Part shown: piece after piece, positions 1 to 64,000 of the stretch
Layout: the number at the start of each line of letters is the position of its first letter
Numbering within the stretch: the first letter of the stretch is position 1
From: Arthrobacter sp. PAMC 25486
GTDB taxonomy: Bacteria; Actinomycetota; Actinomycetes; Actinomycetales; Micrococcaceae
Length of the DNA stretch: 64,000 nucleotides
Assembly: GCF_000785535.1 (NCBI RefSeq)
Contig: NZ_CP007595.1
Span: forward strand, 992,001 to 1,056,000
Direction of reading: 5' to 3'
Notes under the pieces: generated by a model
What the model was told of the DNA's origin: nothing
Seen by the model: only the letters and a program-made list of their open reading frames with translations
The model's database searches: none
Program-made: the position numbers and the translations under genes

Positions 1-65
1 AGGGCCAGACGTGGTGGTTCCACCCGTCCCAGGCAGCCTAGCTCCTCTCTCCCACGCCAATCCAA

Positions 66-145
66 ACGCTCCTGCAGATCCGGGGCATTCTTTCCCAACG
101 CTCCTGCAGATCCGGGGCATTCTTTCCCAACGCTCGCGCACTCAG
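66..145. repeat. 32-bp tandem repeat of the ACGCTC family
   Basis: Two identical 32-bp units (66-97 and 98-129) and a partial third run in tandem. Each unit starts ACGCTCCTGCAG and contains GGGGCATTC and TTTCCC. The partial third unit switches to the variant ACGCTCGCGCACT. Related units occur at 1085-1175 and 60711-60835, so this is a dispersed intergenic family. It lies just downstream of the DapA-like gene. Confidence 0.8.
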
Positions 146-147
146 GT

Positions 148-1053
148 CTAACCGTGGATTGCGCTGCCCAGCTGCCAGGTTTCTTCCTGGGTGGCGGCGG
201 CAAAGGGACCCCGGGGCCCAGCCGTCGGAACGCCGATGACATTGGACAGGGCGTGCAGGGCGCCAATGGCGTGGGGCATGCCAGCCAACGATTGCGCGAT
301 GGTCTGCAAACGCGCCAAGCTTGCACCCTGCAGCCCACCTGCACGGGCCAGGCGCCATACGTTTGCGTACTCGCCCGGCAGCAACCCGGCAAGACCGGTG
401 TGCCATGCATCAACCTCGGGCAGTTCCGCCAACAACTGGACGTCGGAGCTCAGCCCGATTGAGAAGGCCTGCCCCACAGCTTCCCTCAACTCCCGGACCC
501 GGCCGGCAACATTGTCGCGCCGCATAGTGTCCTTGACGGCCATCACGCGGGCATTGGCTGCCAGGAACGCCAGGGTTGCCGGGCTGACATCAAATTGGGT
601 CTGGGCCGGCTTGTTGTAAAAGCAGATCGGCAGGGCCGTTGCTTCGGCGACAGCCATGAACAGCACCCGCACTTCCCTATCGGAGAGCGGCAGGTAGGAG
701 AACGGGGCCAGCACCAGGCCGGCGGCACCTGCGCGTTCGGCATCTTCCGCCAGGCGGACGACTTCCCGCGTGGACGGCGCGCTCACCGCCGTGTACACCG
801 ACAAGATGGATTCCCGCGAACCTTCCGAAGTGCCAACCATGAGTGCTGACTCCACCGCTGTTTGCACCACGGACTGGCGCTCGGCACGGTCGAAGGTCAC
901 TCCTGCACCGGACGTGGCCAGCACGGTGACTCCCGGTAAACCCGCGAAGGCCGTGTTGCGCACGAGGTGGGCGAAGGAAATCAAGTCGGGCTCTCCGTCG
1001 TGCGCCAGTGACGTGATGGGATAAGCCACGAGGCCGGTGAAGGGCTGTGTCAC
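148..1053 (-). CDS. DapA/NanA-family class I aldolase (dihydrodipicolinate-synthase-like)
   Basis: A 301-residue TIM-barrel aldolase of the DHDPS/N-acetylneuraminate lyase family. The Schiff-base lysine is in VMAVKDTM and the catalytic tyrosine in CFYNKP. The usual GTTGE substrate loop reads ATSGAG, so the substrate is unlikely to be the standard DapA one and cannot be named. The reading frame is open upstream to 1407 but is not aldolase-like there. I start at GTG 1053, preceded by AAAGGA at good spacing. It lies 166 bp downstream of pdxS, where many actinobacteria have pdxT or an acyltransferase. It could act on a sugar-acid or other keto-acid. Confidence 0.8.
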   Translation of the reverse strand: MTQPFTGLVAYPITSLAHDGEPDLISFAHLVRNTAFAGLPGVTVLATSGAGVTFDRAERQSVVQTAVESALMVGTSEGSRESILSVYTAVSAPSTREVVRLAEDAERAGAAGLVLAPFSYLPLSDREVRVLFMAVAEATALPICFYNKPAQTQFDVSPATLAFLAANARVMAVKDTMRRDNVAGRVRELREAVGQAFSIGLSSDVQLLAELPEVDAWHTGLAGLLPGEYANVWRLARAGGLQGASLARLQTIAQSLAGMPHAIGALHALSNVIGVPTAGPRGPFAAATQEETWQLGSAIHG

Positions 1054-1084
1054 GTTGTCAATCCTTTGGGAAAAGTGGGAGTCC

Positions 1085-1175
1085 AGGCACCGTTGCAGGA
1101 GTGTCAGCCAAAAATGCCCCATAGCTGCAGGAGCGTTGGGGAAAAATGGCCCACAAGTGAGCGAGCGTCCGGAAG
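1085..1175. repeat. dispersed ACGCTC-type repeat units
   Basis: Read on the minus strand, this gap between pdxS and the aldolase holds three degenerate ~32-bp units. They start GACGCTCGCTCACTTG, ACGCTCCTGCAG and ACACTCCTGCA. Each is followed by a GGGSCATTTTT-like core. They match the family at 66-145 and 60711-60835 and may act as an operon-end structure. Confidence 0.7.
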
Positions 1176-1219
1176 GGGCGGCGCTGCAGGGGCTTTCCCC
1201 TGCAGCACCGCACCTGGTG

Positions 1220-2122
1220 TTACCAGCCGCGCTCGGACAGCCGGTGCGGTTCGGGGAGGTCGGCGACGTTGATGCCCACCATGGCCTCGCCGAGCCCGCG
1301 CGAAACGTCCGCAATGACGGACGGGTCGTCGAAGAACGTGGTGGCCTTGACCACGGCGGCGGCACGCTGGGCCGGGTTGCCGGACTTGAAGATGCCGGAG
1401 CCGACAAACACGCCGTCGGCGCCGAGCTGCATCATCATGGCGGCGTCGGCCGGGGTGGCGATGCCGCCGGCGGTGAACAGGACCACGGGGAGCTTGCCGG
1501 AAGCGGCAACTTCCTTGACGAGTTCGTACGGGGCCTGCAGTTCCTTGGCCGCAACGTACAGCTCATCCGCAGGCAGTGCCGCCAGCTGGGCGATCTGCGT
1601 GCGAATCTTGCGCATGTGGCCCGTGGCGTTGGAAACATCGCCCGTGCCGGCCTCGCCCTTGGATCGGATCATGGCCGCGCCCTCGTTGATGCGGCGCAGC
1701 GCCTCACCGAGGTTCGTGGCGCCACAGACGAAGGGAACCTTGAAGTTCCACTTGTCGATGTGGTGCTCGTAATCTGCCGGGGTCAGCACCTCGGACTCAT
1801 CCACGTAGTCAACGCCCAAGGATTCCAGCACCTGGGCTTCAACGAAGTGGCCAATGCGGGCCTTGGCCATCACGGGGATGGACACGGCGGCAATAATGGC
1901 GTCGATCATGTCCGGATCGCTGGCGCGGGACACGCCGCCCTGGGCACGGATGTCGGCGGGGACGCGTTCCAGTGCCATGACGGCCACGGCGCCGGCGTCT
2001 TCGGCAATCTTTGCCTGCTCAACGTTGACAACGTCCATGATGACGCCGCCCTTGAGCATGTCGGCCATGCCGCGCTTGACCCGGCTGCTGCCGGTGACGG
2101 GTGTTACCTCGGGTGTAGACAC
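1220..2122 (-). CDS. pdxS: pyridoxal 5'-phosphate synthase lyase subunit PdxS
   Basis: A 300-residue PdxS/Pdx1 (SNZ) protein. It condenses ribose 5-phosphate and glyceraldehyde 3-phosphate with ammonia to form PLP in the cytosol. Hallmarks are [17 protein letters not shown] near the N-terminus, the lysine in [10 protein letters not shown], and the phosphate-binding stretch in [17 protein letters not shown]. Length is normal for the family. The partner glutaminase PdxT, which supplies ammonia, is not in this window; the next gene downstream is an aldolase-like gene. It lies 115 bp downstream of pgsA and so probably has its own promoter. Confidence 0.97.
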
Positions 2123-2237
2123 AAAAAACCCCTCTGGGAAGGAACGGTATATGAGAGCCTGCGCACGTGATCCGTGACACCGGCAGCCTCAGTCTATTCC
2201 GGGGCCCAGAGGGGATAAAAACAAGTGTTACTGTCCG

Positions 2238-2867
2238 TTATTGCTTTCCCGAGGGAAGGCTTTCCGCCAGCGCCTGGCGCCGCACCGTGCCGATCCTTTG
2301 GAACACCGTGACCAGGCTGGCGATGGCCAGCAGGACAAGCACGACGGCGAGCACGGCTTCGGGGATGCCGAGGCCTACCAGCCCGGTCGCCACGAGGACG
2401 ACCACGAGCCTGTCAGAGCGTTCGGCAATGCCGACGTTGGCGGTCATGCCAAGCCCCTCGGCCCGTGCCTTGGCATAGGAGACGATTGAGCCCAGCACCA
2501 GGCATGTCAGTGCCATGGCCGCGATGAAACGGTTGTCACCGCCGGTGTAGAACCAGATGACAATGCCGGCAAACACGGCGCCGTCCCCTACCCGGTCAAG
2601 GGTGGAGTCAAGGAAGGCGCCCCACTTTCCGGAGCGGCCGAGCATCCTGGCCATGAGCCCGTCAACAATGTCGGAGAACACAAAAACGGTGATGACCACG
2701 GTGCCCCAGAACAGTTCACCCAGCGGGTACCCGATCAGGGCGCCGGCGGCAACACCCAGGGTGCCCACGATGGTCACCGCATCGGGTGAAACCTTCAGGC
2801 GCACCAACAGGGCGGCGACGGGGGTGAAGATCGCGGCGAAAAGTGCCCGCGCATATTTGTTAAGCAT
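2238..2867 (-). CDS. pgsA: CDP-alcohol phosphatidyltransferase (phosphatidylinositol-phosphate synthase type)
   Basis: A 209-residue membrane enzyme with the full CDP-alcohol phosphotransferase signature DIVDGLMAR...GAFLDSTLD (DxxDGxxARx8GxxxDxxxD), which binds the metals. Several hydrophobic helices follow. In actinobacteria this position after a HIT gene is typical of the enzyme that joins CDP-diacylglycerol to inositol phosphate. Start ATG 2867 overlaps the end of the HIT gene by 8 nt, so translation is coupled. The longer upstream frame is not protein-like. The PIM acyltransferase and mannosyltransferase genes that often follow are absent. Confidence 0.9.
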   Translation of the reverse strand: MLNKYARALFAAIFTPVAALLVRLKVSPDAVTIVGTLGVAAGALIGYPLGELFWGTVVITVFVFSDIVDGLMARMLGRSGKWGAFLDSTLDRVGDGAVFAGIVIWFYTGGDNRFIAAMALTCLVLGSIVSYAKARAEGLGMTANVGIAERSDRLVVVLVATGLVGLGIPEAVLAVVLVLLAIASLVTVFQRIGTVRRQALAESLPSGKQ

Positions 2868-3462
2868 CGTTCTTCTCCGACCCGTCGGGAGCAGTGGACG
2901 GCACGGCCGCCCACGCTTCCGACACCTGTTGGCGGACATCAGCCAGGGTCTGGGTGATGGCCTTCGTCCCGGCGATGATGGGCATAAAGTTTCCGTCGCC
3001 ACCCCACCGCGGCACAATGTGCTGGTGCAGGTGCGCGGCAATGCCGGCACCTCCTGTAACACCCTGGTTCATGCCAAGGTTGAAGCCCGACGGATTGGCC
3101 ACCTGGCGAAGAATCCTCATGGCCTGCTGCGACAGGGCGGCAAACTCGGCGGTTTCCTCAAGCGTCAGGTCGCTGTAGTCCGGCACGTGGCGGTACGGGC
3201 ACACGAGCAGGTGGCCGGGGTTGTACGGGTACAGGTTCAGCACCACATAGGCCAGCTTGCCGCGGTGGACAATCAGGGATTGCTCATCGCTGCGTCCCGG
3301 CGCCTCACAAAAGGGGCAGCTGTCCTTTGCCGCAAATTGTTCCTGCCCGCCCTTGACATAGGCAAGCCGGTGGGGCGTCCAGAGTCGTTGAAACGCATCT
3401 GGAACCCCGGGGAGTTCAAAATCATCCACAACGGGCTCCGGCGCCCCACCAAAGTTGCTCAC
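2860..3462 (-). CDS. HIT-family hydrolase (Ap4A phosphorylase-like)
   Basis: A 200-residue histidine-triad protein. The triad is HLHQHIVPR at about residue 144, where the middle histidine of the HxHxH motif is the nucleophile. A CPFC motif earlier suggests a metal site. It resembles the mycobacterial HIT protein beside pgsA (Rv2613c type), which cleaves diadenosine tetraphosphate; I infer a similar nucleotide-housekeeping role. Its ATG overlaps the thrS stop (ATGA type), and pgsA overlaps its end, so thrS-HIT-pgsA looks like one transcript. Confidence 0.92.
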
Positions 3463-5465
3463 GCCGTGCGGTTCCTAACCGCGTCAACAATGCGGCGCAC
3501 AGCCTCTTCGACCGGCACGCCGTTGTCCTGGCTGCCATCACGGAAGCGGAAGGAGACGGCGTTGGCGTCGGCGTCGTCACCGCCGGCGATCAGCACGAAC
3601 GGGATCTTGTCCTTGCTGGCGGTGCGGATCTTCTTGGGGAACCTGTCGCTGGAGATGTCCACCTCGGCACGGATGCCAGCGCGCTTAAGCTGGGCAACGA
3701 CGTCGAACATGTAGTCATTGAAGGCCTCGGCAACCGGGATCGCCACGACCTGCACGGGTGAAAGCCAGGCCGGGAAGGCGCCCGCGTAGTGCTCGGTCAG
3801 CACGCCCATGAAACGCTCCACCGAACCAAACAAGGCGCGGTGGATCATGACGGGGCGCTGGCGGGTGCCGTCAGCTGCCTGGTACTCCAGCTCGAAGCGC
3901 TCGGGCAGGTTGAAGTCCAGCTGGATGGTGGACATCTGCCAGGTGCGGCCCAGTGCGTCCTTCGCCTGAACGGAGATCTTGGGGCCATAGAATGCGGCGC
4001 CTCCGGGGTCTGCTACGAGCTCCAGCCCGGATTCGCGTGCGACGTCGGCCAGCGTCTGGGTGGCTTCTTCCCACACGGCGTCGTCGCCAACAAACTTTTC
4101 CGGGTCCTTCGTGGAGAGCTCCAGGTAGAAGTCGTCCAGGCCGTAGTCCTTCAGGAGGGACAGGACAAAGTTCAGGGTCTCGGTGAGCTCGTCCTTCATC
4201 TGCTCCTTGGTGCAGTAGATGTGGGCGTCGTCCTGTGTCATGCCGCGCACACGGGTCAGGCCGTGGACCACGCCGGACTTCTCGTAGCGGTAGACGGACC
4301 CGAATTCGAACAGGCGCAGCGGCAGTTCACGGTAGGAGCGCCCGCGGGAGCGGAAGATCAGGTTGTGCATGGGGCAGTTCATCGGCTTGAGGTAGTAGTC
4401 CTGGCCGGGCTTGCGCACCGTGCCGTCCTCATTCAGCTCCGCATCAACGTGCATGGGAGGGAACATGCCGTCCCGGTACCAGTCCAGGTGGCCGGAGACC
4501 TCGTACAGGTTGGATTTGGTGATGTGCGGGGTGTACACAAAGTCGTAGCCGGCCTCGACGTGGCGCTTGCGCGAGTAGTCTTCCATCTCCTTGCGGATGA
4601 TGCCGCCCTTGGGGTGGAACACAGGCAGGCCCGAACCCAGCTCGTCGGGGAAGGAGAACAGGTCCAGTTCGACGCCGAGCTTGCGGTGGTCGCGCCGCTC
4701 GGCTTCTGCGATGCGTTCCTGGTACGCCTTGAGTGCTTCCTTGGAGGGCCAGGCCGTTCCGTAGATGCGCTGCAGCTGCTGGTTATTCTGGTTGCCCAAC
4801 CAATAAGCGGCGGAGGTGCGGGTCAGCGCGAAGGCGTTGGAGATCAGCTTCGTGTTTTGCAGGTGCGGGCCGCGGCACAAATCGCACCAGAGCTCTTCAC
4901 CGCTCTTGCGGTCAATGTTTGAGTAGATGGTGATGTCACCGGCACCAACCTCGACGTTCACGCCCTCAGCGGAGTCGCCGTCGTTCTTCTTGCCCAGCAG
5001 TTCAAGCTTGTAGGGCTCGTTGGCCATGGCTTCGCGGGCCTCGTCCTCGGAGACGACACGGCGGGCAAACTTTTGGTTCTGGTTGACGATCTTGAGCATC
5101 ATCTTCTCAAGCGTCTTCAGGTCTTCGGGGGTGAAGGGCTCGGCGACGTCAAAGTCAAAGTAGAAGCCGTCGGTGATGTACGGGCCGATGCCCAACTTGG
5201 CGTCGGGGCGCAACGCCTGCACGGCCTGGGCCATGACGTGCGCGGTGGAGTGGCGCAGGACATCCAGGCCGTCGGGGGAATCGATGGTGACGGCTTCCAC
5301 GGAAGCGCCGTCGTCCAGGACTGCGGCGAGGTCCTTCAAAACCCCGTCAACGCGCATGACAACAACGTCGCGGCGTTCAAAGAACAGCTCCGCGCCGGTG
5401 GTGCCTGTGGCCACCGCAGTCGTCTCGCCGTCGACATTAATGGTGATCTGTGTATCCACTGGCAC
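3459..5465 (-). CDS. thrS: threonine--tRNA ligase
   Basis: A 668-residue class II synthetase that charges tRNA-Thr. Domains in order: N-terminal TGS (about 1-65), the second additional editing domain starting at [11 protein letters not shown], catalytic core with motif 2 ([12 protein letters not shown], about 378) and motif 3 (FGSVERFMG, about 540), and a C-terminal anticodon-binding domain. Zinc ligands are the cysteine of MNCPMHN and the histidines of DDAHIY and MIHRALF. Length is normal. It is the first gene of the thrS-HIT-pgsA run. Confidence 0.98.
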
Positions 5466-5590
5466 TGGTAACTCCTTGATTTGTCATGTGCGGCTCCATG
5501 TTTAAGCAACATACGGGGGTTGCTGTGAGCCTCTTCGATGGTATCGGTTCGCCGGGGCCGCAACCAACACGGGCGGTGCTGGCATTATTT

Positions 5591-8500
5591 TCAGCTGTTG
5601 GCGAGTGCGGCACCGGCTGCCGCGCCGCGGGCGCCCACAGCACCGGCTGGCACGGGCAGCGAGTCGGTGTTTTGCAGATCCCAGGCCTCCAACGCCTGTA
5701 CCGTGATGCCGCGCGGGCCGGTGCGCCGGGTCAGCCCCCGGATCAACAACATGCGGGTGCCAAAGAGCAGCGGCCCGGACTTTTCCTGGGCTTCGGTGAA
5801 GAAGACGGTGTCAACACAGCCCGTGCCGTCGTCGACGCTGATGAACACAACCCGTTTACCACCGCGCATGGGCGGGGTTTGGGTGGCGATCCGCACGCCC
5901 GCCACCAGAACCTCGGTATTGTTGCGCAGCCCCAGCAGTTCCTCCGCCCGGTGTACGCCCAGCCTGTCCAAAAACGGCGTGTAGCTGCCCATGAGGTGCT
6001 CGCTGACGTCCAGGGACAGCAGATCCAGTTCGGTGCGCACCGTCTCGGCCAGGCCGGGGGCCGGGTGCTCGGCGGGCAGGGAGCCCAGCTCCACGTCCTC
6101 CATGGGCAGGGCGAGCTGTCCGATGATGGGTTCGCTGCGTTTGCTGGCCTTGGCGGCCGGCAGGCTGTTGATGTGGGCCACCAGGTCGACGCGGTTGGCA
6201 GTGTTTCCCGTCAGTTTCTTTGCCTTGCTGTGCAGGGAGTCCAGGGCTCCCAGCTGGGCCAGCCGTTTCAGGGTGGGCCGGCTCAGTCTGGCCCGGTCCC
6301 GCAGGTCCGCAAGGCAATCATAGGGTTGGGCTGCCAGTATCCGTTTCAGCTCGGTGCCCGACAGTCCGTATACCCCGGCCAGGGACAGCCGGATTCCTGT
6401 GGCCCCTTCCGTTCCGTCTTCTGCGTGCGTGCGTTCGGCCCGGTACTCCCCGGCGCTGGCGTTGATGTCCAGGGGCAGGATGGGGATGCCCATGCGCCGG
6501 GCCTCCGCCACCAGGAGGCGCCGCGGATACATGCCGGGATCGTGTTCCCACAGTCCGGTCAAAAACTCGGCCGGGTGGTGTGCCTTCAACCAGGCCGACT
6601 GATAGGTGGGTACGGCAAAGGCCGCCCCATGGGCCTTGCAAAAACCAAAGCTGCCAAAGGCCGCCAGCGTCCCCCACACCTCGTCAATGACCGACGGTGC
6701 GTAACCCCGGGCTGCGGCCTTCTCACGGTAGTGCGCCTCCACCGCGGGTTCCACGGCGGGGTTGCCCAGCCCGCGCCGGAACTCGTCGGCCCGGGACAGT
6801 GTGCACCCTGTCATGACGTGGAAGGTGCGCAGCACCTGTTCGTGAAACACGGTGACCCCGTGGGTCTCGGCCAGGACGGGGACCAGATCGGGATGGGGGT
6901 AGTGCGGCACGGCAAAGCCGGCCCTGCTCTCCAGGAACGGTTTGACCATGTTCGACTGCATGGGGCCTGGCCGGAACAAGGAAATATCGATGATCAGGTC
7001 ATTGAACTCCGTGGGCGCCATCTTGCCCACCAGCTCGCGCTGGCCGGGCGACTCGATCTGGAAGCAGCCCAGCGTGTGAGTGCTGCGGATCAGCTCAAAG
7101 GTGGCTTCGTCGTCGAGCGGGACGGCGTCCAGGTCGATGGCCCCGTCCGCGGCGATGAACGGGGCGTCCGGCGCGTGCCCACCCTGGACGGCAACCTCCT
7201 CCCGTGAAGGGTGCAGCCGGATGACCTCCCGCACTGCATATGCCATGGCGCTTTGCATGCGCACCCCCAGCACATCCAGCTTGAGCATGCCCATGGCGTC
7301 CATGTCATGTTTGTCGAACTGGCTCATGGGCAGCCCCATGCCGCTGGGTTGCACGGGTGTGCGGTTCAGCAGCGAGGAGTCCCCCAGAATCACCCCGCAC
7401 GGGTGCATGGAGATGTGCCGCGGCAGGGAGTCGAGGCGCTCCGTGAGATCAACCAGGAGGTCAAGCTGGGCGCCGCCGCCCCTCCCACCCCCGGTGTCGG
7501 GATCACCCGAGCCGGCATGGTTGCGTGACTGCTGGACTTGGGCGGCAAAGTCCCGCAGCTCCGGCTTCTCCTCCAGTGCCTCCCTGAACGACCGCGCGGA
7601 GAACCGCCACAGCTGCTTGGCGATCTGGTCGATCTCCCCCCGGTCCATGCCCAGTGCCAGCCCGGCATCCCTGACGGCTCCGCGGGCCCGGTAACTGTTC
7701 TGCATGCTCATCAAGGTGACCCGCTCGGAACCAAACCGCTCAAAGATCCGCCTGTACACGTTGTGCCGTTGTGCGCTTTCCACATCGAGGTCGATGTCCG
7801 GCAGGGTGGACCTGTCACTGGACAGGAAGCGTTCAAAGAGGAGGTCATTGGCAATGGGGTCCACCGCGCTGATGCCCAGTAAATAGTTGACCAACGACGA
7901 CGCGCCGGAACCTCGTGCGGCCCGGCGCACCCCCATGCCCCGAATCATTTCCGAGACCTCCGCCACGGTGAGGAAGTAGGAGTCAAAGCCCAGTCCGGAA
8001 ATGGTTGTCAGCTCGGTCTCCAGCCGGTGGCGCACCGCCTGGAGTTCATTTCCGTGAAGCCCGGAGAAGCGCTGGTTCAGTCCCGCCTCGGTGCGCTGGC
8101 GCAATTCCACTGCGGCAGGGCGGGTCAGGCCCAGCACCTGCGCCTCAGGTGTTTTGGGGGTTTTCCAGCCGAGGTCGGCGGCAGGATCGAGCCTGCACTT
8201 ATCAGCCAGTTGGGCGGTGTTGGCCCACAACTGCCCCAGTTCGGCACTGCCGTAACCGCCCTGATACATGATTTCCTGGGCCACTGCGGACATTTGGGCG
8301 GCGCCTTTAAGCCAGGCCTGCCCTGTGGGCTGCAGGTTGTTCAGCTCGTTCAGTGAGTCCAACGGGGCAATGTTGCGGGCCGCGTCCAGGACATCCGCTG
8401 TGGGCGCATCCTCCTCCCGGCTGTAGCGGACGGCATTGCTCAGCACGGCGGGCACATCCAGTTCCTGCGCCAGCTTCAGCATCCGCACGGCATGGGAGGT

Positions 8501-9076
8501 GCTCATGGGTGCGCCGGGGGTGCTGAGGTGGCTCACAATTTCAACCACCAGCGACCCTGCCGGCATGGCGTTGCGCCATTGCAGGAACTTTGTCCGGGGC
8601 AGCAAGTATTTGCGTCCGCTCAGGGCCCGCCCCACGGGGGAGGCAGGTCCCAGCAGCACAGTCAGCGCCGGTTTGCCGCTGTCCGCATCCAGCACGCCGG
8701 CAGCCAGTTGGTCCAATGTCAGCCCGACCAGTTTTTTGGGCTGGTCGTGGGCGACAGAAATCAGCCGACAGAGGGCGCCGTAGCCGGTTCCGGGCGGCAG
8801 GAAAGCCCCGCCATGGGCAAGCACCACCACCCGCCCTACCGATTGCAGCCCCTCCGGGCCTTCTTCAAGGACAGCCAGGTCAACACCAATAATGGGATCA
8901 ATGTCTGCCTCCATGCAGGCCTTGACATGCTTGATGGCCCCATAAAGGCCATCCCTGTCGGCAATGGCCAGGGCGTCACCGTCCGCAGCGGCAGCCCGGG
9001 CCAGCTCCTGCGGCCACGACACACCGTAGTGGGCGCTGAAGGCGGAGGAACTGTGGAGATGGACAAAGTTACGCAC
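5591..9076 (-). CDS. dnaE2: error-prone DNA polymerase III alpha subunit
   Basis: About 1161 residues. It has an N-terminal PHP domain (FVHLHSSSAFSAHYG), a polymerase palm with PDIDLD (about 424) that holds the catalytic aspartates, CKAHGAAFAVPTYQSAWLKAHHP (about 809), and a C-terminal OB-fold region. DnaE2 performs mutagenic lesion bypass in the SOS response with ImuA'/ImuB. I start at GTG 9076, which overlaps the preceding DUF6504 gene by 8 nt; the longer upstream frame is a shadow of that gene. No imuA or imuB lies next to it here, which is unusual. Confidence 0.94.
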   Translation of the reverse strand: MRNFVHLHSSSAFSAHYGVSWPQELARAAAADGDALAIADRDGLYGAIKHVKACMEADIDPIIGVDLAVLEEGPEGLQSVGRVVVLAHGGAFLPPGTGYGALCRLISVAHDQPKKLVGLTLDQLAAGVLDADSGKPALTVLLGPASPVGRALSGRKYLLPRTKFLQWRNAMPAGSLVVEIVSHLSTPGAPMSTSHAVRMLKLAQELDVPAVLSNAVRYSREEDAPTADVLDAARNIAPLDSLNELNNLQPTGQAWLKGAAQMSAVAQEIMYQGGYGSAELGQLWANTAQLADKCRLDPAADLGWKTPKTPEAQVLGLTRPAAVELRQRTEAGLNQRFSGLHGNELQAVRHRLETELTTISGLGFDSYFLTVAEVSEMIRGMGVRRAARGSGASSLVNYLLGISAVDPIANDLLFERFLSSDRSTLPDIDLDVESAQRHNVYRRIFERFGSERVTLMSMQNSYRARGAVRDAGLALGMDRGEIDQIAKQLWRFSARSFREALEEKPELRDFAAQVQQSRNHAGSGDPDTGGGRGGGAQLDLLVDLTERLDSLPRHISMHPCGVILGDSSLLNRTPVQPSGMGLPMSQFDKHDMDAMGMLKLDVLGVRMQSAMAYAVREVIRLHPSREEVAVQGGHAPDAPFIAADGAIDLDAVPLDDEATFELIRSTHTLGCFQIESPGQRELVGKMAPTEFNDLIIDISLFRPGPMQSNMVKPFLESRAGFAVPHYPHPDLVPVLAETHGVTVFHEQVLRTFHVMTGCTLSRADEFRRGLGNPAVEPAVEAHYREKAAARGYAPSVIDEVWGTLAAFGSFGFCKAHGAAFAVPTYQSAWLKAHHPAEFLTGLWEHDPGMYPRRLLVAEARRMGIPILPLDINASAGEYRAERTHAEDGTEGATGIRLSLAGVYGLSGTELKRILAAQPYDCLADLRDRARLSRPTLKRLAQLGALDSLHSKAKKLTGNTANRVDLVAHINSLPAAKASKRSEPIIGQLALPMEDVELGSLPAEHPAPGLAETVRTELDLLSLDVSEHLMGSYTPFLDRLGVHRAEELLGLRNNTEVLVAGVRIATQTPPMRGGKRVVFISVDDGTGCVDTVFFTEAQEKSGPLLFGTRMLLIRGLTRRTGPRGITVQALEAWDLQNTDSLPVPAGAVGARGAAAGAALANS

Positions 9077-9461
9077 CGTCCAACCCCTGCCACGGATCGG
9101 CGTCGTCGTCGGCAGCGGCAGCGGCGGCGTCGGCGTCGGCGTCGTCGGAAGCGGCAGCGCCGTCGTCGGCAGCGTCATAAATCTTGATGGCCCGCCACCG
9201 GTCGGCGGGACGGTAATGCACCACGTCAAGAGTGAATCGCTGCCCTTCTCCGCCACTGAGCACCAGCCGCCACATTTGGGTGTCCACGGTCCCCACCCCG
9301 GCGCCCGGCGGGAGGCGTTCATCACTTTGCCACCAGGGCCGCCGTTCATACCAGCACAGTGGCTCCGGCTCGACGTCGTACAGCACCCCGCGCCACGAAA
9401 GCTGCACAAGCGCCCCCTGCGCCGAATACACAACATCCACGGCTTCGCTGAAGATGCCCAT
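9069..9461 (-). CDS. DUF6504 family protein (dnaE2 partner)
   Basis: A 130-residue protein of the family usually encoded between imuB and dnaE2. Recognisable core: MGIFSEAVDV, LSWRGVLYDVEPEPLCWYERRPWW and a C-terminal VVHYRPADRWRAIKIYD. Function is unknown; association with translesion synthesis is by context. The tail is an Ala/Asp low-complexity run written by GCN/GAC repeats. I choose ATG 9461 because TGGAG sits 8 nt upstream and family members start with MG(I/M)FSE; an in-frame ATG at 9536 would add 25 atypical residues. dnaE2 overlaps its stop. Confidence 0.75.
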   Translation of the reverse strand: MGIFSEAVDVVYSAQGALVQLSWRGVLYDVEPEPLCWYERRPWWQSDERLPPGAGVGTVDTQMWRLVLSGGEGQRFTLDVVHYRPADRWRAIKIYDAADDGAAASDDADADAAAAAADDDADPWQGLDGA

Positions 9462-9538
9462 GCAGATGCTCCATTCCCAGCCGGCAGTGCGTGCCGGCGC
9501 AAACAGCCACCCGCATTCCAAGCCCACAAATTTCATTA

Positions 9539-9550
9539 GTAAATATGTTC
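9539..9550. promoter_or_regulatory. degenerate LexA/SOS-like half palindrome
   Basis: GTAAATATGTTC, read from the minus strand as GAACATATTTAC, matches one perfect half (GAAC) of the actinobacterial SOS box GAAC-N4-GTTC; the other half is degraded. It lies about 80 bp upstream of the DUF6504-dnaE2 start, where an SOS operator would be expected. Confidence 0.3.
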
Positions 9551-9742
9551 TATTGAATTTCAGTGTACGCTCATTTCCATGCGGAAGTAACCGCTCAATT
9601 GGGAAGAAACGCACGGTCCGGGCACAAATTCGGTACCCAATGCGTTATCTGGATAGCTGACAACGCAACAGGCGTCTAGCATGGCCTTATGGCTATTGGT
9701 TAGGCGTGCTATTAGCGCCACAACGATTTTAAGGAGCGCTCC

Positions 9743-10249
9743 ATGACAGACATGGTCACACTCATCGCCAAAACCACTCCGTTGGAACGGGAGCTTAAAA
9801 TCGCTTCCCGCACCGTGCAGCCGACTGATCTTCCACGCCTAGGCGAGCTTTACTTCACCGCCTATGACGCAGGTGTTGCAGGCGATTCCATTGAAGTTGC
9901 CATCGCCGACATCCAGGCCTCCATGGACGGCAAGTACGGCCAGTTCCTGCCCGACGCCTCCCACGTTGCCTTGGATGAGACCGGCAAGATTGTCGCCGCA
10001 GTGCTCGTTGTTGAGCGCGCCGTGGGCGATGACACTCCGGACTCCCCGTTCATTATCGAGCTCATTACGGACCGTCAGCACCGCCGCCGCGGCCTGGCCG
10101 AAGATCTGGTGATGGCCACCTTGGACACCTTGTTCAACGATGGCCAGAAGGATGTGGCCCTCCGCGTGGAGTCCACGAACTCCGCGGCACTGGCCCTCTA
10201 CCTATCCCTTGATTTCCACCGTTGGTCCCCCGACTCCAGCGAAGACTAG
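9743..10249 (+). CDS. GNAT-family N-acetyltransferase
   Basis: A 168-residue GNAT protein. The acetyl-CoA pyrophosphate loop (motif A, Q/RxxGxG/A) is RQHRRRGLAEDL, followed by an N..S.ALALYLSLDF motif B typical of the fold. The substrate cannot be told from sequence. AAGGAGCG lies just upstream of the ATG. It is transcribed divergently from the dnaE2 unit and runs into the VOC gene 25 bp later. Confidence 0.85.
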   Translation: MTDMVTLIAKTTPLERELKIASRTVQPTDLPRLGELYFTAYDAGVAGDSIEVAIADIQASMDGKYGQFLPDASHVALDETGKIVAAVLVVERAVGDDTPDSPFIIELITDRQHRRRGLAEDLVMATLDTLFNDGQKDVALRVESTNSAALALYLSLDFHRWSPDSSED

Positions 10250-10274
10250 ACGCCGGCGAAGACGCAAGGAAAGC

Positions 10275-10697
10275 ATGGAACAGCGGCTGACGTCCATCAC
10301 CCTTGGGGTCAGGGATGTTGGCCGCTCACGTGCGTTTTACCTTGACCGGCTCGGCTGGCAGGCCCACCACGAGGTTCCCGGCCAGGTCATTTTCCTCCAG
10401 CTCAACCACGGGCTCATCCTGTCCCTGTGGGACCGCGCGGCCATGGCTGCCGAGCTGGGGGTTGCACCGTCCGACGGCGTCCCTCCCGTTACGCTGAGCC
10501 ATAATGTTGGCAGCGTGGCTAAGGTTGATGCGGTCCTGGCGCAGGCGCTCGAGGCGGGTGCCGCCGTCGAGAATCCCGCCGTGCACCATGCGTGGGGCGG
10601 GTACAGCGGGTACGTTGCCGATCCCGACGGCTTCCGCTGGGAGGTCGCCTACAATCCCACCTGGACCGTGGGCGACGCCGGCCACGTCACGGTCTAG
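10275..10697 (+). CDS. VOC/glyoxalase-family protein
   Basis: A 140-residue vicinal-oxygen-chelate protein: ITLGVRDVGRSRAFYLDRLGW at the N-terminus, FLQLNHGLILSLWD, and C-terminal YVADPDGFRWEVAYNP, the usual second metal half-site with a terminal Glu. Members include glyoxalases, dioxygenases and resistance proteins; the sequence does not decide between them. ATG 10275 follows AAGGA at 10266. It lies 25 bp behind the GNAT gene, probably in one transcript. Confidence 0.85.
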   Translation: MEQRLTSITLGVRDVGRSRAFYLDRLGWQAHHEVPGQVIFLQLNHGLILSLWDRAAMAAELGVAPSDGVPPVTLSHNVGSVAKVDAVLAQALEAGAAVENPAVHHAWGGYSGYVADPDGFRWEVAYNPTWTVGDAGHVTV

Positions 10698-10739
10698 CGC
10701 CTGCCGCAGCGCAGGCTGACGCAGGTTACAGGACGCCAG

Positions 10740-11465
10740 TTACAGCACTATGGCCTCGATCAATTCGGGGCCATTGTTGCGCACATTGCCAACAGCGGAG
10801 CTGACCGGATCCAGTTCCCACGCGGCGGCCCGCCCCCAGGCCTCGTCCAAGGCCGCCGCCAGCAACGCCCCCGCATCCTTGGCGGCGGGGTCAAGCCATT
10901 CGGCCAGCCCCTCCCGATCCAGGGGCACAGGAAGCCGGTCATGCAAGGTGGCCAGTTCGCCGTCGGGTGGTGAACCCATGGTCAAGATGGTGCAGGACAG
11001 CAGCCACTGCCCCGGATCCCCATCCGCTTTGGACGGGTCCTTCCACCATTCATACAGCCCAGCAAAGGTGATGAGTGCGCCGTCGGGAGTGTGGACAAAG
11101 TAGGGCTGCTTGGTCTTGCCGTCGGGGGACTTTTTCCATTCGTAATAGCCCTGGACGGGCACGCCGCAGCGCCTTGCCTTGAAGGCTGCCCGAAAGGTTG
11201 GCTTCTCGGCAACTGTTTCGCTGCGGGCGTTGAAGGCGCGCACACCCACTGCGGCATCCTTCGCCCAGCCGGGCACCAGACCCCAGGCGGCGACATGGAT
11301 TTGCCGGTGCACGGCGCCGTCGATGAGCCGTTCCAGCACAATGGGCACGTCGCTGGTGGGAGCAACATTCCACGACGCCCGCAGCTCAAGGGAGGCCTCA
11401 GCCTCGGCCTCCAGCTCGGCCACCAAATCCCCCACAGCCCTTGCCATCACATAGCGTCCACACAT
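10740..11465 (-). CDS. SRAP-domain protein (YedK/HMCES family)
   Basis: A 241-residue SRAP protein that crosslinks to abasic sites in single-stranded DNA. I start at ATG 11465 so that the protein begins MCGRYVM: removal of Met exposes the catalytic Cys2, which forms the thiazolidine bond. Other family signatures are WNVAPTSDVPIV, FNARSET, PVQGYYEWKK (active-site Glu) and LHDRLPVPL with the conserved His. Length is normal. Confidence 0.93.
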   Translation of the reverse strand: MCGRYVMARAVGDLVAELEAEAEASLELRASWNVAPTSDVPIVLERLIDGAVHRQIHVAAWGLVPGWAKDAAVGVRAFNARSETVAEKPTFRAAFKARRCGVPVQGYYEWKKSPDGKTKQPYFVHTPDGALITFAGLYEWWKDPSKADGDPGQWLLSCTILTMGSPPDGELATLHDRLPVPLDREGLAEWLDPAAKDAGALLAAALDEAWGRAAAWELDPVSSAVGNVRNNGPELIEAIVL

Positions 11466-11510
11466 GCCATCCATGGTGGCACAAAATAAGGACTATGCAC
11501 CCCAGCTTTT

Positions 11511-12605
11511 TCAATACGAGGTGCCCATGGCGCCCCGCACCTCTTTGAGGGTCGCCTCAGCAATGGTATTTGCGCGTTCATTGCCCCTCTGCAAAACGCT
11601 GCGGAGATATCCTCGATCCTTGGCATAGTCAGCCCGACGCGCACGGATGGGCGCCAGGTGTTCGTTGACCGCCTCTGTGACCACCTTCTTAAGCGCACCT
11701 GAACCGCCCTGGCCAATCTCCTCAGCCACCTCATGCGGGTCACGGTTTTGGCACAAGGCAGCAAGCAGGAGCAAGCTGGAAACCTCGGGGCGGGCAGCCG
11801 GATCGTAGGAAATGTAGCGAATCGAATCGGTCTTGGCGCCACGGACCAGCCGTGCTGTCTCATCCACTCCGTCCGCCAAGGCGATGGCGTTGCCTCGGCT
11901 CTTGCTCATTTTTCCCCCGTCGGTGCCCAACAGCAGCGGGGCGGCGGACAACAGTGCCTCAGGCTCAGGAAACACGTCACCGGCCCTGCCATATCTGGTA
12001 TTAAAGCGCCGCGCGATCGTCCGAGTCAGCTCCACATGAGGCAGCTGGTCCTGTCCCGCAGGAACCAGGTTTGATTTGCAGAAGAGGATGTCAGCCGCCT
12101 GATGAACCGGATAGGTGAACATCAGGCCGCTGACAGCAGCTTGCCGGGAGTGGACGATCTCATCCTTGACTGTGGGATTCCTGCCCAGCTCGGCGACCGA
12201 GACCAGGCTGAGAAACGGGAGCAACAGCTGGTTCAACGCAGGTATTGCACTGTGGGCAAAGATGGTGGAACGGGCAGGATCCAGGCCGACGGCCAGATAG
12301 TCCAAAACCAGGTTCTCGACATTTTCAGACAGGTGATGGGCCACATCGCGATCGGTCAGGACCTGATAGTCAGCGATGAGCACGAAGGTCTCAACACCCA
12401 GCTCTTGCAGCCGCACCCGATTTTGCAGGGTGCCAAAATAGTGTCCGAGGTGCAGCCGTCCAGTTGGGCGGTCACCTGTCAACACCCGAAACTTGCCGGG
12501 GTCTTCCAGAACGCGTTGTTCCAGAGTCCCTGTTCCGTAGTGGGTCCCATCCGTGTTCCGCATAGTGTCCGGGGTTGTTCGCTGGGGTTCGTGTTGCTTC
12601 ATCAT
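11511..12605 (-). CDS. trpS: tryptophan--tRNA ligase, attenuator-controlled
   Basis: A class I synthetase of 364 residues. HIGH-type motif TGRLHLGH and KMSKS motif GGKMSKSRGN are intact. It charges tRNA-Trp. Start ATG 12605 follows AGGAG at 6-nt spacing; the in-frame start at 12701 would be inside the leader. The leader holds a complete Trp attenuator (see separate entries). In Streptomyces, an auxiliary indolmycin-resistant TrpRS is known to be regulated by ribosome-mediated attenuation, so I infer a similar auxiliary enzyme. Whether a second, housekeeping trpS exists lies outside the window. Confidence 0.93.
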   Translation of the reverse strand: MMKQHEPQRTTPDTMRNTDGTHYGTGTLEQRVLEDPGKFRVLTGDRPTGRLHLGHYFGTLQNRVRLQELGVETFVLIADYQVLTDRDVAHHLSENVENLVLDYLAVGLDPARSTIFAHSAIPALNQLLLPFLSLVSVAELGRNPTVKDEIVHSRQAAVSGLMFTYPVHQAADILFCKSNLVPAGQDQLPHVELTRTIARRFNTRYGRAGDVFPEPEALLSAAPLLLGTDGGKMSKSRGNAIALADGVDETARLVRGAKTDSIRYISYDPAARPEVSSLLLLAALCQNRDPHEVAEEIGQGGSGALKKVVTEAVNEHLAPIRARRADYAKDRGYLRSVLQRGNERANTIAEATLKEVRGAMGTSY

Positions 12606-12663
12606 GCTGGGCTCCTGGTCAGTTGTTAGGCACCGTTGCGACGGCGTCCCCACTGCAGGGCAC

Positions 12664-12689
12664 AAAAAAGGCCGTCCTTGCGAACGGCC
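12664..12689 (-). terminator. attenuator terminator (3:4 hairpin) before trpS
   Basis: On the minus strand GGCCGT and ACGGCC pair around an 8-nt loop and are followed directly by TTTTTT, a canonical intrinsic terminator. It lies about 60 nt upstream of trpS and downstream of a Trp-Trp leader peptide. Its 5' arm can instead pair with 12709-12716 (GAACGGCC with GGCCGTTC), which would prevent termination. Confidence 0.88.
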
Positions 12690-12708
12690 GCGATCCTTCA
12701 CATGGCAT

Positions 12709-12728
12709 GGCCGTTCCTACAAGGAACG
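12709..12728 (-). promoter_or_regulatory. attenuator 1:2 hairpin and antiterminator strand
   Basis: Region 1 (12723-12728, CGTTCC) pairs with GGAACG in region 2 (12709-12717, GGAACGGCC). Region 2 can instead pair over 8 bp with region 3 (GGCCGTTC, within 12682-12689). Region 1 immediately follows the two Trp codons of the leader peptide, so a ribosome stalled there would cover it and free region 2. Confidence 0.85.
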
Positions 12729-12758
12729 CCACCACGCCAAACTCTGTGAATATTGCAT
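12717..12758 (-). CDS. Trp-rich leader peptide of the trpS attenuator
   Basis: A 13-codon open frame, MQYSQSLAWWRSL, with tandem TGG codons 9 and 10. It sits between a promoter-like -10 and the terminator hairpin. No Shine-Dalgarno sequence precedes it, and the -10 hexamer lies only 8 nt upstream of ATG, so the message is probably leaderless, a common actinobacterial mode. Low charged tRNA-Trp would stall the ribosome at the Trp codons and let trpS be transcribed. Confidence 0.82.
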   Translation of the reverse strand: MQYSQSLAWWRSL

Positions 12759-12766
12759 GAGACGAG

Positions 12767-12772
12767 ACTATA
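12767..12772 (-). promoter_or_regulatory. -10 element of the trpS leader promoter
   Basis: TATAGT on the minus strand, one base from TATAAT. The expected start of transcription falls at or within 1-2 nt of the leader peptide ATG (12758). The matching -35 region is weak. Confidence 0.55.
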
Positions 12773-12934
12773 CCAGGACCACCCGTCCTTTCTTTGCGCT
12801 TATTGAGCCAATGATGAGCAGTCAAGACCCATCAGGACGCCGCTGGGGCACCTCCGAAAAATGAGGAATATGCACCTCAGCCGGTAGCGTTGTGCCTGGT
12901 AGCAACAACAATTCATCTTCCTAGGAGCTTTGAC

Positions 12935-13192
12935 GTGGATTTCACCCCCGAGACCGGATCAATCACCATGTTTTCCACCACCTGGTGCGGCTACTGCAAG
13001 CGCCTGAAGAAGCAGCTTGACACTGCAGGGATTGGCTACACGGAGATCAACATCGAGGACGTTCCCGGCACCGCCGAACTCGTTGAAAGCCTCAACGGCG
13101 GCAACCAGACGGTCCCCACCGTACTGTTCCCGGATGGCACCGCAGCCACCAACCCCTCACTGAACGATGTGAAGGCCAAGCTGGGCGTCTAG
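12935..13192 (+). CDS. mrx1: mycoredoxin / glutaredoxin-like protein
   Basis: An 85-residue thioredoxin-fold protein with a CGYC redox motif in FSTTWCGYCKRLKKQL and the cis-proline in TVPTVLF. Mycoredoxin-1 reduces mixed disulfides between proteins and mycothiol. Start GTG 12935 has AGGAG 7 nt upstream and gives the usual family length; an in-frame start at 12890 would add 15 atypical residues. It lies upstream of a mycothiol-dependent dehydrogenase, which supports a mycothiol role. Confidence 0.88.
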   Translation: MDFTPETGSITMFSTTWCGYCKRLKKQLDTAGIGYTEINIEDVPGTAELVESLNGGNQTVPTVLFPDGTAATNPSLNDVKAKLGV

Positions 13193-13232
13193 CCTGCGGG
13201 CACTCCGCCGGCAAACGCCGCGGCGTTGCCTC

Positions 13233-13335
13233 ACCATAAAGAGCTCCTTCGGCACCAATGGCTGTAGCCTGTCAGGACCCCCATTGAATGTTCCTTGCAC
13301 AAGGAACATGGCTGATTCAAGGAGCTCTTTATGGT
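13233..13335 (+). promoter_or_regulatory. 17-bp inverted repeat spanning the RBS and ATG of the mycothiol dehydrogenase
   Basis: ACCATAAAGAGCTCCTT (13233-13249) is the exact complement of AAGGAGCTCTTTATGGT (13319-13335), which contains the Shine-Dalgarno sequence and the start codon. The 69-nt loop holds a second perfect dyad with 10-bp arms at 13288-13309. In an mRNA starting upstream, this would fold into a hairpin that hides the start site. Confidence 0.75.
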
Positions 13336-14431
13336 TAACAAGACCGTTCACAAGGTCAAGGGCGCGGTGGTGCTGGCCAAGGACGCACCGGTCACGTTGG
13401 AAACTGTCCTGGTGCCGGACCCCGGACCCGGCGAGGTGCTGGTTGACATCCTGACCAGCGGCGTCTGCCACACCGACCTGCACTACAAACAGGGAGGCAT
13501 CAGCGACGACTTCCCGTTCCTGCTGGGACACGAGGCCACCGGCGTGGTCAACACGGTGGGCGCCGGCGTCACCAACGTGGTGCCGGGCGACCGGGTGATC
13601 CTGAACTGGCGTGCCGTGTGCGGCAACTGCCGCGCCTGTGCCAAGGGCCAGGCCCAGTACTGCTTCAACACAGCCAATGCCACGCAGAAGATGACCCTGG
13701 AGGACGGTACGGTCCTCTCCCCCGCACTGGGCATCGGGGCTTTCATTGAGAAGACCCTGGTTGCCGCTGGGCAATGCACCAAGGTCGACGCCGATGTGGA
13801 CCCTGCCGCTGTTGGCCTCCTTGGCTGTGGCATCATGGCGGGCCTCGGTGCCGCCATCAACACCGGCGGCGTCAAGCGCGGGGACACCGTGGCCGTGATT
13901 GGCTGCGGCGGTGTTGGTGCGGCAGCCATTGCCGGCGCCGCCCTCGCCGGAGCCACCACCGTCATCGCCGTGGACCGGGATCCCAAGAAGCTGGCCGCAG
14001 CCGTGGCACTCGGGGCAACCCACACGGTCAACGCCTCCCAGGAGGACGCTGTCGTTGCCATCCAAAACCACACCGGTGGTTTCGGGGCAGATGTGGTGAT
14101 TGACGCCGTCGGACGTCCCGAAACCTACAAGCAGGCCTTCTATGCCCGTGATCTGGCCGGCACTGTGGTCCTGGTGGGCGTGCCCACCCCTGAGATGACT
14201 CTCGAACTCCCGCTGCTGGACGTGTTTGGCCGCGGAGGCTCGCTGAAGTCGTCCTGGTACGGCGACTGCCTGCCTTCGCGCGACTTCCCCATGCTCGTGG
14301 AGCTGTACAAGCAGGGCAAACTGGACCTTGACGCCTTTGTCAGCGAACGCATCACCATCAACGACATTGAGGCCGCATTCACCAAAATGGGCGAGGGCTC
14401 AGTGCTGCGATCGGTGGTGGAGTTCGCATGA
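13331..14431 (+). CDS. mscR: S-(hydroxymethyl)mycothiol dehydrogenase (formaldehyde dehydrogenase / nitrosothiol reductase)
   Basis: A 366-residue zinc-dependent medium-chain dehydrogenase. The catalytic zinc cysteine is in GVCHTDLHY (about 46), structural zinc cysteines are in [15 protein letters not shown] (about 97-111), and the NAD-binding loop is [10 protein letters not shown]. It closely resembles the mycothiol-dependent enzymes (AdhE/MscR) that oxidise S-hydroxymethyl-mycothiol to the formyl form and reduce S-nitrosomycothiol. The next gene overlaps its stop by 4 nt. A long inverted repeat covers its RBS and start. Confidence 0.93.
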
Positions 14432-15048
14432 GCGCACGCATTGAACGCCTGATCACCTCAGGGACTTTCTCGCTCGATGGCGGCACCTGGGACGTGGACA
14501 ACAACGTGTGGATCGTGGGTGACGACGCCGAGGTGTACGTGATCGACCCCGCCCACAATCCGGCCGCCATCAGGGAGACCGTGGGGGAACGCTCCGTCAA
14601 GGCGGTGCTGCTGACGCACGGCCACGACGACCACATTCGCTTCGCCCGCGACTTTGCCGCCTTGGTGGGCGCACCCGTGCTGATGAACCCGGCCGACCAG
14701 ATGCTGTGGGAGGACATTTTCCCTGGCACCACCCCGGATGCCCCCATCGCTGAGGGCGACGTCTTTGAGGTGGCAGGCACACGTTTGACGGCACTGCACA
14801 CCCCAGGGCACTCCCCCGGGTCAACGTGTTTCTACGCAGCATCCCTGGGCACGGTGTTCACCGGCGACACGCTGTTCAACGGCGGCCCGGGAGCCACCGG
14901 GCGCTCGTACAGCGACTTCCCGACCATTGTGAAGTCGATTTCCGAGCGGCTCATGACCCTGCCGCCGGAGACCGTTGTCAATACCGGCCACGGCGACTCC
15001 ACCACCATTGCCGCCGAGGCACCGGGGATTGCGGCGGCTGGGCTGTAA
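14428..15048 (+). CDS. MBL-fold metallo-hydrolase
   Basis: A 206-residue metallo-beta-lactamase-fold hydrolase with the HGHDDH zinc motif (about residue 66), further ligands in [10 protein letters not shown] and FTGDTLF, and NTGHGDST near the end. Its ATGA overlap with the mycothiol dehydrogenase mirrors the mycobacterial arrangement (MscR followed by Rv2260-type hydrolase). I infer that it hydrolyses the S-formyl-mycothiol product; glyoxalase II-like activity is the alternative. Confidence 0.9.
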
Positions 15049-15076
15049 GCCTGGTAGGGACTGGCCCGTTTATGTG

Positions 15077-15121
15077 GGCAGGTGAGGCGGGTATTCTGAC
15101 CGAATACCCACCTCGCCTGCC
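15077..15121. terminator. bidirectional 20-bp hairpin
   Basis: Two 20-base arms (15077-15096 and 15102-15121) pair throughout if two G-U pairs are allowed, with a 5-nt loop. It lies between two convergent genes (MBL hydrolase and LplA-like), as expected for a shared terminator, but it lacks a clear T-run. Confidence 0.6.
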
Positions 15122-15191
15122 AAATCATTGACGGCGCAGATTTATGCTCGAGCGCGGTGCACAAGTGAACTGCAATCACACCCGCTGACGG

Positions 15192-15899
15192 TCATGCCAA
15201 GCGCGTGTGGTGCGCGTACGCCGCCAGGACCGCAGCTTGCACGTCATCCACGGTGACGCCCGGTCGCAGGTCCTCAACCGCGCCCGCCGTGGCAGGGTCC
15301 CAGTCCAGGCCCAGCGCCCTATACGAGTCAACCAGCACGTTGCGGATGGGTGCCGAGTTCTCCACGACAATGACTGAACTGAACAGCCACGCACCCGCGA
15401 CCACGCGCTGCGCCGTGCCCACCAGCTTGATACTGGAAGCGCCGCCCCTGCCATAGACGCTGAACTCACCCGGGCAGTATTCCCCCGGGATCTCTCCCAC
15501 GCCTGCGTCAACACGCAGGGAACGTAACGCCCCTGTAAACAGCTCGCCGAAGAAGGCAAAACGGGCCTTGGCGCCGGCAATGGCGTCATCCTCAGGCTGA
15601 ATGTGGTCCACGATCAAAGTGCCTTGGTGGTAGGCGGCAGCCCTGCCGCCGGCACGCCGCACGGCAGGCACAAAACCGTTGTCCCGGGCCGCCTGCTGCG
15701 CTGCGGCAAAACCGGGCAGCTTGGCGTCGCGCTGCCCGAAGGCGACTGTCGGTTCGGGCCGGTAAAAGCGCAACATCGCCTCGCGGCTGCCGGTCTTGAC
15801 CTCGGCCAACAGCTCAAGGGCTTGGTTGAGGTCGGCTTCGGCGCCGCGGTTGACTAGTTGGTGGTGGACTTCCAGCGCTGGCGCCAGCAAGGGGCTCAC
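15192..15899 (-). CDS. lipoate--protein ligase A-like protein
   Basis: A 235-residue member of the biotin/lipoate ligase family. It has RRAGGRAAAYHQGTL, equivalent to the lipoyl-binding RRxxGGxxVxHxxG motif, and the conserved lysine in SSIKLVGTAQRVV. It may attach lipoate or octanoate to carrier domains. GTG 15899 overlaps the thioesterase stop (GTGA), so the two are translationally coupled; the longer frame upstream is a shadow of that gene. No separate C-terminal accessory domain is present. Confidence 0.82.
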   Translation of the reverse strand: MSPLLAPALEVHHQLVNRGAEADLNQALELLAEVKTGSREAMLRFYRPEPTVAFGQRDAKLPGFAAAQQAARDNGFVPAVRRAGGRAAAYHQGTLIVDHIQPEDDAIAGAKARFAFFGELFTGALRSLRVDAGVGEIPGEYCPGEFSVYGRGGASSIKLVGTAQRVVAGAWLFSSVIVVENSAPIRNVLVDSYRALGLDWDPATAGAVEDLRPGVTVDDVQAAVLAAYAHHTRLA

Positions 15900-16717
15900 C
15901 TGGCGTGAGGGAGGGGACGCACCGTCAGGATCTGCTCGGACCGCCCAAAGGGACCCTCCACATCGTGCAGCACCGAGGAGGTGAGGCCAACTCCGTCGGA
16001 CCCTATGGTGACCCTCGTGTCCAGGCCCAGCCATTCGCCCACGGGCTCACGGTACAGGTGGATTGAGAGGTCAACGTTGGGGTACATCCAGCCGCCAGGC
16101 TCCGGTGCCATGCGGGCGGACACTCCGTTGGCGCTGTCGACCAACCCCAGCAGGCGCACCAAAGCGGAGGCGTGCTCTCCGCCGTCGAGCATGGTGAAGG
16201 GACTGTGCAGCCAGGCCCGGCCGCGGCCAGGGCGGTGCTCGGGCAGGGAACGGCCTTCAAGAGTCTTGATGAAGCCACCTGGCCAGGTGCTCATGCCGTC
16301 CCACGGCGCCGACTCCTCAAGGCTGCCCATGGGCTCATCCTCGTAAGCTTCAACGGCGGTGGTGTCATTTTTTTGCAGGCGCCAGGCTGTGGCACGAACC
16401 GCCGGACGGCCCTGGGCCAGCAATTCTGCCTGAACCAGTTCAATGGTCCGCCCCGGGCGCAGCAACGTGGTTTCAATGGTGAATTCACCGGCGGGGATCA
16501 GCCCAAGAATGTCAAAGTTGATGCGGACGAGGCGCATGTCATCACGCGACTGGAATTGCTCCAGCGCATGGACCATGATGCCGGCCACGGGAGCCATGTG
16601 CTGCTCATGCGGATTCCAGGCACCCTGGGCGTGGCCGGTTGATTCGTAGCGGTTCCCGCCCAGATGGCGGTAATACGAAGTGGCTTCGACGGCTGTGAGT
16701 GTTGTGGTGTCGTCCAT
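15896..16717 (-). CDS. acyl-CoA thioesterase family (double hotdog) protein
   Basis: A 273-residue TesB-like protein with two hotdog halves; the middle shows WLHSPFTMLDGG and the C-terminal half WMYPNVDLSIHLYREPVGEWLGLDTRVTIGSDG, characteristic of actinobacterial thioesterases. It probably cleaves acyl-CoA. I start at ATG 16717 (MDDTTT); the frame is open to 16750. It is coupled to the lipoate-ligase-like gene, a pairing compatible with fatty-acyl or octanoyl metabolism. Confidence 0.8.
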   Translation of the reverse strand: MDDTTTLTAVEATSYYRHLGGNRYESTGHAQGAWNPHEQHMAPVAGIMVHALEQFQSRDDMRLVRINFDILGLIPAGEFTIETTLLRPGRTIELVQAELLAQGRPAVRATAWRLQKNDTTAVEAYEDEPMGSLEESAPWDGMSTWPGGFIKTLEGRSLPEHRPGRGRAWLHSPFTMLDGGEHASALVRLLGLVDSANGVSARMAPEPGGWMYPNVDLSIHLYREPVGEWLGLDTRVTIGSDGVGLTSSVLHDVEGPFGRSEQILTVRPLPHAR

Positions 16718-16843
16718 GGCAACGACTCTACCGCCAGTCGCAGCATCCACGGAAAATCACCGCGGCCCGTGAAGTCCGCCGGACAGCAGCATGCACGCCG
16801 GGCGAGTGGGGACCTGCCGTGACTCAGCTGTGTTGCGTGGCGG

Positions 16844-17383
16844 CTAGGCCTGGACGGTTGGGGTGCCGGGAACTTCCACACCCATTACGGGGCAGTCCTC
16901 CATGGCGGCCGCATCGAGCTTGCGGGTGCGTGAGACACGGAAGAGGTGCACTCCGAGGAGCACGACACCAACGGCCAGCACGAGTAGGACAAGGGCCAGC
17001 GGCGACCCTGCGGCGGCCGCGATGGCTGCGTCGAAGGTGGCGAGGCCGATCGTTGCATAGATGCAGGCCCAGGCGATGGAACCAACAATGGTGGCAGGGA
17101 TATAGCGGCGCAGTGGCATACGGCCCAGTCCGGCCGCCATGTTGATCGCGGTCTGGACACCAATGGTCAAGAAACTGACACTGACGGCCGGGGCGCCCCA
17201 GCGGGCGATGACCTTCTCTGCACGCAGCACTGCCGGTGAGTCCAGGTGCTTTTGCAGCTTCGTCTTGCGCCCGCCGGCGGCAAGGCCCCGGCCCGCCCAG
17301 TAGGTGCCGTTGGAGCGCAGCATGACGATCACGAACAGGATCAGGAAAGCCCACACAAACGGAAGTGAAACAATGCTGTCCAT
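16844..17383 (-). CDS. DedA/VTT-like small membrane protein
   Basis: A protein of about 179 residues with four or so hydrophobic helices. It shows an N-terminal helix, WGAPAVSVSFLTIGVQTAINMAAGL in the middle (the VTT-type GxPxxxxxxP/G region), and a long hydrophobic C-terminal helix. I assign it to the DedA/SNARE-associated superfamily of lipid-flipping membrane proteins with moderate confidence. Two in-frame ATGs (17386 and 17383) are equally possible. Iron-box-like sequences lie upstream. Confidence 0.65.
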   Translation of the reverse strand: MDSIVSLPFVWAFLILFVIVMLRSNGTYWAGRGLAAGGRKTKLQKHLDSPAVLRAEKVIARWGAPAVSVSFLTIGVQTAINMAAGLGRMPLRRYIPATIVGSIAWACIYATIGLATFDAAIAAAAGSPLALVLLVLAVGVVLLGVHLFRVSRTRKLDAAAMEDCPVMGVEVPGTPTVQA

Positions 17384-17440
17384 CATGAGTGCGAACGACC
17401 CCCTGGGGAAGAAAATAATATAGCCACAGAATGCTGCGCT

Positions 17441-17486
17441 ATTAGTCTTACCTTATCGTAGCGAACACAGGCAAGGTTGCCCTAAT
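17441..17486 (-). promoter_or_regulatory. candidate IdeR/DtxR iron boxes upstream of the DedA-like gene
   Basis: Minus-strand ATAAGGTAAGACTAAT (17441-17456) matches about 11 of 15 positions of the DtxR/IdeR consensus TTAGGTTAGGCTAACCTAA, and TTAGGGCAACCTTGCC (17471-17486) is a second partial match. The first overlaps the -35 position of a promoter whose -10 would be TATATT at 17417-17422. Confidence 0.45.
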
Positions 17487-18159
17487 TCGACGCGGGTGAT
17501 GATGCACGCACCGGCCACGGCTGCCAGCCGTAAGGCAGCGTCCCGAATCTGACCTGGGCTTCCTCCACCCGCTCCCGCGGCAGGCTGCTGAAGCGCAGCG
17601 GCCCCTCTGAGGTGCTACTCCCGCCGGGAAAGACCAAACTCATGTGCACGTTGGGGGTTCGCCCTTCTGTGATGCTCTCCCGGAATCCCCCGGCCACAAC
17701 GGCAAGAATCACCTGCTCCAGCTCACCGGCTGCGCTGTCCAGCGTTTCATCACATGCGTCACAGTCGCAGTTGGGTGCAGGAAAGCTGTGCAGCAAGCCG
17801 ACATGGACGCGAACGGAGGGGAAGTCCAGGTATTCAATAACGAGTGCGGCCGCGTCGGAGTGCGCCGGGACCAATTTCACCACCCGCACTGTCTGGACCC
17901 TGGGATTCGCCACACCACCCTGTTGGGGAACAAGATCCGGGCCATCCTGCCGGGTGCAGTCGTAGGTGGCCAGTACATGATCCACCAGGGCATCGGCAAC
18001 CTGGTGGATCCCGGCGAACCGCTCGGGGTGGCTCACACGGCTGTACGCCTCCTCCGGCACATCACGCTGCCGCCACTGGGCACCGTACTCAACAACTGAA
18101 CCGGCACTGTCCCGGAACACCGCTGGCGGAAACACCGGCCGCACGTACATGTTCTCCAT
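17482..18159 (-). CDS. conserved hypothetical protein (DUF6226-like)
   Basis: A soluble protein of about 225 residues with no signal peptide. It contains PVFPPAVFRDSAGSVVEYGAQW, SRVSHPERFAGIHQVADALVDHL-type text and a Cys-rich patch NCDCDACDE. I believe it belongs to the DUF6226 family but cannot confirm it. Function unknown. ATG 18159 or 18150 are the likely starts. It is divergent from the acyl-CoA synthetase, with about 60 bp between them. Confidence 0.7.
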   Translation of the reverse strand: MENMYVRPVFPPAVFRDSAGSVVEYGAQWRQRDVPEEAYSRVSHPERFAGIHQVADALVDHVLATYDCTRQDGPDLVPQQGGVANPRVQTVRVVKLVPAHSDAAALVIEYLDFPSVRVHVGLLHSFPAPNCDCDACDETLDSAAGELEQVILAVVAGGFRESITEGRTPNVHMSLVFPGGSSTSEGPLRFSSLPRERVEEAQVRFGTLPYGWQPWPVRASSPASN

Positions 18160-18221
18160 ACGCCACACCCTACCCCCGTGAGTTAGCCCACATTAACCCA
18201 AAGCCGTAATAGCATCGTCAC

Positions 18222-19853
18222 ATGACCACTGACGTTCATGACTCTTACGCATCCGGCACCTTCACGACACCCTTACTGGAAGAAACTATCGGCGCCAATT
18301 TTCACACCACGGCCCGGCGCTTCCCTGACCGTGAGGCGCTGATCGACAAGCCGTCCGGGCGCCGCTGGAGCTATGCAGAGCTGAACCACGACGTCGATGC
18401 CCTGGCCCGCGGCCTGCTCGCCGCCGGGGTGGCCAAGGGAGACCGGGTGGGGATCTGGGCGCCCAACGTACCCGAATGGGTGCTGCTGCAATACGCAACA
18501 GCCAAGATCGGCGCCATCCTGGTCAACGTCAACCCCTCCTACCGGGTTCATGAGCTCAAGTACGCCATCGTGCAATCGGGCATGTCCATGATCGTTGCCC
18601 TGCCGGAGTTCAAGGGCTCCGACTACCAGGGCATGATCGGCCAGGTGACGCCCGAGTGCCCGGACCTGACGGCGGCAGTCTACATCGGGACGCCTTCCTG
18701 GGATGCACTCGTGGCGGGCGGGGAGGCGGTGCCGGCGGACGCCGTCGAACATGCCATGGCAAAACTTGACCCGAATGATCCCATCAATATCCAGTACACC
18801 TCCGGCACCACCGGCTACCCCAAGGGAGCCACGCTGAGCCACCGCAATATCCTGAACAACGGATACTTCGTCACGGAAACCATCCGCTTCACGGAGCGGG
18901 ACAAATTGTGCGTGCCAGTGCCGTTCTACCACTGCTTCGGGATGGTCATGGGCAATCTGGGCGCAACTACGCACGGGGCCGCGATCGTAATTCCGGCAGC
19001 CTCCTTCGATCCCGCGGCCACACTGGCGGCGGTGCAGGAAGAGCGTTGCACTGCACTGTACGGGGTGCCCACCATGTTCATTGCCGAGCTGAACCTGCCC
19101 GAATTTTCCAGCTACGACCTCTCCAGCCTGCGCACCGGGATCATGGCCGGCTCGCCCTGCCCCGTGGAGGTCATGAAGCGGACCATGACGGAGATGAACA
19201 TGGCTGGCGTGTCAATCGCTTACGGTATGACGGAGACCTCCCCGGTGTCTATGCAGACTCTGATGGACGACGACGTCGCGCACCGCACCGAGACAGTGGG
19301 CCGGGTGCACCCGCACCTTGAGGTCAAGATCGTTAATCCGAACACCGGCGACACAGTCCCGCGCGGTACCACCGGGGAGTTTTGCACGCGCGGCTACTCG
19401 GTCACGCTCGGCTACTGGAACGATCCGGAAAAGACGGCGGCGGCGATTGATTCCGAGCAGTGGATGCACACCGGGGACCTGGCCGTGATGTACGACGACG
19501 GCTACGTCAACATTGTGGGGCGCATCAAGGACATGGTGATCCGCGGCGGCGAAAACCTGTACCCGCGCGAGATTGAGGAGTTCCTCTACCAGCACCCCGA
19601 CATTGCCGACGTGCAGGTCATTGGCGTCCCGGACGAGCGATACGGGGAGGAGCTGTGCGCGTGGCTGCTCATGAAACCGGGCACCGCGCCGCTGGATGCC
19701 GCCGCGGTGGCCGCGTACTGCGAGGGGCGCCTGTCCCGCCATAAGGCGCCGCGCTATGTGCTCGTCGTGGACGAGTTCCCCATGACCGTCACGGGCAAGG
19801 TGCGCAAGATGGACATGCGCGAACGCACGATGGAGATCCTGGGCCTGGGGTAG
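18222..19853 (+). CDS. fatty-acyl-CoA synthetase (AMP-binding, FadD-like)
   Basis: A 543-residue adenylate-forming enzyme. Signature YTSGTTGYPKGATLSH (about 191), AYGMTETSPVS (A5), YVNIVGRIKDMVIRGGENLYPREIEEFL (A8) and the catalytic lysine in PMTVTGKVRKMDMRE (A10). It activates a medium- or long-chain acid to acyl-CoA with ATP. The substrate chain length cannot be read. It is a single gene, not in an obvious beta-oxidation operon. Confidence 0.92.
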   Translation: MTTDVHDSYASGTFTTPLLEETIGANFHTTARRFPDREALIDKPSGRRWSYAELNHDVDALARGLLAAGVAKGDRVGIWAPNVPEWVLLQYATAKIGAILVNVNPSYRVHELKYAIVQSGMSMIVALPEFKGSDYQGMIGQVTPECPDLTAAVYIGTPSWDALVAGGEAVPADAVEHAMAKLDPNDPINIQYTSGTTGYPKGATLSHRNILNNGYFVTETIRFTERDKLCVPVPFYHCFGMVMGNLGATTHGAAIVIPAASFDPAATLAAVQEERCTALYGVPTMFIAELNLPEFSSYDLSSLRTGIMAGSPCPVEVMKRTMTEMNMAGVSIAYGMTETSPVSMQTLMDDDVAHRTETVGRVHPHLEVKIVNPNTGDTVPRGTTGEFCTRGYSVTLGYWNDPEKTAAAIDSEQWMHTGDLAVMYDDGYVNIVGRIKDMVIRGGENLYPREIEEFLYQHPDIADVQVIGVPDERYGEELCAWLLMKPGTAPLDAAAVAAYCEGRLSRHKAPRYVLVVDEFPMTVTGKVRKMDMRERTMEILGLG

Positions 19854-20016
19854 CGGGGCCCCTACGATGGAACGGCTGGGCCCGGATTCCGGGGCCTCCG
19901 CACGTCTGAACATGGCAAAACTGCGGGTTTCATGGGATCGCATTTACGTCCGGCCACCGCGAGGGCGCTTGTCCCCTATCTCGTCCTAGCGTGGGTTCGA
20001 CAACGCTTGGCCTGCT

Positions 20017-20562
20017 TCACTCCAGCAGACGACGGCGGAGCTCCGGCCACGCCTTCCCGAAACCCGGGTGCAGGGGGCGTTGGTCAACGGCCTCCGGTGG
20101 CACCCATTCCAGCGCCAGGCTTTCGGGATCCCTGATGACCGCCTCAAAAGGCACGACGGCGGTCACCGCCACGGTGGTGTAGCTCCAGTACCCCACGTCA
20201 AAGACGGAGGTGAACAGCAGCTCCACGTTCTCGCGCGGCACCCCTGCCTCCTCCCACGATTCCCGCAGGGCACCGTCCACGGGCGCCTCGCCCTCGTGGA
20301 GGGCTCCCCCGGGAAGGCCCCACGTGCCGCCATGGTGGGACCAGATCGCCCGGTGTTGCAGCAGGACTCCCCGTCCGGCGTCGAGCACCAGAAGCCCGGC
20401 CGAACCAAACGTGCCCCAGAACTTGCCGGCGGGACCCTCAACCCAGGCGTCACCCGGATCGCGCATGCCGCCCAGGTGTCCTGGACGCACAACGGCCGCG
20501 GCATCCCGGATGAACCGGGTCGCGGCGGAACTCTGATGTGCGTGGCTATTTTCCTCATCCAT
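20017..20562 (-). CDS. Nudix hydrolase
   Basis: A 181-residue Nudix protein. The Nudix box GGALHEGEAPVDGALRESWEEAGV fits GX5EX7REUXEEXGU exactly. It hydrolyses nucleoside-diphosphate-linked substrates; which one is not evident. An N-terminal extension of about 50 residues (GGMRDPGDAWVEGPAGKFWG) is seen in actinobacterial homologues. Start ATG 20562 is preferred over 20571; both are in frame. Confidence 0.88.
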   Translation of the reverse strand: MDEENSHAHQSSAATRFIRDAAAVVRPGHLGGMRDPGDAWVEGPAGKFWGTFGSAGLLVLDAGRGVLLQHRAIWSHHGGTWGLPGGALHEGEAPVDGALRESWEEAGVPRENVELLFTSVFDVGYWSYTTVAVTAVVPFEAVIRDPESLALEWVPPEAVDQRPLHPGFGKAWPELRRRLLE

Positions 20563-20637
20563 GGACTTCACCGTATCAATGGCACAACCGAAGTTTTCTG
20601 TGTTACTGCAGCGTTTCCGACTATCAGTTGACCCTCT

Positions 20638-21102
20638 TTACAGTTCCGGCTTGTCCAGGAATCCGGGCCTGGCCTGCACATGCTGGTCAGGGTAGACAGC
20701 CTTGTGCGCAGCAAGATCCCTAATGTTCTTCTGCACCGCCACGACCGCGAACAAGCTCATGGCGAATCCGACGCCGTAGAAGCCCTTCTCCGACAACAAC
20801 AAGTCGGCGTTCCAGAGGCCAATCGCAAGCAGCAAAAGGGAGGCCAGCAACGCAAACCAGGCGATGCCGAGGTAGATGGGTGTCACCGGAATTTCTTCAG
20901 CCTTGTCACGCACTGCTTTTTGGAGCGACACGGCCGCGAAGAGCCCAAACAAAAACACAGTGAGATAGAAACCCTTCTCATTGAGCTCCATTTTGGCGTT
21001 CCAGAGGCCTACGAAGTAGACGCCCATTCCCAGCCCCAAAGCAATCCAGGATGCCCCGATAAACGCTCCTGTTGGTTTCCCCAGCTGATTTACCTCGCTC
21101 AT
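20638..21102 (-). CDS. YiaA/YiaB-family membrane protein
   Basis: A protein of about 154 residues with two copies of the YiaAB two-helix domain. Each has a hydrophobic helix, (G)LWNA, (L)NEKGFY or (L)SEKGFY, and a second helix ending LQKAVRD or VQKNIRD. The internal duplication is plain. It is an inner-membrane protein of unknown role. Start ATG 21102 gives MSEVNQLGKPTG; an upstream ATG at 21126 is possible. Confidence 0.87.
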   Translation of the reverse strand: MSEVNQLGKPTGAFIGASWIALGLGMGVYFVGLWNAKMELNEKGFYLTVFLFGLFAAVSLQKAVRDKAEEIPVTPIYLGIAWFALLASLLLLAIGLWNADLLLSEKGFYGVGFAMSLFAVVAVQKNIRDLAAHKAVYPDQHVQARPGFLDKPEL

Positions 21103-21197
21103 GGCGTGCTCCCTGTCTTTGGTCAACGAATTTGTCCATCCTTTGGATTAACAGCATAGGTGAGGCTGCGCACAATGTCCGTCATCCCTAAAACAAA

Positions 21198-21239
21198 AAT
21201 GCGCGCAAGCCGATCCTGGCGGATCTGCTTGCGCGCATT
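21198..21239 (-). terminator. rho-independent terminator of nrdF
   Basis: AATGCGCGCAAGC and GCTTGCGCGCATT form a perfect 13-bp stem. On the minus strand the stem is followed by TTTTTGTTTT. It begins 13 nt past the nrdF stop codon. Confidence 0.9.
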
Positions 21240-21251
21240 GAGAACGAAGGG

Positions 21252-22274
<1,023 letters not shown>

Positions 22275-22291
22275 TCAATCTTAAGCCGAAG

Positions 22292-22322
22292 GCACGACGG
22301 CGGGAGGTTCCCGCCGTCGTGC
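22292..22322 (-). terminator. GC-rich hairpin between nrdE and nrdF
   Basis: A perfect 14-bp stem (GCACGACGGCGGGA with TCCCGCCGTCGTGC) and a 3-nt loop. No long T-run follows, so it may be a weak terminator, a processing site or an RNA stabiliser. The same GCACGACGGCGGG arm recurs at 60846-60902. Confidence 0.6.
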
Positions 22323-22379
22323 TCTTCAGTTTTGGTCAAACCAACCCAATAAACAAAGGCTAGGTTGATACAACATCTG

Positions 22380-24551
22380 CTACAACGCGCAGCTGACGCA
22401 ACCCTCTACCTCGGTCCCTTCCAGCGCAAGCTGGCGGAGACGGATGTAGTAGATGGTCTTGATGCCCTTGCGCCAGGCGTAGATCTGCGCCTTGTTGATG
22501 TCACGCGTGGTGGCGGTGTCCTTGAAGAACAGTGTCAGGGACAGGCCCTGGTCCACGTGCTGCGTGGCAGCGGCGTAGGTGTCGATGACCTTCTCGAAGC
22601 CAATCTCGTACGCATCCTTGTAGTACTCAATGTTGTCGTTGCTCAGGTACGGGGCCGGGTAGTACACGCGCCCCAGCTTGCCTTCCTTGCGGATCTCGAT
22701 CATGGAGGCGATCGGGTGGATCGAGGAGGTCGAGTTGTTGATGTAGCTGATGGAGCCTGTGGGCGGGACGGCTTGCAGGTTCTGGTTGTAGATGCCGTGC
22801 TCCATGACGGAGGCCTTCAACGCGCGCCAGTCCTCCTGGGTGGGGATGTGCACGCCGTCGAACATCTCGACAACCTTGGCGGTCGCCGGAACCCACTCGC
22901 CGTCGGTGTACTTGTCGAAGAACGTGCCGCTGGCGTAGGTGGAGTTCTCAAAGCCGGCGAACGTGCTGGCGGTTTCGATGGCCAACAGGTTCGAGGCCCG
23001 GATGCAGTGGTACACCACGGTGTAGAAGTAGATGTTGGTGAAGTCCAGGCCCTCTTCGGAGCCGTAGTGGACGCGCTCACGGGCAAGGTAGCCGTGCAGG
23101 TTCATCTGGCCCAGGCCAATGGCATGCGACTGGTCGTTGCCCTTCGCGATGGACGGCACGCTGGTGATGTTTGACATGTCGGACACTGCCGACAGCGTGC
23201 GGATGGCCGTCTCAATGGTGCCGCCGAGGTCGGGGGAATCCATGGCCTTGGCAATGTTCAGTGAGCCCAGGTTGCAGGAGATATCCTTGCCTGTTTCGGC
23301 GTAGGAGAGGTCATCGTTGTACGTGGTGGGCGCCGAAACCTGCAGGATCTCCGAGCACAGGTTGCTCATGATGATCTTGCCCTCGATGGGGTTCTCACGG
23401 TTCACCGTGTCTTCAAACATGATGTACGGGTAGCCGGACTCGAACTGGATCTCGGCGAGGGTCTGGAAGAACTCGCGCGCCTTGATCTTGGTCTTCTTGA
23501 TCCGCGAATCGTCGACCATTTCGTAGTACTTCTCGGTGACCGAGATGTCGGAGAACGGCATGCCGTAAACCTTTTCGACGTCGTACGGGGAGAACAGGTA
23601 CATGTCCTCGTCGCGCTTGGCCAAATCGAAGGTGATGTCGGGGATGACAACACCCAGGGACAGGGTCTTGATGCGGACCTTCTCGTCGGCGTTCTCGCGC
23701 TTGGTGTCCAGGAAGCGGTTGATGTCCGGGTGGTGGGCGTGCAGGTAGACGGCACCTGCACCCTGGCGGGCACCGAGCTGGTTGGCGTAGGAGAAGCTGT
23801 CTTCGAGGAGTTTCATCACGGGGATGACGCCTGAGGACTGGTTCTCGATCTGCTTGATGGGCGCGCCCACCTCGCGGATGTTGGTCAGTGCGAAGGCCAC
23901 GCCGCCACCGCGCTTGGAGAGCTGCAGTGCGGAGTTGATGGAGCGGCCAATGGACTCCATGTTGTCTTCGATGCGCAGCAGGAAGCAGGAGACGAGCTCG
24001 CCGCGCTGTGCCTTGCCGGCGTTCAGGAAGGTGGGGGTGGCCGGCTGGAAGCGGCCGTCGACGATTTCGTCAACGATCTTCATGGCCAACTCTTCGTTGC
24101 CGCGGGCCAGGTGCAGGGCAACCATGCACACACGGTCCTCGTAGCGCTCCAGGAAGCGGTTGCCGTCGAACGTCTTCAGCGTGTAGGACGTGTAGAACTT
24201 GAACGCGCCCAGGAAGGTTTCGAAGCGGAACTTCTTCTTGTAGGCGTGCTGGTACAGCTCGCGGATGAAGTTCATGGAGTACTGGTCGAGCGTCTCGCGC
24301 TCGTAGTACTCGTTCTTCACCAGGTACTCCAGCTTTTCTTCCAGGTCGTGGAAGAACACGGTGTTATTGTTCACGTGCTGGAGGAAGTACTGGCGTGCGG
24401 CGGCCTTGTCCGCGTCGAACTGGATCTCGCCGTCGGCGTTGTACAGGTTCAACATGGCGTTGAGCTCGTGGTAGCTCATGCCTTCCCACGCTGCGGGCAT
24501 GCTCTTGGCGGACTTCACTTCTGTGCCTGGGGCTGAGACAATCGTGTCCAA
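22380..24551 (-). CDS. nrdE: class Ib ribonucleotide reductase, alpha subunit
   Basis: A 723-residue R1E catalytic subunit. It has [13 protein letters not shown] with a redox cysteine, SNLCSEI with the thiyl-radical cysteine, and the C-terminal CVSCAL shuttle cysteines reduced by NrdH. The N-terminal ATP-cone is absent, as is normal for class Ib. Its start overlaps nrdI by 37 nt. It forms the nrdHIEF unit with the genes on either side. Confidence 0.97.
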
Positions 24552-24991
24552 AATTCTTCCAATCCTTCGCGAACCCGGGCGACGTCATCGGACGTTCCCA
24601 TGAGTTCAAAACGGTATAAATGCGCTACATTGCACTTCTCGGCGACAATGTCCCCGGCGAGGCAATATGTTTCACCGAAGTTCGTGTTCCCGGCGCCAAT
24701 GACGCCGCGGATCAGGCTTCGGTTTTCTTTGATGTTCAGAAACTTGATGACTTGTTTCGGCACTGCACCCAGCCGGTTCTCCCCGCCGTAGGTGGGAAGA
24801 ACCAAGACGAAGGGCTGCTGTGCCAGGAGAGTGTCTTCATAGGTGTAAATCGGCAGCCGTGCCGCGTCAACCCCAAGCTTCACCATGAAACGGTGGGTGT
24901 TGTCGGAGGCTGAGGAAAAATAGATCAGCCGGCTGCTGGTGTATCGAGTGGTTACTGCACCTACAGCGAGTTCTGCTGCAACTGCGTTCAT
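24515..24991 (-). CDS. nrdI: NrdI flavodoxin-like protein
   Basis: A 158-residue FMN protein that supplies the oxidant for assembly of the Mn-tyrosyl cofactor of NrdF. Motifs: [15 protein letters not shown] (FMN phosphate loop), LVLPTYGG and [20 protein letters not shown]. It lies between nrdH and nrdE and overlaps nrdE by 37 nt. Confidence 0.95.
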
Positions 24992-25114
24992 GACAATCGC
25001 TTTCCAACTGCTTACTTGCGGTTGTGGGGCCGACCGTTTGAGAGGTCAGCCCCACCGAATGTGCATTGCGCACATGAAATTTTGATGGTTCGTACAGGCG
25101 TTGCCGCCAGAACG

Positions 25115-25363
25115 CTACGCTACGCTGGCGCTTTCAACGGCGGCTGCGAGTTCGGCAATCTTGTCCGGGCGGAAGCCTGACCAGTGGTCGGCGTCGGTGA
25201 TCACAACAGGCGCCTGCTGGTAACCCAAGCTCAGTACGTGCTCCAGGGCTTCCGGATCGGTGGAGATGTCCACGCTCTGGTAGGTGATGCCCTTTTTGTC
25301 CAACGCGCGGTACGTGGCGTTGCACTGGACGCACGCAGGTTTGGTGTAAACCGTGACGGTCAT
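25115..25363 (-). CDS. nrdH: glutaredoxin-like NrdH
   Basis: An 82-residue thioredoxin-fold electron donor for NrdE. The CVQC redox motif sits in YTKPACVQCNATYRAL, and the C-terminal WSGFRPDKI is the NrdH signature that replaces the glutathione site. Start ATG 25363 (MTVTVYTKP) has GGGG 9 nt upstream. It is the first gene of the nrdHIEF cluster; a 123-bp gap separates it from nrdI. Confidence 0.95.
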   Translation of the reverse strand: MTVTVYTKPACVQCNATYRALDKKGITYQSVDISTDPEALEHVLSLGYQQAPVVITDADHWSGFRPDKIAELAAAVESASVA

Positions 25364-25512
25364 GATCAAGTTCCCCTTTTGTCTAAAACTACCTATGGCG
25401 GCCTCTGGGGCCCACTCGCTGTCGGTGGGACCTTATGCTTCACGCCACGGTCTCGCCAGCTATTCGAGCTGTTTCGGCGGCCCCTTCGGGATCCACCGGA
25501 TTTCTGTATTAG

Positions 25513-25560
25513 ATACTACATGTAGTGCAGACTCTCGAGGATGACCCCTACATGATGTAT
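25513..25560 (-). promoter_or_regulatory. paired NrdR-box-like palindromes upstream of nrdH
   Basis: ATACTACATGTAGTGC (25513-25528) and CCCCTACATGATGTAT (25545-25560) share CTACATG(N)TGTA/AGT and are spaced 32 bp, i.e. three helical turns. NrdR operators upstream of ribonucleotide reductase genes typically occur as two 16-bp boxes with such spacing. They lie about 150 bp upstream of nrdH. Confidence 0.65.
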
Positions 25561-25569
25561 TACAAGTAT

Positions 25570-26077
25570 GTCATTTTATGCACCGCTCGTCCACAGGCTG
25601 GGGAAATTAAAAGCGCTAGAACTCAACGTTTAAATCCCGCTGTCCACAGGGTGTGGAGTACTTAAGCACAAATTAATCATCCGCGTGTCGGAGGCCGTCG
25701 GCGTGTCGTGTCCGGCTGCTTTGGGTGGCCCACACTACATATGGTGGCGCGCTGGGGTGACTCAAGCGACATGGCGGACTGGAACCGCGCATCAGTCGCC
25801 GCGTCCGGCCTGCAACCGGCACTTGGCGCGTTGCGAACGGGGCATTCCACCCTGCATGCAGCGAGACCAGGGGCAACCCGCGACCCGCCCCACACGATGT
25901 GCACCGTTTTGTAGGCTTGACCCCGTCCTCGGCATCCAAGATTTCGGCTCCAAGGTTGAGGCACGAGGGCGGCGGCACCCCTTGCCGAGCCGCCGCCCGC
26001 CGTCGTGCTTCATGCCAGCCAGAACAAAAGGACGGGATCGGTGTCATGTGTCCGTGCGGGGCATCTCGGCTGCCCGC
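25570..26077. other. intergenic stretch without a recognisable gene
   Basis: Between the nrdH operator region and the MFS gene. The open frames here have no homology I recognise and appear to be shadows. The stretch contains TGTCCACAGG-like sequences near 25590 and 25642, weak relatives of a DnaA box. A GC-rich hairpin at about 25973-26007 looks like a terminator for the MFS operon. Nothing else can be assigned. Confidence 0.5.
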
Positions 26078-27301
26078 TCAACCGGCCTTCTTCGCCAGCA
26101 CCGGGGAAAGCAGCAGCACCAGGACGCCCGCCAGCGGCACCACCAAGAGCCCTGTTCGCAGTGATGTGGCGTCGGCAACGGCACCCACGATGGGCGGGGA
26201 CACCAGGAAACTCACGCGCATCAGCCAGCCCACCAGGGTCAGCCCGGTGCCGGCGCGCAGGCCCGGCAGGTTGTCGGCCGCGTGCATGGCGGCCGGCACC
26301 AGGGTGGAGATGCCGAAGCCGGCCGCAGCGAAGCCCGCGATGGTTCCGCCAATGCTGGGGAACAACAGCGCCTGCCCCATGCCCAGTGCCACAATCAGCC
26401 CGCCGGCCTGGGCCACGCGACGCTGGCCGAAACGGTCAACGAGCGAGTCCCCCGCCATGCGCCCGATGAACTGGGCCCCCACCAACGCCACGAAGCCGAG
26501 CCCGGCCACCGACGCCACAGCGGAAAATTCGCCCGTGAGGTACACGGCCGCCCAGGTGTTGCCGGCGTCCTCCACCAGCGAACCGGCGGAGGCGATCAGC
26601 ACCAGTGCCAGCAGCACCAGCCACTTCGTGGAACCACCCGACCGCCGCACCCGGGCGCCGTCGTGCTTGGCATTGGACCGCGCAGCCCCGTCGGGAACCG
26701 CGGGCGCAGCCTCCAGCGGCTCCGGCCCGGGCAGCAGGAAGCGCAGGCAGGTCAGGGAGACGGTGGCGAACAGCACACCCGACACCATCAGGTGCACGGG
26801 TACGGGAACCCCCAGCCCGGCCGCGGCGGCACCCATCAGCCCGCCCAGCACGGCACCCATGCTCCACACCGCGTGGAAGGAGTTCAGGATGGAGCGGCGG
26901 AACAATTTCTGCACGCGCAGCCCGTGGGAGTTTTGCGCCACGTCGGTGATGGCGTCCATGGCACCGGCCGCGCCCAGGCCCAGGGCAAACAAGGCGCCCG
27001 ACGGCGCCAGGCCCGCGGCCATCAGCCCCAGCGCCGTCAACACGGTTCCGGCAACGGCCACCCGGGCCGAACTAAAGCGGCGGATCAGGAACCCGGCGGC
27101 CAGCCCGGCCAGCAGCGCACCGAGTGGGAAGGCCGCCACAGCCACGCCAAACTCGGCATTTGAAAGGTTCAGGGATTCCTTGATGGCGGGAAAGCGGGGC
27201 AGCAGGTTCGCAAACAGCGCGCCATTCGTCAGGAACAGCGCGGCGACGGCGACCCGGGCCTTGCGCACGTGGGCAGGCACGGTGCCGGGCGGGGTGGTCA
27301 T
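26078..27301 (-). CDS. MFS transporter
   Basis: A 407-residue major-facilitator protein with about 12 hydrophobic helices in two halves and a short cytoplasmic loop rich in charged residues (about 210-235). It resembles the YbjJ-type branch, FPAIKESLNLSNAEFG being typical. The substrate is unknown. ATG 27301 shares its A with the TGA of the TetR gene (TGATG), so translation is coupled and regulation by that TetR is likely. An in-frame ATG at 27310 is an alternative. Confidence 0.85.
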   Translation of the reverse strand: MTTPPGTVPAHVRKARVAVAALFLTNGALFANLLPRFPAIKESLNLSNAEFGVAVAAFPLGALLAGLAAGFLIRRFSSARVAVAGTVLTALGLMAAGLAPSGALFALGLGAAGAMDAITDVAQNSHGLRVQKLFRRSILNSFHAVWSMGAVLGGLMGAAAAGLGVPVPVHLMVSGVLFATVSLTCLRFLLPGPEPLEAAPAVPDGAARSNAKHDGARVRRSGGSTKWLVLLALVLIASAGSLVEDAGNTWAAVYLTGEFSAVASVAGLGFVALVGAQFIGRMAGDSLVDRFGQRRVAQAGGLIVALGMGQALLFPSIGGTIAGFAAAGFGISTLVPAAMHAADNLPGLRAGTGLTLVGWLMRVSFLVSPPIVGAVADATSLRTGLLVVPLAGVLVLLLSPVLAKKAG

Positions 27302-27885
27302 CAGGGGCATGGGATATTCACAATTCGTTCAACAGCCGCTTCGACTGTACTTCTGGGCATCGGCGCCAGGGACAGCGCACGGTGCATGGACAGGCCTTCG
27401 ATCAGGGCGTCGAGCATGAGGGTGGTGTCCGGGTCAAAGAAGCGCCCGATCGCCGCCCGGCTGCGCGCCATCCACGCGTCGGTTATGCGCCGTAGTTCGG
27501 GGCGTCGGACGGCGAGCGCGTACAGCTCATAGGAGAGCACCATGGTCCGGGGGTCGTTGAGCAGTTCCCCCGTGATCAGGCGCACGACGGCGGCCCGCGC
27601 CTGCGCCTGGTTGCCCACCTGTGCCATGGCTGCCTCAAACCCATCCGCGGTTTGGTTGGCCAGTTTGGTGAATGCCTCCGCGAGGATGTCGTCGAGGGTG
27701 GCGAAGTGGTAGGTCAGGGAGCCCAGCGGGACGCCGGCGGCTTCGGCGATCTTGCGGTGCGTGGTGCCGGCGACGCCATGCTCGGCGATGACGTCAAGGG
27801 CGGCGTCGCTGATGTTGCTGCGCCGGTCAGGGTCGTGGCGGCGCCGGGGCTTGGCGTGGGCCGGCAGCTTGGCTTCCGCTGCCAT
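27301..27885 (-). CDS. TetR-family transcriptional regulator
   Basis: A 194-residue regulator. The N-terminal HTH is SNISDAALDVIAEHGVAGTTHRKIAEAAGVPLGSLTYHFATLDDIL, and the rest is the helical ligand-binding domain. Start ATG 27885 is 2 nt after the stop of the acetyltransferase; the longer upstream frame is a shadow of that gene. Given its tight position before the MFS gene, it probably controls this operon in response to the exported compound. Confidence 0.9.
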   Translation of the reverse strand: MAAEAKLPAHAKPRRRHDPDRRSNISDAALDVIAEHGVAGTTHRKIAEAAGVPLGSLTYHFATLDDILAEAFTKLANQTADGFEAAMAQVGNQAQARAAVVRLITGELLNDPRTMVLSYELYALAVRRPELRRITDAWMARSRAAIGRFFDPDTTLMLDALIEGLSMHRALSLAPMPRSTVEAAVERIVNIPCP

Positions 27886-27887
27886 GG

Positions 27888-28469
27888 CTACAGTGATTTG
27901 GTGATGCGTGCCGGGTTTCCCACGGCCACCACGTTGGCCGGCAGGTCTTTCGTCACCACGGAGCCAGCTCCCACCACCGTGTTCTCCCCGATGCTCACCC
28001 CGGGCAGCACGATGACGCCGCCGCCAAGCCACACGTTGTCGGCAATGGTGATGGGTTTGGCCGCTTCCAGCTTGTCCCGGCGCAGCCAGGGCTCAAGGGG
28101 ATGCGTGGGCGTCAATAGCTGGACGCCGGGGCCGATCATGACGTCGGCCCCTATGGTTATGGCGGCCACGTCCAGGGCGGTGAAATTGTGGTTGATGAAC
28201 GTCCCGGGCCCAATGGTGATGTACTGGCCGTAGTCAACGAACAGCGGCGGCCTGATTTCCACGTCCTCCCCCAGCGATCCGATGAGCTCGCCGAGGATTT
28301 CCTCGGCGCCGTCGCGGTCCTCGGGCCACAGCTGCCCGTACCTGTGCGCCAGGGTGATGGCCCGCTGTGACTCCCGGGCCAGCTCGGCGTCTTCGGCCAG
28401 GTAGAGTTCGCCGCTTTCCATGCGTTCGCGCATGGTGCGCGGGTCGCCTGCGAAGTAGGGGTGCGTCAT
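27888..28469 (-). CDS. maltose/galactoside O-acetyltransferase family protein
   Basis: A 193-residue left-handed beta-helix acetyltransferase. The N-terminal Maa domain is MRERMESGELY, and hexapeptide repeats run from about residue 80, with GPGTFINHNFTALD holding the catalytic histidine, DNVWLGGGVIVLPGVSIGENTVVGAGSVVTKDLP and GNPAR at the end. It transfers acetyl from acetyl-CoA to a sugar or related acceptor. ATG 28469 follows AGGA at 5 nt; 28481 is an alternative. First gene of the acetyltransferase-TetR-MFS operon. Confidence 0.9.
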   Translation of the reverse strand: MTHPYFAGDPRTMRERMESGELYLAEDAELARESQRAITLAHRYGQLWPEDRDGAEEILGELIGSLGEDVEIRPPLFVDYGQYITIGPGTFINHNFTALDVAAITIGADVMIGPGVQLLTPTHPLEPWLRRDKLEAAKPITIADNVWLGGGVIVLPGVSIGENTVVGAGSVVTKDLPANVVAVGNPARITKSL

Positions 28470-28713
28470 CGTTTTCCTCATCCTGTCGATCGTTGTGTAC
28501 AAATGTACATAACGATGGCGGGAACCTTCGCATTCTGCAGCCGCAGGTTACGCACACACGTGCGGGCGTTGCTGCCAGGTGGCAGGCGCCGCCAGCGACA
28601 GGCGCCCGGGGCACGACCCACCCCGGCCCATGTCCCCGCCCACCGGAGCCCGTCCCACCCCTGCGCCCGTCTATGCTTGCAGGGAACATCCCTGTCCTGA
28701 GAAAGAGGGCCCC

Positions 28714-29646
28714 GTGATCAACCCGCTGCACCTGCGGACGCTGCTGGAAGTTATCCGAAGCGGCTCCTTTGCCGCCGCAGCCACCCAACTGGGGTACACG
28801 GCGTCGGCCGTTTCACAACAGATGTCAGCACTGGAACGCGACAGCGGGGTGCTGCTCTTTCAACGCTCCGCCCGCAGCGTGCTGCCCACCGAGGCCGCCC
28901 TGGTCATGGCCCGGCACGCAGGCAAGGTCCTGACGGACATCGACGCGCTGCTGGCTGCGAGCGCCCGGACTGATGAGGGCACGCGGCAGGAGCTGCGGCT
29001 GGGCATCTTCCCTTCCCTTGCCACCTATGTGCTGCCGCAGCTGTTGCGCAGCCCCGGGTGGCCGCAGCTGGGCATCAACCTGCATGTCTCGGTGGGTGAA
29101 CCGCAACAGACCATAGGCGGCCTGCGCAGCGGCGGCGAGCTGGATGTGGCGTTGGTATACCAGGTGGGGCAGTCGGGACTGGCGTGGCCGCACAGCCTGA
29201 ACCGGCAGTGGATTGGCGATGACAATTTCCGGGTGGTGATCCCCGCCGCCTGGGGCATCCGTCCCGGGTCGGTCATGGAGGCTGCACAGCTCTCCGACAT
29301 GCCCTGGATCATGCACCACCCCGGCACGTCCGACGCAGCCGTCATTGAGCGGCTCTTCGCCAGCTGCAGGGTTTACCCCCGGGTCGCGGCATATAGCGAC
29401 GACTTCAACGCGAGTCTGCAATTGGTCAGCGTGGGGCTTGGTGCCGCGCTGGTGCCGGAGCTGGCGCTGCGCAGCCGGCCCGAGAACGTGGTGGTGCTGG
29501 ACGTTCCCGAGATCCGGCTCGCCCGAAACATCTTCGCCCTGCTGATCACTGACAACCAGAGCGCACGGGTGAAGGTGTTTGTGGACAGGCTGGCCGGCAT
29601 CCTCCAAGAACTGACGGGTGCCAGCACGGTTGATCCCACACCGTGA
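28714..29646 (+). CDS. LysR-family transcriptional regulator
   Basis: A 310-residue LysR regulator. The N-terminal wHTH is LHLRTLLEVIRSGSFAAAATQLGYTASAVSQQMSALERDSGVLLFQRSARSVLPTEA, followed by a periplasmic-binding-like effector domain. GTG 28714 is preceded by AGAGGG. The longer upstream frame is not protein-like. It is divergent from the acetyltransferase operon and convergent with the aldehyde dehydrogenase; its target is unknown. Confidence 0.92.
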   Translation: MINPLHLRTLLEVIRSGSFAAAATQLGYTASAVSQQMSALERDSGVLLFQRSARSVLPTEAALVMARHAGKVLTDIDALLAASARTDEGTRQELRLGIFPSLATYVLPQLLRSPGWPQLGINLHVSVGEPQQTIGGLRSGGELDVALVYQVGQSGLAWPHSLNRQWIGDDNFRVVIPAAWGIRPGSVMEAAQLSDMPWIMHHPGTSDAAVIERLFASCRVYPRVAAYSDDFNASLQLVSVGLGAALVPELALRSRPENVVVLDVPEIRLARNIFALLITDNQSARVKVFVDRLAGILQELTGASTVDPTP

Positions 29647-29673
29647 CGCCGGCCCCAGCCGCTGCCGCGCCGT

Positions 29674-31107
29674 CTAGTCTTTGCGAAATTTCCGCGCTGG
29701 CGCCACGAAACGCTTGATGAGCTGCTTCTTGACCCTGCCAAACGGCGGGTAGATCAGCGACAGCGTGTCCGGCGACAGCGGCTTGTTCAGCACCGCCTTG
29801 TGGTGGGAGAAGGTGTCGATGGAGTGCTGCCCATGGTAGCTGCCCATGCCGGACTCCCCCACCCCACCGAACGGCAGGCCCGGGATGGACAAATGTGCCA
29901 CGGGGACCCCGAAGTTCAGGGCGCCCGACGACGTCTGTTCCGTAAAGTCCTGCCGCACGCCTTGGTCCTCGCTAAAGACATACAGGGACAGCGGCTTATC
30001 CCGTTCGTTGATGAACGCAATGGCCTCCGCTGCGGAGCCCACCGTGACCAGGGGCAGCACGGGGCCAAAGATCTCCGCCTCCATGAGCCGGGCCTGCGCG
30101 TCAATGTGCAGCACCGTGGGCTCCACATACCTGGTGGCAGCGTCGGTGCGCCCGCCGGCAACAAGTGAGGATCCGGCGTCGTCCTCCAGATCCTCAGCGA
30201 GCAATCCCGCCAGCCGTTCGAACGCGCCGTCGTTGACGATCCGCCCATAGGCGAGGCTGTGCGCGGGCTCGGTACCATAAAGGTCCTCAATGGCCAGCGG
30301 CAGTTCCTTCGCCAGCTTCGCCAGGGCGGCGTCGGTGCCCAACACATAGTCGGGGGCCACGCAGGTTTGCCCGGCGTTCATGAACTTCCCCCACGCAATC
30401 CGGCGGGCCGCGGCGATCATGTCCACCGTTTCATCAACATAGACGGGCGACTTCCCGCCCAGCTCCAGCGTGACCGGGGTGAGGTTCTTGGCGGCGGCGG
30501 CCATGACGATCCGACCCACCCGCCCGTTGCCCGTGTAAAAGATGTGGTCGAAGCGCTGTTCGAGCAGTTCGGTGGTCTCCGGCACCCCGCCCTCCACAAT
30601 CGTGACGGCGCCAGCGAGGTACGCCGGCACCCAGCGGGCCAGTGCCGCGGAACTGGCCGGCGTCATCTCACTGGGCTTGCCAATCACGGTGTTGCCGGCG
30701 GCCAGCGCCCCGATGATGGGGGCCAGGAGCAGCTGGATGGGGTAGTTCCAGGGCGCAATGACCAGCACGACGCCGAGTGGCTCCAGTACCGTGGTGGCCT
30801 GGGCCGGCGCCAGCGCCAGCGGCACGGCCGCCTTGCGGGGCTTGAGCCAGCCCTCCAGGTGCTTGACGGTGTGGGCGATCTCCGAGGTGAGGAAACCGAT
30901 TTCGGTCAGCCACGCCTCGGCCGGGTGCTTGCCCAGGTCGGCGGCCAGTGCGGCCGTGAAGTCGTCCCCGTGGTCCAGAAGCATCTGGTTCATGGCCTTC
31001 AACTGGTCCAGTCGCCAGGCAAGGGGCCTGGTGGTTCCGCTGTTGAAGGCCGCCCGGGCCGCTCTTACCGTGCCTTGGATGCCGGCCACGCTCTCTTGTT
31101 CGCTCAT
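29674..31107 (-). CDS. aldehyde dehydrogenase family protein (class 3-like)
   Basis: A 477-residue NAD(P)-dependent aldehyde dehydrogenase. Glu is in LELGGKSP, the catalytic Cys in NAGQTCVAPDYVL, the cofactor region in VIAPWNYPIQLLLAPIIGALAAGN. The short N-terminus and hydrophobic C-terminus fit the class 3/fatty-aldehyde branch. It is a single gene whose stop lies 27 bp from the LysR stop. Confidence 0.93.
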   Translation of the reverse strand: MSEQESVAGIQGTVRAARAAFNSGTTRPLAWRLDQLKAMNQMLLDHGDDFTAALAADLGKHPAEAWLTEIGFLTSEIAHTVKHLEGWLKPRKAAVPLALAPAQATTVLEPLGVVLVIAPWNYPIQLLLAPIIGALAAGNTVIGKPSEMTPASSAALARWVPAYLAGAVTIVEGGVPETTELLEQRFDHIFYTGNGRVGRIVMAAAAKNLTPVTLELGGKSPVYVDETVDMIAAARRIAWGKFMNAGQTCVAPDYVLGTDAALAKLAKELPLAIEDLYGTEPAHSLAYGRIVNDGAFERLAGLLAEDLEDDAGSSLVAGGRTDAATRYVEPTVLHIDAQARLMEAEIFGPVLPLVTVGSAAEAIAFINERDKPLSLYVFSEDQGVRQDFTEQTSSGALNFGVPVAHLSIPGLPFGGVGESGMGSYHGQHSIDTFSHHKAVLNKPLSPDTLSLIYPPFGRVKKQLIKRFVAPARKFRKD

Positions 31108-31166
31108 GCCTTCAATCTACCCCTGCCCTTAGCGTGCCCCACGCCCGTGCCCATCACCCATCCCTA

Positions 31167-31235
31167 TCGAGTACGCAGTTGTTAGACGGGAAAGCGCTTC
31201 CAATTCTCGTTTTGGTCTAACAACTGCGTACTCGA
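31167..31235. repeat. 69-bp palindromic element with perfect 21-bp arms
   Basis: Arms 31167-31187 and 31215-31235 are exact inverted copies (TCGAGTACGCAG... and ...CTGCGTACTCGA). The 27-nt centre holds GGAAAGCGCTTCC, which looks like a LacI-family operator core. It sits between the start of the aldehyde dehydrogenase and the end of metE. Confidence 0.85.
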
Positions 31236-31251
31236 AATGTAGGAGGGACGC

Positions 31252-31294
31252 AAAACACCCCCGGACACTCCTTGCGGAATGGCTGGGGGCGTTT
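31252..31294 (-). terminator. terminator of metE
   Basis: On the minus strand CGCCCCC pairs with GGGGGTG about 25 nt further on, followed by TTTTGC. It begins about 30 nt beyond the metE stop. Confidence 0.65.
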
Positions 31295-31325
31295 GGCCGG
31301 GGCGGGTGCCCTGGGGAAGAAGACG

Positions 31326-33641
31326 CTAGACGAGCTGGGCGCGAACTTCCTTCGTGGCGTTGACCAGGTTACGCAGGGACTCTTCGGTCTCCGCGTAGCC
31401 GCGGGTCTTCAGACCGCAGTCCGGGTTGACCCAGAGCTGGCGGGCCGGGACGTGCTTGACGGCGGTGCCCAACAGTTCGCAGACCTCGGCCTGGCCGGGG
31501 ACGCGGGGGCTGTGGATGTCGTAGACGCCGGGGCCCACGCCGCGACCGAAGCCGTGTGCTTCGAGGTCGTTGACAACGTCCATGCGTGAGCGGGCGGCCT
31601 CGATGGAGGTCACGTCGGCATCCAGGCCGTCAATGGCGTCGATGATGACACCAAATTCGGAGTAGCACAGGTGCGTATGGATCTGGGTGCCGTCCGCTGC
31701 CCCTGCGGTGGAGAGGCGGAAGGAGTTCACCGACCAGTCCAGGTAGGCTGCCTGGTCGGCGCGGCGCAGCGGGAGCAGTTCGCGCAGCGCGGGCTCGTCC
31801 ACCTGGATGATCTTGATGCCGGCGGCTTCCAGGTCGGCGATCTCGTCGCGCAGGGCCAGGCCCACCTGGTTGGCGGTGTCGCCCAGGGGCTGGTCGTCGC
31901 GGACAAAGCTCCAGGCCAGGATCGTGACGGGACCGGTGAGCATGCCCTTCATGGGCTTGGCGGTCAACGACTGCGCATACTCGGCCCATTCCACCGTGAT
32001 GGCCTTGACGCGGGTGACGTCGCCCCACAGGATGGATGGGCGGGTGCAGCGGCTGCCGTACGACTGGACCCAGCCGTGGACGGTGACGTCGAAGCCTTCG
32101 AGGTTTTCGGCAAAGTACTGGACCATGTCGTTGCGCTCGGGCTCTCCGTGCACCAGGACGTCAAAGTCGAGTTCCTCCTGCAGGTCTACGACGCGCTTGA
32201 TCTCTTCCTTCATCAGGGTCGAGTACTGCTCGCCGGTGATGGCGCCCTTGTTGGCGCGGGCGCGGGCCGAGCGGATTTCGCTGGTCTGCGGGAAGGAGCC
32301 GATGGTGGTGGTGGGCAGCGGCGGCAGGGCCAGCGCTGCATCCTGGGCTGCTTCGCGGACGGCGAAGTCGGAGCGGTTGAAGTCGGCCGGGGTCAGGGCG
32401 GCCAGGCGGGCGCGCACCTCGGGGCGCTTGACACCGGCGGCAACGGCGCGGGAGGCGATGACGGCAGAAGCTTCAGCAATTGCTGCCGCGGACGACGCCG
32501 GGTCCACCAGGTGCGCTGCAAGCGTCACCACTTCGGCGACCTTCTGGTCTGCAAACGCCAGCCAGCTGCGCAGTTCCGCGGAGAGCTGGGTTTCCTCGGT
32601 GACGTCGTGGGGGACGTGCTGGGTGGAGGTTGAGGTGGACACCGTGACGTTCAGGCCGGCGGCCTTGAGGGTGTCGAGGCGGGCGGCCGATTCGGCCAGG
32701 TCGTTGCGCCAGATGTTGTGGCCGTCAACCACGCCGGCAACAACGGTCTTGCCGGCCAGCAGGGCCAGCTCCTCGGCGGACGGGACGGCACCCTTGAACG
32801 CGTCGATGTGCAGGGCCTCGATGGGGGCGGCGGCCAGGGTGGGGAGCAGTTCGGCCAGGGCGCCGAACGGGGTGGAAACCAGGATCTGCGGGCGGCCACT
32901 GGCTGCTGCAAGGACCGCGTAGGAGCGGGCCACGGCGGCCTGGATCTCGGCGACCGGTACGTCCTGGTCGGCAACCAGGGCGGGCTCGTCCAGCTGGACC
33001 CAGCTTGCACCGGCGGCACCGAGGCGCGACAGCAGCTCAACATAGACGGGCAGCACCTCTTCCAGGCGGGAGAGCGGGTTGAAGCCGGCCGGAGCCTCGT
33101 CGGAGGCCTTGCTCAACAGCAGGAACGTGACCGGGCCCACCAGGTAGGGGCGGGTTTCAAAGCCGTTGGTCAGCGCGTATTGAAACTGCTCCACCACACG
33201 GGTGGAGGTGAGAGAGAAGGCGGTCTCGGGACCGACTTCCGGGACCAGGTAGTGGTAGTTGGTGTCGAACCACTTGGTCATTTCCAGCGGTTGCTGCTCA
33301 ACCGTGCCGCGGGCCAAAGTGAAGTAGGCGCTGAGGTCCAGCTGGCCGTCGGCGTTGCGCAGCTCACCGAATCGGGCCGGAACGGCGCCGATGTGGGTTG
33401 CAGCGTCCAGCACCTGGTCGTAGTAGGAGAATGTGCCGGGGATGGCGGCAGCTTCATTCAGGCCCAATTCGGCCAGGCGGCGGGCGGTGCCGAGCTGAAT
33501 CTCCTTGGCTGCGGCGTCCAGCTCGGCGGCGTCGATCTTGTTCGCCCAGAAGCCCTCGATGGCCTTCTTCAGTTCGCGGCGGCGGCCGATGCGGGGGTAC
33601 CCCAGCAGGGAAGCGGCGGGGAATGCGGTGTTGTTTGACAT
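31326..33641 (-). CDS. metE: cobalamin-independent methionine synthase
   Basis: A 771-residue enzyme that transfers methyl from 5-methyltetrahydrofolate to homocysteine without B12. It has two duplicated barrels; zinc ligands are in HTHLCYSEFG (about 655) and NPDCGLKTRGY (about 738). Start ATG 33641 follows AAAGGA; an in-frame start at 33668 is less likely. It lies 51 bp downstream of metF, which makes its methyl donor, so the two form a methionine operon with one long leader. Confidence 0.97.
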   Translation of the reverse strand: MSNNTAFPAASLLGYPRIGRRRELKKAIEGFWANKIDAAELDAAAKEIQLGTARRLAELGLNEAAAIPGTFSYYDQVLDAATHIGAVPARFGELRNADGQLDLSAYFTLARGTVEQQPLEMTKWFDTNYHYLVPEVGPETAFSLTSTRVVEQFQYALTNGFETRPYLVGPVTFLLLSKASDEAPAGFNPLSRLEEVLPVYVELLSRLGAAGASWVQLDEPALVADQDVPVAEIQAAVARSYAVLAAASGRPQILVSTPFGALAELLPTLAAAPIEALHIDAFKGAVPSAEELALLAGKTVVAGVVDGHNIWRNDLAESAARLDTLKAAGLNVTVSTSTSTQHVPHDVTEETQLSAELRSWLAFADQKVAEVVTLAAHLVDPASSAAAIAEASAVIASRAVAAGVKRPEVRARLAALTPADFNRSDFAVREAAQDAALALPPLPTTTIGSFPQTSEIRSARARANKGAITGEQYSTLMKEEIKRVVDLQEELDFDVLVHGEPERNDMVQYFAENLEGFDVTVHGWVQSYGSRCTRPSILWGDVTRVKAITVEWAEYAQSLTAKPMKGMLTGPVTILAWSFVRDDQPLGDTANQVGLALRDEIADLEAAGIKIIQVDEPALRELLPLRRADQAAYLDWSVNSFRLSTAGAADGTQIHTHLCYSEFGVIIDAIDGLDADVTSIEAARSRMDVVNDLEAHGFGRGVGPGVYDIHSPRVPGQAEVCELLGTAVKHVPARQLWVNPDCGLKTRGYAETEESLRNLVNATKEVRAQLV

Positions 33642-33692
33642 GGAAGTTCCTTTATCCTTGTGAATCAAAAAGTTTGGCGGTGGTGGTGTGGC

Positions 33693-34661
33693 TTAGGCGG
33701 TGACGAGCGCAGGCCCGGAGGTCCGGTTTCCCACGGCGGGGCGTCCGGGGCGCAACAGTGCCAGCTTGTCCAGGACCTCGAGGGCGGCTGCGTGTTCGTT
33801 AAAGGTGTAGAGGTGAATACCGGGGGCACCGGCGTCCAATGCCGCCCGAGCCAGGTCAACCGTTGCCCGGACGCCGACTCGGCGGCTCTCGGCTGCGTTG
33901 TCGGCACGGCCCAGCGCATCCAGCAGGTCGGGGCAGGGCTCGACGCCGGTCAAATCGCCCAGGCGTTGGACCCGGCGCAGACTGGTCAGCGGCATGACGC
34001 CCGGAATGATGGGGATGCTGACCCCTGCGCGGCGGGCCCGTGTGACAAGATCCCGGTACTGGTCTGCGTGGAAGAAGACCTGGGTGATGGCGAAGTCTGC
34101 ACCTGAGCGCTGCTTGGCCAGCAGCACCTCCACATCGTGTTCGATGGACGGCGATTCCGGGTGCCGTGCAGGGTAGGCTGCCACACCAATGGCCACCTTG
34201 CCGGCGCAGAGCAGTGCGGAGCGCCGCTGTTCCACGCGCCGGATCAATTCGATCAGGTCCTGGGCGTAGCTCAACGAGCCAGCCCGGGATTCCGTCGGCG
34301 CATCCTTGGGCAGGTCCCCACGCAGGGCGAGGATGCCACGGACGCCGTGGTCCAGCAGTTCGGAGATGATCTCGGCCAGCTCATCGGCGGTGTTGCCAAC
34401 GCAGGTCAGATGGGCCAGGGGGCGCAACGAGGTTTCCGTCAGCAGCCGGTTCAGCAGCTCAACTGCGGTGTCCCGGTTGCTGCCGCTGGCGCCGTAGGTG
34501 ACGGAGACGTAGTCGGGGTTGGTGGTTTCCAATTCCCTGATGGTGTCCCACAAACCCGCCTCGGCGGCCGCGCTTCGCGGCGGGAACAGTTCGTAGGAAA
34601 GGGCAATTGGCGCGGTCTGCGTGGCAGGCGCCGACGCCTGGATAAGGCTCGGAGGAGACAT
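33693..34661 (-). CDS. metF: 5,10-methylenetetrahydrofolate reductase
   Basis: A 322-residue FAD-dependent TIM-barrel enzyme that makes 5-methyl-THF for MetE. Motifs: SYELFPPRS (active-site Glu), VSVTYGASGSNR, AHLTCVGNT, LALRGDLPKD, FAITQVFF and IPIIPGVMPLTS. ATG 34661 follows AAGGA. First gene of metF-metE; a structured leader of about 220 nt precedes it. Confidence 0.96.
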   Translation of the reverse strand: MSPPSLIQASAPATQTAPIALSYELFPPRSAAAEAGLWDTIRELETTNPDYVSVTYGASGSNRDTAVELLNRLLTETSLRPLAHLTCVGNTADELAEIISELLDHGVRGILALRGDLPKDAPTESRAGSLSYAQDLIELIRRVEQRRSALLCAGKVAIGVAAYPARHPESPSIEHDVEVLLAKQRSGADFAITQVFFHADQYRDLVTRARRAGVSIPIIPGVMPLTSLRRVQRLGDLTGVEPCPDLLDALGRADNAAESRRVGVRATVDLARAALDAGAPGIHLYTFNEHAAALEVLDKLALLRPGRPAVGNRTSGPALVTA

Positions 34662-34690
34662 TTGCTTGGGTCCTTGAGGATGGGTCGACC

Positions 34691-34726
34691 ATTGCTGCCG
34701 GTGTGTCTAGAACACAGGGCGGCAAT
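34691..34726 (-). promoter_or_regulatory. hairpin in the metF leader
   Basis: ATTGC...GCAAT arms enclose CCG/CGG and TGTGT/ACACA pairs around TCTAG, a stable stem-loop ending about 30 nt upstream of the metF start. No T-run follows, so it is not an obvious terminator. Confidence 0.6.
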
Positions 34727-34747
34727 AGTTGCTTTTTCGAGAAAGGG

Positions 34748-34810
34748 TTAGCGGCCACAGCCCTGGCACACTGCGCAAACTGCAGTGCCAAGGCGCTGGT
34801 CCGCCAGCAA
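34748..34810 (-). CDS. candidate Cys-rich leader peptide before metF
   Basis: A 20-codon frame starting TTG and encoding LLADQRLGTAVCAVCQGCGR, with three cysteines spaced CxxCxxC before TAA. An in-frame stop lies two codons upstream of the TTG, so this is a self-contained mini-ORF. It overlaps a hairpin (34765-34789). The start is weak and no clear SD is seen. Cys-rich upstream ORFs that sense cysteine are known in mycobacteria; the role here is inference. Confidence 0.35.
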   Translation of the reverse strand: MLADQRLGTAVCAVCQGCGR

Positions 34811-34891
34811 ATGTCAGGCCCACATGGGGGCACCCACACCCTCGAATCATCCGAAGGTCGCTGACACACGTTGAAGAAATAACGTAGCTCC

Positions 34892-34921
34892 ATACTAAGA
34901 GGAGAATTCCCCACCGTGCAA
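34892..34921 (-). promoter_or_regulatory. promoter of metF-metE
   Basis: TTGCAC (34916-34921) and TAGTAT (34892-34897) with an 18-bp spacer on the minus strand. The predicted start near 34885 gives a leader of about 220 nt. The plus-strand side of this 458-bp gap up to 35119 shows nothing else I can assign. Confidence 0.55.
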
Positions 34922-35119
34922 ATTATTTCTGAATTATGTCGTGACGTAACGTAGCATTTGGCACATTTAGTTCGGCCAGCGTGTCAAAACACGTGAAGCG
35001 ACCGAACTTTACGCAACCGCAGCTCCCTTTGTCCGTCTATGCTGCTTGGGGTGTCGGGGACGGCAAAACTTTGCGGCGGTCCCTGTTGGCGGCCGCGGGC
35101 GGGGACTACAGTATGGTTC

Positions 35120-35317
35120 ATGAACCAATGGCCAGCCGCGTACACAGAGTACTTGCAGGGCAGGGATGAGAACTTCATCGACACTGTCCTGCCGGTCCTG
35201 AAGCAATCTGTCGCCGAGAAAACGCACGGCGTCCGCATCACCATGAATCCCCACGAGCTCCAGGCCCGCACGGATCCGACGATTCCCTTCGGGCAGATCG
35301 TGGAGGCCGTGGACTAA
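35120..35317 (+). CDS. small conserved-looking hypothetical protein
   Basis: A 65-residue acidic/neutral protein with no membrane segment: MNQWPAAYTEYLQGRDENF at the start and TIPFGQIVEAVD at the end. The codon pattern looks genuine and the frame is independent of any larger gene. I do not recognise a domain. It stands alone between the metF promoter and the ROK gene. Confidence 0.55.
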   Translation: MNQWPAAYTEYLQGRDENFIDTVLPVLKQSVAEKTHGVRITMNPHELQARTDPTIPFGQIVEAVD

Positions 35318-35369
35318 GGCGCGGGGGTCAGCCGGGCGCTCAGCCGTGGCCGGCAAACCCGGCGGGCCC

Positions 35370-35421
35370 GGCACTCAAGCCGGGACGGTCAGGCTGGCAC
35401 TTAAGCCGGGACGGTCAGGCT
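35370..35421. repeat. 26-bp tandem duplication at the 3' end of the ROK gene
   Basis: Two 26-bp units (35370-35395 and 35396-35421) differ at one base. The second unit includes the ROK stop codon. It is probably a slippage duplication of the gene end. Confidence 0.8.
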
Positions 35422-36677
35422 TTCGCGTCCAGCAACAGCTGTGCCGCGTTGGGGCTGAATGACTTTTCCATGACCAGGCAGGCGGCACCAAACGCCTCTT
35501 CCCCTGTTGCGAGCATGGTCCCGGCCACCTCCACCGAGTGGACGCTGGTGGTCACGCTGAGCTGCGCCAGCAGCCCGGGCATCCGGGCCAGGTAGACCGG
35601 CGCCAGTGCCGGCCAAAAGGGTCCGCCAAACACGACGCGTTCCACGTCAAGAAGATTGGTCAGCACCGAGACTGCCCCTGCCATGCGGCGTGCTGATTTT
35701 TCCAACAGTTCGACGGCGGCCGGCTCCCCGGCCGCTGCCGCCCGCGCCACGGCGGCCAGCTCATCCAGTAGCGTTTCGGCCGGCTGCGGGTCGGCGGACG
35801 GCAAGATGCCGGCCGCCCTGGCTGCGGCGACAATGGTTTCGGGCATGCATGTCACCTTGACGCAGCCACGGCGCCCGCAATCGCACAGGGGTCCGTCGGG
35901 ATCGGTGATGATGTGGCCAATTTCGCCCACGTTGCCTGAGGATCCCCGGACCACTTCGTCGTTCAGGACCAGGCCCGCTCCGATGCCGGTGCCAATGTAG
36001 ACGAAGATAAAGTTGGCGTCTGCGCTGGCAGCCCCGGCCCACAGCTCCGCCACGGCCGACGCCGTCACGTCCTTCTCCACCACCACCGGCAGGCCCGTGG
36101 TTTCCTGCAGGATGTCTTGCAGCGGCACCCGGGTCCAGCCCGGCATGTGGGGCGGGTCAACGACGGTGCCACTGGCGGTGTCGACAGGGCCGGGCGTGGC
36201 CACGCCAACTCCTGCAATCCGGCTCTCGGCGACACCCGACTCTGTGATGATGGTGCGGATGCGGGCGCCCATGGCGGCCACGGCCAGGGCCGGCTCAACA
36301 GCAAGGTCGGTGGGCTCGTCCACGGAAAAAAGCACGGTGCCCACGGCGTCAAGGAGTGCGTAGCTGGTCAGGGTGGGATCGATGTGCACGCCGATCGCGT
36401 ACATGCCCCGGGGGTTCAGCCGCAGGATGGTGCGGGGTTTGCCCGGTCCGGAGGTTTCCTTGCCCGCCTCAACAATGAGCCCCGAGTCAAGGAGCCTGCG
36501 GCAAATGTTGGACACTGTTTGTGCGGCCAGCCCTGCCGAGGCCGCCAGTTCCACCCGGCTCAGGCCTTCTGCCGAACGGCGGATGGAGTCAAGGATGACG
36601 CTCTGGTTGAAGTCTCCCATCTTGGGCAGATTCGTGCCGCGGCGGCGCTGCGCAAAACCAGGTCCGGGAGCAGTCAA
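35415..36677 (-). CDS. ROK-family transcriptional regulator (NagC/XylR type)
   Basis: A protein of about 420 residues. It has an N-terminal winged HTH (LSRVELAASAGLAAQTVSNICRRLLDSGLI) and a ROK domain with DPxxxxYALLD and the zinc motif CDCGRRGCVKV (about 264) after GEIGHI. It probably represses sugar-uptake genes in response to a sugar or sugar phosphate. It is not adjacent to a transporter, so its targets are unknown. Starts at 36677 or at ATG 36620 (MGDFNQS) are both possible. Confidence 0.9.
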   Translation of the reverse strand: MTAPGPGFAQRRRGTNLPKMGDFNQSVILDSIRRSAEGLSRVELAASAGLAAQTVSNICRRLLDSGLIVEAGKETSGPGKPRTILRLNPRGMYAIGVHIDPTLTSYALLDAVGTVLFSVDEPTDLAVEPALAVAAMGARIRTIITESGVAESRIAGVGVATPGPVDTASGTVVDPPHMPGWTRVPLQDILQETTGLPVVVEKDVTASAVAELWAGAASADANFIFVYIGTGIGAGLVLNDEVVRGSSGNVGEIGHIITDPDGPLCDCGRRGCVKVTCMPETIVAAARAAGILPSADPQPAETLLDELAAVARAAAAGEPAAVELLEKSARRMAGAVSVLTNLLDVERVVFGGPFWPALAPVYLARMPGLLAQLSVTTSVHSVEVAGTMLATGEEAFGAACLVMEKSFSPNAAQLLLDAKA

Positions 36678-36794
36678 AGTTCTCTCCTTGAAAAATGATG
36701 GCGATTGTGATGGTGGCCTCCCCCAAGCCCAGCTGTCAGATTACCCTGCAGCAGCCGCTCCGTCGTGGACGCCACGGTTTTGCACAAGAGCCGG

Positions 36795-37949
36795 TCAGTA
36801 AGTTTTTGTTGAGAGGGTGACGGTGAACTTGCTGTTCCTGCCCACCACGCGTGTGGGGCCCACGGTGCGCTCGAGCGCCGGCCGGTAGTCAAGGTGGCGG
36901 TTGTACACGCACCATAATTCCCCACCCGGCGCCAGCACCCGGGCTGCTGCGGCAAAAAGCTTGTGCGCAATCCCGGCGTGCACCGTGGCGCCCACGTGAA
37001 AGGGCGGGTTCAGGACGACCAGCTCGGCCGTGCCCGGAGCAAAACTCTCCAGCGCATCATCACGGATGACCTCAAGCTGCGCCGACAGGCCGTTGACCAA
37101 GGCCGTTTCGCTAGCGGCCGCGACCGCCGCCGCCGACTGGTCCGTGGCAATGACGTGCAGCCCGGGGCGGGCCGTGGCAAGCGCCGCCGCAATGGTGCCG
37201 TTGCCCGTGCCCAGGTCGATCGCGCTGGTCGCGTCCGGCCGCATCTGCCCCATGAATTCGAGCAGGAAGCGGGTGCCAACATCTATTTTGGTGCCGCCAA
37301 AGGTTGCCCCGTGTGCACACAGCCACAAGCCCAGCTCGTCATGGAATTCCTTCTTCGGGAAGCCCGACGCCGGAGCCTCCTGACGTGGTTCCGTCACCAG
37401 CAGCGGGCGGGACTTGTGCCACGCCCGTCCTGGCGCGACACTGTTGAAGCTTTGGGCCAGCACGGTGTTCATGGCCAAGGTCATGTGCTTTATGCGGCCG
37501 CCGGCAAAGATTTTCACGTCCGGGCTGGTGTGGGTGCTGATCAGCCCGGCCACCTCCGCCACTTCTTCCAGGCTGCGTGGCAATTGCCACAGCACCACCG
37601 TGGCGTTCTTGACCAGGGCGGCATCCAGCGGCAGGGAGGCAAACGTCCCGGAAAGACCAAGGCGCCCGGCGTTGGCGGCCAGTGCGCGTTCGCCGGACAG
37701 TCCGTCCTGATGCACTCTCAGGCCGGTGAGGCCGTGGAGCGTTGCGGCGGCGAGGGTCAGCGCACCGTAGCGGTCCCCCACAATGGCGACGTGTCCGCCG
37801 TCGGACGCGCCCAGCGTGGAGGCCGCCTCACGGAGGATCAATTCATCGGTGGCGTCGTGGGCAAACAGGTTGGGCGCTTCGATGTCGGGGAACCGGCGCA
37901 ACGCCTCAAAGTCAAAGGCAAGGTTCTCAATGCTGCTGATTTCATCCAC
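36795..37949 (-). CDS. class I SAM-dependent rRNA guanine-N2 methyltransferase (RlmG/RsmC-like)
   Basis: A 384-residue protein with two methyltransferase-like halves, as in RlmG/RsmC. The C-terminal catalytic half has the SAM loop IDLGTGNGTIA (about 240) and the N2-guanine motif NPPFH (about 312). The N-terminal half is degenerate. It likely methylates a guanine in 16S or 23S rRNA. It is a single gene, divergent from the aquaporin. Confidence 0.88.
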   Translation of the reverse strand: MDEISSIENLAFDFEALRRFPDIEAPNLFAHDATDELILREAASTLGASDGGHVAIVGDRYGALTLAAATLHGLTGLRVHQDGLSGERALAANAGRLGLSGTFASLPLDAALVKNATVVLWQLPRSLEEVAEVAGLISTHTSPDVKIFAGGRIKHMTLAMNTVLAQSFNSVAPGRAWHKSRPLLVTEPRQEAPASGFPKKEFHDELGLWLCAHGATFGGTKIDVGTRFLLEFMGQMRPDATSAIDLGTGNGTIAAALATARPGLHVIATDQSAAAVAAASETALVNGLSAQLEVIRDDALESFAPGTAELVVLNPPFHVGATVHAGIAHKLFAAAARVLAPGGELWCVYNRHLDYRPALERTVGPTRVVGRNSKFTVTLSTKTY

Positions 37950-38090
37950 CGGGCCACTCTACCGCCGTTGATTTTGCGCTGGGCAGCTGCTACATGAGGG
38001 GGTGCTAAATATCACACACGCCGTATACTGGGGGCAGTCACCTGAAGTCAAGATACGTCGCCGTCATCGACGACTCAAAGGATGATGAAC

Positions 38091-39089
38091 ATGAGTGAAA
38101 TTACACCGCTGCGGAGAACTATTCGTGAAGGCAGCGGACTCAAACGTGTTGGAGGGCTGTGGGGCGAGGTCCTTGCAGAATTTCTCGGCACCTTTGTTTT
38201 GATTTGCTTTGGCGATGGCGTTGTTGCCACGGCCGTTGCGGCCCTTCCCGGCAGTGGCCGCGCCGCCACTGACACCACCATCTTCATGGCTTCCGGGGAC
38301 TGGCTGCTCATCACGTGGGGCTGGGCGCTGGCTGTGGCACTGGGCGTTTATGTTGCCGGCGGTGTGAGCGGTGCCCACATCAATCCGGCCGTGACCCTGG
38401 CTTTTGCCGTGCGGCGCAAGTTCCCCTGGAACAAGGTCATCCCCTACGTTGTGGCCCAAGTGGTGGGAGCCTTTGCTGCCGCCGCACTGCTGTATGTGGT
38501 GTATTTCAACGCCATCGACGCCTTCAACGCCGCGTCCAAGACGCAGCGAGACCAGGCCGGGGGTTTGGCCACCTTCTCGATCTTTGCCACGTTCCCCGCA
38601 CCATATTTCAAGGGGAACCTGACCATTCCGCTCGTTGACCAAATCGTGGGTACGGCGTTCCTGGTGATCTTCATTGTGGCCATCATTGACATGCGCAACA
38701 TGGCGGTCAAGGCCAACCTTGGTCCGCTGATGATTGGTTTTGCCGTGGCCGCGATCGGCATGTCCTTCGGCGCCAACGCCGGGTATGCCATCAACCCCGC
38801 CCGTGACTTTGGTCCGCGGGTGTTTGCGTGGCTGGCCGGTTGGGGTGATGTTGCCATGCCGGGCACCATTACGGGGGTGCCTGGCGCGTTCAGTTGGTAC
38901 TTCTGGGTGCCGATCATAGGCCCGCTGATTGGCGGTGTCATTGGCGTGCTGCTCTATGACTGGTTCATTGGCGATATTCTGCATGCCCGCCGTGCCTTGG
39001 CCGAGCAGGAATCTGTGGCCGCAGGTGGCGGGGCGCATGTTGCCCAGCCGGCGCCGGAACCCGGGCCTGCCGAGGAAGAGGACTACTGA
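38091..39089 (+). CDS. MIP/aquaporin-family channel (glycerol-facilitator-like)
   Basis: A 332-residue membrane channel with six helices and the two half-helix motifs INPAVT (about 97) and INPARD (about 233). The aspartate after the second NPAR favours the glycerol-conducting branch. A polar Pro/Glu-rich tail of about 35 residues follows the last helix. ATG 38091 has AAAGGA 8 nt upstream; ATGs at 38082 and 38085 overlap that SD. No glycerol kinase gene is nearby. TATACT at about 38023 may be its -10. Confidence 0.93.
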   Translation: MSEITPLRRTIREGSGLKRVGGLWGEVLAEFLGTFVLICFGDGVVATAVAALPGSGRAATDTTIFMASGDWLLITWGWALAVALGVYVAGGVSGAHINPAVTLAFAVRRKFPWNKVIPYVVAQVVGAFAAAALLYVVYFNAIDAFNAASKTQRDQAGGLATFSIFATFPAPYFKGNLTIPLVDQIVGTAFLVIFIVAIIDMRNMAVKANLGPLMIGFAVAAIGMSFGANAGYAINPARDFGPRVFAWLAGWGDVAMPGTITGVPGAFSWYFWVPIIGPLIGGVIGVLLYDWFIGDILHARRALAEQESVAAGGGAHVAQPAPEPGPAEEEDY

Positions 39090-39189
39090 CGGTCGGGGTC
39101 CTTGGCCTTCAGCCTTACTGAAGTTCCATGGCGACCGATGTTTCAGGCCGCCAGGGGCCGCCGGACCTCCAGCCCGGGGGTCTTCGGCG

Positions 39190-39591
39190 CTATCGGATCT
39201 CCAGGGCCTGGACGTAAAACCACTGCCCACCCTCTTTGGTGAAGGCGCTGGTTTCCGTGAAGGAATCCCTCTGTTTGCGGTCTGTTGCGCTCCTGTAGTG
39301 GGCGCGAAAGGTGACGGTGCCTGTGGTGGCAAAGGCACCGCCGTCGTGCGCGTCAAGGATCTCGAGCAGGTACCACTGCTGCTCGGGGTCCAGCTCAAGG
39401 CTGGCGGGCCTGGTGGTGGGGTGCCAGGTACGCATGAGGTAGTCCTCGTTGGCCGTGGCGAAGGCGCTGAAGCGCGACCGCATCAGCGCCTCTGCTGTGG
39501 GTGCAGGGGTCTCCGTCGCCAGGTAACGGGCGCAGCAGTTTTGGAATTGTTCGCCGCTCTGGCAGGGGCAGCGTGTTTCAGGGTTGTGCAT
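39190..39591 (-). CDS. YchJ-family protein with SEC-C zinc motif
   Basis: A 133-residue UPF0225/YchJ protein. CPCQSGEQFQNCC (8-20) is the SEC-C-type zinc ligand set, and the NTF2-like region is typical: ALMRSRFSAFATANEDYLMRTWHPTTRP and FRAHYR. Function unknown. ATG 39591 is 10 nt after the stop of the FCD regulator, so it is probably co-transcribed. The longer upstream frame is a shadow. Confidence 0.9.
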   Translation of the reverse strand: MHNPETRCPCQSGEQFQNCCARYLATETPAPTAEALMRSRFSAFATANEDYLMRTWHPTTRPASLELDPEQQWYLLEILDAHDGGAFATTGTVTFRAHYRSATDRKQRDSFTETSAFTKEGGQWFYVQALEIR

Positions 39592-39601
39592 GGCGGCTTC
39601 C

Positions 39602-40402
39602 TTATTGCATGGGGTGGGTTTGCGCGTGGAACCATTCGATGTGGTGCCGCAGTGCCGCGGCGGCCAGTCCTCCATCGTTGGCCAACACTGCGGCGAGGAT
39701 GCCGTCGTGCTGGTCCCGCAGCTCGGGCACGATGTTCTCCCACATGCCGTCGCTGTCGATCGCGGCGCTGACATAGCTTTGAATGGCTGAGCGCAGGGAC
39801 TCCATCATGGCGGTGATCACGGCATTTCCGGCCAGCGAGCTGAGTAGGACGTGGAAGGCGGCGTCCAGGACGTGAAATTCCTCCCGGCCAAGTGCGGGGT
39901 TCGCCATCTGCGCCAGCAAGGTGCGCAGCTGCTCCTCCTGGCTTGTCTGGCGCGGCTGGTGGGCGGCTTCCGCGGCTGCCCACGTTTCCATCATGATGCG
40001 GGTTTGGACAATGTCCGCCACGGGAAAGTGGTTGGTGGCCATGTGCAGGCGCAGCGTTGAGGCCAGCCCAGCTGCGGGATTGGCGATGACCACGGCACCC
40101 GATTGCGGGCCGGAGCCGACGCCTGTGCGTACCACGCCCATCGCGTCAAGGACGCGGATGGCGTCGCGGACCGACGCCCGGGAGATGCCATGCTGTGCGG
40201 CGAGGACCCGTTCGCCGGGAAGCTGGTCGCCGACCTTGATTTTGCCGTCCCGGAGGTCGGCTTCGATGCTGTGCAGGACGGCGTCGTAGCTGCGGGCGGA
40301 AGGAAGTGGGGCGGGGATTGGGGCGGCATTGTTTGCACTGGCAAGCTGGCTGCTTGTAGGCCGCTTGCCTGCAGGCTGGGGGGCGGGTTCTGGAAGGGGC
40401 AC
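39602..40402 (-). CDS. GntR/FadR-family (FCD) transcriptional regulator
   Basis: An N-terminal winged HTH (GDQLPGERVLAAQHGISRASVRDAIRVLDAMGVVRT) and an all-helical FCD domain with metal-ligand histidines (HVLDAAFHVLL, HHIEWFH). The frame is open to ATG 40492, but palindromes of operator type lie at 40467-40483 and 40493-40513, flanking that ATG. I therefore favour GTG 40402 (266 residues). The regulated pathway is probably carboxylate or amino-acid metabolism but is not evident. Confidence 0.85.
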   Translation of the reverse strand: MPLPEPAPQPAGKRPTSSQLASANNAAPIPAPLPSARSYDAVLHSIEADLRDGKIKVGDQLPGERVLAAQHGISRASVRDAIRVLDAMGVVRTGVGSGPQSGAVVIANPAAGLASTLRLHMATNHFPVADIVQTRIMMETWAAAEAAHQPRQTSQEEQLRTLLAQMANPALGREEFHVLDAAFHVLLSSLAGNAVITAMMESLRSAIQSYVSAAIDSDGMWENIVPELRDQHDGILAAVLANDGGLAAAALRHHIEWFHAQTHPMQ

Positions 40403-40466
40403 GCCATTATTGTCCCAGACATTCTGTGGGGCACCCTGTGCAGACGGCCTTTCATGGAGGGCAAGG

Positions 40467-40513
40467 TGTCGAAAATTCCGACAGGTTGCCATCTGTTCGG
40501 ATTTCCCGAACAG
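40467..40513. promoter_or_regulatory. two palindromes upstream of the FCD regulator
   Basis: TGTCGAAAATTCCGACA (40467-40483) is a near-perfect dyad, and 40493-40513 is a perfect 8-bp-arm dyad (CTGTTCGG...CCGAACAG). Such sites suit GntR-family dimers and suggest autoregulation. Confidence 0.5.
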
Positions 40514-40657
40514 TTGGCCGGCTCACCGTGCGCTCCCGACCACCGGCCCCATGCCGATTCGGCTCTCCCGGCACGGCTGCTGACACCGGCCCCGCCTTCG
40601 GATCCCGGAATCGCGAGGTCGGAAGGCACGATCGGTGTCTTTTTCGTGGCTGGGCAC

Positions 40658-41272
40658 TTAGCCGCAGTCGAAAGTCAGCGAAGCCTCGCCGACGTCGTCT
40701 CCCCTGCTGTTCCAGCCCGGCGCGGTGAGGGTCACCACGCTGCCGGACTCCGCCATGGCCAGGGCGCCGTTTCCGCGGTCACCGGCCGCAAGCATGTCCT
40801 CAGAGCTCCGGAATTGTCCGTCGACGCCGATGTCAATCCGGAACTCGCCGTGGGTCTCCCCGTCAAGAAAAGTGATGTCGACGTCGAGGTAGCTTGGTTC
40901 GGCGGCTCCGACTTCCTTGCCGGGTCCGTGTACGAGAATGCTGTCGTTGAAGTCCACGGCGCAGAGCGCGGGCGTGAACTCAAAGTTTCGTCCATCAATT
41001 GCCATGATCGCTGAGACTGGAGCTGAGGCTGGGGCTGGGGATCCTGACGGCTGCTTTGCGGGGCCCTGCGCATTCAGCGGCGTGTCCGCCGTTTCCTCCG
41101 ACTCCGCAGAGTTTCCCGGCACAGAATTTCCCGGCACTGCCGGTTCCGCTCCGGGGCTTGCCTGTCCAGGATCTGCCGCGCATCCGCCAAGCGCCCCGAG
41201 CGCTATCGCAAGGGCAAGGACACCGCCTTGAAACCTCGGTTTGGAACGCGTTAGCGCAACTGCATCGATCAT
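40658..41272 (-). CDS. putative lipoprotein of unknown function
   Basis: A 204-residue protein. The N-terminus MIDAVALTRSKPRF is followed by a hydrophobic segment and the lipobox LGALGGC, so it should be lipid-anchored on the outer face of the membrane. A Ser/Pro/Glu-rich linker leads to a C-terminal domain starting about IMAIDGRNFEFTPALCAVDFNDSILVHG, with a second Cys near the end (TFDCG). Its resemblance is to secreted domains of unknown function in actinobacterial lipoproteins. Start ATG 41272 has GGGG at 4 nt; upstream ATGs are possible. Confidence 0.7.
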   Translation of the reverse strand: MIDAVALTRSKPRFQGGVLALAIALGALGGCAADPGQASPGAEPAVPGNSVPGNSAESEETADTPLNAQGPAKQPSGSPAPASAPVSAIMAIDGRNFEFTPALCAVDFNDSILVHGPGKEVGAAEPSYLDVDITFLDGETHGEFRIDIGVDGQFRSSEDMLAAGDRGNGALAMAESGSVVTLTAPGWNSRGDDVGEASLTFDCG

Positions 41273-41430
41273 GATTCCCCTTGTCATAATGCGAACGCCC
41301 TGGGGAGCGTTCAAAGCCTCACCCTATGGATGGCGATGTGAGTTTCCTTAAAGCCCGAACACTGAACGGAGCTGCCAGCCCCGATGCGTGAATTGGCTCC
41401 GAGGCCGGCAGTAATTTCGTAGAAGGGCGG

Positions 41431-41480
41431 GTGATTACGGTTAAAGCCGGCGGCAGAACACCGGCTTTAACCGCAATCAC
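41431..41480. terminator. 20-bp-arm hairpin
   Basis: Arms 41431-41450 and 41461-41480 pair except for one position, with a 10-nt loop. It lies between the tRNA-Ala genes and the lipoprotein gene. No T-run follows on either strand. Confidence 0.6.
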
Positions 41481-41526
41481 CGGCTTTTCCGGAAAGCGCC
41501 AAGAAAATGATTCCCCGAACGCACGA

Positions 41527-41565
41527 AAAAGTCCGGCCACCCTGTGAAGGATGACCGGACTTTGT
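41527..41565 (-). terminator. terminator of the tRNA-Ala pair
   Basis: On the minus strand AAAGTCCGGTC pairs with GGCCGGACTTT and the stem runs into TTTTT. It is immediately downstream of the second tRNA. Confidence 0.8.
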
Positions 41566-41569
41566 ACTT

Positions 41570-41645
41570 TGGTGGAGCTGAGGGGACTCGAACCCCTGAC
41601 CCCCTGCATGCCATGCAGGTGCGCTACCAGCTGCGCCACAGCCCC
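41570..41645 (-). tRNA. tRNA-Ala (GGC)
   Basis: Read on the minus strand: acceptor GGGGCTG pairs with CAGCTCC (one G-U), the anticodon stem-loop is CCTGC-ATGGCAT-GCAGG (anticodon GGC), the T-loop is GTTCGAGTC, discriminator A, and CCA is encoded. Identical in sequence to the copy 118 bp upstream. Confidence 0.97.
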
Positions 41646-41687
41646 AAAATGGTATTTAGTTGTAAACCACCGGTTGCCCGATGTGTT

Positions 41688-41763
41688 TGGTGGAGCTGAG
41701 GGGACTCGAACCCCTGACCCCCTGCATGCCATGCAGGTGCGCTACCAGCTGCGCCACAGCCCC
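41688..41763 (-). tRNA. tRNA-Ala (GGC), second copy
   Basis: Identical to the gene at 41570-41645 in all positions, with anticodon GGC and encoded CCA. The two lie in tandem with a 42-bp spacer and share the terminator at 41527-41565. Confidence 0.97.
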
Positions 41764-41866
41764 AAACAGTAGCTTCTTTTTCCTCGACCTGTCGGTCTTG
41801 GCTGAAGCAACCTGTCTATCCTAGAACACCTTTTGGCCAGCTGCCAAATCGGCGCATTCCGGGCCG

Positions 41867-42616
41867 TCAATCCTCAACCGGTTCGGCCAAATCTTCGGGT
41901 GTTTCGTAGGGCTGCGGAAGCGTGCCAACGTTATGTTCAAGCAGCCGCCAGCCACCCACACCGGCCCCGTCGGATGCGGGCCCGGATGCTTCAACAACAG
42001 ACCAGTGGCAGTTGGACAGCCCTGACAGGGTTCGCCACAACTCCTCCGGCAGTCCCAACAGCTTGGCCAGGGCCACCCGCGTTGCCCCGCCATGGGTGGC
42101 AACCACCAGGGTGCCGCCGTCGGGCAGTTCCCGGACGCCCTCGAGGATGGCCGCGACCATGCGCCCGGCCACCTCAACACGGGTTTCTCCCCCGCCGGCC
42201 CGCACCCCTGGCTCATCCCCCTGCCAGCGTTGAATCTGCACGGGATAGCCCTCGATGATCTCGTCGAAGGTCAGCCCCTCCCATTCCCCGCCGTTTGTTT
42301 CGCGCAGCCGCGCATCCACACCTACCTCATGGCCGGTGATGGCCGCCAAGGCCTGCGCCGTGGAGTAGGCGCGTGCCAGGTCGGAGGAAAGGATCTTCAC
42401 GTGCCCGCGGACGCCGTCACGCGGCACCAGCTTCCCTGCCAGCAACGCAGCGGCACGGAGCGCCTGGGAGGTGCCCACCTCGTCGAGGGGAATATCGCTT
42501 TGGCCCTGAAAGCGCCGGGCAGCATTCCATGAGGTGCGCCCGTGGCGCCAAAAAATAACCCGCCGGCGCGGGCCGGCGGGCTGCAAAACTGAACGCTCGG
42601 GTGAAGTTGACGTCAT
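41867..42616 (-). CDS. histidine phosphatase (phosphoglycerate-mutase-like)
   Basis: A 249-residue member with the RHGRTSWN phospho-histidine motif near residue 24 and the second catalytic histidine in VATHGGATR. The Glu acid is in RETNGGEWEGL. Actinobacterial homologues in this position follow rsfS and include glucosyl-3-phosphoglycerate phosphatases (GpgP); the exact substrate is not certain. ATG 42616 lies 38 nt after the rsfS stop. Confidence 0.9.
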   Translation of the reverse strand: MTSTSPERSVLQPAGPRRRVIFWRHGRTSWNAARRFQGQSDIPLDEVGTSQALRAAALLAGKLVPRDGVRGHVKILSSDLARAYSTAQALAAITGHEVGVDARLRETNGGEWEGLTFDEIIEGYPVQIQRWQGDEPGVRAGGGETRVEVAGRMVAAILEGVRELPDGGTLVVATHGGATRVALAKLLGLPEELWRTLSGLSNCHWSVVEASGPASDGAGVGGWRLLEHNVGTLPQPYETPEDLAEPVED

Positions 42617-42654
42617 CAAGTGACAGGTTCCATTCCTGAGGCCCCGGTAAGGGA

Positions 42655-43074
42655 TTAGTTTTCGATGTTCGATTCGTCGACGAGCGGCTCGGCTGCCTTG
42701 GCTGAAGGGTCCGATTCGGCCAGCTGCAGGTCGATGACCGGGCAGTCACCGTAGAGGCGTTCGAGCGCGTAGAAGACCCTGTCCTCTTCGTGCTGGATGT
42801 GGAAGACGATGTCGGCGTAGTCCAGCAGCACCCAGCGTCCGCTTGAGCGGCCTTCACGGCGGACCGGGCGCAGGTTGAACTTGTGCAGCTCGTCCTCGAT
42901 GCCGTCCGCAACGGCGTTAACCTGGCGTTCGGTTGCTGCCGAGGCGATGAAGAAGATGTCCGTGATGGCCAAGCGTTCACTGACGTCGATGGCGGTCACA
43001 TTCTGGGCCAGCTTGTCCGATGCCGCCCGTGCTGCTGCCCGGGCAAGTTCGATGGACTGTTCTGTTGCGCTCAC
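42655..43074 (-). CDS. rsfS: ribosome silencing factor RsfS
   Basis: A 139-residue RsfS/YbeB protein that binds L14 and blocks subunit joining in slow growth. Signature KLAQNVTAIDVSERLAITDIFFIASA and the GRSSGRWVLLDYADIVFHIQHEEDRVFYALERLYGDCP core. It lies between the nadD-associated gene and the phosphatase, the normal actinobacterial order. Confidence 0.96.
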   Translation of the reverse strand: MSATEQSIELARAAARAASDKLAQNVTAIDVSERLAITDIFFIASAATERQVNAVADGIEDELHKFNLRPVRREGRSSGRWVLLDYADIVFHIQHEEDRVFYALERLYGDCPVIDLQLAESDPSAKAAEPLVDESNIEN

Positions 43075-43101
43075 TACTGTATTCCTTTGGTTGGTTAAAA
43101 T

Positions 43102-44841
43102 TTAGCGTGCTAATGCGGTGATGAACATGATGGCGCCAACAACAAGTGCCGCCCCGCCAACAATGATGGAACCCCATTGAATAAGCAGGTTCCGCTGCGT
43201 GCGGCCCAACCCTGCCGTCATGGCGTCCAGCGGCTCGAGGCCGTGCGCGTAATCTGCCGGCATGGGCGGCATTTGTGAGCGTTGCACCCCTAAACGTTCG
43301 ACGGCGGGTGAACGTTCGACGGCGGGACGCACCGTTGGGTGCCCCCCTGTCGCCATCGCTTCGGCCTTCTTCAGCGTGCTGCTGCGGCCACCTGTCAGGG
43401 GGCGGTTTCCCGGTCCCGGACGGTGCACAGCACGGGCAGCCAGGGCCGCGTCGAAACGTTCGGCACTGACATTGGGCACGCTGGAGGAAGGGGCGGAAAC
43501 TGGTGCGCCAGGTTGCCCGTCTGTCGCGGGGTTGGCCGCTGCCGGCTTGACTGCTGCCGGTTTGGGGCGGGCAGGGACCAGGCGCGGCGTTGCCCGGCTC
43601 ACAATCGGCACGTGCGTGGTGGTGGGCGGACGCATCACAGGCTGGTTGGAGCCTGGTACCTCAATGAACTCCAGTGGCGTGACCATGGCCAGGTTGTCGG
43701 TTGCCGTCGGATCGGCTGCTTGGCGTTTGCTCTTGGCGCTTTCCTGCGCCAGGCGATCCCGGGCCTGGGCACGCTGGCTCAGAATGGCGGCGCGTTCAGC
43801 TTCGGCCTTTTGTGCCGCCAGCACCTGGAGCTCGTCGTCACTGGGCGCGGCGGGCGGCGGCCCGGCAGTAACCGGGTAGTAGCTGCCCCCGGGAACGAGC
43901 CCGGGCATGGCTGGATGGTTTGCTCCCGCATGGTTGGCGCTCGCTCCGGCATTAGGGACCTCCGCCGGCTCTGTCGGCGCTGGCTGTGGAGCTGACGTCT
44001 CGGTTGCCGGTTCGGCCACGGGCAGTGCCCCTGTTGCCGGGTCCCCAGCAACCTCCAGCGACGGCTTTGCGGAAGCGGCTGGTTCTGAGTCGGGCGCCGC
44101 GGAAGCCACCGAGGCCGCGTCGCGCTTTGCCGAGGCTGCGGGCTCAGCGCTGGGTTTGATGGAACCCACCGGGGCCGCGTCGGGCGCCGCGGAAACAGCC
44201 GGCTCAGCGCCAGTTGCTGAGTTACTGCCAGCTGCCTTGCCTGTGCCGGATGCCGGCGACTTCCTCGCAGCCAGCTGCTCGCGCTGGCGGCTGGCAGGGT
44301 TGCTGACTGCTGCTGCCCGGCGTCCGCTGCGGGTGCGCACGGCGGCGGGCACAACCACTGCAGGCGCAGCGGCGGGTGCAGCTACCGGAGCATCGACGCC
44401 CGTTTCGACAGCAGCGGGCGATGCCAGCTGCTGTTCAATGGCAGCCGCAGAGGTGTCCACAGCGGGTGCGGGGGCAGCTGACGGCTGGTGGGCAGGCAGG
44501 TTTGGCTGCGCCGCCGGAACCGAGATCACAGGATTGACGGACGTGATGGGTGCCCGTTCGGCGTCGAGCTGGGCCTGCCGCAGGGTGCGCCGGGACGGCA
44601 GCGGGTTCATCGCCGGCGGGTCAACAAGTTCGTTGTAGGCGCGCAGTGCGGCCCGGTCCCGTGCCCTCGTCTGGGATTCCCGCTCACCCCGGGGCGCAAC
44701 GGCCGGTGGAGTGTGGGGTGACTCGGGAGTGGCCGGGGCAGAGTCCACAGGCACGTCAGGTGACCCCGCCGCGCCGGCTGCTTGTGCCGACTGTTCCCGC
44801 AATTGCCTGCGGCTGCGAATCGGCTCGGTTTCCTTGCTCAT
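43102..44841 (-). CDS. Ala/Pro-rich hypothetical protein with C-terminal membrane anchor
   Basis: A 579-residue protein. It starts MSKETEPIRSRRQLREQ, followed by a long Ala/Pro/Ser low-complexity region (about 20-330), a charged helical part (QAQARDRLAQESAKSKRQ) and a single C-terminal transmembrane helix (WGSIIVGGAALVVGAIMFITAL). It therefore looks tail-anchored and cytoplasmic. SRR-x-(L/T)RxAQ-type motifs repeat (SRRQLRE, SRRTLRQAQ). Function unknown. It sits between nadD and rsfS, 4 nt from nadD, and is probably in the same operon. Confidence 0.7.
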   Translation of the reverse strand: MSKETEPIRSRRQLREQSAQAAGAAGSPDVPVDSAPATPESPHTPPAVAPRGERESQTRARDRAALRAYNELVDPPAMNPLPSRRTLRQAQLDAERAPITSVNPVISVPAAQPNLPAHQPSAAPAPAVDTSAAAIEQQLASPAAVETGVDAPVAAPAAAPAVVVPAAVRTRSGRRAAAVSNPASRQREQLAARKSPASGTGKAAGSNSATGAEPAVSAAPDAAPVGSIKPSAEPAASAKRDAASVASAAPDSEPAASAKPSLEVAGDPATGALPVAEPATETSAPQPAPTEPAEVPNAGASANHAGANHPAMPGLVPGGSYYPVTAGPPPAAPSDDELQVLAAQKAEAERAAILSQRAQARDRLAQESAKSKRQAADPTATDNLAMVTPLEFIEVPGSNQPVMRPPTTTHVPIVSRATPRLVPARPKPAAVKPAAANPATDGQPGAPVSAPSSSVPNVSAERFDAALAARAVHRPGPGNRPLTGGRSSTLKKAEAMATGGHPTVRPAVERSPAVERLGVQRSQMPPMPADYAHGLEPLDAMTAGLGRTQRNLLIQWGSIIVGGAALVVGAIMFITALAR

Positions 44842-44848
44842 CAAATAC

Positions 44849-45586
44849 TCATTCGGCTCTCGAAGTCAGCGGCGCTATGCCTGCACTGTCATCTATTGCG
44901 GGTTGCACATACAGTCCGTACTTGGCGATGTACTGCACCACGCCGTCGGGAACCAGGTACCAAACCGGGTTGTGCTCCGCCACCCGCTGGCGGCAGTCTG
45001 TTGAGGAGATGGCCATGGCCGGAACTTCCAGCAGGCTGACATCGCTGCGGCCCATGTCGGTGAGCACGTGCCCGGGACGGGTCACGCCCACAAAATGTGC
45101 CAGCTGCCACAACTCTTCATTGTCTTTCCACGACATGATCTGTGCCAGCGCGTCAGCACCCGTGATGAAGAACAGCTCTGCTTCGGGACGCATTTCACGC
45201 AGATCTCGCAGCGTGTCGATCGTGAAGGTGGGTCCGGGACGGTCGATATCCACCCGGCTCACAGTGAACTGCGGGTTCGCGGCTGTGGCAATGACCGTCA
45301 TGAGGTAGCGGTGCTCGGCGGCACTGACCTGATTCTTGGCCTTTTGCCAGGGCTGGCCTGTGGGCACAAAAATAACTTCGTCAAGTTTAAAAACGCTCGC
45401 AACCTCGCTGGCTGCGACAAGGTGACCATGGTGGATCGGATCAAACGTGCCACCCATGACTCCAATACGGAGACGGTCCCGGGCACCTGCAAGCGCAGAT
45501 ACCCGGGGTGTTTCCTTAGTGATTGGAGGACGCCGAATCGTCGCCGTGGAGGTGCTTGTTCGTGTGCTGGCGATGCGGGTCTTCAT
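44849..45586 (-). CDS. nadD: nicotinate-nucleotide adenylyltransferase
   Basis: NadD of the NAD pathway: [19 protein letters not shown] (nucleotidyltransferase HxGH), [21 protein letters not shown] and the [10 protein letters not shown] motif. The start is unresolved. The core beta strand RLRIGVMGG needs residues upstream of ATG 45457, yet no ATG, GTG or TTG exists in frame between that codon and the preceding gene's stop at 45516. ATG 45586 or 45592 would overlap that gene by about 70 nt. I give 45586 provisionally; about 200 residues (from 45457 on) are certain. Confidence 0.88.
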
Positions 45587-45761
45587 TCGCATCAACGATT
45601 GAATGGCGGTTGCCCAGGTTCATGAACGAAACCGTCACAAACATCAGCAGCAGCAGGGCCGCCAGCATCGCACCACCAATAACAAACGGCGGCGCGATCA
45701 ACGGCGCAAGATCGTGTTCTTCTGCGGCAGCCAGAACGACGCCGGAAAGCTGGGTCAGCAT
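45516..45761 (-). CDS. small membrane protein between proA and nadD
   Basis: An 81-residue protein with one transmembrane helix ([23 protein letters not shown]) and a His/Asp-rich cytoplasmic tail ([18 protein letters not shown]). GGGGAG is 6 nt upstream of ATG 45761. Function unknown; it is positioned as part of the proA-nadD-rsfS run. Confidence 0.75.
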
Positions 45762-45894
45762 TATTTCTCCCCTTGGATACGTGGCCGGGCAGCAAAGTTG
45801 CCGCCGCAGAGCCAATTGTTGCGTGAATTCCTTCTAATGGTACGTGGTATCTGCACTCACCGGCACACCGGCGCGCAGCGATTGCCCCACAGCG

Positions 45895-47175
45895 TTAGCT
45901 GCGAACCTGGCCTTCGCCCTGCACGATCCACTTGGTGGTAGTCAGTTCGGTCAGCCCCATCGGCCCGCGGGCATGCAGTTTTTGCGTGGAGATGCCCACC
46001 TCGGCACCCAAGCCAAGCTCCCCGCCGTCGGTAAAGCGTGTGCTGGCGTTCACAATGACGGCTGCCGAGTCCACCACGGCCACAAACTTCTCGGCGTTAC
46101 CCAAATCGTTGGTCAGGATCGCCTCGGTGTGCCCTGTGCTCCAGGTGCGGATGTGCGTGATCGCCTCGTCCATGGTGTCGACCATCTTCACGGCAAGATC
46201 GAGGTCCATGTATTCGGTGGCCCAGTCCTCATCCGTTGCGGCCGTCGCCGTGATGCCGGCGGGCAGAACTGCCTGGACCCGCTCGTCGACATGGAGGCGG
46301 ACGCCCGCCTTTGCCAGTGCGCTCAGAACGGCGGGGAGTACTTTAGCGTCCTTGTGGACCAGCAGCGTCTCCACGGTGTTGCAGACGCTGGGGCGCTGGG
46401 TTTTGGCGTTCAACAAAATCTCGACGCTCATCTCCTCAGCCGCACTGGCGTCAATGAAGATGTGCACATTGCCTTCCCCCGTCTCAATGACGGGCACGGC
46501 TGCGTTGGTGACAACGGTTTGAATGAGTTCGCGCCCGCCGCGGGGGATCAGGACATCCACAGCGCCGCGTGCCTTCATGATCAGGTTGGCCCCTGCACGG
46601 CCAAACTGGTCCACCGACTGCACCGCGTCGGAGGGCAGACCAACACGGTCCAGGGCGTCGCGCAGAATGTCCAGCAGCGCCTTGTTCGTGTTGGATGCCG
46701 CCGTCCCGCCACGCAGGATCACAGCATTGCCGCTCTTCAGGGCCAGTCCGGCAATGTCGACGGTGACATTGGGGCGGGCTTCATAGATGGCTGCCACCAC
46801 ACCCATGGGCACATTGATTTGACGCATGCGCAAGCCGTTGGGCAGTGTCTGTCCGCGCACCACGTTGCCAACGGGATCGGGCAGGGTGGCAAGGTTTTCC
46901 AGCGCGTCGGCAAGGCCCTGAATGCGCGGGGCGGTCAGTGTGAGCCTGTCGAGCATGGATGTTGAGGTGCCGTTGTCGCGGCCTGCTGCCACATCCTTGG
47001 CGTTGGCGGCAAGGATGCGTTCCTGGTTTTCCAGGAGCGCCTTGGCAATGGCGCGCAGTCCCTTGTCCTTCCAGGCCCGGTTGGCTCCGGCCATGCGGCG
47101 GGCGGCCCTGCGGGCACGGTCCGTGATGCCCTGAACTTCGGCGGCAACATTTTGTTCAACAATCTGCTCAGTCAT
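45895..47175 (-). CDS. proA: glutamate-5-semialdehyde dehydrogenase
   Basis: A 426-residue gamma-glutamyl phosphate reductase, second step of proline synthesis. The catalytic Cys is in KTQRPSVCNTVETLLV, and the cofactor region is MGVVAAIYEARPNVTVD. Length is normal. proB lies upstream in the same direction but is separated by the IS-disrupted locus, so ProB and ProA are no longer contiguous. Confidence 0.97.
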   Translation of the reverse strand: MTEQIVEQNVAAEVQGITDRARRAARRMAGANRAWKDKGLRAIAKALLENQERILAANAKDVAAGRDNGTSTSMLDRLTLTAPRIQGLADALENLATLPDPVGNVVRGQTLPNGLRMRQINVPMGVVAAIYEARPNVTVDIAGLALKSGNAVILRGGTAASNTNKALLDILRDALDRVGLPSDAVQSVDQFGRAGANLIMKARGAVDVLIPRGGRELIQTVVTNAAVPVIETGEGNVHIFIDASAAEEMSVEILLNAKTQRPSVCNTVETLLVHKDAKVLPAVLSALAKAGVRLHVDERVQAVLPAGITATAATDEDWATEYMDLDLAVKMVDTMDEAITHIRTWSTGHTEAILTNDLGNAEKFVAVVDSAAVIVNASTRFTDGGELGLGAEVGISTQKLHARGPMGLTELTTTKWIVQGEGQVRS

Positions 47176-47357
47176 GTCCCCAGTCTAAGCCACCGGCACC
47201 CATCGCTGCAGTGGCACATGACTCATCACGGCAATCGTGGCGTCAACGCGCAGTCTCGTTCGGGGAGCCCGTTCCGGGACGATGAGGCACAAATCGCCCC
47301 ATGGACGGCTCTGAGCGCGCCGAGAGGGGTCCCAGCCCACCATTTCCTGCGCCCCCA

Positions 47358-47414
47358 ATCGTGAAAATGGCTCCAACTCGCGAACAGGGCGCAACTTTGG
47401 CGACATGTCGCGGG
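47358..47414. repeat. TCGCGAA-type dispersed repeat, copy 1
   Basis: A block of about 57 bp containing GTGAAAATGGCTCCAACTCG, CGAACAGGGCGCAACTTTGG and CGACATGTCGCG. It matches 50242-50300 with few mismatches. The rest of 47176-47698 shows no gene I can support; short frames there are shadows. Confidence 0.7.
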
Positions 47415-47698
47415 CCCGGTTCACTCTCGAGGAACAACGCTCCGAGAATGGACCAAAACTGTCAGCTTCCACAAGCCACTATCCTCGAAAAGTCCCCAAA
47501 CTGGATGGCAACGCTGCACAATCGGCGGGGAAAACAGTAAATGGCATGGGCCAGATGCCCGCCTGAGCTTACTGGCATCCACAACGCAAGGAAAAAATCA
47601 CGTCAGTTCATGCGGCCAGACGGCCCTGTTATCCACAGATTTGCCCGATTCGGCGAAACGCCATTGAAGCGGAGGCCTGCCATGCGCAGACTCAAACC

Positions 47699-47867
47699 AT
47701 GGACACAAACAATTTGGAACAGAGGCTTAACAAGGCTTGGCCGTGGACAGCTCCACTGGCGACGACAACAGAACTTGCCAACGCAGGTTTTGGCGACCGC
47801 GCACTGGCGTCCGCGCTCAATCACGGTCTGGTATTTCGGTTGCGCCGGGGCGCGTATGTGCGGGCAG
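47699..47867 (+). pseudogene. 5' part of a DUF559/AbiEi-like gene split by an IS
   Basis: Encodes the first 56 residues (MDTNNLEQRLNKAWPWTAP... to RLRRGAYVRA) of a protein whose remainder lies at 49389-50188. The helical N-terminus with TTELANAGFGDRALASALNHG resembles the antitoxin-like wHTH domain often called AbiEi-type. The frame is interrupted at 47867 by the insertion element; joining to 49389 restores the frame exactly. Confidence 0.85.
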
Positions 47868-47894
47868 CGAAAATTGTCAAGCTGTGTGGAGTCA

Positions 47895-48998
47895 CTAGGC
47901 TATTTTTTGGGGTTCTTCGGGTTTGGGGAGGTTGATCCCTACGTGTTGGGCTGGGGCTGGTGTGGTGGGTCGTTGGCGGAACCTTCCTGGGTTTTGTTCG
48001 TAGTATTCCTGATGGGTTTTGTCACGTTGGTTCCAGAGCTCTTTCCAGGATCCGTCGTGGACTTGTGCTGGTGAGAACAAGGCGATGCCGGAGTGTTTAT
48101 GGTCGGTGCTGTACCAATGCACGTAGTCGGTGAGGTACTCTCTGGCGGCCTCGAGGCTTTCGAAGATTCGCGGGTAGTTGGGCCGGTATTTCATGGTCCG
48201 GAAACCAGACTCACTGAAGGGATTGTCGTTGGAGACGTAGGGCCGGTTGAAGGTGAGTTCCACGCCGTGGGCGGTGAGCGCGTCACGAAGCAGGTGTGAC
48301 TTCATGGCAGGGCCCGAATCCGCATGGACCACTTGCGGGGCGCCGTACCGGGCGATGGCGGCCTCGAACATCTTGACGGCGAGGTGGTCCGCCTCGCGTT
48401 CCTCGATCCGCCAGCCGACGATCTCCCGGGAGTAGATATCCATGATGGAGTAGACCTTGAAAACCGTTCCCTGCCACTTGGAATAGACGTCGGTGATGTC
48501 CCAGGACCAGACCTGGCAGGGGCCGGTGGCCTTGAGAACGGGCTTCTCAGCGGTGCCGCGTTTGCCGCCGCGTTTGGTCGGGACTGTGGGGCGTGCGTTC
48601 TGGTCCTCGTACTCTGCCGCGATCCGCCACCAGGTGCGGCGGGAGGCGATCATTACCCCGTTGTCCCAGGCCGTGGCGAAGGAATGATCCACGGAGTTGT
48701 TCTTCTCCCAGCCGGCCAGGATGAACTCAAGAATCCAGTCCTGATGGATGGTGCTGATCCGGCTTTCATAGGCCCGGTCCCCCTGGTGGATGGGGTTCTG
48801 GACGCCTGGGCGGGGATTGAACCTGTAGTGCCAGGTCCCACGCGATACACCCGCAAGTTTCAGGGCCGTCCGCTGGGAACCGGTGACCTCTTTCAGCTCC
48901 AGGACGAGAGTGTTCTCAGCGGCTATGAACGCTTCTGAGCGCTCGTCGGGGGCGTATCGGGCTCTGGCACGTTCAACTCGTGCAAGAGCCCTATAGCT
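47895..48998 (-). CDS. IS3-like transposase OrfB (DDE integrase)
   Basis: An rve-type integrase read in the -1 frame relative to OrfA; from the slip site it is 367 residues. The catalytic DDE residues are in SWDITDVYSKWQG, VVHADSGPAMKS and NPFSESGFRTMK. The start of 265 residues at 48692 would miss the N-terminal part (ALARVERARARYAPDERSEAF...), which is in frame and transposase-like. So production as an OrfAB fusion of about 482 residues by frameshift is likely. Confidence 0.9.
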   Translation of the reverse strand, partial: SYRALARVERARARYAPDERSEAFIAAENTLVLELKEVTGSQRTALKLAGVSRGTWHYRFNPRPGVQNPIHQGDRAYESRISTIHQDWILEFILAGWEKNNSVDHSFATAWDNGVMIASRRTWWRIAAEYEDQNARPTVPTKRGGKRGTAEKPVLKATGPCQVWSWDITDVYSKWQGTVFKVYSIMDIYSREIVGWRIEEREADHLAVKMFEAAIARYGAPQVVHADSGPAMKSHLLRDALTAHGVELTFNRPYVSNDNPFSESGFRTMKYRPNYPRIFESLEAAREYLTDYVHWYSTDHKHSGIALFSPAQVHDGSWKELWNQRDKTHQEYYEQNPGRFRQRPTTPAPAQHVGINLPKPEEPQKIA

Positions 48999-49342
48999 TT
49001 TCCCAGTGCTGAATTTGACCCTTCTAGCTCAGCAATACGCTTCTGGAGTTTTTCGACTTCGACACGATGGGCGGCTATCTCTTTCGCGCGTGCTTTTTCA
49101 AACGCGGAGAGTTCACGATTTGTTGGGACCATACCTCCATGCTCTCGCGGAATCAGGCCCCGGTCGATATCTCCCTGGACCACCATCGTGCGCCATCTGC
49201 GGAAGATCCATTCGGAAATCGAATGCGAGGCAAGCCACTCCCTCCGTGACCCATGCGGCTGCAAATAGTACTCATGCACGAACTCACGGATCTCTTCACG
49301 GGTAAATCCCTTGTTATCAACGGCCACGGTCGGCTCCTTCAA
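48923..49342 (-). CDS. IS3-like transposase OrfA (HTH)
   Basis: A 139-residue protein with a helix-turn-helix region (FTREEIREFVHEYYLQPHGSRREWLASHSISEWIFRRWR) and a C-terminal leucine-zipper-like coiled coil (KARAKEIAAHRVEVEKLQKRIAELEGSNSALGKAIGLLHEL). It binds the element ends. The slippery heptamer GGGAAAA (48998-49004 on the minus strand) lies in its 3' third. Confidence 0.85.
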   Translation of the reverse strand: MKEPTVAVDNKGFTREEIREFVHEYYLQPHGSRREWLASHSISEWIFRRWRTMVVQGDIDRGLIPREHGGMVPTNRELSAFEKARAKEIAAHRVEVEKLQKRIAELEGSNSALGKAIGLLHELNVPEPDTPPTSAQKRS

Positions 49343-49388
49343 TCAACGGTTAATGAGTGACTCACAACCAGCTTGACGCAGAGGGCAG

Positions 49389-50188
49389 CTCTCTGGCGGC
49401 AATCGAAACCGTGGGAACGCGAGAAGCTCCGACTCTATGCACACGTGTTGACGGTGCCTGGCGAACCGGTCTATTCACACTTCAGCGCTGCCCGGCTGCA
49501 CGGATTATTCATTTGGAACTGCAGCGCACTGGTGCACATCACAGCTCCAGCTCCGGCTTCAGGCGCTAGCAGCGCGAAGGATGTGAAGTCACACCACGAT
49601 GTGCTGGACGATGCCGAACTTGAACCTTTGACCTTGCAAAACGGCAGCAACGTACTGGCCACAACCTTGGAGCGGACGGTGGTGGACTGCGCAAGGGTTG
49701 GCGGTTTTGCAGAGGCTGTGATTATCGGCGACCACGCTCTCGCCAGCGGTGCCCGGCTGGATGTCATGTGGGACATGGTCAACTCCTCGACAGGGCGCCG
49801 CGGAGTGAGGCGTGCCCGCCGGGTACTGAGATCCTTGGACGGGCATTCGGAATCCCCGGGCGAATCACGGACACGGCTGATCATTGCCACCATGAAGATC
49901 GACCAACCACAACTGCAAAGGGAACTGCTCGCCGGAGACAAACTCTATCGACCGGATTTTGTCTGGGAGAAACAACGATTGATCGTCGAGTTTGACGGTG
50001 ACATCAAATACTTCTCCTATCGACGTACTGCCGAAGTCATTTTGGAGGAGCGGAAACGTGAACGCCGCCTGATGGAAGCTGGCTGGCGGTTTGTCCGGCT
50101 CGAATGGAAAGACCTCGCCCATCCCGGAGAGGTACAACGTCGAATTTTGACTGTTTACAACGCCCCGTTCATGGCTTTGGCTGCCTGA
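49389..50188 (+). pseudogene. 3' part of the IS-split DUF559/AbiEi-like gene
   Basis: Encodes about 266 residues that continue the protein broken at 47867 (ALWRQSKPWEREKLRLYAHVLTVPGEPVYSHFSAARLHG). The C-terminal part RPDFVWEKQRLIVEFDGDIKYFSYRRTAEVILEERKRERRLMEAGWRFVRLEWKDL is a PD-(D/E)XK, DUF559-like nuclease fold. The rebuilt protein has 322 residues. A TTG at 49373 could start an isolated fragment, but it would lack the N-terminal domain. Such proteins are often single genes in Arthrobacter; the function is unknown. Confidence 0.85.
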
Positions 50189-50241
50189 AGCTTCCTCAGA
50201 TACGCCGAAAATGGGGTAAACACGCAAGATCGAGGACCATC

Positions 50242-50300
50242 ATCTCGCGAAAATGACTCTAGCTCGCGAAGAGGGCGCAACCTTGACGGCATGTCGCGAG
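50242..50300. repeat. TCGCGAA-type dispersed repeat, copy 2
   Basis: ATCTCGCGAAAATGACTC, GCTCGCGAAGAGGGCGCAAC and GGCATGTCGCGAG match 47358-47414. The two copies bracket the disrupted gene and its IS. Confidence 0.7.
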
Positions 50301-50339
50301 CAAGACCCATCCTCAGCAAAACACTCACGTCAAGGCGCC

Positions 50340-50440
50340 GGTTGGCCCCGGTTTCGGGACGAGACACAAGCCTGGCTGCGGGTTGGACCAGGTTTCGGGA
50401 CGAGACACAAGCCTGGATGCGGATTGGCCCCGGTGCCGCA
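50340..50440. repeat. 41-bp tandem repeat, about 2.4 copies
   Basis: Units of 41 bp contain GGTTTCGGGACGAGACACAA and GCCTGG(A/C)TGCGG. Two full units and part of a third, with three or so substitutions. It lies between the DUF559-like gene and proB. Confidence 0.75.
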
Positions 50441-50497
50441 GCCATGCCCCCCTGTGGAAGGCGAGCTCACCGACGCCAGCGGGGTAACGCGGGGTGG

Positions 50498-51649
50498 TCA
50501 GCGGTTCAGTAGCACCAGGTCGTCGACGTGCACCACTTCGCGCTCAAATTCACGGCCCAGTTCCTTGGCCAACGCCTTGGTGGAGCGTCCGAGCATTTGC
50601 GGCAGGTCCGAATGCCGGTAGTTAACGAGGCCGTGGGCGAACACGTGACCGTTTGCGTCGCTGATCTCCACCGCGTCGCCGGCATCAAAGTCGCCCGTGA
50701 CGCCCGTTATCCCGGCCGGGAGCAGCGACTTGTGCCGCTCCCCCACAGCCCGCACAGCGCCGTCGTCCAACACCAGGCGGCCACGAAGGTCGGCCAGGTG
50801 GGCCAGCCACAGCATGCGCACGGGGCGCTTGTTGCCGTTGATGCCGAACCAGGTACCCACATCTTGCCCGGCAAGCGCCGCCCCGGCCTGGCCGGTGGAG
50901 GTGACAAGGGCCGGGATCCCGGTCTCGGCGGCGATCATGGCCGCCTGCACCTTCGTGGCCATGCCGCCCGTGCCAACCCCTGCCTTGCCAGCACTGCCAA
51001 TGACAATACCTTCCAAGTCCTCGGGTGAATCCACCTGGCTGATCCGGGTTGCCCCTGCAGACGGCGGGCCATCGTAGAGGGCATCGACGTCGGAGAGCAG
51101 CACGAGTGCATCGGCCTTGACCAGATGAGCCACGAGGGCGGCGAGCCTGTCGTTGTCGCCGAAGCGGATCTCGTGAGTGGCCACGGTGTCATTCTCATTG
51201 ACGATCGGGACCACGCCCAAATGCAGCAGACGCTCAAGGGCCCGGTGCGCGTTGACGTATTGGTGGCGGCGGGTGAGGTCTTCCGCCGTCAACAGCACCT
51301 GGGACGCCGTGACCCCGTGGGCGGTGAAGGCCTGGTTGTAGTGGGCCATCAGCAGGCCCTGCCCCACACTGGCCGCGGCTTGTTGCGTGGCCAGGTCCTT
51401 GGGCCGCCGGGACAGGCCCAGCGGCAGCAGGCCGGCCGAAATGGCGCCCGAAGACACCAAGATGATCTCGGTTCCCGCCAGCCGGCGCTGCGCCAGCACG
51501 TCTACCAGGTTCCGCAGCGCCTCTTCCGAGATGCCGCCGGCAACTGAGGTCAGTGATGACGAACCAACCTTGACCACGATGCGGGCCGCAGTGGCCATCT
51601 CGCCTCGCGAATTCAGCGTGGCAGCCCGGTCCTGTCCCTTGGTTCCCAT
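50498..51649 (-). CDS. proB: glutamate 5-kinase
   Basis: A 383-residue first enzyme of proline synthesis. The amino-acid kinase domain has VVKVGSSSLT, VSSGAISAGL, NENDTVATHEIRFGDNDRLAALVA and SDVDALYDG, and the C-terminal PUA domain is GITGVTGDFDAGDAVEISDANG...HSDLPQMLG. ATG 51649 overlaps the obgE stop (TAATG). It is separated from proA by the disrupted locus. Confidence 0.97.
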   Translation of the reverse strand: MGTKGQDRAATLNSRGEMATAARIVVKVGSSSLTSVAGGISEEALRNLVDVLAQRRLAGTEIILVSSGAISAGLLPLGLSRRPKDLATQQAAASVGQGLLMAHYNQAFTAHGVTASQVLLTAEDLTRRHQYVNAHRALERLLHLGVVPIVNENDTVATHEIRFGDNDRLAALVAHLVKADALVLLSDVDALYDGPPSAGATRISQVDSPEDLEGIVIGSAGKAGVGTGGMATKVQAAMIAAETGIPALVTSTGQAGAALAGQDVGTWFGINGNKRPVRMLWLAHLADLRGRLVLDDGAVRAVGERHKSLLPAGITGVTGDFDAGDAVEISDANGHVFAHGLVNYRHSDLPQMLGRSTKALAKELGREFEREVVHVDDLVLLNR

Positions 51650-53265
51650 TACTTCTGCGCTGCACCTGTGTCGTCGGAATCGCCATCAGCGGCCAGATCT
51701 GCGTCGATGACGTGGGTCTTGACAGCATTGCGGTTCGTTGATTCGGTCCAAATGCCGGCCTTGCGTTCGGTTTCCAGCTCCGCGCGGCCGGCGGCCCTGG
51801 CGTCGCGCCGGTCCTGCTGTTCCTGGCGCTTTTGCGTGCGGGTGGGCCGGTCGCCCAGGTCCAGCAAGCGCAGGTCGGTGCCGCGGGGTGCGGCCAGGTG
51901 CTCGGCACCGCCCATCATGGTGGGCTCCCAGTCAAAGATCATGCCGCCGTTGTCCCCGCCAATGACAACCGTGTCACCTGGGGTTGCGCCGGCCTTGAAC
52001 AGCCCGGTTTCAACACCGATCTTGGCAAGCCGGTCGGCCAGGTAGCCGATGGCTTCTTCGTTCTGGAAGTCCGTCTGCTTCACCCAGCGCTCAGGCTTTT
52101 CACCGCGCACCCGGAACAGCGGTTCAAGGTTGCGTTCCTCACGGTGAATGGTGAACGCAGCTGCGTTGACCGCACGCGGACGCAACACAACAGGAACAAC
52201 CTTTGCTGGCGTGTCAATGACGGCCTGACGGGCCGCGCTGACGATTTCTGCCATGGCAAAGCCCAGAGCCTTCAAGCCTTCATGGCTGGCGGCCGAGACG
52301 TCAAACACGCGGTAGCCGCGGGCTTCCAAGTCTGCACGCACAAACCCGGCCATATCCCGTCCGTCGGGGGAATCGACCTTGTTCAGGGCGATCAGGCGGG
52401 GGCGGGCGTTCAAGGGAACAACATCGCCGTCCGAGCCGGCAAAGCTCATGTCGACGTCGTACCGGTCAAGCTCGCGTTCGATGATGGCCAGGTCGGAAAT
52501 GGGGTCACGGTCCGCCTCAAGTGCGGCACAGTCAAGGACGTGCACAATGGCTGCGCAGCGTTCAACGTGGCGCAGGAAGTTGTGGCCCAGGCCCTTGCCT
52601 TCGCTGGCACCCTCGATGAGTCCGGGGACATCGGCCATGGTGAAGCGGACGTCGCCCGCCTGGACCACGCCAAGGTTGGGGATCAGCGTGGTGAACGGGT
52701 AGTCGGCAATCTTGGGGCGGGCAGCAGACATGGCTGCGATCAAGCTGGACTTGCCGGCCGAGGGGAAGCCCACCAGCGCAATGTCTGCAATGGACTTCAG
52801 TTCAAGGACAATGTCCTGCTCGGTGCCGTCAACGCCGAGCAGGAAAAAGCCCGGTGCCCTGCGTTTTTGTGAGGACAGGGCGGCATTGCCGAGCCCGCCC
52901 TGTCCGCCGGCGGCGGCGACGTATTCGGTGCCAATGCCAACGAGGTCGGCCAGGACATTGCCGTCACGGTCCTTGATGACGGTGCCATCGGGAACCTCAA
53001 GGAGCAGGGATTCCCCGTCTTTGCCGTCACGCCAGTCGCCCATGCCGGGCTGGCCGTTGCCACCGCGGCGGTGGGGGGCGTGGTGAAAGTCAAGCAAGGT
53101 GGTGGTTTGGTCGCTGACCCGGAAGGTGACACTGCCGCCGTCGCCGCCCTTACCGCCGTCGGGCCCGCCCAAAGGCTTAAACTTTTCACGTTTAACCGAG
53201 ACGCAGCCATGGCCGCCAGTCCCGCCGGATACGTGCAGAACAACCCGGTCAACGAAGCTGGCCAA
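51649..53265 (-). CDS. obgE: GTPase ObgE/CgtA
   Basis: A 538-residue Obg GTPase involved in 50S maturation and stress control. It has an N-terminal Gly-rich Obg domain (1-158), a GTPase domain with [10 protein letters not shown] (about 168) and [20 protein letters not shown] at G4, then the OCT domain (about 340-430) that is specific to Gram-positive Obg, and an acidic tail. It lies between rpmA and proB, as in most actinobacteria. Confidence 0.97.
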
Positions 53266-53400
53266 TGAAATCTCCTTGAATTGAATTTACGCTGGTGCAC
53301 CAATTCTAGTCCGCGAGGGACCTGCCCCTGATGCCGGGCAGTGTGTTAAAAGCCAGTGGAGCGGACCAGGCGGTCCGCTCCACTGAGAAAAGCTTTGGTA

Positions 53401-53658
53401 TTAGACCGCAGCTGCAACGATGTTGACAACGCGACGTCCACGACGCGTGCCGAACTCGACTGCGCCTGCGTCCAATGCGAACAACGTGTCATCCTTGCCA
53501 CGGCCGACGCTTACGCCGGGGTGGAAGTGTGTGCCGCGCTGGCGAACGATGATTTCGCCAGCCTTGACAACCTGACCGCCGAAGCGCTTTACACCCAGGT
53601 ACTGAGCGTTGGAGTCACGGCCGTTGCGAGTGGAACTCGCACCCTTTTTATGTGCCAT
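53401..53658 (-). CDS. rpmA: 50S ribosomal protein L27
   Basis: An 85-residue L27 starting [28 protein letters not shown], reaching the peptidyl-transferase centre. Hallmarks are [28 protein letters not shown]. It starts directly at the usual MAHKKG, with no Firmicutes-type cleaved N-terminal extension. Upstream of obgE. Confidence 0.98.
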
Positions 53659-53717
53659 TTGAAAATGCCTGCCTTTTTACTAAAAGATTCTAAGTTGATC
53701 GAACTTTTGATCGCTTA

Positions 53718-54026
53718 TTAAGCGATTGAAGTGATCTTGACCTTGGACAGTTCCTGACGGTGGCCCTGACGCTTCTTGTAACCGGTCTTGTTCTTGTACT
53801 TCTGGATGACGATCTTCGGCCCGCGAAGATCCTCCAACTTCTCAGCCGTAACCTTTACATTAGCCAGGTCCTTCGCGGCGGTGGTGAGCTTGTCACCATC
53901 TACCAGGAGCAAAGCGGGCAGCTCAAACGTGCTGCCAACTCCACCGGGGACGCGGTTCATGGTCACGTGGTCTCCAACGGAAACCTTTTCTTGACGGCCG
54001 CCTGCGCGGACAATCGCGTACACCAC
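53718..54026 (-). CDS. rplU: 50S ribosomal protein L21
   Basis: A 102-residue L21 ([25 protein letters not shown] to [20 protein letters not shown]). I choose GTG 54026, with a GTGAG sequence 7 nt upstream; GTG 54038 would add four residues. First gene of rplU-rpmA-obgE. The 386-bp stretch upstream to 54424 shows no gene, only a GC-rich dyad at 54284-54311. Confidence 0.97.
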
Positions 54027-54424
54027 TGGGGAACTCACTTCTCTCGACGTTTATTACAAAGTTTTTATGCCGGCTTGGATCAGATTTGATCGCCGCCAAC
54101 CGCATGCGCCGCAGTTCAAAATAGAACAGACGCGGGGTGCATACTATGTGCCTCAACGCCGTGGACCTCAATGGAGTTCTGCCATGGAGTGGTTGCCCTA
54201 GGTGTTGGCGTAAGCACCGAAGATCAAGAATACGCTAATTCTAGCTCCGGGAGCAAATGACACTGGTTCGCGTTCCTCAGGGCGCCCTGCGCAACGCAGT
54301 GTTGCAAGGGCATTCCAGCGGAGTTCAGCAAACCGTACTGAACAACTTTAGCGTGCCTGAGCCGCTGATGTGCGATTTCTGCCCGTGACGCGCCGCCTTT
54401 TTCACCGAAGACGGGTGGTCTTAA

Positions 54425-56014
54425 TCACCAAGACACGTTCGACGGCGTGACACCACCACCGGGGCCGGCGAACTGTTGGTGCGGTGCGGCAAAGAAATCC
54501 ACCTCATATTGGGCCGAGTGGGCGAAGGCTCGGCGCATGCGGGTGCGTTCCGCGGCTGAGCCGTTCCGGGCTGCCGCGTCCATGATGCCCACGGCTGTGG
54601 CGGTGGCCTGCGCAAAGTCGTCGTCGGCATAAGTTTGCAGCCAGGTCCCGTAGGGGTGCCCGCCCGCACGGGCCAGGTAGTCGGCGTGCAGCACCCGGCC
54701 CACTTCCGCATACAGCCAGTAGCAGGGCAGCACGGCCGCCACGACTTCACCGTAACTGCCGGAGAAGGCCACACCCTGCAGGTGGTCAACATAGTGTTTC
54801 GTGACCGGGCCCAGCTCGGGTCCTTCCTGCTCCGGTCCTTCCGGGGAATCGAGCGGGTAATGACTGAGCCAATCCCGGTGCAGGGCCAATTCAACATCCA
54901 GGGCGTTTTGGGCGCCGCCGGCCCAAAACTTCTGCTCGGCCTCGGTCGGCGCCAGGGCACTTGCCCTGGCCAGCACACGCGAGTAAGTGGCCAGGTAGAG
55001 GGCATCCTGGGCGAGATAGTAGGCAAAGCGGTCACGGGCCAGGGTGCCCGCCGCCAGTTCCTTGATGAAGTCGAGACCGAAGATCGCCTGACGCTGCGGT
55101 GCGCAATCCTGCCAGAGCACCCGGCTGAAGGCGTCAAGGCTGGGTGCGGCAGTCGCCCACAGGGCATGCAGGTGATGGATGGGACCGGCGCCTGCGCCTA
55201 CGTCCAGCACTTCGGAGGCCTCCAATGCCCCCACCAACCAAGCCTTGGCCGTGCCCACCGCCTGCCCCCAGTCCCCCGTGCGCGCCTGCAGTGTTGCCAC
55301 GGCCGCCGATAGTGAGCAGCCCGTCCCGTGCGTGTTTGCGGTGTGGATCCGCGGCGCAGTGAATTCCTGGATGGCGCCGTCCACACCCACCAGCGCATCG
55401 AGGCACTGCTCCCCGGGCAGATGGCCGCCTTTAACGAGCACCATGACGTTGTGGGCGGCAGCCAGTTCCCGGCCCTGTTGCACGGCCTCGGCCCAGCTGC
55501 CCACTTCGGATTGACCCAGCAGCGCCGCCAGCTCGGGAATGTTCGGCGTCACCAGGTGGGTGTTGGCCAGCAGCGCCAGTAGAGCCTCGAGTGCTTCGGG
55601 CGCCATGAGTGTGTCACCGCTGGTTGCCACCATGACCGGATCAAGCACGACTGCGGAGGGCCGGGTGTGCGCCAGCCACTCGCCCACCGTATTCATCACC
55701 TCGGCAGTTCCGAGCATGCCGATCTTTACCGCGTCAATGGTGATGTCTGAGGCGAGGGCGTCCAGTTGGGAACGCAGAAATTCGGCCGGCGGGACATGCA
55801 CGCCCTGCACGCCCCGCGTGTTTTGCGCCGTGAGGGCCGTAATGGCTGCCATGGCGTAGCCACCGTGGGCCGAAATGGATTTAATGTCGGCCTGGATACC
55901 GGCTCCCCCTGATGGGTCGGAGCCGGCAATGCTCAATACCCGCGGGTGTTTCCACGGTGATTGTGCGGTGCCAGTTGCTTCGTGGGCAGGTGAAAAGAGT
56001 GTTGTGGCGCTCAT
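54425..56014 (-). CDS. thiD: ThiD-TenA fusion (HMP-P kinase / thiaminase II)
   Basis: A 529-residue two-domain enzyme. The N-terminal half (about 27-290) is the HMP/HMP-P kinase ThiD with VLSIAGSDPSGGAGIQADIKS, KIGMLG and THGTGCSLSAAVA. The C-terminal half (about 300-510) is TenA with DRFAYYLAQDALYL and LPCYWLYAEVG (catalytic Cys). It phosphorylates and salvages the thiamine pyrimidine. ATG 56014 follows a TPP riboswitch; the longer frame upstream is the riboswitch itself. No other thi gene is nearby. Confidence 0.95.
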   Translation of the reverse strand: MSATTLFSPAHEATGTAQSPWKHPRVLSIAGSDPSGGAGIQADIKSISAHGGYAMAAITALTAQNTRGVQGVHVPPAEFLRSQLDALASDITIDAVKIGMLGTAEVMNTVGEWLAHTRPSAVVLDPVMVATSGDTLMAPEALEALLALLANTHLVTPNIPELAALLGQSEVGSWAEAVQQGRELAAAHNVMVLVKGGHLPGEQCLDALVGVDGAIQEFTAPRIHTANTHGTGCSLSAAVATLQARTGDWGQAVGTAKAWLVGALEASEVLDVGAGAGPIHHLHALWATAAPSLDAFSRVLWQDCAPQRQAIFGLDFIKELAAGTLARDRFAYYLAQDALYLATYSRVLARASALAPTEAEQKFWAGGAQNALDVELALHRDWLSHYPLDSPEGPEQEGPELGPVTKHYVDHLQGVAFSGSYGEVVAAVLPCYWLYAEVGRVLHADYLARAGGHPYGTWLQTYADDDFAQATATAVGIMDAAARNGSAAERTRMRRAFAHSAQYEVDFFAAPHQQFAGPGGGVTPSNVSW

Positions 56015-56019
56015 GGGAC

Positions 56020-56100
56020 ATCCCTTCGCCGGTGCTAGCCGGGCAGGTTCAACGGGTATTGTCTCAGCCGGCCCTTGTGGCCTGGCACCCCGTGTCACGC
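56020..56100 (-). promoter_or_regulatory. TPP riboswitch (THI element)
   Basis: Conserved parts on the minus strand: GGGGTGCC (56084-56091), GGCTGAGA (56062-56069), ACCCGTTGAACCTG (56043-56056) and CTAGCACCGGCGAAGGGA (56021-56038). The 3' part overlaps the SD, 7 nt before the thiD-tenA start, so TPP binding probably blocks translation. Confidence 0.95.
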
Positions 56101-56140
56101 TCCACCCTACCCACAAACGCAACCATCCGGCCCCAAACGC

Positions 56141-56212
56141 AAACTGACCCGCAGAGGACGGCGAAAAACACGTCAAAACCGTGAATTTTCTCCGTCCTCT
56201 GCGGGTCAGTTT
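56141..56212. repeat. 72-bp palindromic element with perfect 21-bp arms
   Basis: Arms 56141-56161 and 56192-56212 are exact inverted copies (AAACTGACCCGCAG... and ...CTGCGGGTCAGTTT). The 30-nt centre has a second dyad (AAAA-CACG...CGTG-TTTT). It lies 10 bp past the rne stop, and could act as a terminator or a mobile palindrome. Confidence 0.85.
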
Positions 56213-56221
56213 AGCTCGGTG

Positions 56222-59200
56222 CTACAGCTCAGAGGCTGGCACCCCAACACCCAAGATGATGGGCTCGCTGCTCTTCTTCACTGCCGGAACCGTCTCCGCC
56301 GGAATGTGCTGGACCTGCGCGGGGGCCGGAATCTCGACGCTGACGTGCGGCGCCGAACCCTGGCCCACCGAAGGTGCATCGGAAGTTTCCACCACCATGT
56401 CGGCACCGCCCTGTGCGCTGCGGGCGCTGCGGTTGCGTCGGCTGCGGCGTGAGCGTGAACGGCTGCCACCGCTGGAATCGTGTTCGTCGTGCTGTGCGCC
56501 GTCATGGTCGGGCGCGACGAGCTGATCCAAGGCCTCGGCCAGTCCGGCCAGGGCAGCGACCTGCTCAGCATTGTTTGGCTGGGTGAAGTCGCTGCTTTCG
56601 CTGCGGTGGCCGCGCGGCAGCTCGATGGCTTCCCCGCCCAGGTTCAGCGTTGTGGAGTCGTGATTTTCTTCCGTCTCCGTGGCGTCCACAGCGCCAGCCG
56701 GCGAGACAGCGGCGCCGTGCTCTCCGCCGTCGTGCTCGTGGTGGGAAGCCGCGGCAATGTTGGCCAGGGCGGCCCGCACCTCGTGCGCCTTCTGCGCCCG
56801 GGCAGCCTCGCCGGCCTCATCGGACAGCGGAGCCGCCGTGTCCTCGTGCTGCTCAGAATCGTGCTGCTGGCCCCGGTTCCGGTTGCGCTTGCGCTCACTG
56901 CGGGTGGAGCGGTTGGCGGTGCGATCCCCCTCACGGGTCTCGTGCCGGGGGGCGTGCGCGGCGGCAGCCTCGACGGCGGGCGAATGCGTGCGGCGGTGCT
57001 CCACGGGAATTTCGTGGGTGACCATGCCGCGACCGGCACATGTGGCGCACTGCTCACCAAAGACCTCGAGCAGGCCGGTGCCCATGCGCTTGCGCGTCAT
57101 CTGGACCAGGCCCAGGGAGGTGACTTCGGCGACCTGGTGCTTGGTCCGATCACGGCCCAAGCACTCGACGAGACGGCGCAGCACGAGGTCGCGGTTGGAT
57201 TCCAGGACCATGTCGATGAAGTCGATGACGATGATGCCGCCGATGTCGCGCAGGCGCAGCTGGCGCACCACTTCCTCGGCGGCTTCCAGGTTGTTCTTCG
57301 TGACGGTTTCCTCAAGGTTGCCGCCGGAGCCGGTGAACTTGCCGGTGTTCACGTCGACCACGGTCATGGCCTCGGTGCGGTCGATGACCAGGGAGCCGCC
57401 GGAGGGCAGGAAGACCTTGCGCTCCAGGGCCTTGTTGATCTGCTCGTCGATGCGGTGTGCGGCGAAGATGTCCTCGGGCTGGGTCCACTTTTCCAGGCGG
57501 TCCAGCAGGTCCGGGGCCACGTACGTCACGTACGCCTCGATGGTGTCCCAGGCGTCCTCTCCGGAGACGATGAGCTTGGTGAAGTCCTCGTTGAAGACGT
57601 CGCGAACCACCTTGATGGTCAGGTCGGGTTCGGCGTACAGCATTTCCGGGGCGAGCGTCTTGGTGGAGGAGGCACGGTTGCTGATGCCCTCCCACTGGGC
57701 GCGCAACCGGTTGATGTCGTTGGTGAGCTCTTCCTCGCTGGCACCCTCAGCCGCCGTGCGCACAATGACGCCGGCGTTTTCGGGCAGGTGGTCCTTCAGG
57801 ACGCGCTTGAGCCGGTTGCGTTCGACGTCGGGCAGCTTGCGTGAAATGCCTGTCATGGAGCCGCCGGGCACAAACACCAGGTAGCGTCCTGGCAGGGAAA
57901 TCTGGCTGGTCAGGCGCGCACCCTTGTGGCCCACGGGGTCCTTGGAGACCTGGACCAGGACAGAATCGCCGGACTTCAGCGCGTTCTCGATGCGGCGCGG
58001 CTGGCCGTTGAGGTTGGCTGCATCCCAGTCAACCTCCCCTGCGTACAGCACGGCGTTGCGGCCGCGGCCGATGTCAACGAAGGCTGCTTCCATGCTGGGC
58101 AGCACGTTCTGAACCTTGCCCACATAGACGTTGCCGATCAGTGAGTCCTGCTGCGTCTTTGAGACGAAGTGCTCGGCCAGGATGCCGTCTTCCAGGACGC
58201 CGATCTGGATGCGGTCGTCGGCCTGGCGGACCACCATGACACGGTCAACGGATTCGCGGCGGGCCAGAAATTCGGCTTCCGTGATGACTGTGCGGCGGCG
58301 GCCGGAGTCGCGAGAGTCGCGGCGGCGCTGCTTCTTGGCTTCCAGACGGGTGGAACCGCGCAGGCTCGTCACCCGGTTCACGGAGGTGGAATCTGCGGAG
58401 GTCCTCGGGGCACGCACACGGGTCACCGTGTTGGGCGGATCTTCATCGCTGCCACCCGTGAGTTCCAGGTCGGCGTCACCGCGGCGGCGGCGACGGCGAC
58501 GGCGGGAGGTCACGCCGTCGTCTGAGCCCTCGTCGTCATCCTCGTCAGTCTCGCCGGACTCCACGAAGTCGGTGGCCTCGGCCTCGGTGGAGCGGGGGCG
58601 GCGGTTGCGGTTGCGTGCGCGGCCGCGGCGGTCGCCGTCATCCTCGTGACCTTCCGTGTCCTGCTCGTCGGAAGTGGCAGCTGCTGACGGAACAGCCAGG
58701 CTGAGATCCGGAGCCAGGAACAGTGCCGACATGCCGGCGGCAGGTTCCATGAACAATGAATCCGTGGCCGGCGTGCTGTCCTGGTCCATGGCTTCCGGAG
58801 CCGGCGGCTGCTCGGTGCGGGCTGGCGCAACCGTGGCTTCGGCAACGGAGGCTTGCTCGCCAGGAGTTGCTGTCTCGGGGGCCGCTGCAGCCGGGGCCGT
58901 CTTGGCTGCAGTGCGGCGGCGGCTGCGTGTGGCTGCCGGAGCGGCGGCGGCAGACTCGATGGCCACCGGAGCGTCCGCCACGGCGGGGGTGTTGCCTCCG
59001 TCAAGGCTAATTTCCTGCTGTACACCTTCCGCCTGCACGAGTGCTGCCGTGGCAGGCGAGGAGGTCCTGCGCGTGGCACGGCGGGCAGGCGCCTTGGCCG
59101 GTTTGTCGGCAGGCACGACGGCGGCACTTGTCCCAGCACTGTCAGCGTCAGCCAGGGTGGTGGCGTCGTCAGCGACGGATGCGGTTGCAGCCTTCGCGAC

Positions 59201-59692
59201 CGGGGCAGCCTTCGCGGCGGTTGAGGTGACCGGGGCCTTGGCCGCACGGCTGCGGCGTGCAGGCGCCTTCGCCACGGTTTCGGCAGGCACCTCGGCAGCA
59301 GTCAGCGCTTCAGGGGCATTCGGCGCTTCGGCAGCGGCCGGGCTGACTGTGGAGCTCTCGGCGCTCAGGAGCAATTCTCCCTGAACGGCAACGGTGGCCG
59401 AAGCAGGGGCAGTTACCGGGGAGGTGGCCCGGCGGCGGGGTGCCCGCTTGGCCGGCGCAGCAGCTTCAGCCGGGGCGGCCTCGGCAGAGGCGGGTTCGGA
59501 CACGGAGGCGGCAGCCGGGGCGGCGGACTCAGCGACGGGGGAAGAGTCGGCAATGCCGTCAAGCAGCGTCGGCTCCTCCGTGGCGGTCACGGGAGCCGTG
59601 ACCTTCTTGGCGCGGCTGCGGCGCACGGGAGCTTTCTTGGCAGGAACTGCCGGAACTTCGGTGTTTTCCGGTGCGGTCTGTTCATTATCCAT
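56222..59692 (-). CDS. rne: Rne/Rng-family ribonuclease (RNase E/G)
   Basis: A 1156-residue endoribonuclease for rRNA and mRNA processing. Residues 1-430 or so are an Ala/Pro/Lys low-complexity extension with repeated AKAPARRATR/APVRRSRAK motifs. The core follows: S1 domain (DSLIGNVYVGKVQNVLPSMEAAFVDIG, about 516), catalytic aspartates in VDVNTGKFTG (about 781) and IIVIDFIDM, and the zinc-link cysteines in CATCAGRG (about 883). An Arg/Glu-rich C-terminal tail follows. The active core sits between two extensions, as in mycobacterial RNase E. ATG 59692 is chosen; its SD is weak. Confidence 0.95.
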   Translation of the reverse strand: MDNEQTAPENTEVPAVPAKKAPVRRSRAKKVTAPVTATEEPTLLDGIADSSPVAESAAPAAASVSEPASAEAAPAEAAAPAKRAPRRRATSPVTAPASATVAVQGELLLSAESSTVSPAAAEAPNAPEALTAAEVPAETVAKAPARRSRAAKAPVTSTAAKAAPVAKAATASVADDATTLADADSAGTSAAVVPADKPAKAPARRATRRTSSPATAALVQAEGVQQEISLDGGNTPAVADAPVAIESAAAAPAATRSRRRTAAKTAPAAAAPETATPGEQASVAEATVAPARTEQPPAPEAMDQDSTPATDSLFMEPAAGMSALFLAPDLSLAVPSAAATSDEQDTEGHEDDGDRRGRARNRNRRPRSTEAEATDFVESGETDEDDDEGSDDGVTSRRRRRRRRGDADLELTGGSDEDPPNTVTRVRAPRTSADSTSVNRVTSLRGSTRLEAKKQRRRDSRDSGRRRTVITEAEFLARRESVDRVMVVRQADDRIQIGVLEDGILAEHFVSKTQQDSLIGNVYVGKVQNVLPSMEAAFVDIGRGRNAVLYAGEVDWDAANLNGQPRRIENALKSGDSVLVQVSKDPVGHKGARLTSQISLPGRYLVFVPGGSMTGISRKLPDVERNRLKRVLKDHLPENAGVIVRTAAEGASEEELTNDINRLRAQWEGISNRASSTKTLAPEMLYAEPDLTIKVVRDVFNEDFTKLIVSGEDAWDTIEAYVTYVAPDLLDRLEKWTQPEDIFAAHRIDEQINKALERKVFLPSGGSLVIDRTEAMTVVDVNTGKFTGSGGNLEETVTKNNLEAAEEVVRQLRLRDIGGIIVIDFIDMVLESNRDLVLRRLVECLGRDRTKHQVAEVTSLGLVQMTRKRMGTGLLEVFGEQCATCAGRGMVTHEIPVEHRRTHSPAVEAAAAHAPRHETREGDRTANRSTRSERKRNRNRGQQHDSEQHEDTAAPLSDEAGEAARAQKAHEVRAALANIAAASHHEHDGGEHGAAVSPAGAVDATETEENHDSTTLNLGGEAIELPRGHRSESSDFTQPNNAEQVAALAGLAEALDQLVAPDHDGAQHDEHDSSGGSRSRSRRSRRNRSARSAQGGADMVVETSDAPSVGQGSAPHVSVEIPAPAQVQHIPAETVPAVKKSSEPIILGVGVPASEL

Positions 59693-60063
59693 TGTGGGCG
59701 TTACTTTCGCGCCGGGGCGACACCCCCACATCGGATGCCGAGACCGGCAGATGTGCCAACACCCGCAGGCGTTGACGGAAGTCGTCTAATTTACTTCACA
59801 GGCGGCACCAACTTCTGGGTGCGCAAGCTCTGGAAAGCCAATGGTTCGCGAAAACCGGTCCGGTGGATGGCTGCACTCGTGGCAGTCCCGTCACCGGCAG
59901 CCCGTTGGCGTGCCATTGGACCGGGAGGCGCATGTGGATCACCAACCAGCCGAAACCATTGTCTCATACGCACCCCTGCGTGACGCCAGTTTCGCGCAGG
60001 GCGCGCCATGATTCACGCGCTACAATCAGGACACAATTGCCTCTCTCATCCGATAAGGACATT

Positions 60064-60699
60064 ATGCCGAGCACCAAAGCCTCCGCCAGCGACTCAACGG
60101 AACTGGCGACGCCCGTCTTGGCGCGTGCCAAACCGTTCGGCTGGTTCCTGGTCATTGCCGGTGCCGTTGCATGGATCGCGTCCTTCACTCTGGTGTTGGA
60201 AAGGCTAGAGCTTTACAAGGACCCGAATGCCACGGCCAGCTGCGACTTCAACTCGTGGATCTCCTGCAGCGATGTCATGAAGACGCCCGAAGCTGCCCTA
60301 CTCGGCTTCCCCAATCCGTTCATCGGCGTCGTGGCGTTTGCGGTCGTCATCACCACCGGCGTGGTCTTGCTCGCCGGAGCACGGCTGGCCCGCTGGTACT
60401 GGATCGGCATGCAAGTAGGCATCACCGCCGGCATGGCTCTGGTGGGCTGGTTCTGGTTCACCGCCGTCTACACCCTCGCCGTCCTCTGCCCGTACTGCAT
60501 GGTGGTGTGGGCCATGATGATCCCGCTCTTCGTTTGGACCACCATCCGCAACATCAACGCTGGGCTCATCCCGGCCCCGCCGGCGCTCACCAAGTTCCTC
60601 AACGATTGGGCCTGGGTCATTGTCGGCCTGTTCTACCTGGCCGCCCTGGCCTCCATCTTCTTCAAGTTCATGTACCTGATCATCCCCTCCAACGCCTAA
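60064..60699 (+). CDS. vitamin K epoxide reductase (VKOR) family protein
   Basis: A 211-residue membrane thiol oxidoreductase with four or five helices. The active-site pair is CPYC in LAVLCPYCMVVWA, and the loop cysteines are in CDFNSWISCSDV. Bacterial VKORs reoxidise a DsbA-like partner for disulfide formation outside the cell. ATG 60064 follows AAGGA at 4 nt. No DsbA gene is adjacent. It is divergent from rne; the 371-bp stretch between the starts shows no gene. Confidence 0.93.
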   Translation: MPSTKASASDSTELATPVLARAKPFGWFLVIAGAVAWIASFTLVLERLELYKDPNATASCDFNSWISCSDVMKTPEAALLGFPNPFIGVVAFAVVITTGVVLLAGARLARWYWIGMQVGITAGMALVGWFWFTAVYTLAVLCPYCMVVWAMMIPLFVWTTIRNINAGLIPAPPALTKFLNDWAWVIVGLFYLAALASIFFKFMYLIIPSNA

Positions 60700-60710
60700 C
60701 CCCACCTTCA

Positions 60711-60835
60711 GACGCTCCTGCAGTTGCGGGGCAATTTTGGCCAACGCTCCTGCACCTGCTGCAGGAGCGTTTGTGTTTAGTGCCCCGGATGTGAGCGAGC
60801 GTCGGGAGGAAATGCCCCGCAAGTGAGCGAGCGTT
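60711..60835. repeat. ACGCTC-type repeats in inverted arrangement
   Basis: Two plus-oriented units starting ACGCTCCTGCAG(TTGCGGGGCAATTTT) and ACGCTCCTGCACC are followed by an inverted copy (CTGCAGGAGCGT) and two minus-oriented units (GCTCGCTCACTTGCGGGGCATTTCC and CGCTCGCTCACATCC). They belong to the family at 66-145 and lie between the convergent VKOR and ndk genes. Confidence 0.75.
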
Positions 60836-60845
60836 TGTAGCAGGA

Positions 60846-60902
60846 AGTACGACGGCGGGAGGTCACCTTTTCACAAAAAGGTGCCCCCCCGCCGTCGTGC
60901 TT
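60846..60902. terminator. bidirectional terminator between VKOR and ndk
   Basis: TACGACGGCGGG pairs with CCCGCCGTCGTG around a nested AAGGTG/CACCTT-type stem. The same ACGACGGCGGG arm forms the hairpin at 22292-22322. Confidence 0.7.
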
Positions 60903-60914
60903 TGGGGGCAATGC

Positions 60915-61331
60915 TTAGGCGAACCAGATACCGATCTCGCGCTCGGCGGATTCGACCGAGTCGGAGCCGTGGACGAGGTTCTGCTGGACCTTCAGCCCCC
61001 AGTCGCGGCCAAAGTCGCCGCGGATGGTGCCGGGAGCGGCCGTGGTGGGATCCGTGGTGCCGGCCAGGGCACGGAAGCCCTCGATGACGCGGTGGCCCTC
61101 GAAGATGGCGGCGACAACCGGGCCGGAGAGCATGAATTCAACGAGCGGCTCGTAGAACGGCTTGCCGGCGTGCTCGGCGTAATGCGCCTCAAGCTGCTCG
61201 CGCGTGGCGGCGACCTTCTTCAGCTCGGCGAGGGTGTAGCCCTTCGCTTCGATGCGGGCCAGGACGGCGCCGGACAGGTTGCGGGCCACGCCGTCGGGCT
61301 TGACCAGGACTAGGGTGCGCTCAATGCTCAC
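60915..61331 (-). CDS. ndk: nucleoside diphosphate kinase
   Basis: A 138-residue enzyme that balances NTP pools. The phospho-histidine is in QNLVHGSDSVESAEREI. GTG 61331 (VSIERTLVLVKPDG) is chosen over the longer frame, which is not conserved. It follows DUF4233 and folC in the same direction. Confidence 0.97.
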   Translation of the reverse strand: MSIERTLVLVKPDGVARNLSGAVLARIEAKGYTLAELKKVAATREQLEAHYAEHAGKPFYEPLVEFMLSGPVVAAIFEGHRVIEGFRALAGTTDPTTAAPGTIRGDFGRDWGLKVQQNLVHGSDSVESAEREIGIWFA

Positions 61332-61369
61332 AGTAACTCCAATAACTTGGTAAAAAAGGACAATCAGGT

Positions 61370-61825
61370 TTAGTTTACTTCGCCGGTCTCGCCGGGCGCG
61401 GAGGTCTCGGGGTGGGTTGCATCCCACTCGGCCTGGGCCTTGGCACGGGCAGCGTTCTCCCGGTCAATCCTGGCGCCGGCGTACAGGGCGTACCACCAGG
61501 CCACGGCGAACAGCACGCCGACGACGAACATGGACGATTCCCAGATGCCGCTCGCGATCAGGGCGATTTGCAGGATCCAGCCAAAGGCGGGGCCCCAGGG
61601 CCTGCGGATGACCCCGCAGGCAAGGATCATCAAAAGGGCCAGCACGCCGGCCGCGATCAGATAGGCGGGGTTCTTGCCGTGGACGCCAAACAGGCCCAGG
61701 CCAAGGAAAAGCGCCACAAATGCTTCAAGGACCAGCACGACCGAGGCGAACATGAGCCTGGTTGAGCGTGGCTTCTTGGGCGTGTTGGGCTGCCAGTCGC
61801 GCTGCGCCTTGGTCAATTTCGCCAT
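61370..61825 (-). CDS. DUF4233 membrane protein
   Basis: A 151-residue protein with about four transmembrane helices (LMFASVVLVLEAFVALFLGLGLFG, YLIAAGVLALLMILACGV, WGPAFGWILQIALIASGIW, FVVGVLFAVAWWYALYAGARID). DUF4233 proteins lie between folC and ndk in actinobacteria; function unknown. ATG 61825 lies 1 nt after the folC stop with GGAAGG upstream, so it is coupled to folC. Confidence 0.9.
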   Translation of the reverse strand: MAKLTKAQRDWQPNTPKKPRSTRLMFASVVLVLEAFVALFLGLGLFGVHGKNPAYLIAAGVLALLMILACGVIRRPWGPAFGWILQIALIASGIWESSMFVVGVLFAVAWWYALYAGARIDRENAARAKAQAEWDATHPETSAPGETGEVN

Positions 61826-61826
61826 G

Positions 61827-63209
61827 TCAGGCACCTTCCTTTTCGCCGGGCCGTCCCAGCAGGATGCGGGCTTCGCCTACCAGGGTGATGGAGCCGGTGA
61901 TCAGCACGCCCCCGGCGAGGTCGTTGTTCGCTTCGGCGCGTTCCACGGCCCATTCGATGGCGTCGTCAAGCTTCTCGGCAATGTGGACGTCTTCTTCCTG
62001 CCAACCAAGGTCGACGGCGAGCTCGGCCAGTTCCGCTGCCGGAATGGCGCGCGGAGAGTTGGACTGGGTCAGGCAGAGTTCCTGTGCCTCATCCCCGTAC
62101 GCTTCCTTGAGTGAGTTCAGGATTTCCTCGGCGTCCTTTTCGGCCAGGACACCGAGCACCACCACGAGCTTGCTGAACGCGAAGGACTCCTGGAGGGCGG
62201 CGGCGCTGGCGGCGATGCCTGCCGGGTTGTGTGCGGCGTCCACCACGATGGTGGGCGAGGTGCGCATGACCTCCAGGCGCCCGGGTGAGGTGACGGCGGC
62301 GAATCCTTCCTGCACGAGGTCGTGGTTCAGTTCCTTCTCTCCCCCGCCCAGGAATGCCTCCAGGGCCGCAAGTGCGACGGCGGCATTCTGGGCCTGGTGT
62401 TCGCCGTGCAGTGGGAGCAGGATGCCTGGGTAACGCCCGGCCAGTCCCTGCAGGTCGAGCATCTGCCCGCCCACGGCAACCGTGCGGGCCTCGACACCAA
62501 ATTCAACACCTTCAAAGCGGAAGTCGGCGTGCTTGTCGCGGGCCGCATCCAGGATGACCTGGGCCGCGTCGGTGGGCTGGGCGGCGCTGATGACAAAGGC
62601 ACCCTCCTTGATGATGCCGGCCTTCTCCTGCGCGATCAGCCCGGTGGTGTCCCCGAGGAGTTCGGTGTGGTCCAGGGAGATGGGGGTGATGACGGCGACC
62701 TGGCCGTCACCCACATTGGTGGCGTCCGTGATGCCGCCCAGGCCCACCTCCATGACAGCCACGTCAACGGGTTCGTCGGCGAAGATGGCGAAGGCCAGGA
62801 CGGTCAGGCACTCAAAGTACGTCAGGCGCACCTGACCCGCTGCTGTGAGCTCGGAGTCGACAATGTCCAGGTAGGGGCGGATTTCGTCCCAGATTCGCAC
62901 AAACGTCTCATCGCTGACGGGGGCCCCGTCAATGCTGATGCGTTCGGTGACCTTTGTCAGGTGCGGGCTCGTGTACCGCCCGGTGCGCAGATCATGGGCC
63001 AGCAGGCCGGCCTCGATCATGCGGGCCGTGGAGGTTTTCCCGTTGGTGCCGGTGATGTGGATGATGGGGAAGGCCTTGTTCGGCTCCGCCAAAACATCCA
63101 TGGCCCGGAACAGCGGAGCCAGGCGCGGCTCCATCTTGTTTTCGGGCGCGCGTCCCAAAAGTTCGGCGTACACGCTCTCCACCGAGAATTCATCATGCTG
63201 GGCAGTCAT
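61827..63209 (-). CDS. folC: bifunctional dihydrofolate/folylpolyglutamate synthase
   Basis: A 460-residue Mur-ligase-family enzyme that adds glutamate to folates. The ATP loop is HITGTNGKTSTARM (about 48); further motifs are SPHLTKVTERI, VMEVGLGGITDATNV, SLDHTELLGDT and VVDAAHNPAG. ATG 63209 is 1 nt after the ileS stop (TAACATG); the in-frame start at 63254 would overlap ileS. Confidence 0.97.
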   Translation of the reverse strand: MTAQHDEFSVESVYAELLGRAPENKMEPRLAPLFRAMDVLAEPNKAFPIIHITGTNGKTSTARMIEAGLLAHDLRTGRYTSPHLTKVTERISIDGAPVSDETFVRIWDEIRPYLDIVDSELTAAGQVRLTYFECLTVLAFAIFADEPVDVAVMEVGLGGITDATNVGDGQVAVITPISLDHTELLGDTTGLIAQEKAGIIKEGAFVISAAQPTDAAQVILDAARDKHADFRFEGVEFGVEARTVAVGGQMLDLQGLAGRYPGILLPLHGEHQAQNAAVALAALEAFLGGGEKELNHDLVQEGFAAVTSPGRLEVMRTSPTIVVDAAHNPAGIAASAAALQESFAFSKLVVVLGVLAEKDAEEILNSLKEAYGDEAQELCLTQSNSPRAIPAAELAELAVDLGWQEEDVHIAEKLDDAIEWAVERAEANNDLAGGVLITGSITLVGEARILLGRPGEKEGA

Positions 63210-63210
63210 G

Positions 63211-64000
63211 TTAGACGATGCTCCGTTCAACTGTGATGGTGGTTTCAACGTCACCGGGGATGAGTTCCAGCTTCACCGTCAGGGTCTCACCCTTGAGCAG
63301 TTCGGCGTTGGCATGCAGCGCGTCAACCACGTCCTGCGGTGCGCTGATGATGGTGCGGATCCGGTCGCTGACGTGCAAGCCTGTTTCCTTGCGTGCCTGC
63401 TGAACGGCACGGATCATGTCACGCGCCGTTCCCTCGGCCTCAAGCTCGGGCGTCAGCTCGGTGTTGAGCACCACGAAGCCCCCGTGCGGCAGCATCGCAA
63501 CGGCACTCTTGCCGCCGTCGTGCGCGTCCGCAACCACCGTCTCGAGGGTGTACTCGGACGGTTCCAGGGCGAGGGAGCCTGCGGTAACAACCCCGTCGGT
63601 GACGGACCAGTCGCCGGACTTGGCACCCTTGATGGCCAGCTGGACGTCCTTGCCGAGGCGGGGCCCGGCGGCGCGGGCGTTGACCACGAGCTTTTGGGAG
63701 ATGCCGAATTCCTCCGGGGAGGCCTCGGCGGCGTCGACAAAGCGGATGGTGCGGATGTTCAGTTCGTCGGCGATGATCGCGGCGCCGTCGTTCAGGGCCG
63801 CGGCGTTGGGGGCCACGACGGTGAGTTCCGCCAGGGGCAGGCGCACGCGCAGCTTGGCGGCCTTGCGCAGGCTGGAACCGGTGGAGCAGATCTGCTGGAT
63901 CTTATCCATCTGTTCCACCAGCGCGGGGTTGGGGACGAAGAGGTCGGCGTTGGGCCAGTCGGTCAGGTGCACGGAACGGCCGCCGGTGAGCCCGCGCCAG
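63211..64000 (-). CDS. ileS: isoleucine--tRNA ligase, C-terminal part (runs off the window)
   Basis: The last 262 residues or so of IleS; the frame is open through the right edge and the class I catalytic core lies beyond it. What is seen is the end of the anticodon-binding domain (WRGLTGGRSVHLTDWPNADLFVPNPALVEQMDKIQQI) and the C-terminal region ending TITVERSIV. Assignment rests on the synthetase-like WRGLTG...SVHLTDWP and on the ileS-folC order. Confidence 0.92.
   Translation of the reverse strand, partial: WRGLTGGRSVHLTDWPNADLFVPNPALVEQMDKIQQICSTGSSLRKAAKLRVRLPLAELTVVAPNAAALNDGAAIIADELNIRTIRFVDAAEASPEEFGISQKLVVNARAAGPRLGKDVQLAIKGAKSGDWSVTDGVVTAGSLALEPSEYTLETVVADAHDGGKSAVAMLPHGGFVVLNTELTPELEAEGTARDMIRAVQQARKETGLHVSDRIRTIISAPQDVVDALHANAELLKGETLTVKLELIPGDVETTITVERSIV

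What the first reader, a model, noticed from the sequence alone, without database searches (positions are those of the whole stretch)
12664..12772. Complete ribosome-mediated Trp attenuator in front of trpS
Seen directly: -10 TATAGT (12767-12772), leader peptide MQYSQSLAWWRSL (12758-12717) with TGG TGG, then three exclusive pairings. They are CGTTCC:GGAACG (1:2), GAACGGCC:GGCCGTTC (2:3) and GGCCGT:ACGGCC plus TTTTTT (3:4). Region 1 starts at the base after the second Trp codon, the geometry of classical attenuators. Known: Streptomyces trpRS1, an auxiliary indolmycin-resistant TrpRS, is regulated by such attenuation. Inferred: this TrpRS is an auxiliary, inducible, possibly resistant enzyme in an Arthrobacter-like host.
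Basis: partly seen in the sequence, partly recalled or inferred. Interest (0 to 1): 0.8.

Follow-up and report, generated by a model that had tools for sequence, protein, structure and literature searches.

The report
Trp-starvation switch before spare TrpRS gene
A short RNA switch that appears to sense a shortage of charged tryptophan tRNA sits in front of a spare, probably acquired tryptophan-tRNA ligase gene; the kind of switch is known, but an extra stem, a different enzyme lineage and signs of travel as a small gene cassette are added here.

Summary
A 13-codon leader (MQYSQSLAWWRSL), tandem Trp codons, pairings 1:2, 2:3, 3:4 and a U-run lie upstream of trpS. Shuffles reproduce the pairings plus U-run in 1 of 5000. 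The design accompanies the gene in 70 of 80 genome contigs relatives and in 14 of 14 carriers in a family sample, window included. Corrections: the conserved -10 is TAGTCT, putting +1 at about the leader ATG (leaderless). An outer stem pairs early leader codons with the 2-3 linker and covaries (0 of 2000 permutations); similar pairing occurs in S. lividans trpL2-type leaders and five further Trp leaders. The enzyme is auxiliary. It is not orthologous to the trpL2-type TrpRS (35% identity); its lineage occurs in S. griseus, whose auxiliary TrpRS is reported indolmycin-resistant (PMC6804068). It lies in a roughly 1.35-kb insert between 24-bp imperfect repeats; 18 of 20 same-genus loci lack it. 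Stalling, induction and resistance remain inferred. Verdict: a real new member of a known regulatory kind.

The parts
12765..12770 (-). -10 element TAGTCT (conserved TANNNT register); puts +1 at about the A of the leader ATG
   Evidence: TANNNT ends 6 or 7 nt before the leader start in 87 of 87 leaders (86 by the last match, L090 by its other match); 0.8% at random points. The start-picking script favoured starts with such a box
12717..12758 (-). leader ORF MQYSQSLAWWRSL with stop TAG; no room for a Shine-Dalgarno site if +1 is at the ATG
   Evidence: relatives
12729..12734 (-). tandem Trp codons TGG TGG (leader codons 9 and 10)
   Evidence: tandem in 67 of 70 genome contigs leaders, one Trp codon in L057, L071, L074
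12745..12750 (-). outer stem 5' arm UUCACA (leader codons 3-5)
   Evidence: Fold; arm-swap test
12697..12702 (-). outer stem 3' arm UGUGAA, in the linker between regions 2 and 3
12731..12739 (-). middle helix 5' arm UGGCGUGGU, includes Trp codon bases; pairs with 12711-12703
12703..12711 (-). middle helix 3' arm GCCAUGCCA (overlaps the end of region 2)
12723..12728 (-). region 1 CGTTCC
12709..12717 (-). region 2 GGAACGGCC
12682..12689 (-). region 3 GGCCGTTC
12664..12677 (-). region 4 GGACGGCC and U-run TTTTTT (intrinsic terminator with region 3)
12612..12616 (-). Shine-Dalgarno-like AGGAG of trpS
   Evidence: read from the sequence
11511..12605 (-). auxiliary trpS, 364 aa, TIGR00233 (ATG at 12605 chosen by its Shine-Dalgarno-like site)
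   Evidence: 248.5 bits, cut-off 176.75; PF00579
11483..11506 (.). left copy of a 24-bp imperfect direct repeat (21 of 24 identical) flanking the trpS insert
   Evidence: sites without trpS in relatives
12858..12881 (.). right copy of the 24-bp imperfect direct repeat

Best explanation
This is a ribosome-mediated transcription attenuator that switches on an auxiliary TrpRS when charged tRNA-Trp runs low. Transcription starts at or next to the leader AUG, so a ribosome loads directly on the 5' end (inferred from -10 spacing). Without leader translation, codons 3-10 and regions 1 and 2 are locked in a long hairpin and the 3:4 terminator forms: off. With ample Trp-tRNA the ribosome runs to the stop codon and covers region 2: off. 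With uncharged tRNA-Trp the ribosome stalls at codons 9-10, displaces the outer stem and region 1, region 2 pairs with 3, and trpS is transcribed: on. Shown: the parts, their recurrence and covariation, and the auxiliary status. Inferred: stalling, termination, induction, the role of the outer stem, and that TrpRS inhibitors such as indolmycin are a natural trigger.
For: Elements and fold. Trp leader in 70 of 80 genome contigs relatives and, window included, in 14 of 14 carriers of the family sample. -10 spacing in 87 of 87 leaders. Strict three-pairing test met in 75 of 87 leaders, against 131 of 8700 shuffles. Cells changed on both sides: 14 (1:2), 9 (2:3), 11 (3:4), each above all 500 shuffles. 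Arm-swap permutations 0 of 2000 for the outer arms and for 1:2, 2:3 and 3:4. In 60 leaders of one length, codons 2-8 evolve nearly freely (dN/dS 0.78) while TGG is kept in 58 and 60 of 60. Same logic reported for S. lividans trpL2 (PMC8079986, passages) and predicted for S. avermitilis trpS2 (PMC1262725, passages and one section).
Against: No expression data. The leader finder required a Trp codon near the end, so Trp counts are partly circular; the loci it missed were read and show no recognisable leader without Trp. 10 of 80 relatives lack an intact leader; L052 and L070 have only about 290-300 bases upstream, and L019's leader is interrupted. 12 of 87 fail the strict test: five Paeniglutamicibacter leaders have one mismatch (A-C or C-C) inside 2:3; several WWW-type leaders start region 1 inside the last Trp codon. 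Of 81 terminators scored, 21 have 3 or fewer T in the next 8 bases. On alignment A1, 1:2 slid by +1 or -2 columns has a higher covariation score (0.189, 0.162) than the true register (0.156), and for 2:3 the covariation score and the pair-type counts do not exceed shuffles. Outer-arm pairing is weak or absent in some leaders (L089 +0.2, L092 -4.8 kcal/mol).
Confidence: 0.9

Rival explanations
1. The leader is an attenuator, but the enzyme's job is general back-up charging under Trp starvation, or a side activity such as that reported for TrpRS II with nitric oxide synthase, not antibiotic resistance.
For: The closest solved sequences are a TrpRS and a TrpRS II (1yi8, 2a4m; organism Deinococcus radiodurans recalled). 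PMC9437257 (passages) describes TrpRS II with nitric oxide synthase. The sensor responds to charging, not to a drug as such. No antibiotic cluster was looked for beside the gene.
Against: S. griseus BIG105 (6.9 Mb assembly) has this lineage as its only second trpS, and PMC6804068 reports the S. griseus TrpRS SGR_3809 as indolmycin-resistant. The position of B. stearothermophilus His43, whose change to Asn gives resistance (PMC4899734, passages), is Gln in 56 of 56 members examined. In Streptomyces it tends to replace the trpL2-type auxiliary TrpRS.
Confidence: 0.35
2. Control is by leader translation but mainly through Rho or translational coupling; the 3:4 hairpin is not the main control point.
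For: 21 of 81 terminators have 3 or fewer T in the next 8 bases; PMC8079986 notes no U-rich sequence after trpL2 in S. lividans.
Against: The window has TTTTTT right after the 3:4 stem, and 3:4 is the best-kept helix, 99.2% of cells paired.
Confidence: 0.08
3. Chance arrangement of a short ORF and hairpins, or an ordinary terminator.
For: All three pairings without a U-run arise in 142 of 5000 shuffles of the window sequence.
Against: Recurrence, covariation and start-site spacing over many genera.
Confidence: 0.01

Closest known systems
Trp attenuator trpL2 of S. lividans trpS (PMC8079986, passages read; taken to be the trpRS1 lineage of S. coelicolor by inference; Vecchione and Sello 2010 recalled, not read)
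   Same: Leaderless short leader ending in one or two Trp codons, competing hairpins, trpS downstream; outer-arm pairing also present
   Different: Downstream enzyme is another lineage: in L122, recognised by its leader, 35% identical to the window protein and 48% to the host's primary TrpRS; MTTRTCTQLWWAA-type leader; U-run poor or absent
S. avermitilis trpS2 candidate attenuator (Seliverstov 2005, PMC1262725; passages and the Tryptophan section read)
   Same: Prediction of the same kind of element before a second trpS
   Different: One genome; the figure legend says the attenuator alignment runs from the Trp codons to the terminator, so outer-arm pairing could not appear; TrpRS lineage not stated in what was read
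E. coli trp operon attenuator (Rfam Trp_leader RF00513; architecture recalled)
   Same: Same stalling logic and exclusive 1:2, 2:3, 3:4 pairings
   Different: No Rfam match to the window at E up to 1; leaderless leader; longer leader hairpin; controls a TrpRS
S. griseus TrpRS SGR_3809 (PMC6804068, passages read)
   Same: S. griseus BIG105 has two trpS, one 77% identical to the window protein
   Different: SGR_3809 itself was not fetched; that it is of this lineage is inferred

Membership tests
Classical ribosome-mediated Trp attenuator | Leader ORF with Trp codons near its end | tested here: met
   70 of 80 relatives, (finder required a Trp codon)
Classical ribosome-mediated Trp attenuator | Mutually exclusive 1:2, 2:3, 3:4 helices with covariation | tested here: met
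   not every covariation measure exceeds its control
Classical ribosome-mediated Trp attenuator | Intrinsic terminator with U-run before the structural gene | tested here: met
Classical ribosome-mediated Trp attenuator | Read-through rises when tRNA-Trp charging falls | not testable with these tools
   needs experiment
Rfam Trp_leader RF00513 or T-box | Match to an Rfam covariance model | tested here: not met
   no match at E up to 1 in 11000-14500
Orthologue of the S. lividans trpL2-type TrpRS (taken as TrpRS1) | Closer to that enzyme than to other TrpRS lineages | tested here: not met
   34.5% identity; that enzyme is 48% identical to the host's primary TrpRS
S. griseus SGR_3809-type TrpRS | Same lineage as SGR_3809 | tested here: inconclusive
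   S. griseus BIG105 has this lineage plus one classic trpS; SGR_3809 not compared
S. griseus SGR_3809-type TrpRS | Resistance to indolmycin | not testable with these tools
   needs assay; His43 position is Gln
Auxiliary TrpRS | Present in addition to a primary TrpRS | tested here: met
   14 of 14 carriers among 197 family genomes have two or more trpS

The most novel reading that the evidence does not exclude
Actinobacterial Trp attenuators share an undescribed outer stem in which the leader coding sequence itself is folded onto the linker between regions 2 and 3. On a leaderless leader this makes loading of the first ribosome the key that unlocks the switch, giving a tight off state. The switch controls two distinct auxiliary TrpRS lineages that tend to replace each other across Streptomyces, and in the window's lineage it travels with the gene as a small self-regulated cassette.
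Probability: 0.5. Interest if true: 0.6.

Novelty: new member of a known kind. Interest (0 to 1): 0.42.

Why it matters
It adds a second auxiliary TrpRS lineage to a starvation-responsive switch known from Streptomyces, shows the regulated gene in sporadic genomes and on plasmids with its own control attached, and supplies a covarying extra stem and a leaderless start that make the coupling of first-ribosome loading to attenuation testable. No Rfam family matched it.

Tried and rejected
Rejected: TATAGT as the -10 (relatives align TAGTCT). Rejected: orthology with the trpL2-type TrpRS. Considered: selection on the leader peptide itself (Cys6 is kept in 57 of 60 leaders with both codons used); codons 2-8 overall have dN/dS 0.78, and Cys6 lies in the outer arm, so pairing may explain it (inference). 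Led nowhere: a covariance-model search of the own genome gave no second element (next hit E 0.057, overlapping a long open frame); no convincing Trp leader upstream of the own primary trpS or trpE. Phylum search with the model, strict filters: 8 of 396 genomes hit. Own and G302 are trpS leaders; five are Trp leaders before other genes, of which one is TrpE over its cut-off (L108), three are anthranilate-synthase-like but below cut-offs (L105-L107) and one was not identified (L104); G497 is a tRNA/terminator false match. RNAalifold on the 5' part of A1 found almost nothing, probably because MAFFT did not align the outer arms; the arm-swap test replaced it.

Full report
Observation. In 5000 dinucleotide shuffles of the sequence after the last Trp codon, 142 gave all three pairings in the right places; in another 5000, 1 gave them with a U-run. 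The trpS gene (11511-12605) is TIGR00233 at 248.5 bits against a cut-off of 176.75. Rfam 15 has no match at E up to 1 in 11000-14500.

Recurrence. The search for related loci returned 80 loci, the best of 349 confirmed, mostly Streptomyces but also Nonomuraea, Microbispora, Micromonospora, Actinomadura, Microlunatus, Labedaea, Paeniglutamicibacter and others. A Trp leader precedes the gene in 70 of 80: 67 with tandem Trp codons and 3 with one. Nine gave no leader (two of them, L052 and L070, have only about 290-300 bases upstream) and L019 has its leader interrupted. The finder required a Trp codon near the end of the ORF and favoured starts with an upstream TANNNT. In a sample of 197 family genomes, 14 carry this enzyme at E <= 1e-100, own included; the 13 others have a Trp leader, two of them with a single Trp codon (L090, L095).

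Leaderless start. By the last match before the start codon, TANNNT ends 6 nt (73) or 7 nt (13) upstream in 86 of 87 leaders; the 87th, L090, also has a box at 6 nt. Random points have one 5-9 nt away in 0.8%. This puts +1 at about the A of the start codon, with no room for a Shine-Dalgarno site. In the window the element in that register is TAGTCT, 12770-12765. PMC8079986 (passages read) reports leaderless trpL1 and trpL2 in S. lividans.

Pairings. On alignment A1 (56 leaders) 2:3 pairs in 90.9% of cells, 3:4 in 99.2% and 1:2 in 85.7%, with divergent leaders misaligned. Cells changed on both sides exceed all 500 shuffles for each helix. Against: for 2:3 the covariation score (271 of 500 shuffles as high), pairs changed on both sides and pair types do not exceed shuffles; for 1:2 and 3:4 further pair types do not (386 and 175 of 500), nor for 1:2 pairs changed on both sides (113 of 500); 1:2 slid by +1 or -2 columns has a higher covariation score. 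A per-sequence test (1:2 of at least 5 bp within 3 nt of the last Trp codon, 3:4 of at least 6 bp, 2:3 of at least 6 bp) is met by 75 of 87 leaders and by 131 of 8700 shuffles.

A missed element. The window's fold extends hairpin 1:2 outward, ending in leader codons 3-5 (UUCACA) paired with UGUGAA between regions 2 and 3. To test this, the arm from codon 3 to the Trp codons and the linker arm were taken from 81 leaders; 80 had a terminator found and 77 were non-redundant. Own arms pair at -11.7 kcal/mol on average, arms swapped between leaders at -8.2, and 0 of 2000 permutations were as good; own is better than the row mean in 70 of 77. The gap is larger than for 1:2, 2:3 or 3:4 in the same test, though arm lengths differ. 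The arms tested include part of the middle helix. In 12 Micrococcaceae leaders alone 1 of 2000 permutations reached the observed value, and pairing is weak or absent in some of them (L089, L092). Similar pairing is found in 27 leaders of the S. lividans trpL2-type trpS (own -14.7, swapped -13.8, 5 of 2000) and in 5 Trp leaders before other genes (own -13.7, swapped -7.7, 19 of 2000); of those genes one is TrpE over its cut-off, three are anthranilate-synthase-like below cut-offs and one was not identified. The Tryptophan section of PMC1262725 (read) aligns attenuators from the Trp codons onward, so it could not show this stem. Vecchione and Sello 2010 could not be read. I saw no description of the stem in the listings of searches or in the passages read, which is weak evidence of novelty.

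The enzyme. The genome holds a second intact trpS (38% identical) and a decayed third copy with five stops. In the family sample the 14 carriers have two or more trpS each; among the other 183 genomes one (G129) has two, one (G029, 82% complete) has none, and the rest have one. In a tree of 57 proteins the window's place is unresolved: its nearest rows by path are Paeniglutamicibacter-type proteins (L084, L006) and then Streptomyces rimosus (L056), no starred group holds it, and the outgroup is very distant. The closest solved sequences are 1yi8 and TrpRS II, 2a4m. A gene under a S. lividans trpL2-type leader (L122, recognised by its leader) encodes a protein 35% identical to the window's and 48% identical to the host's primary TrpRS, so it is another lineage. 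In 101 Streptomyces genomes, 20 have the window's lineage, 64 have the other, 4 have both and 21 neither; Fisher p 1.3e-5, not corrected for relatedness. Of the 64, 30 loci were fetched: 27 show a leaderless Trp leader and 3 could not be assessed by the script.

Resistance. S. griseus BIG105 (6.9 Mb held, completeness not told) has two trpS, one of the window's lineage at 77% identity and one classic at 36%. PMC6804068 (passages read) states that S. griseus NBRC 13350 has two TrpRS genes and that SGR_3809 encodes an indolmycin-resistant enzyme. That SGR_3809 is of this lineage is my inference. The residue at B. stearothermophilus His43, whose change to Asn gives resistance according to PMC4899734 (passages read), is Gln in 56 of 56 members examined; the residue at position 9 (numbering recalled) is Arg in 56 of 56, against Gln in the own primary enzyme and Lys in L122, which keeps His43.

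Mobility. SRAP was found in 23 of 23 same-genus genomes and 20 loci were fetched. In 18 of the 20 the SRAP and glutaredoxin genes are neighbours with no trpS between; the window and G892 have trpS there. In the window the insert is bounded by a 24-bp direct repeat, 21 of 24 identical (11483-11506 and 12858-12881); in the five relatives whose gap was printed, one more or less similar stretch is seen. G892's trpS, which also has a Trp leader, is 75% identical to the window's while SRAP, the acetyltransferase and the alcohol dehydrogenase are 91-95%; but its glutaredoxin is only 77%, so faster divergence and separate acquisition cannot be told apart. On plasmids 12 records match, several of them megabase-sized; of 8 fetched, 7 have a Trp leader (5 distinct), two of them only weakly scored by the model (E 0.006), and the Collinsella record shows none.

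Mechanism. Shown: parts, positions, recurrence, covariation and auxiliary status. Inferred: ribosome loading at the 5' end, stalling at codons 9-10, displacement of the outer stem and region 1, antitermination by 2:3, and default termination otherwise. No expression data exist here.

Verdict. A real, recurrent Trp attenuator: a new member of a known kind, with three additions (outer stem, different TrpRS lineage, probable small mobile cassette).

Noticed in passing
L003 (G000:C1:2846099-2846941): A decayed third TrpRS-like sequence with five stops in the own genome, matched by the auxiliary enzyme (36%) and not by the primary one, beside sequence that reads like transposon remnants.
   Followed up: partly
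L019:885-1908: In Streptomyces sp. NBC_01016 the trpS attenuator is interrupted between regions 1 and 2 by about 0.9 kb that looks like an insertion sequence; leader half and terminator half lie on either side.
   Followed up: partly
L112, L116: Microbacterium sp. No. 7 carries the same attenuated trpS next to IS21 istAB genes on two different plasmids, suggesting it moved with the insertion sequence.
   Followed up: partly
L168 (G892:C6): The sister genome's auxiliary TrpRS has an open frame but HLGYYFG where the window has HLGHYFG and no ATG at the expected start, perhaps relaxed selection.
   Followed up: partly
L105-L107: Leaderless Trp leaders with outer-arm pairing precede anthranilate-synthase-like genes that fall below every listed cut-off; possibly a chorismate-using enzyme other than TrpE.
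   Followed up: partly
table: About a dozen Streptomyces trpS of the second lineage are flagged with one in-frame stop; perhaps alignment past the end of the gene, not checked.
   Followed up: no
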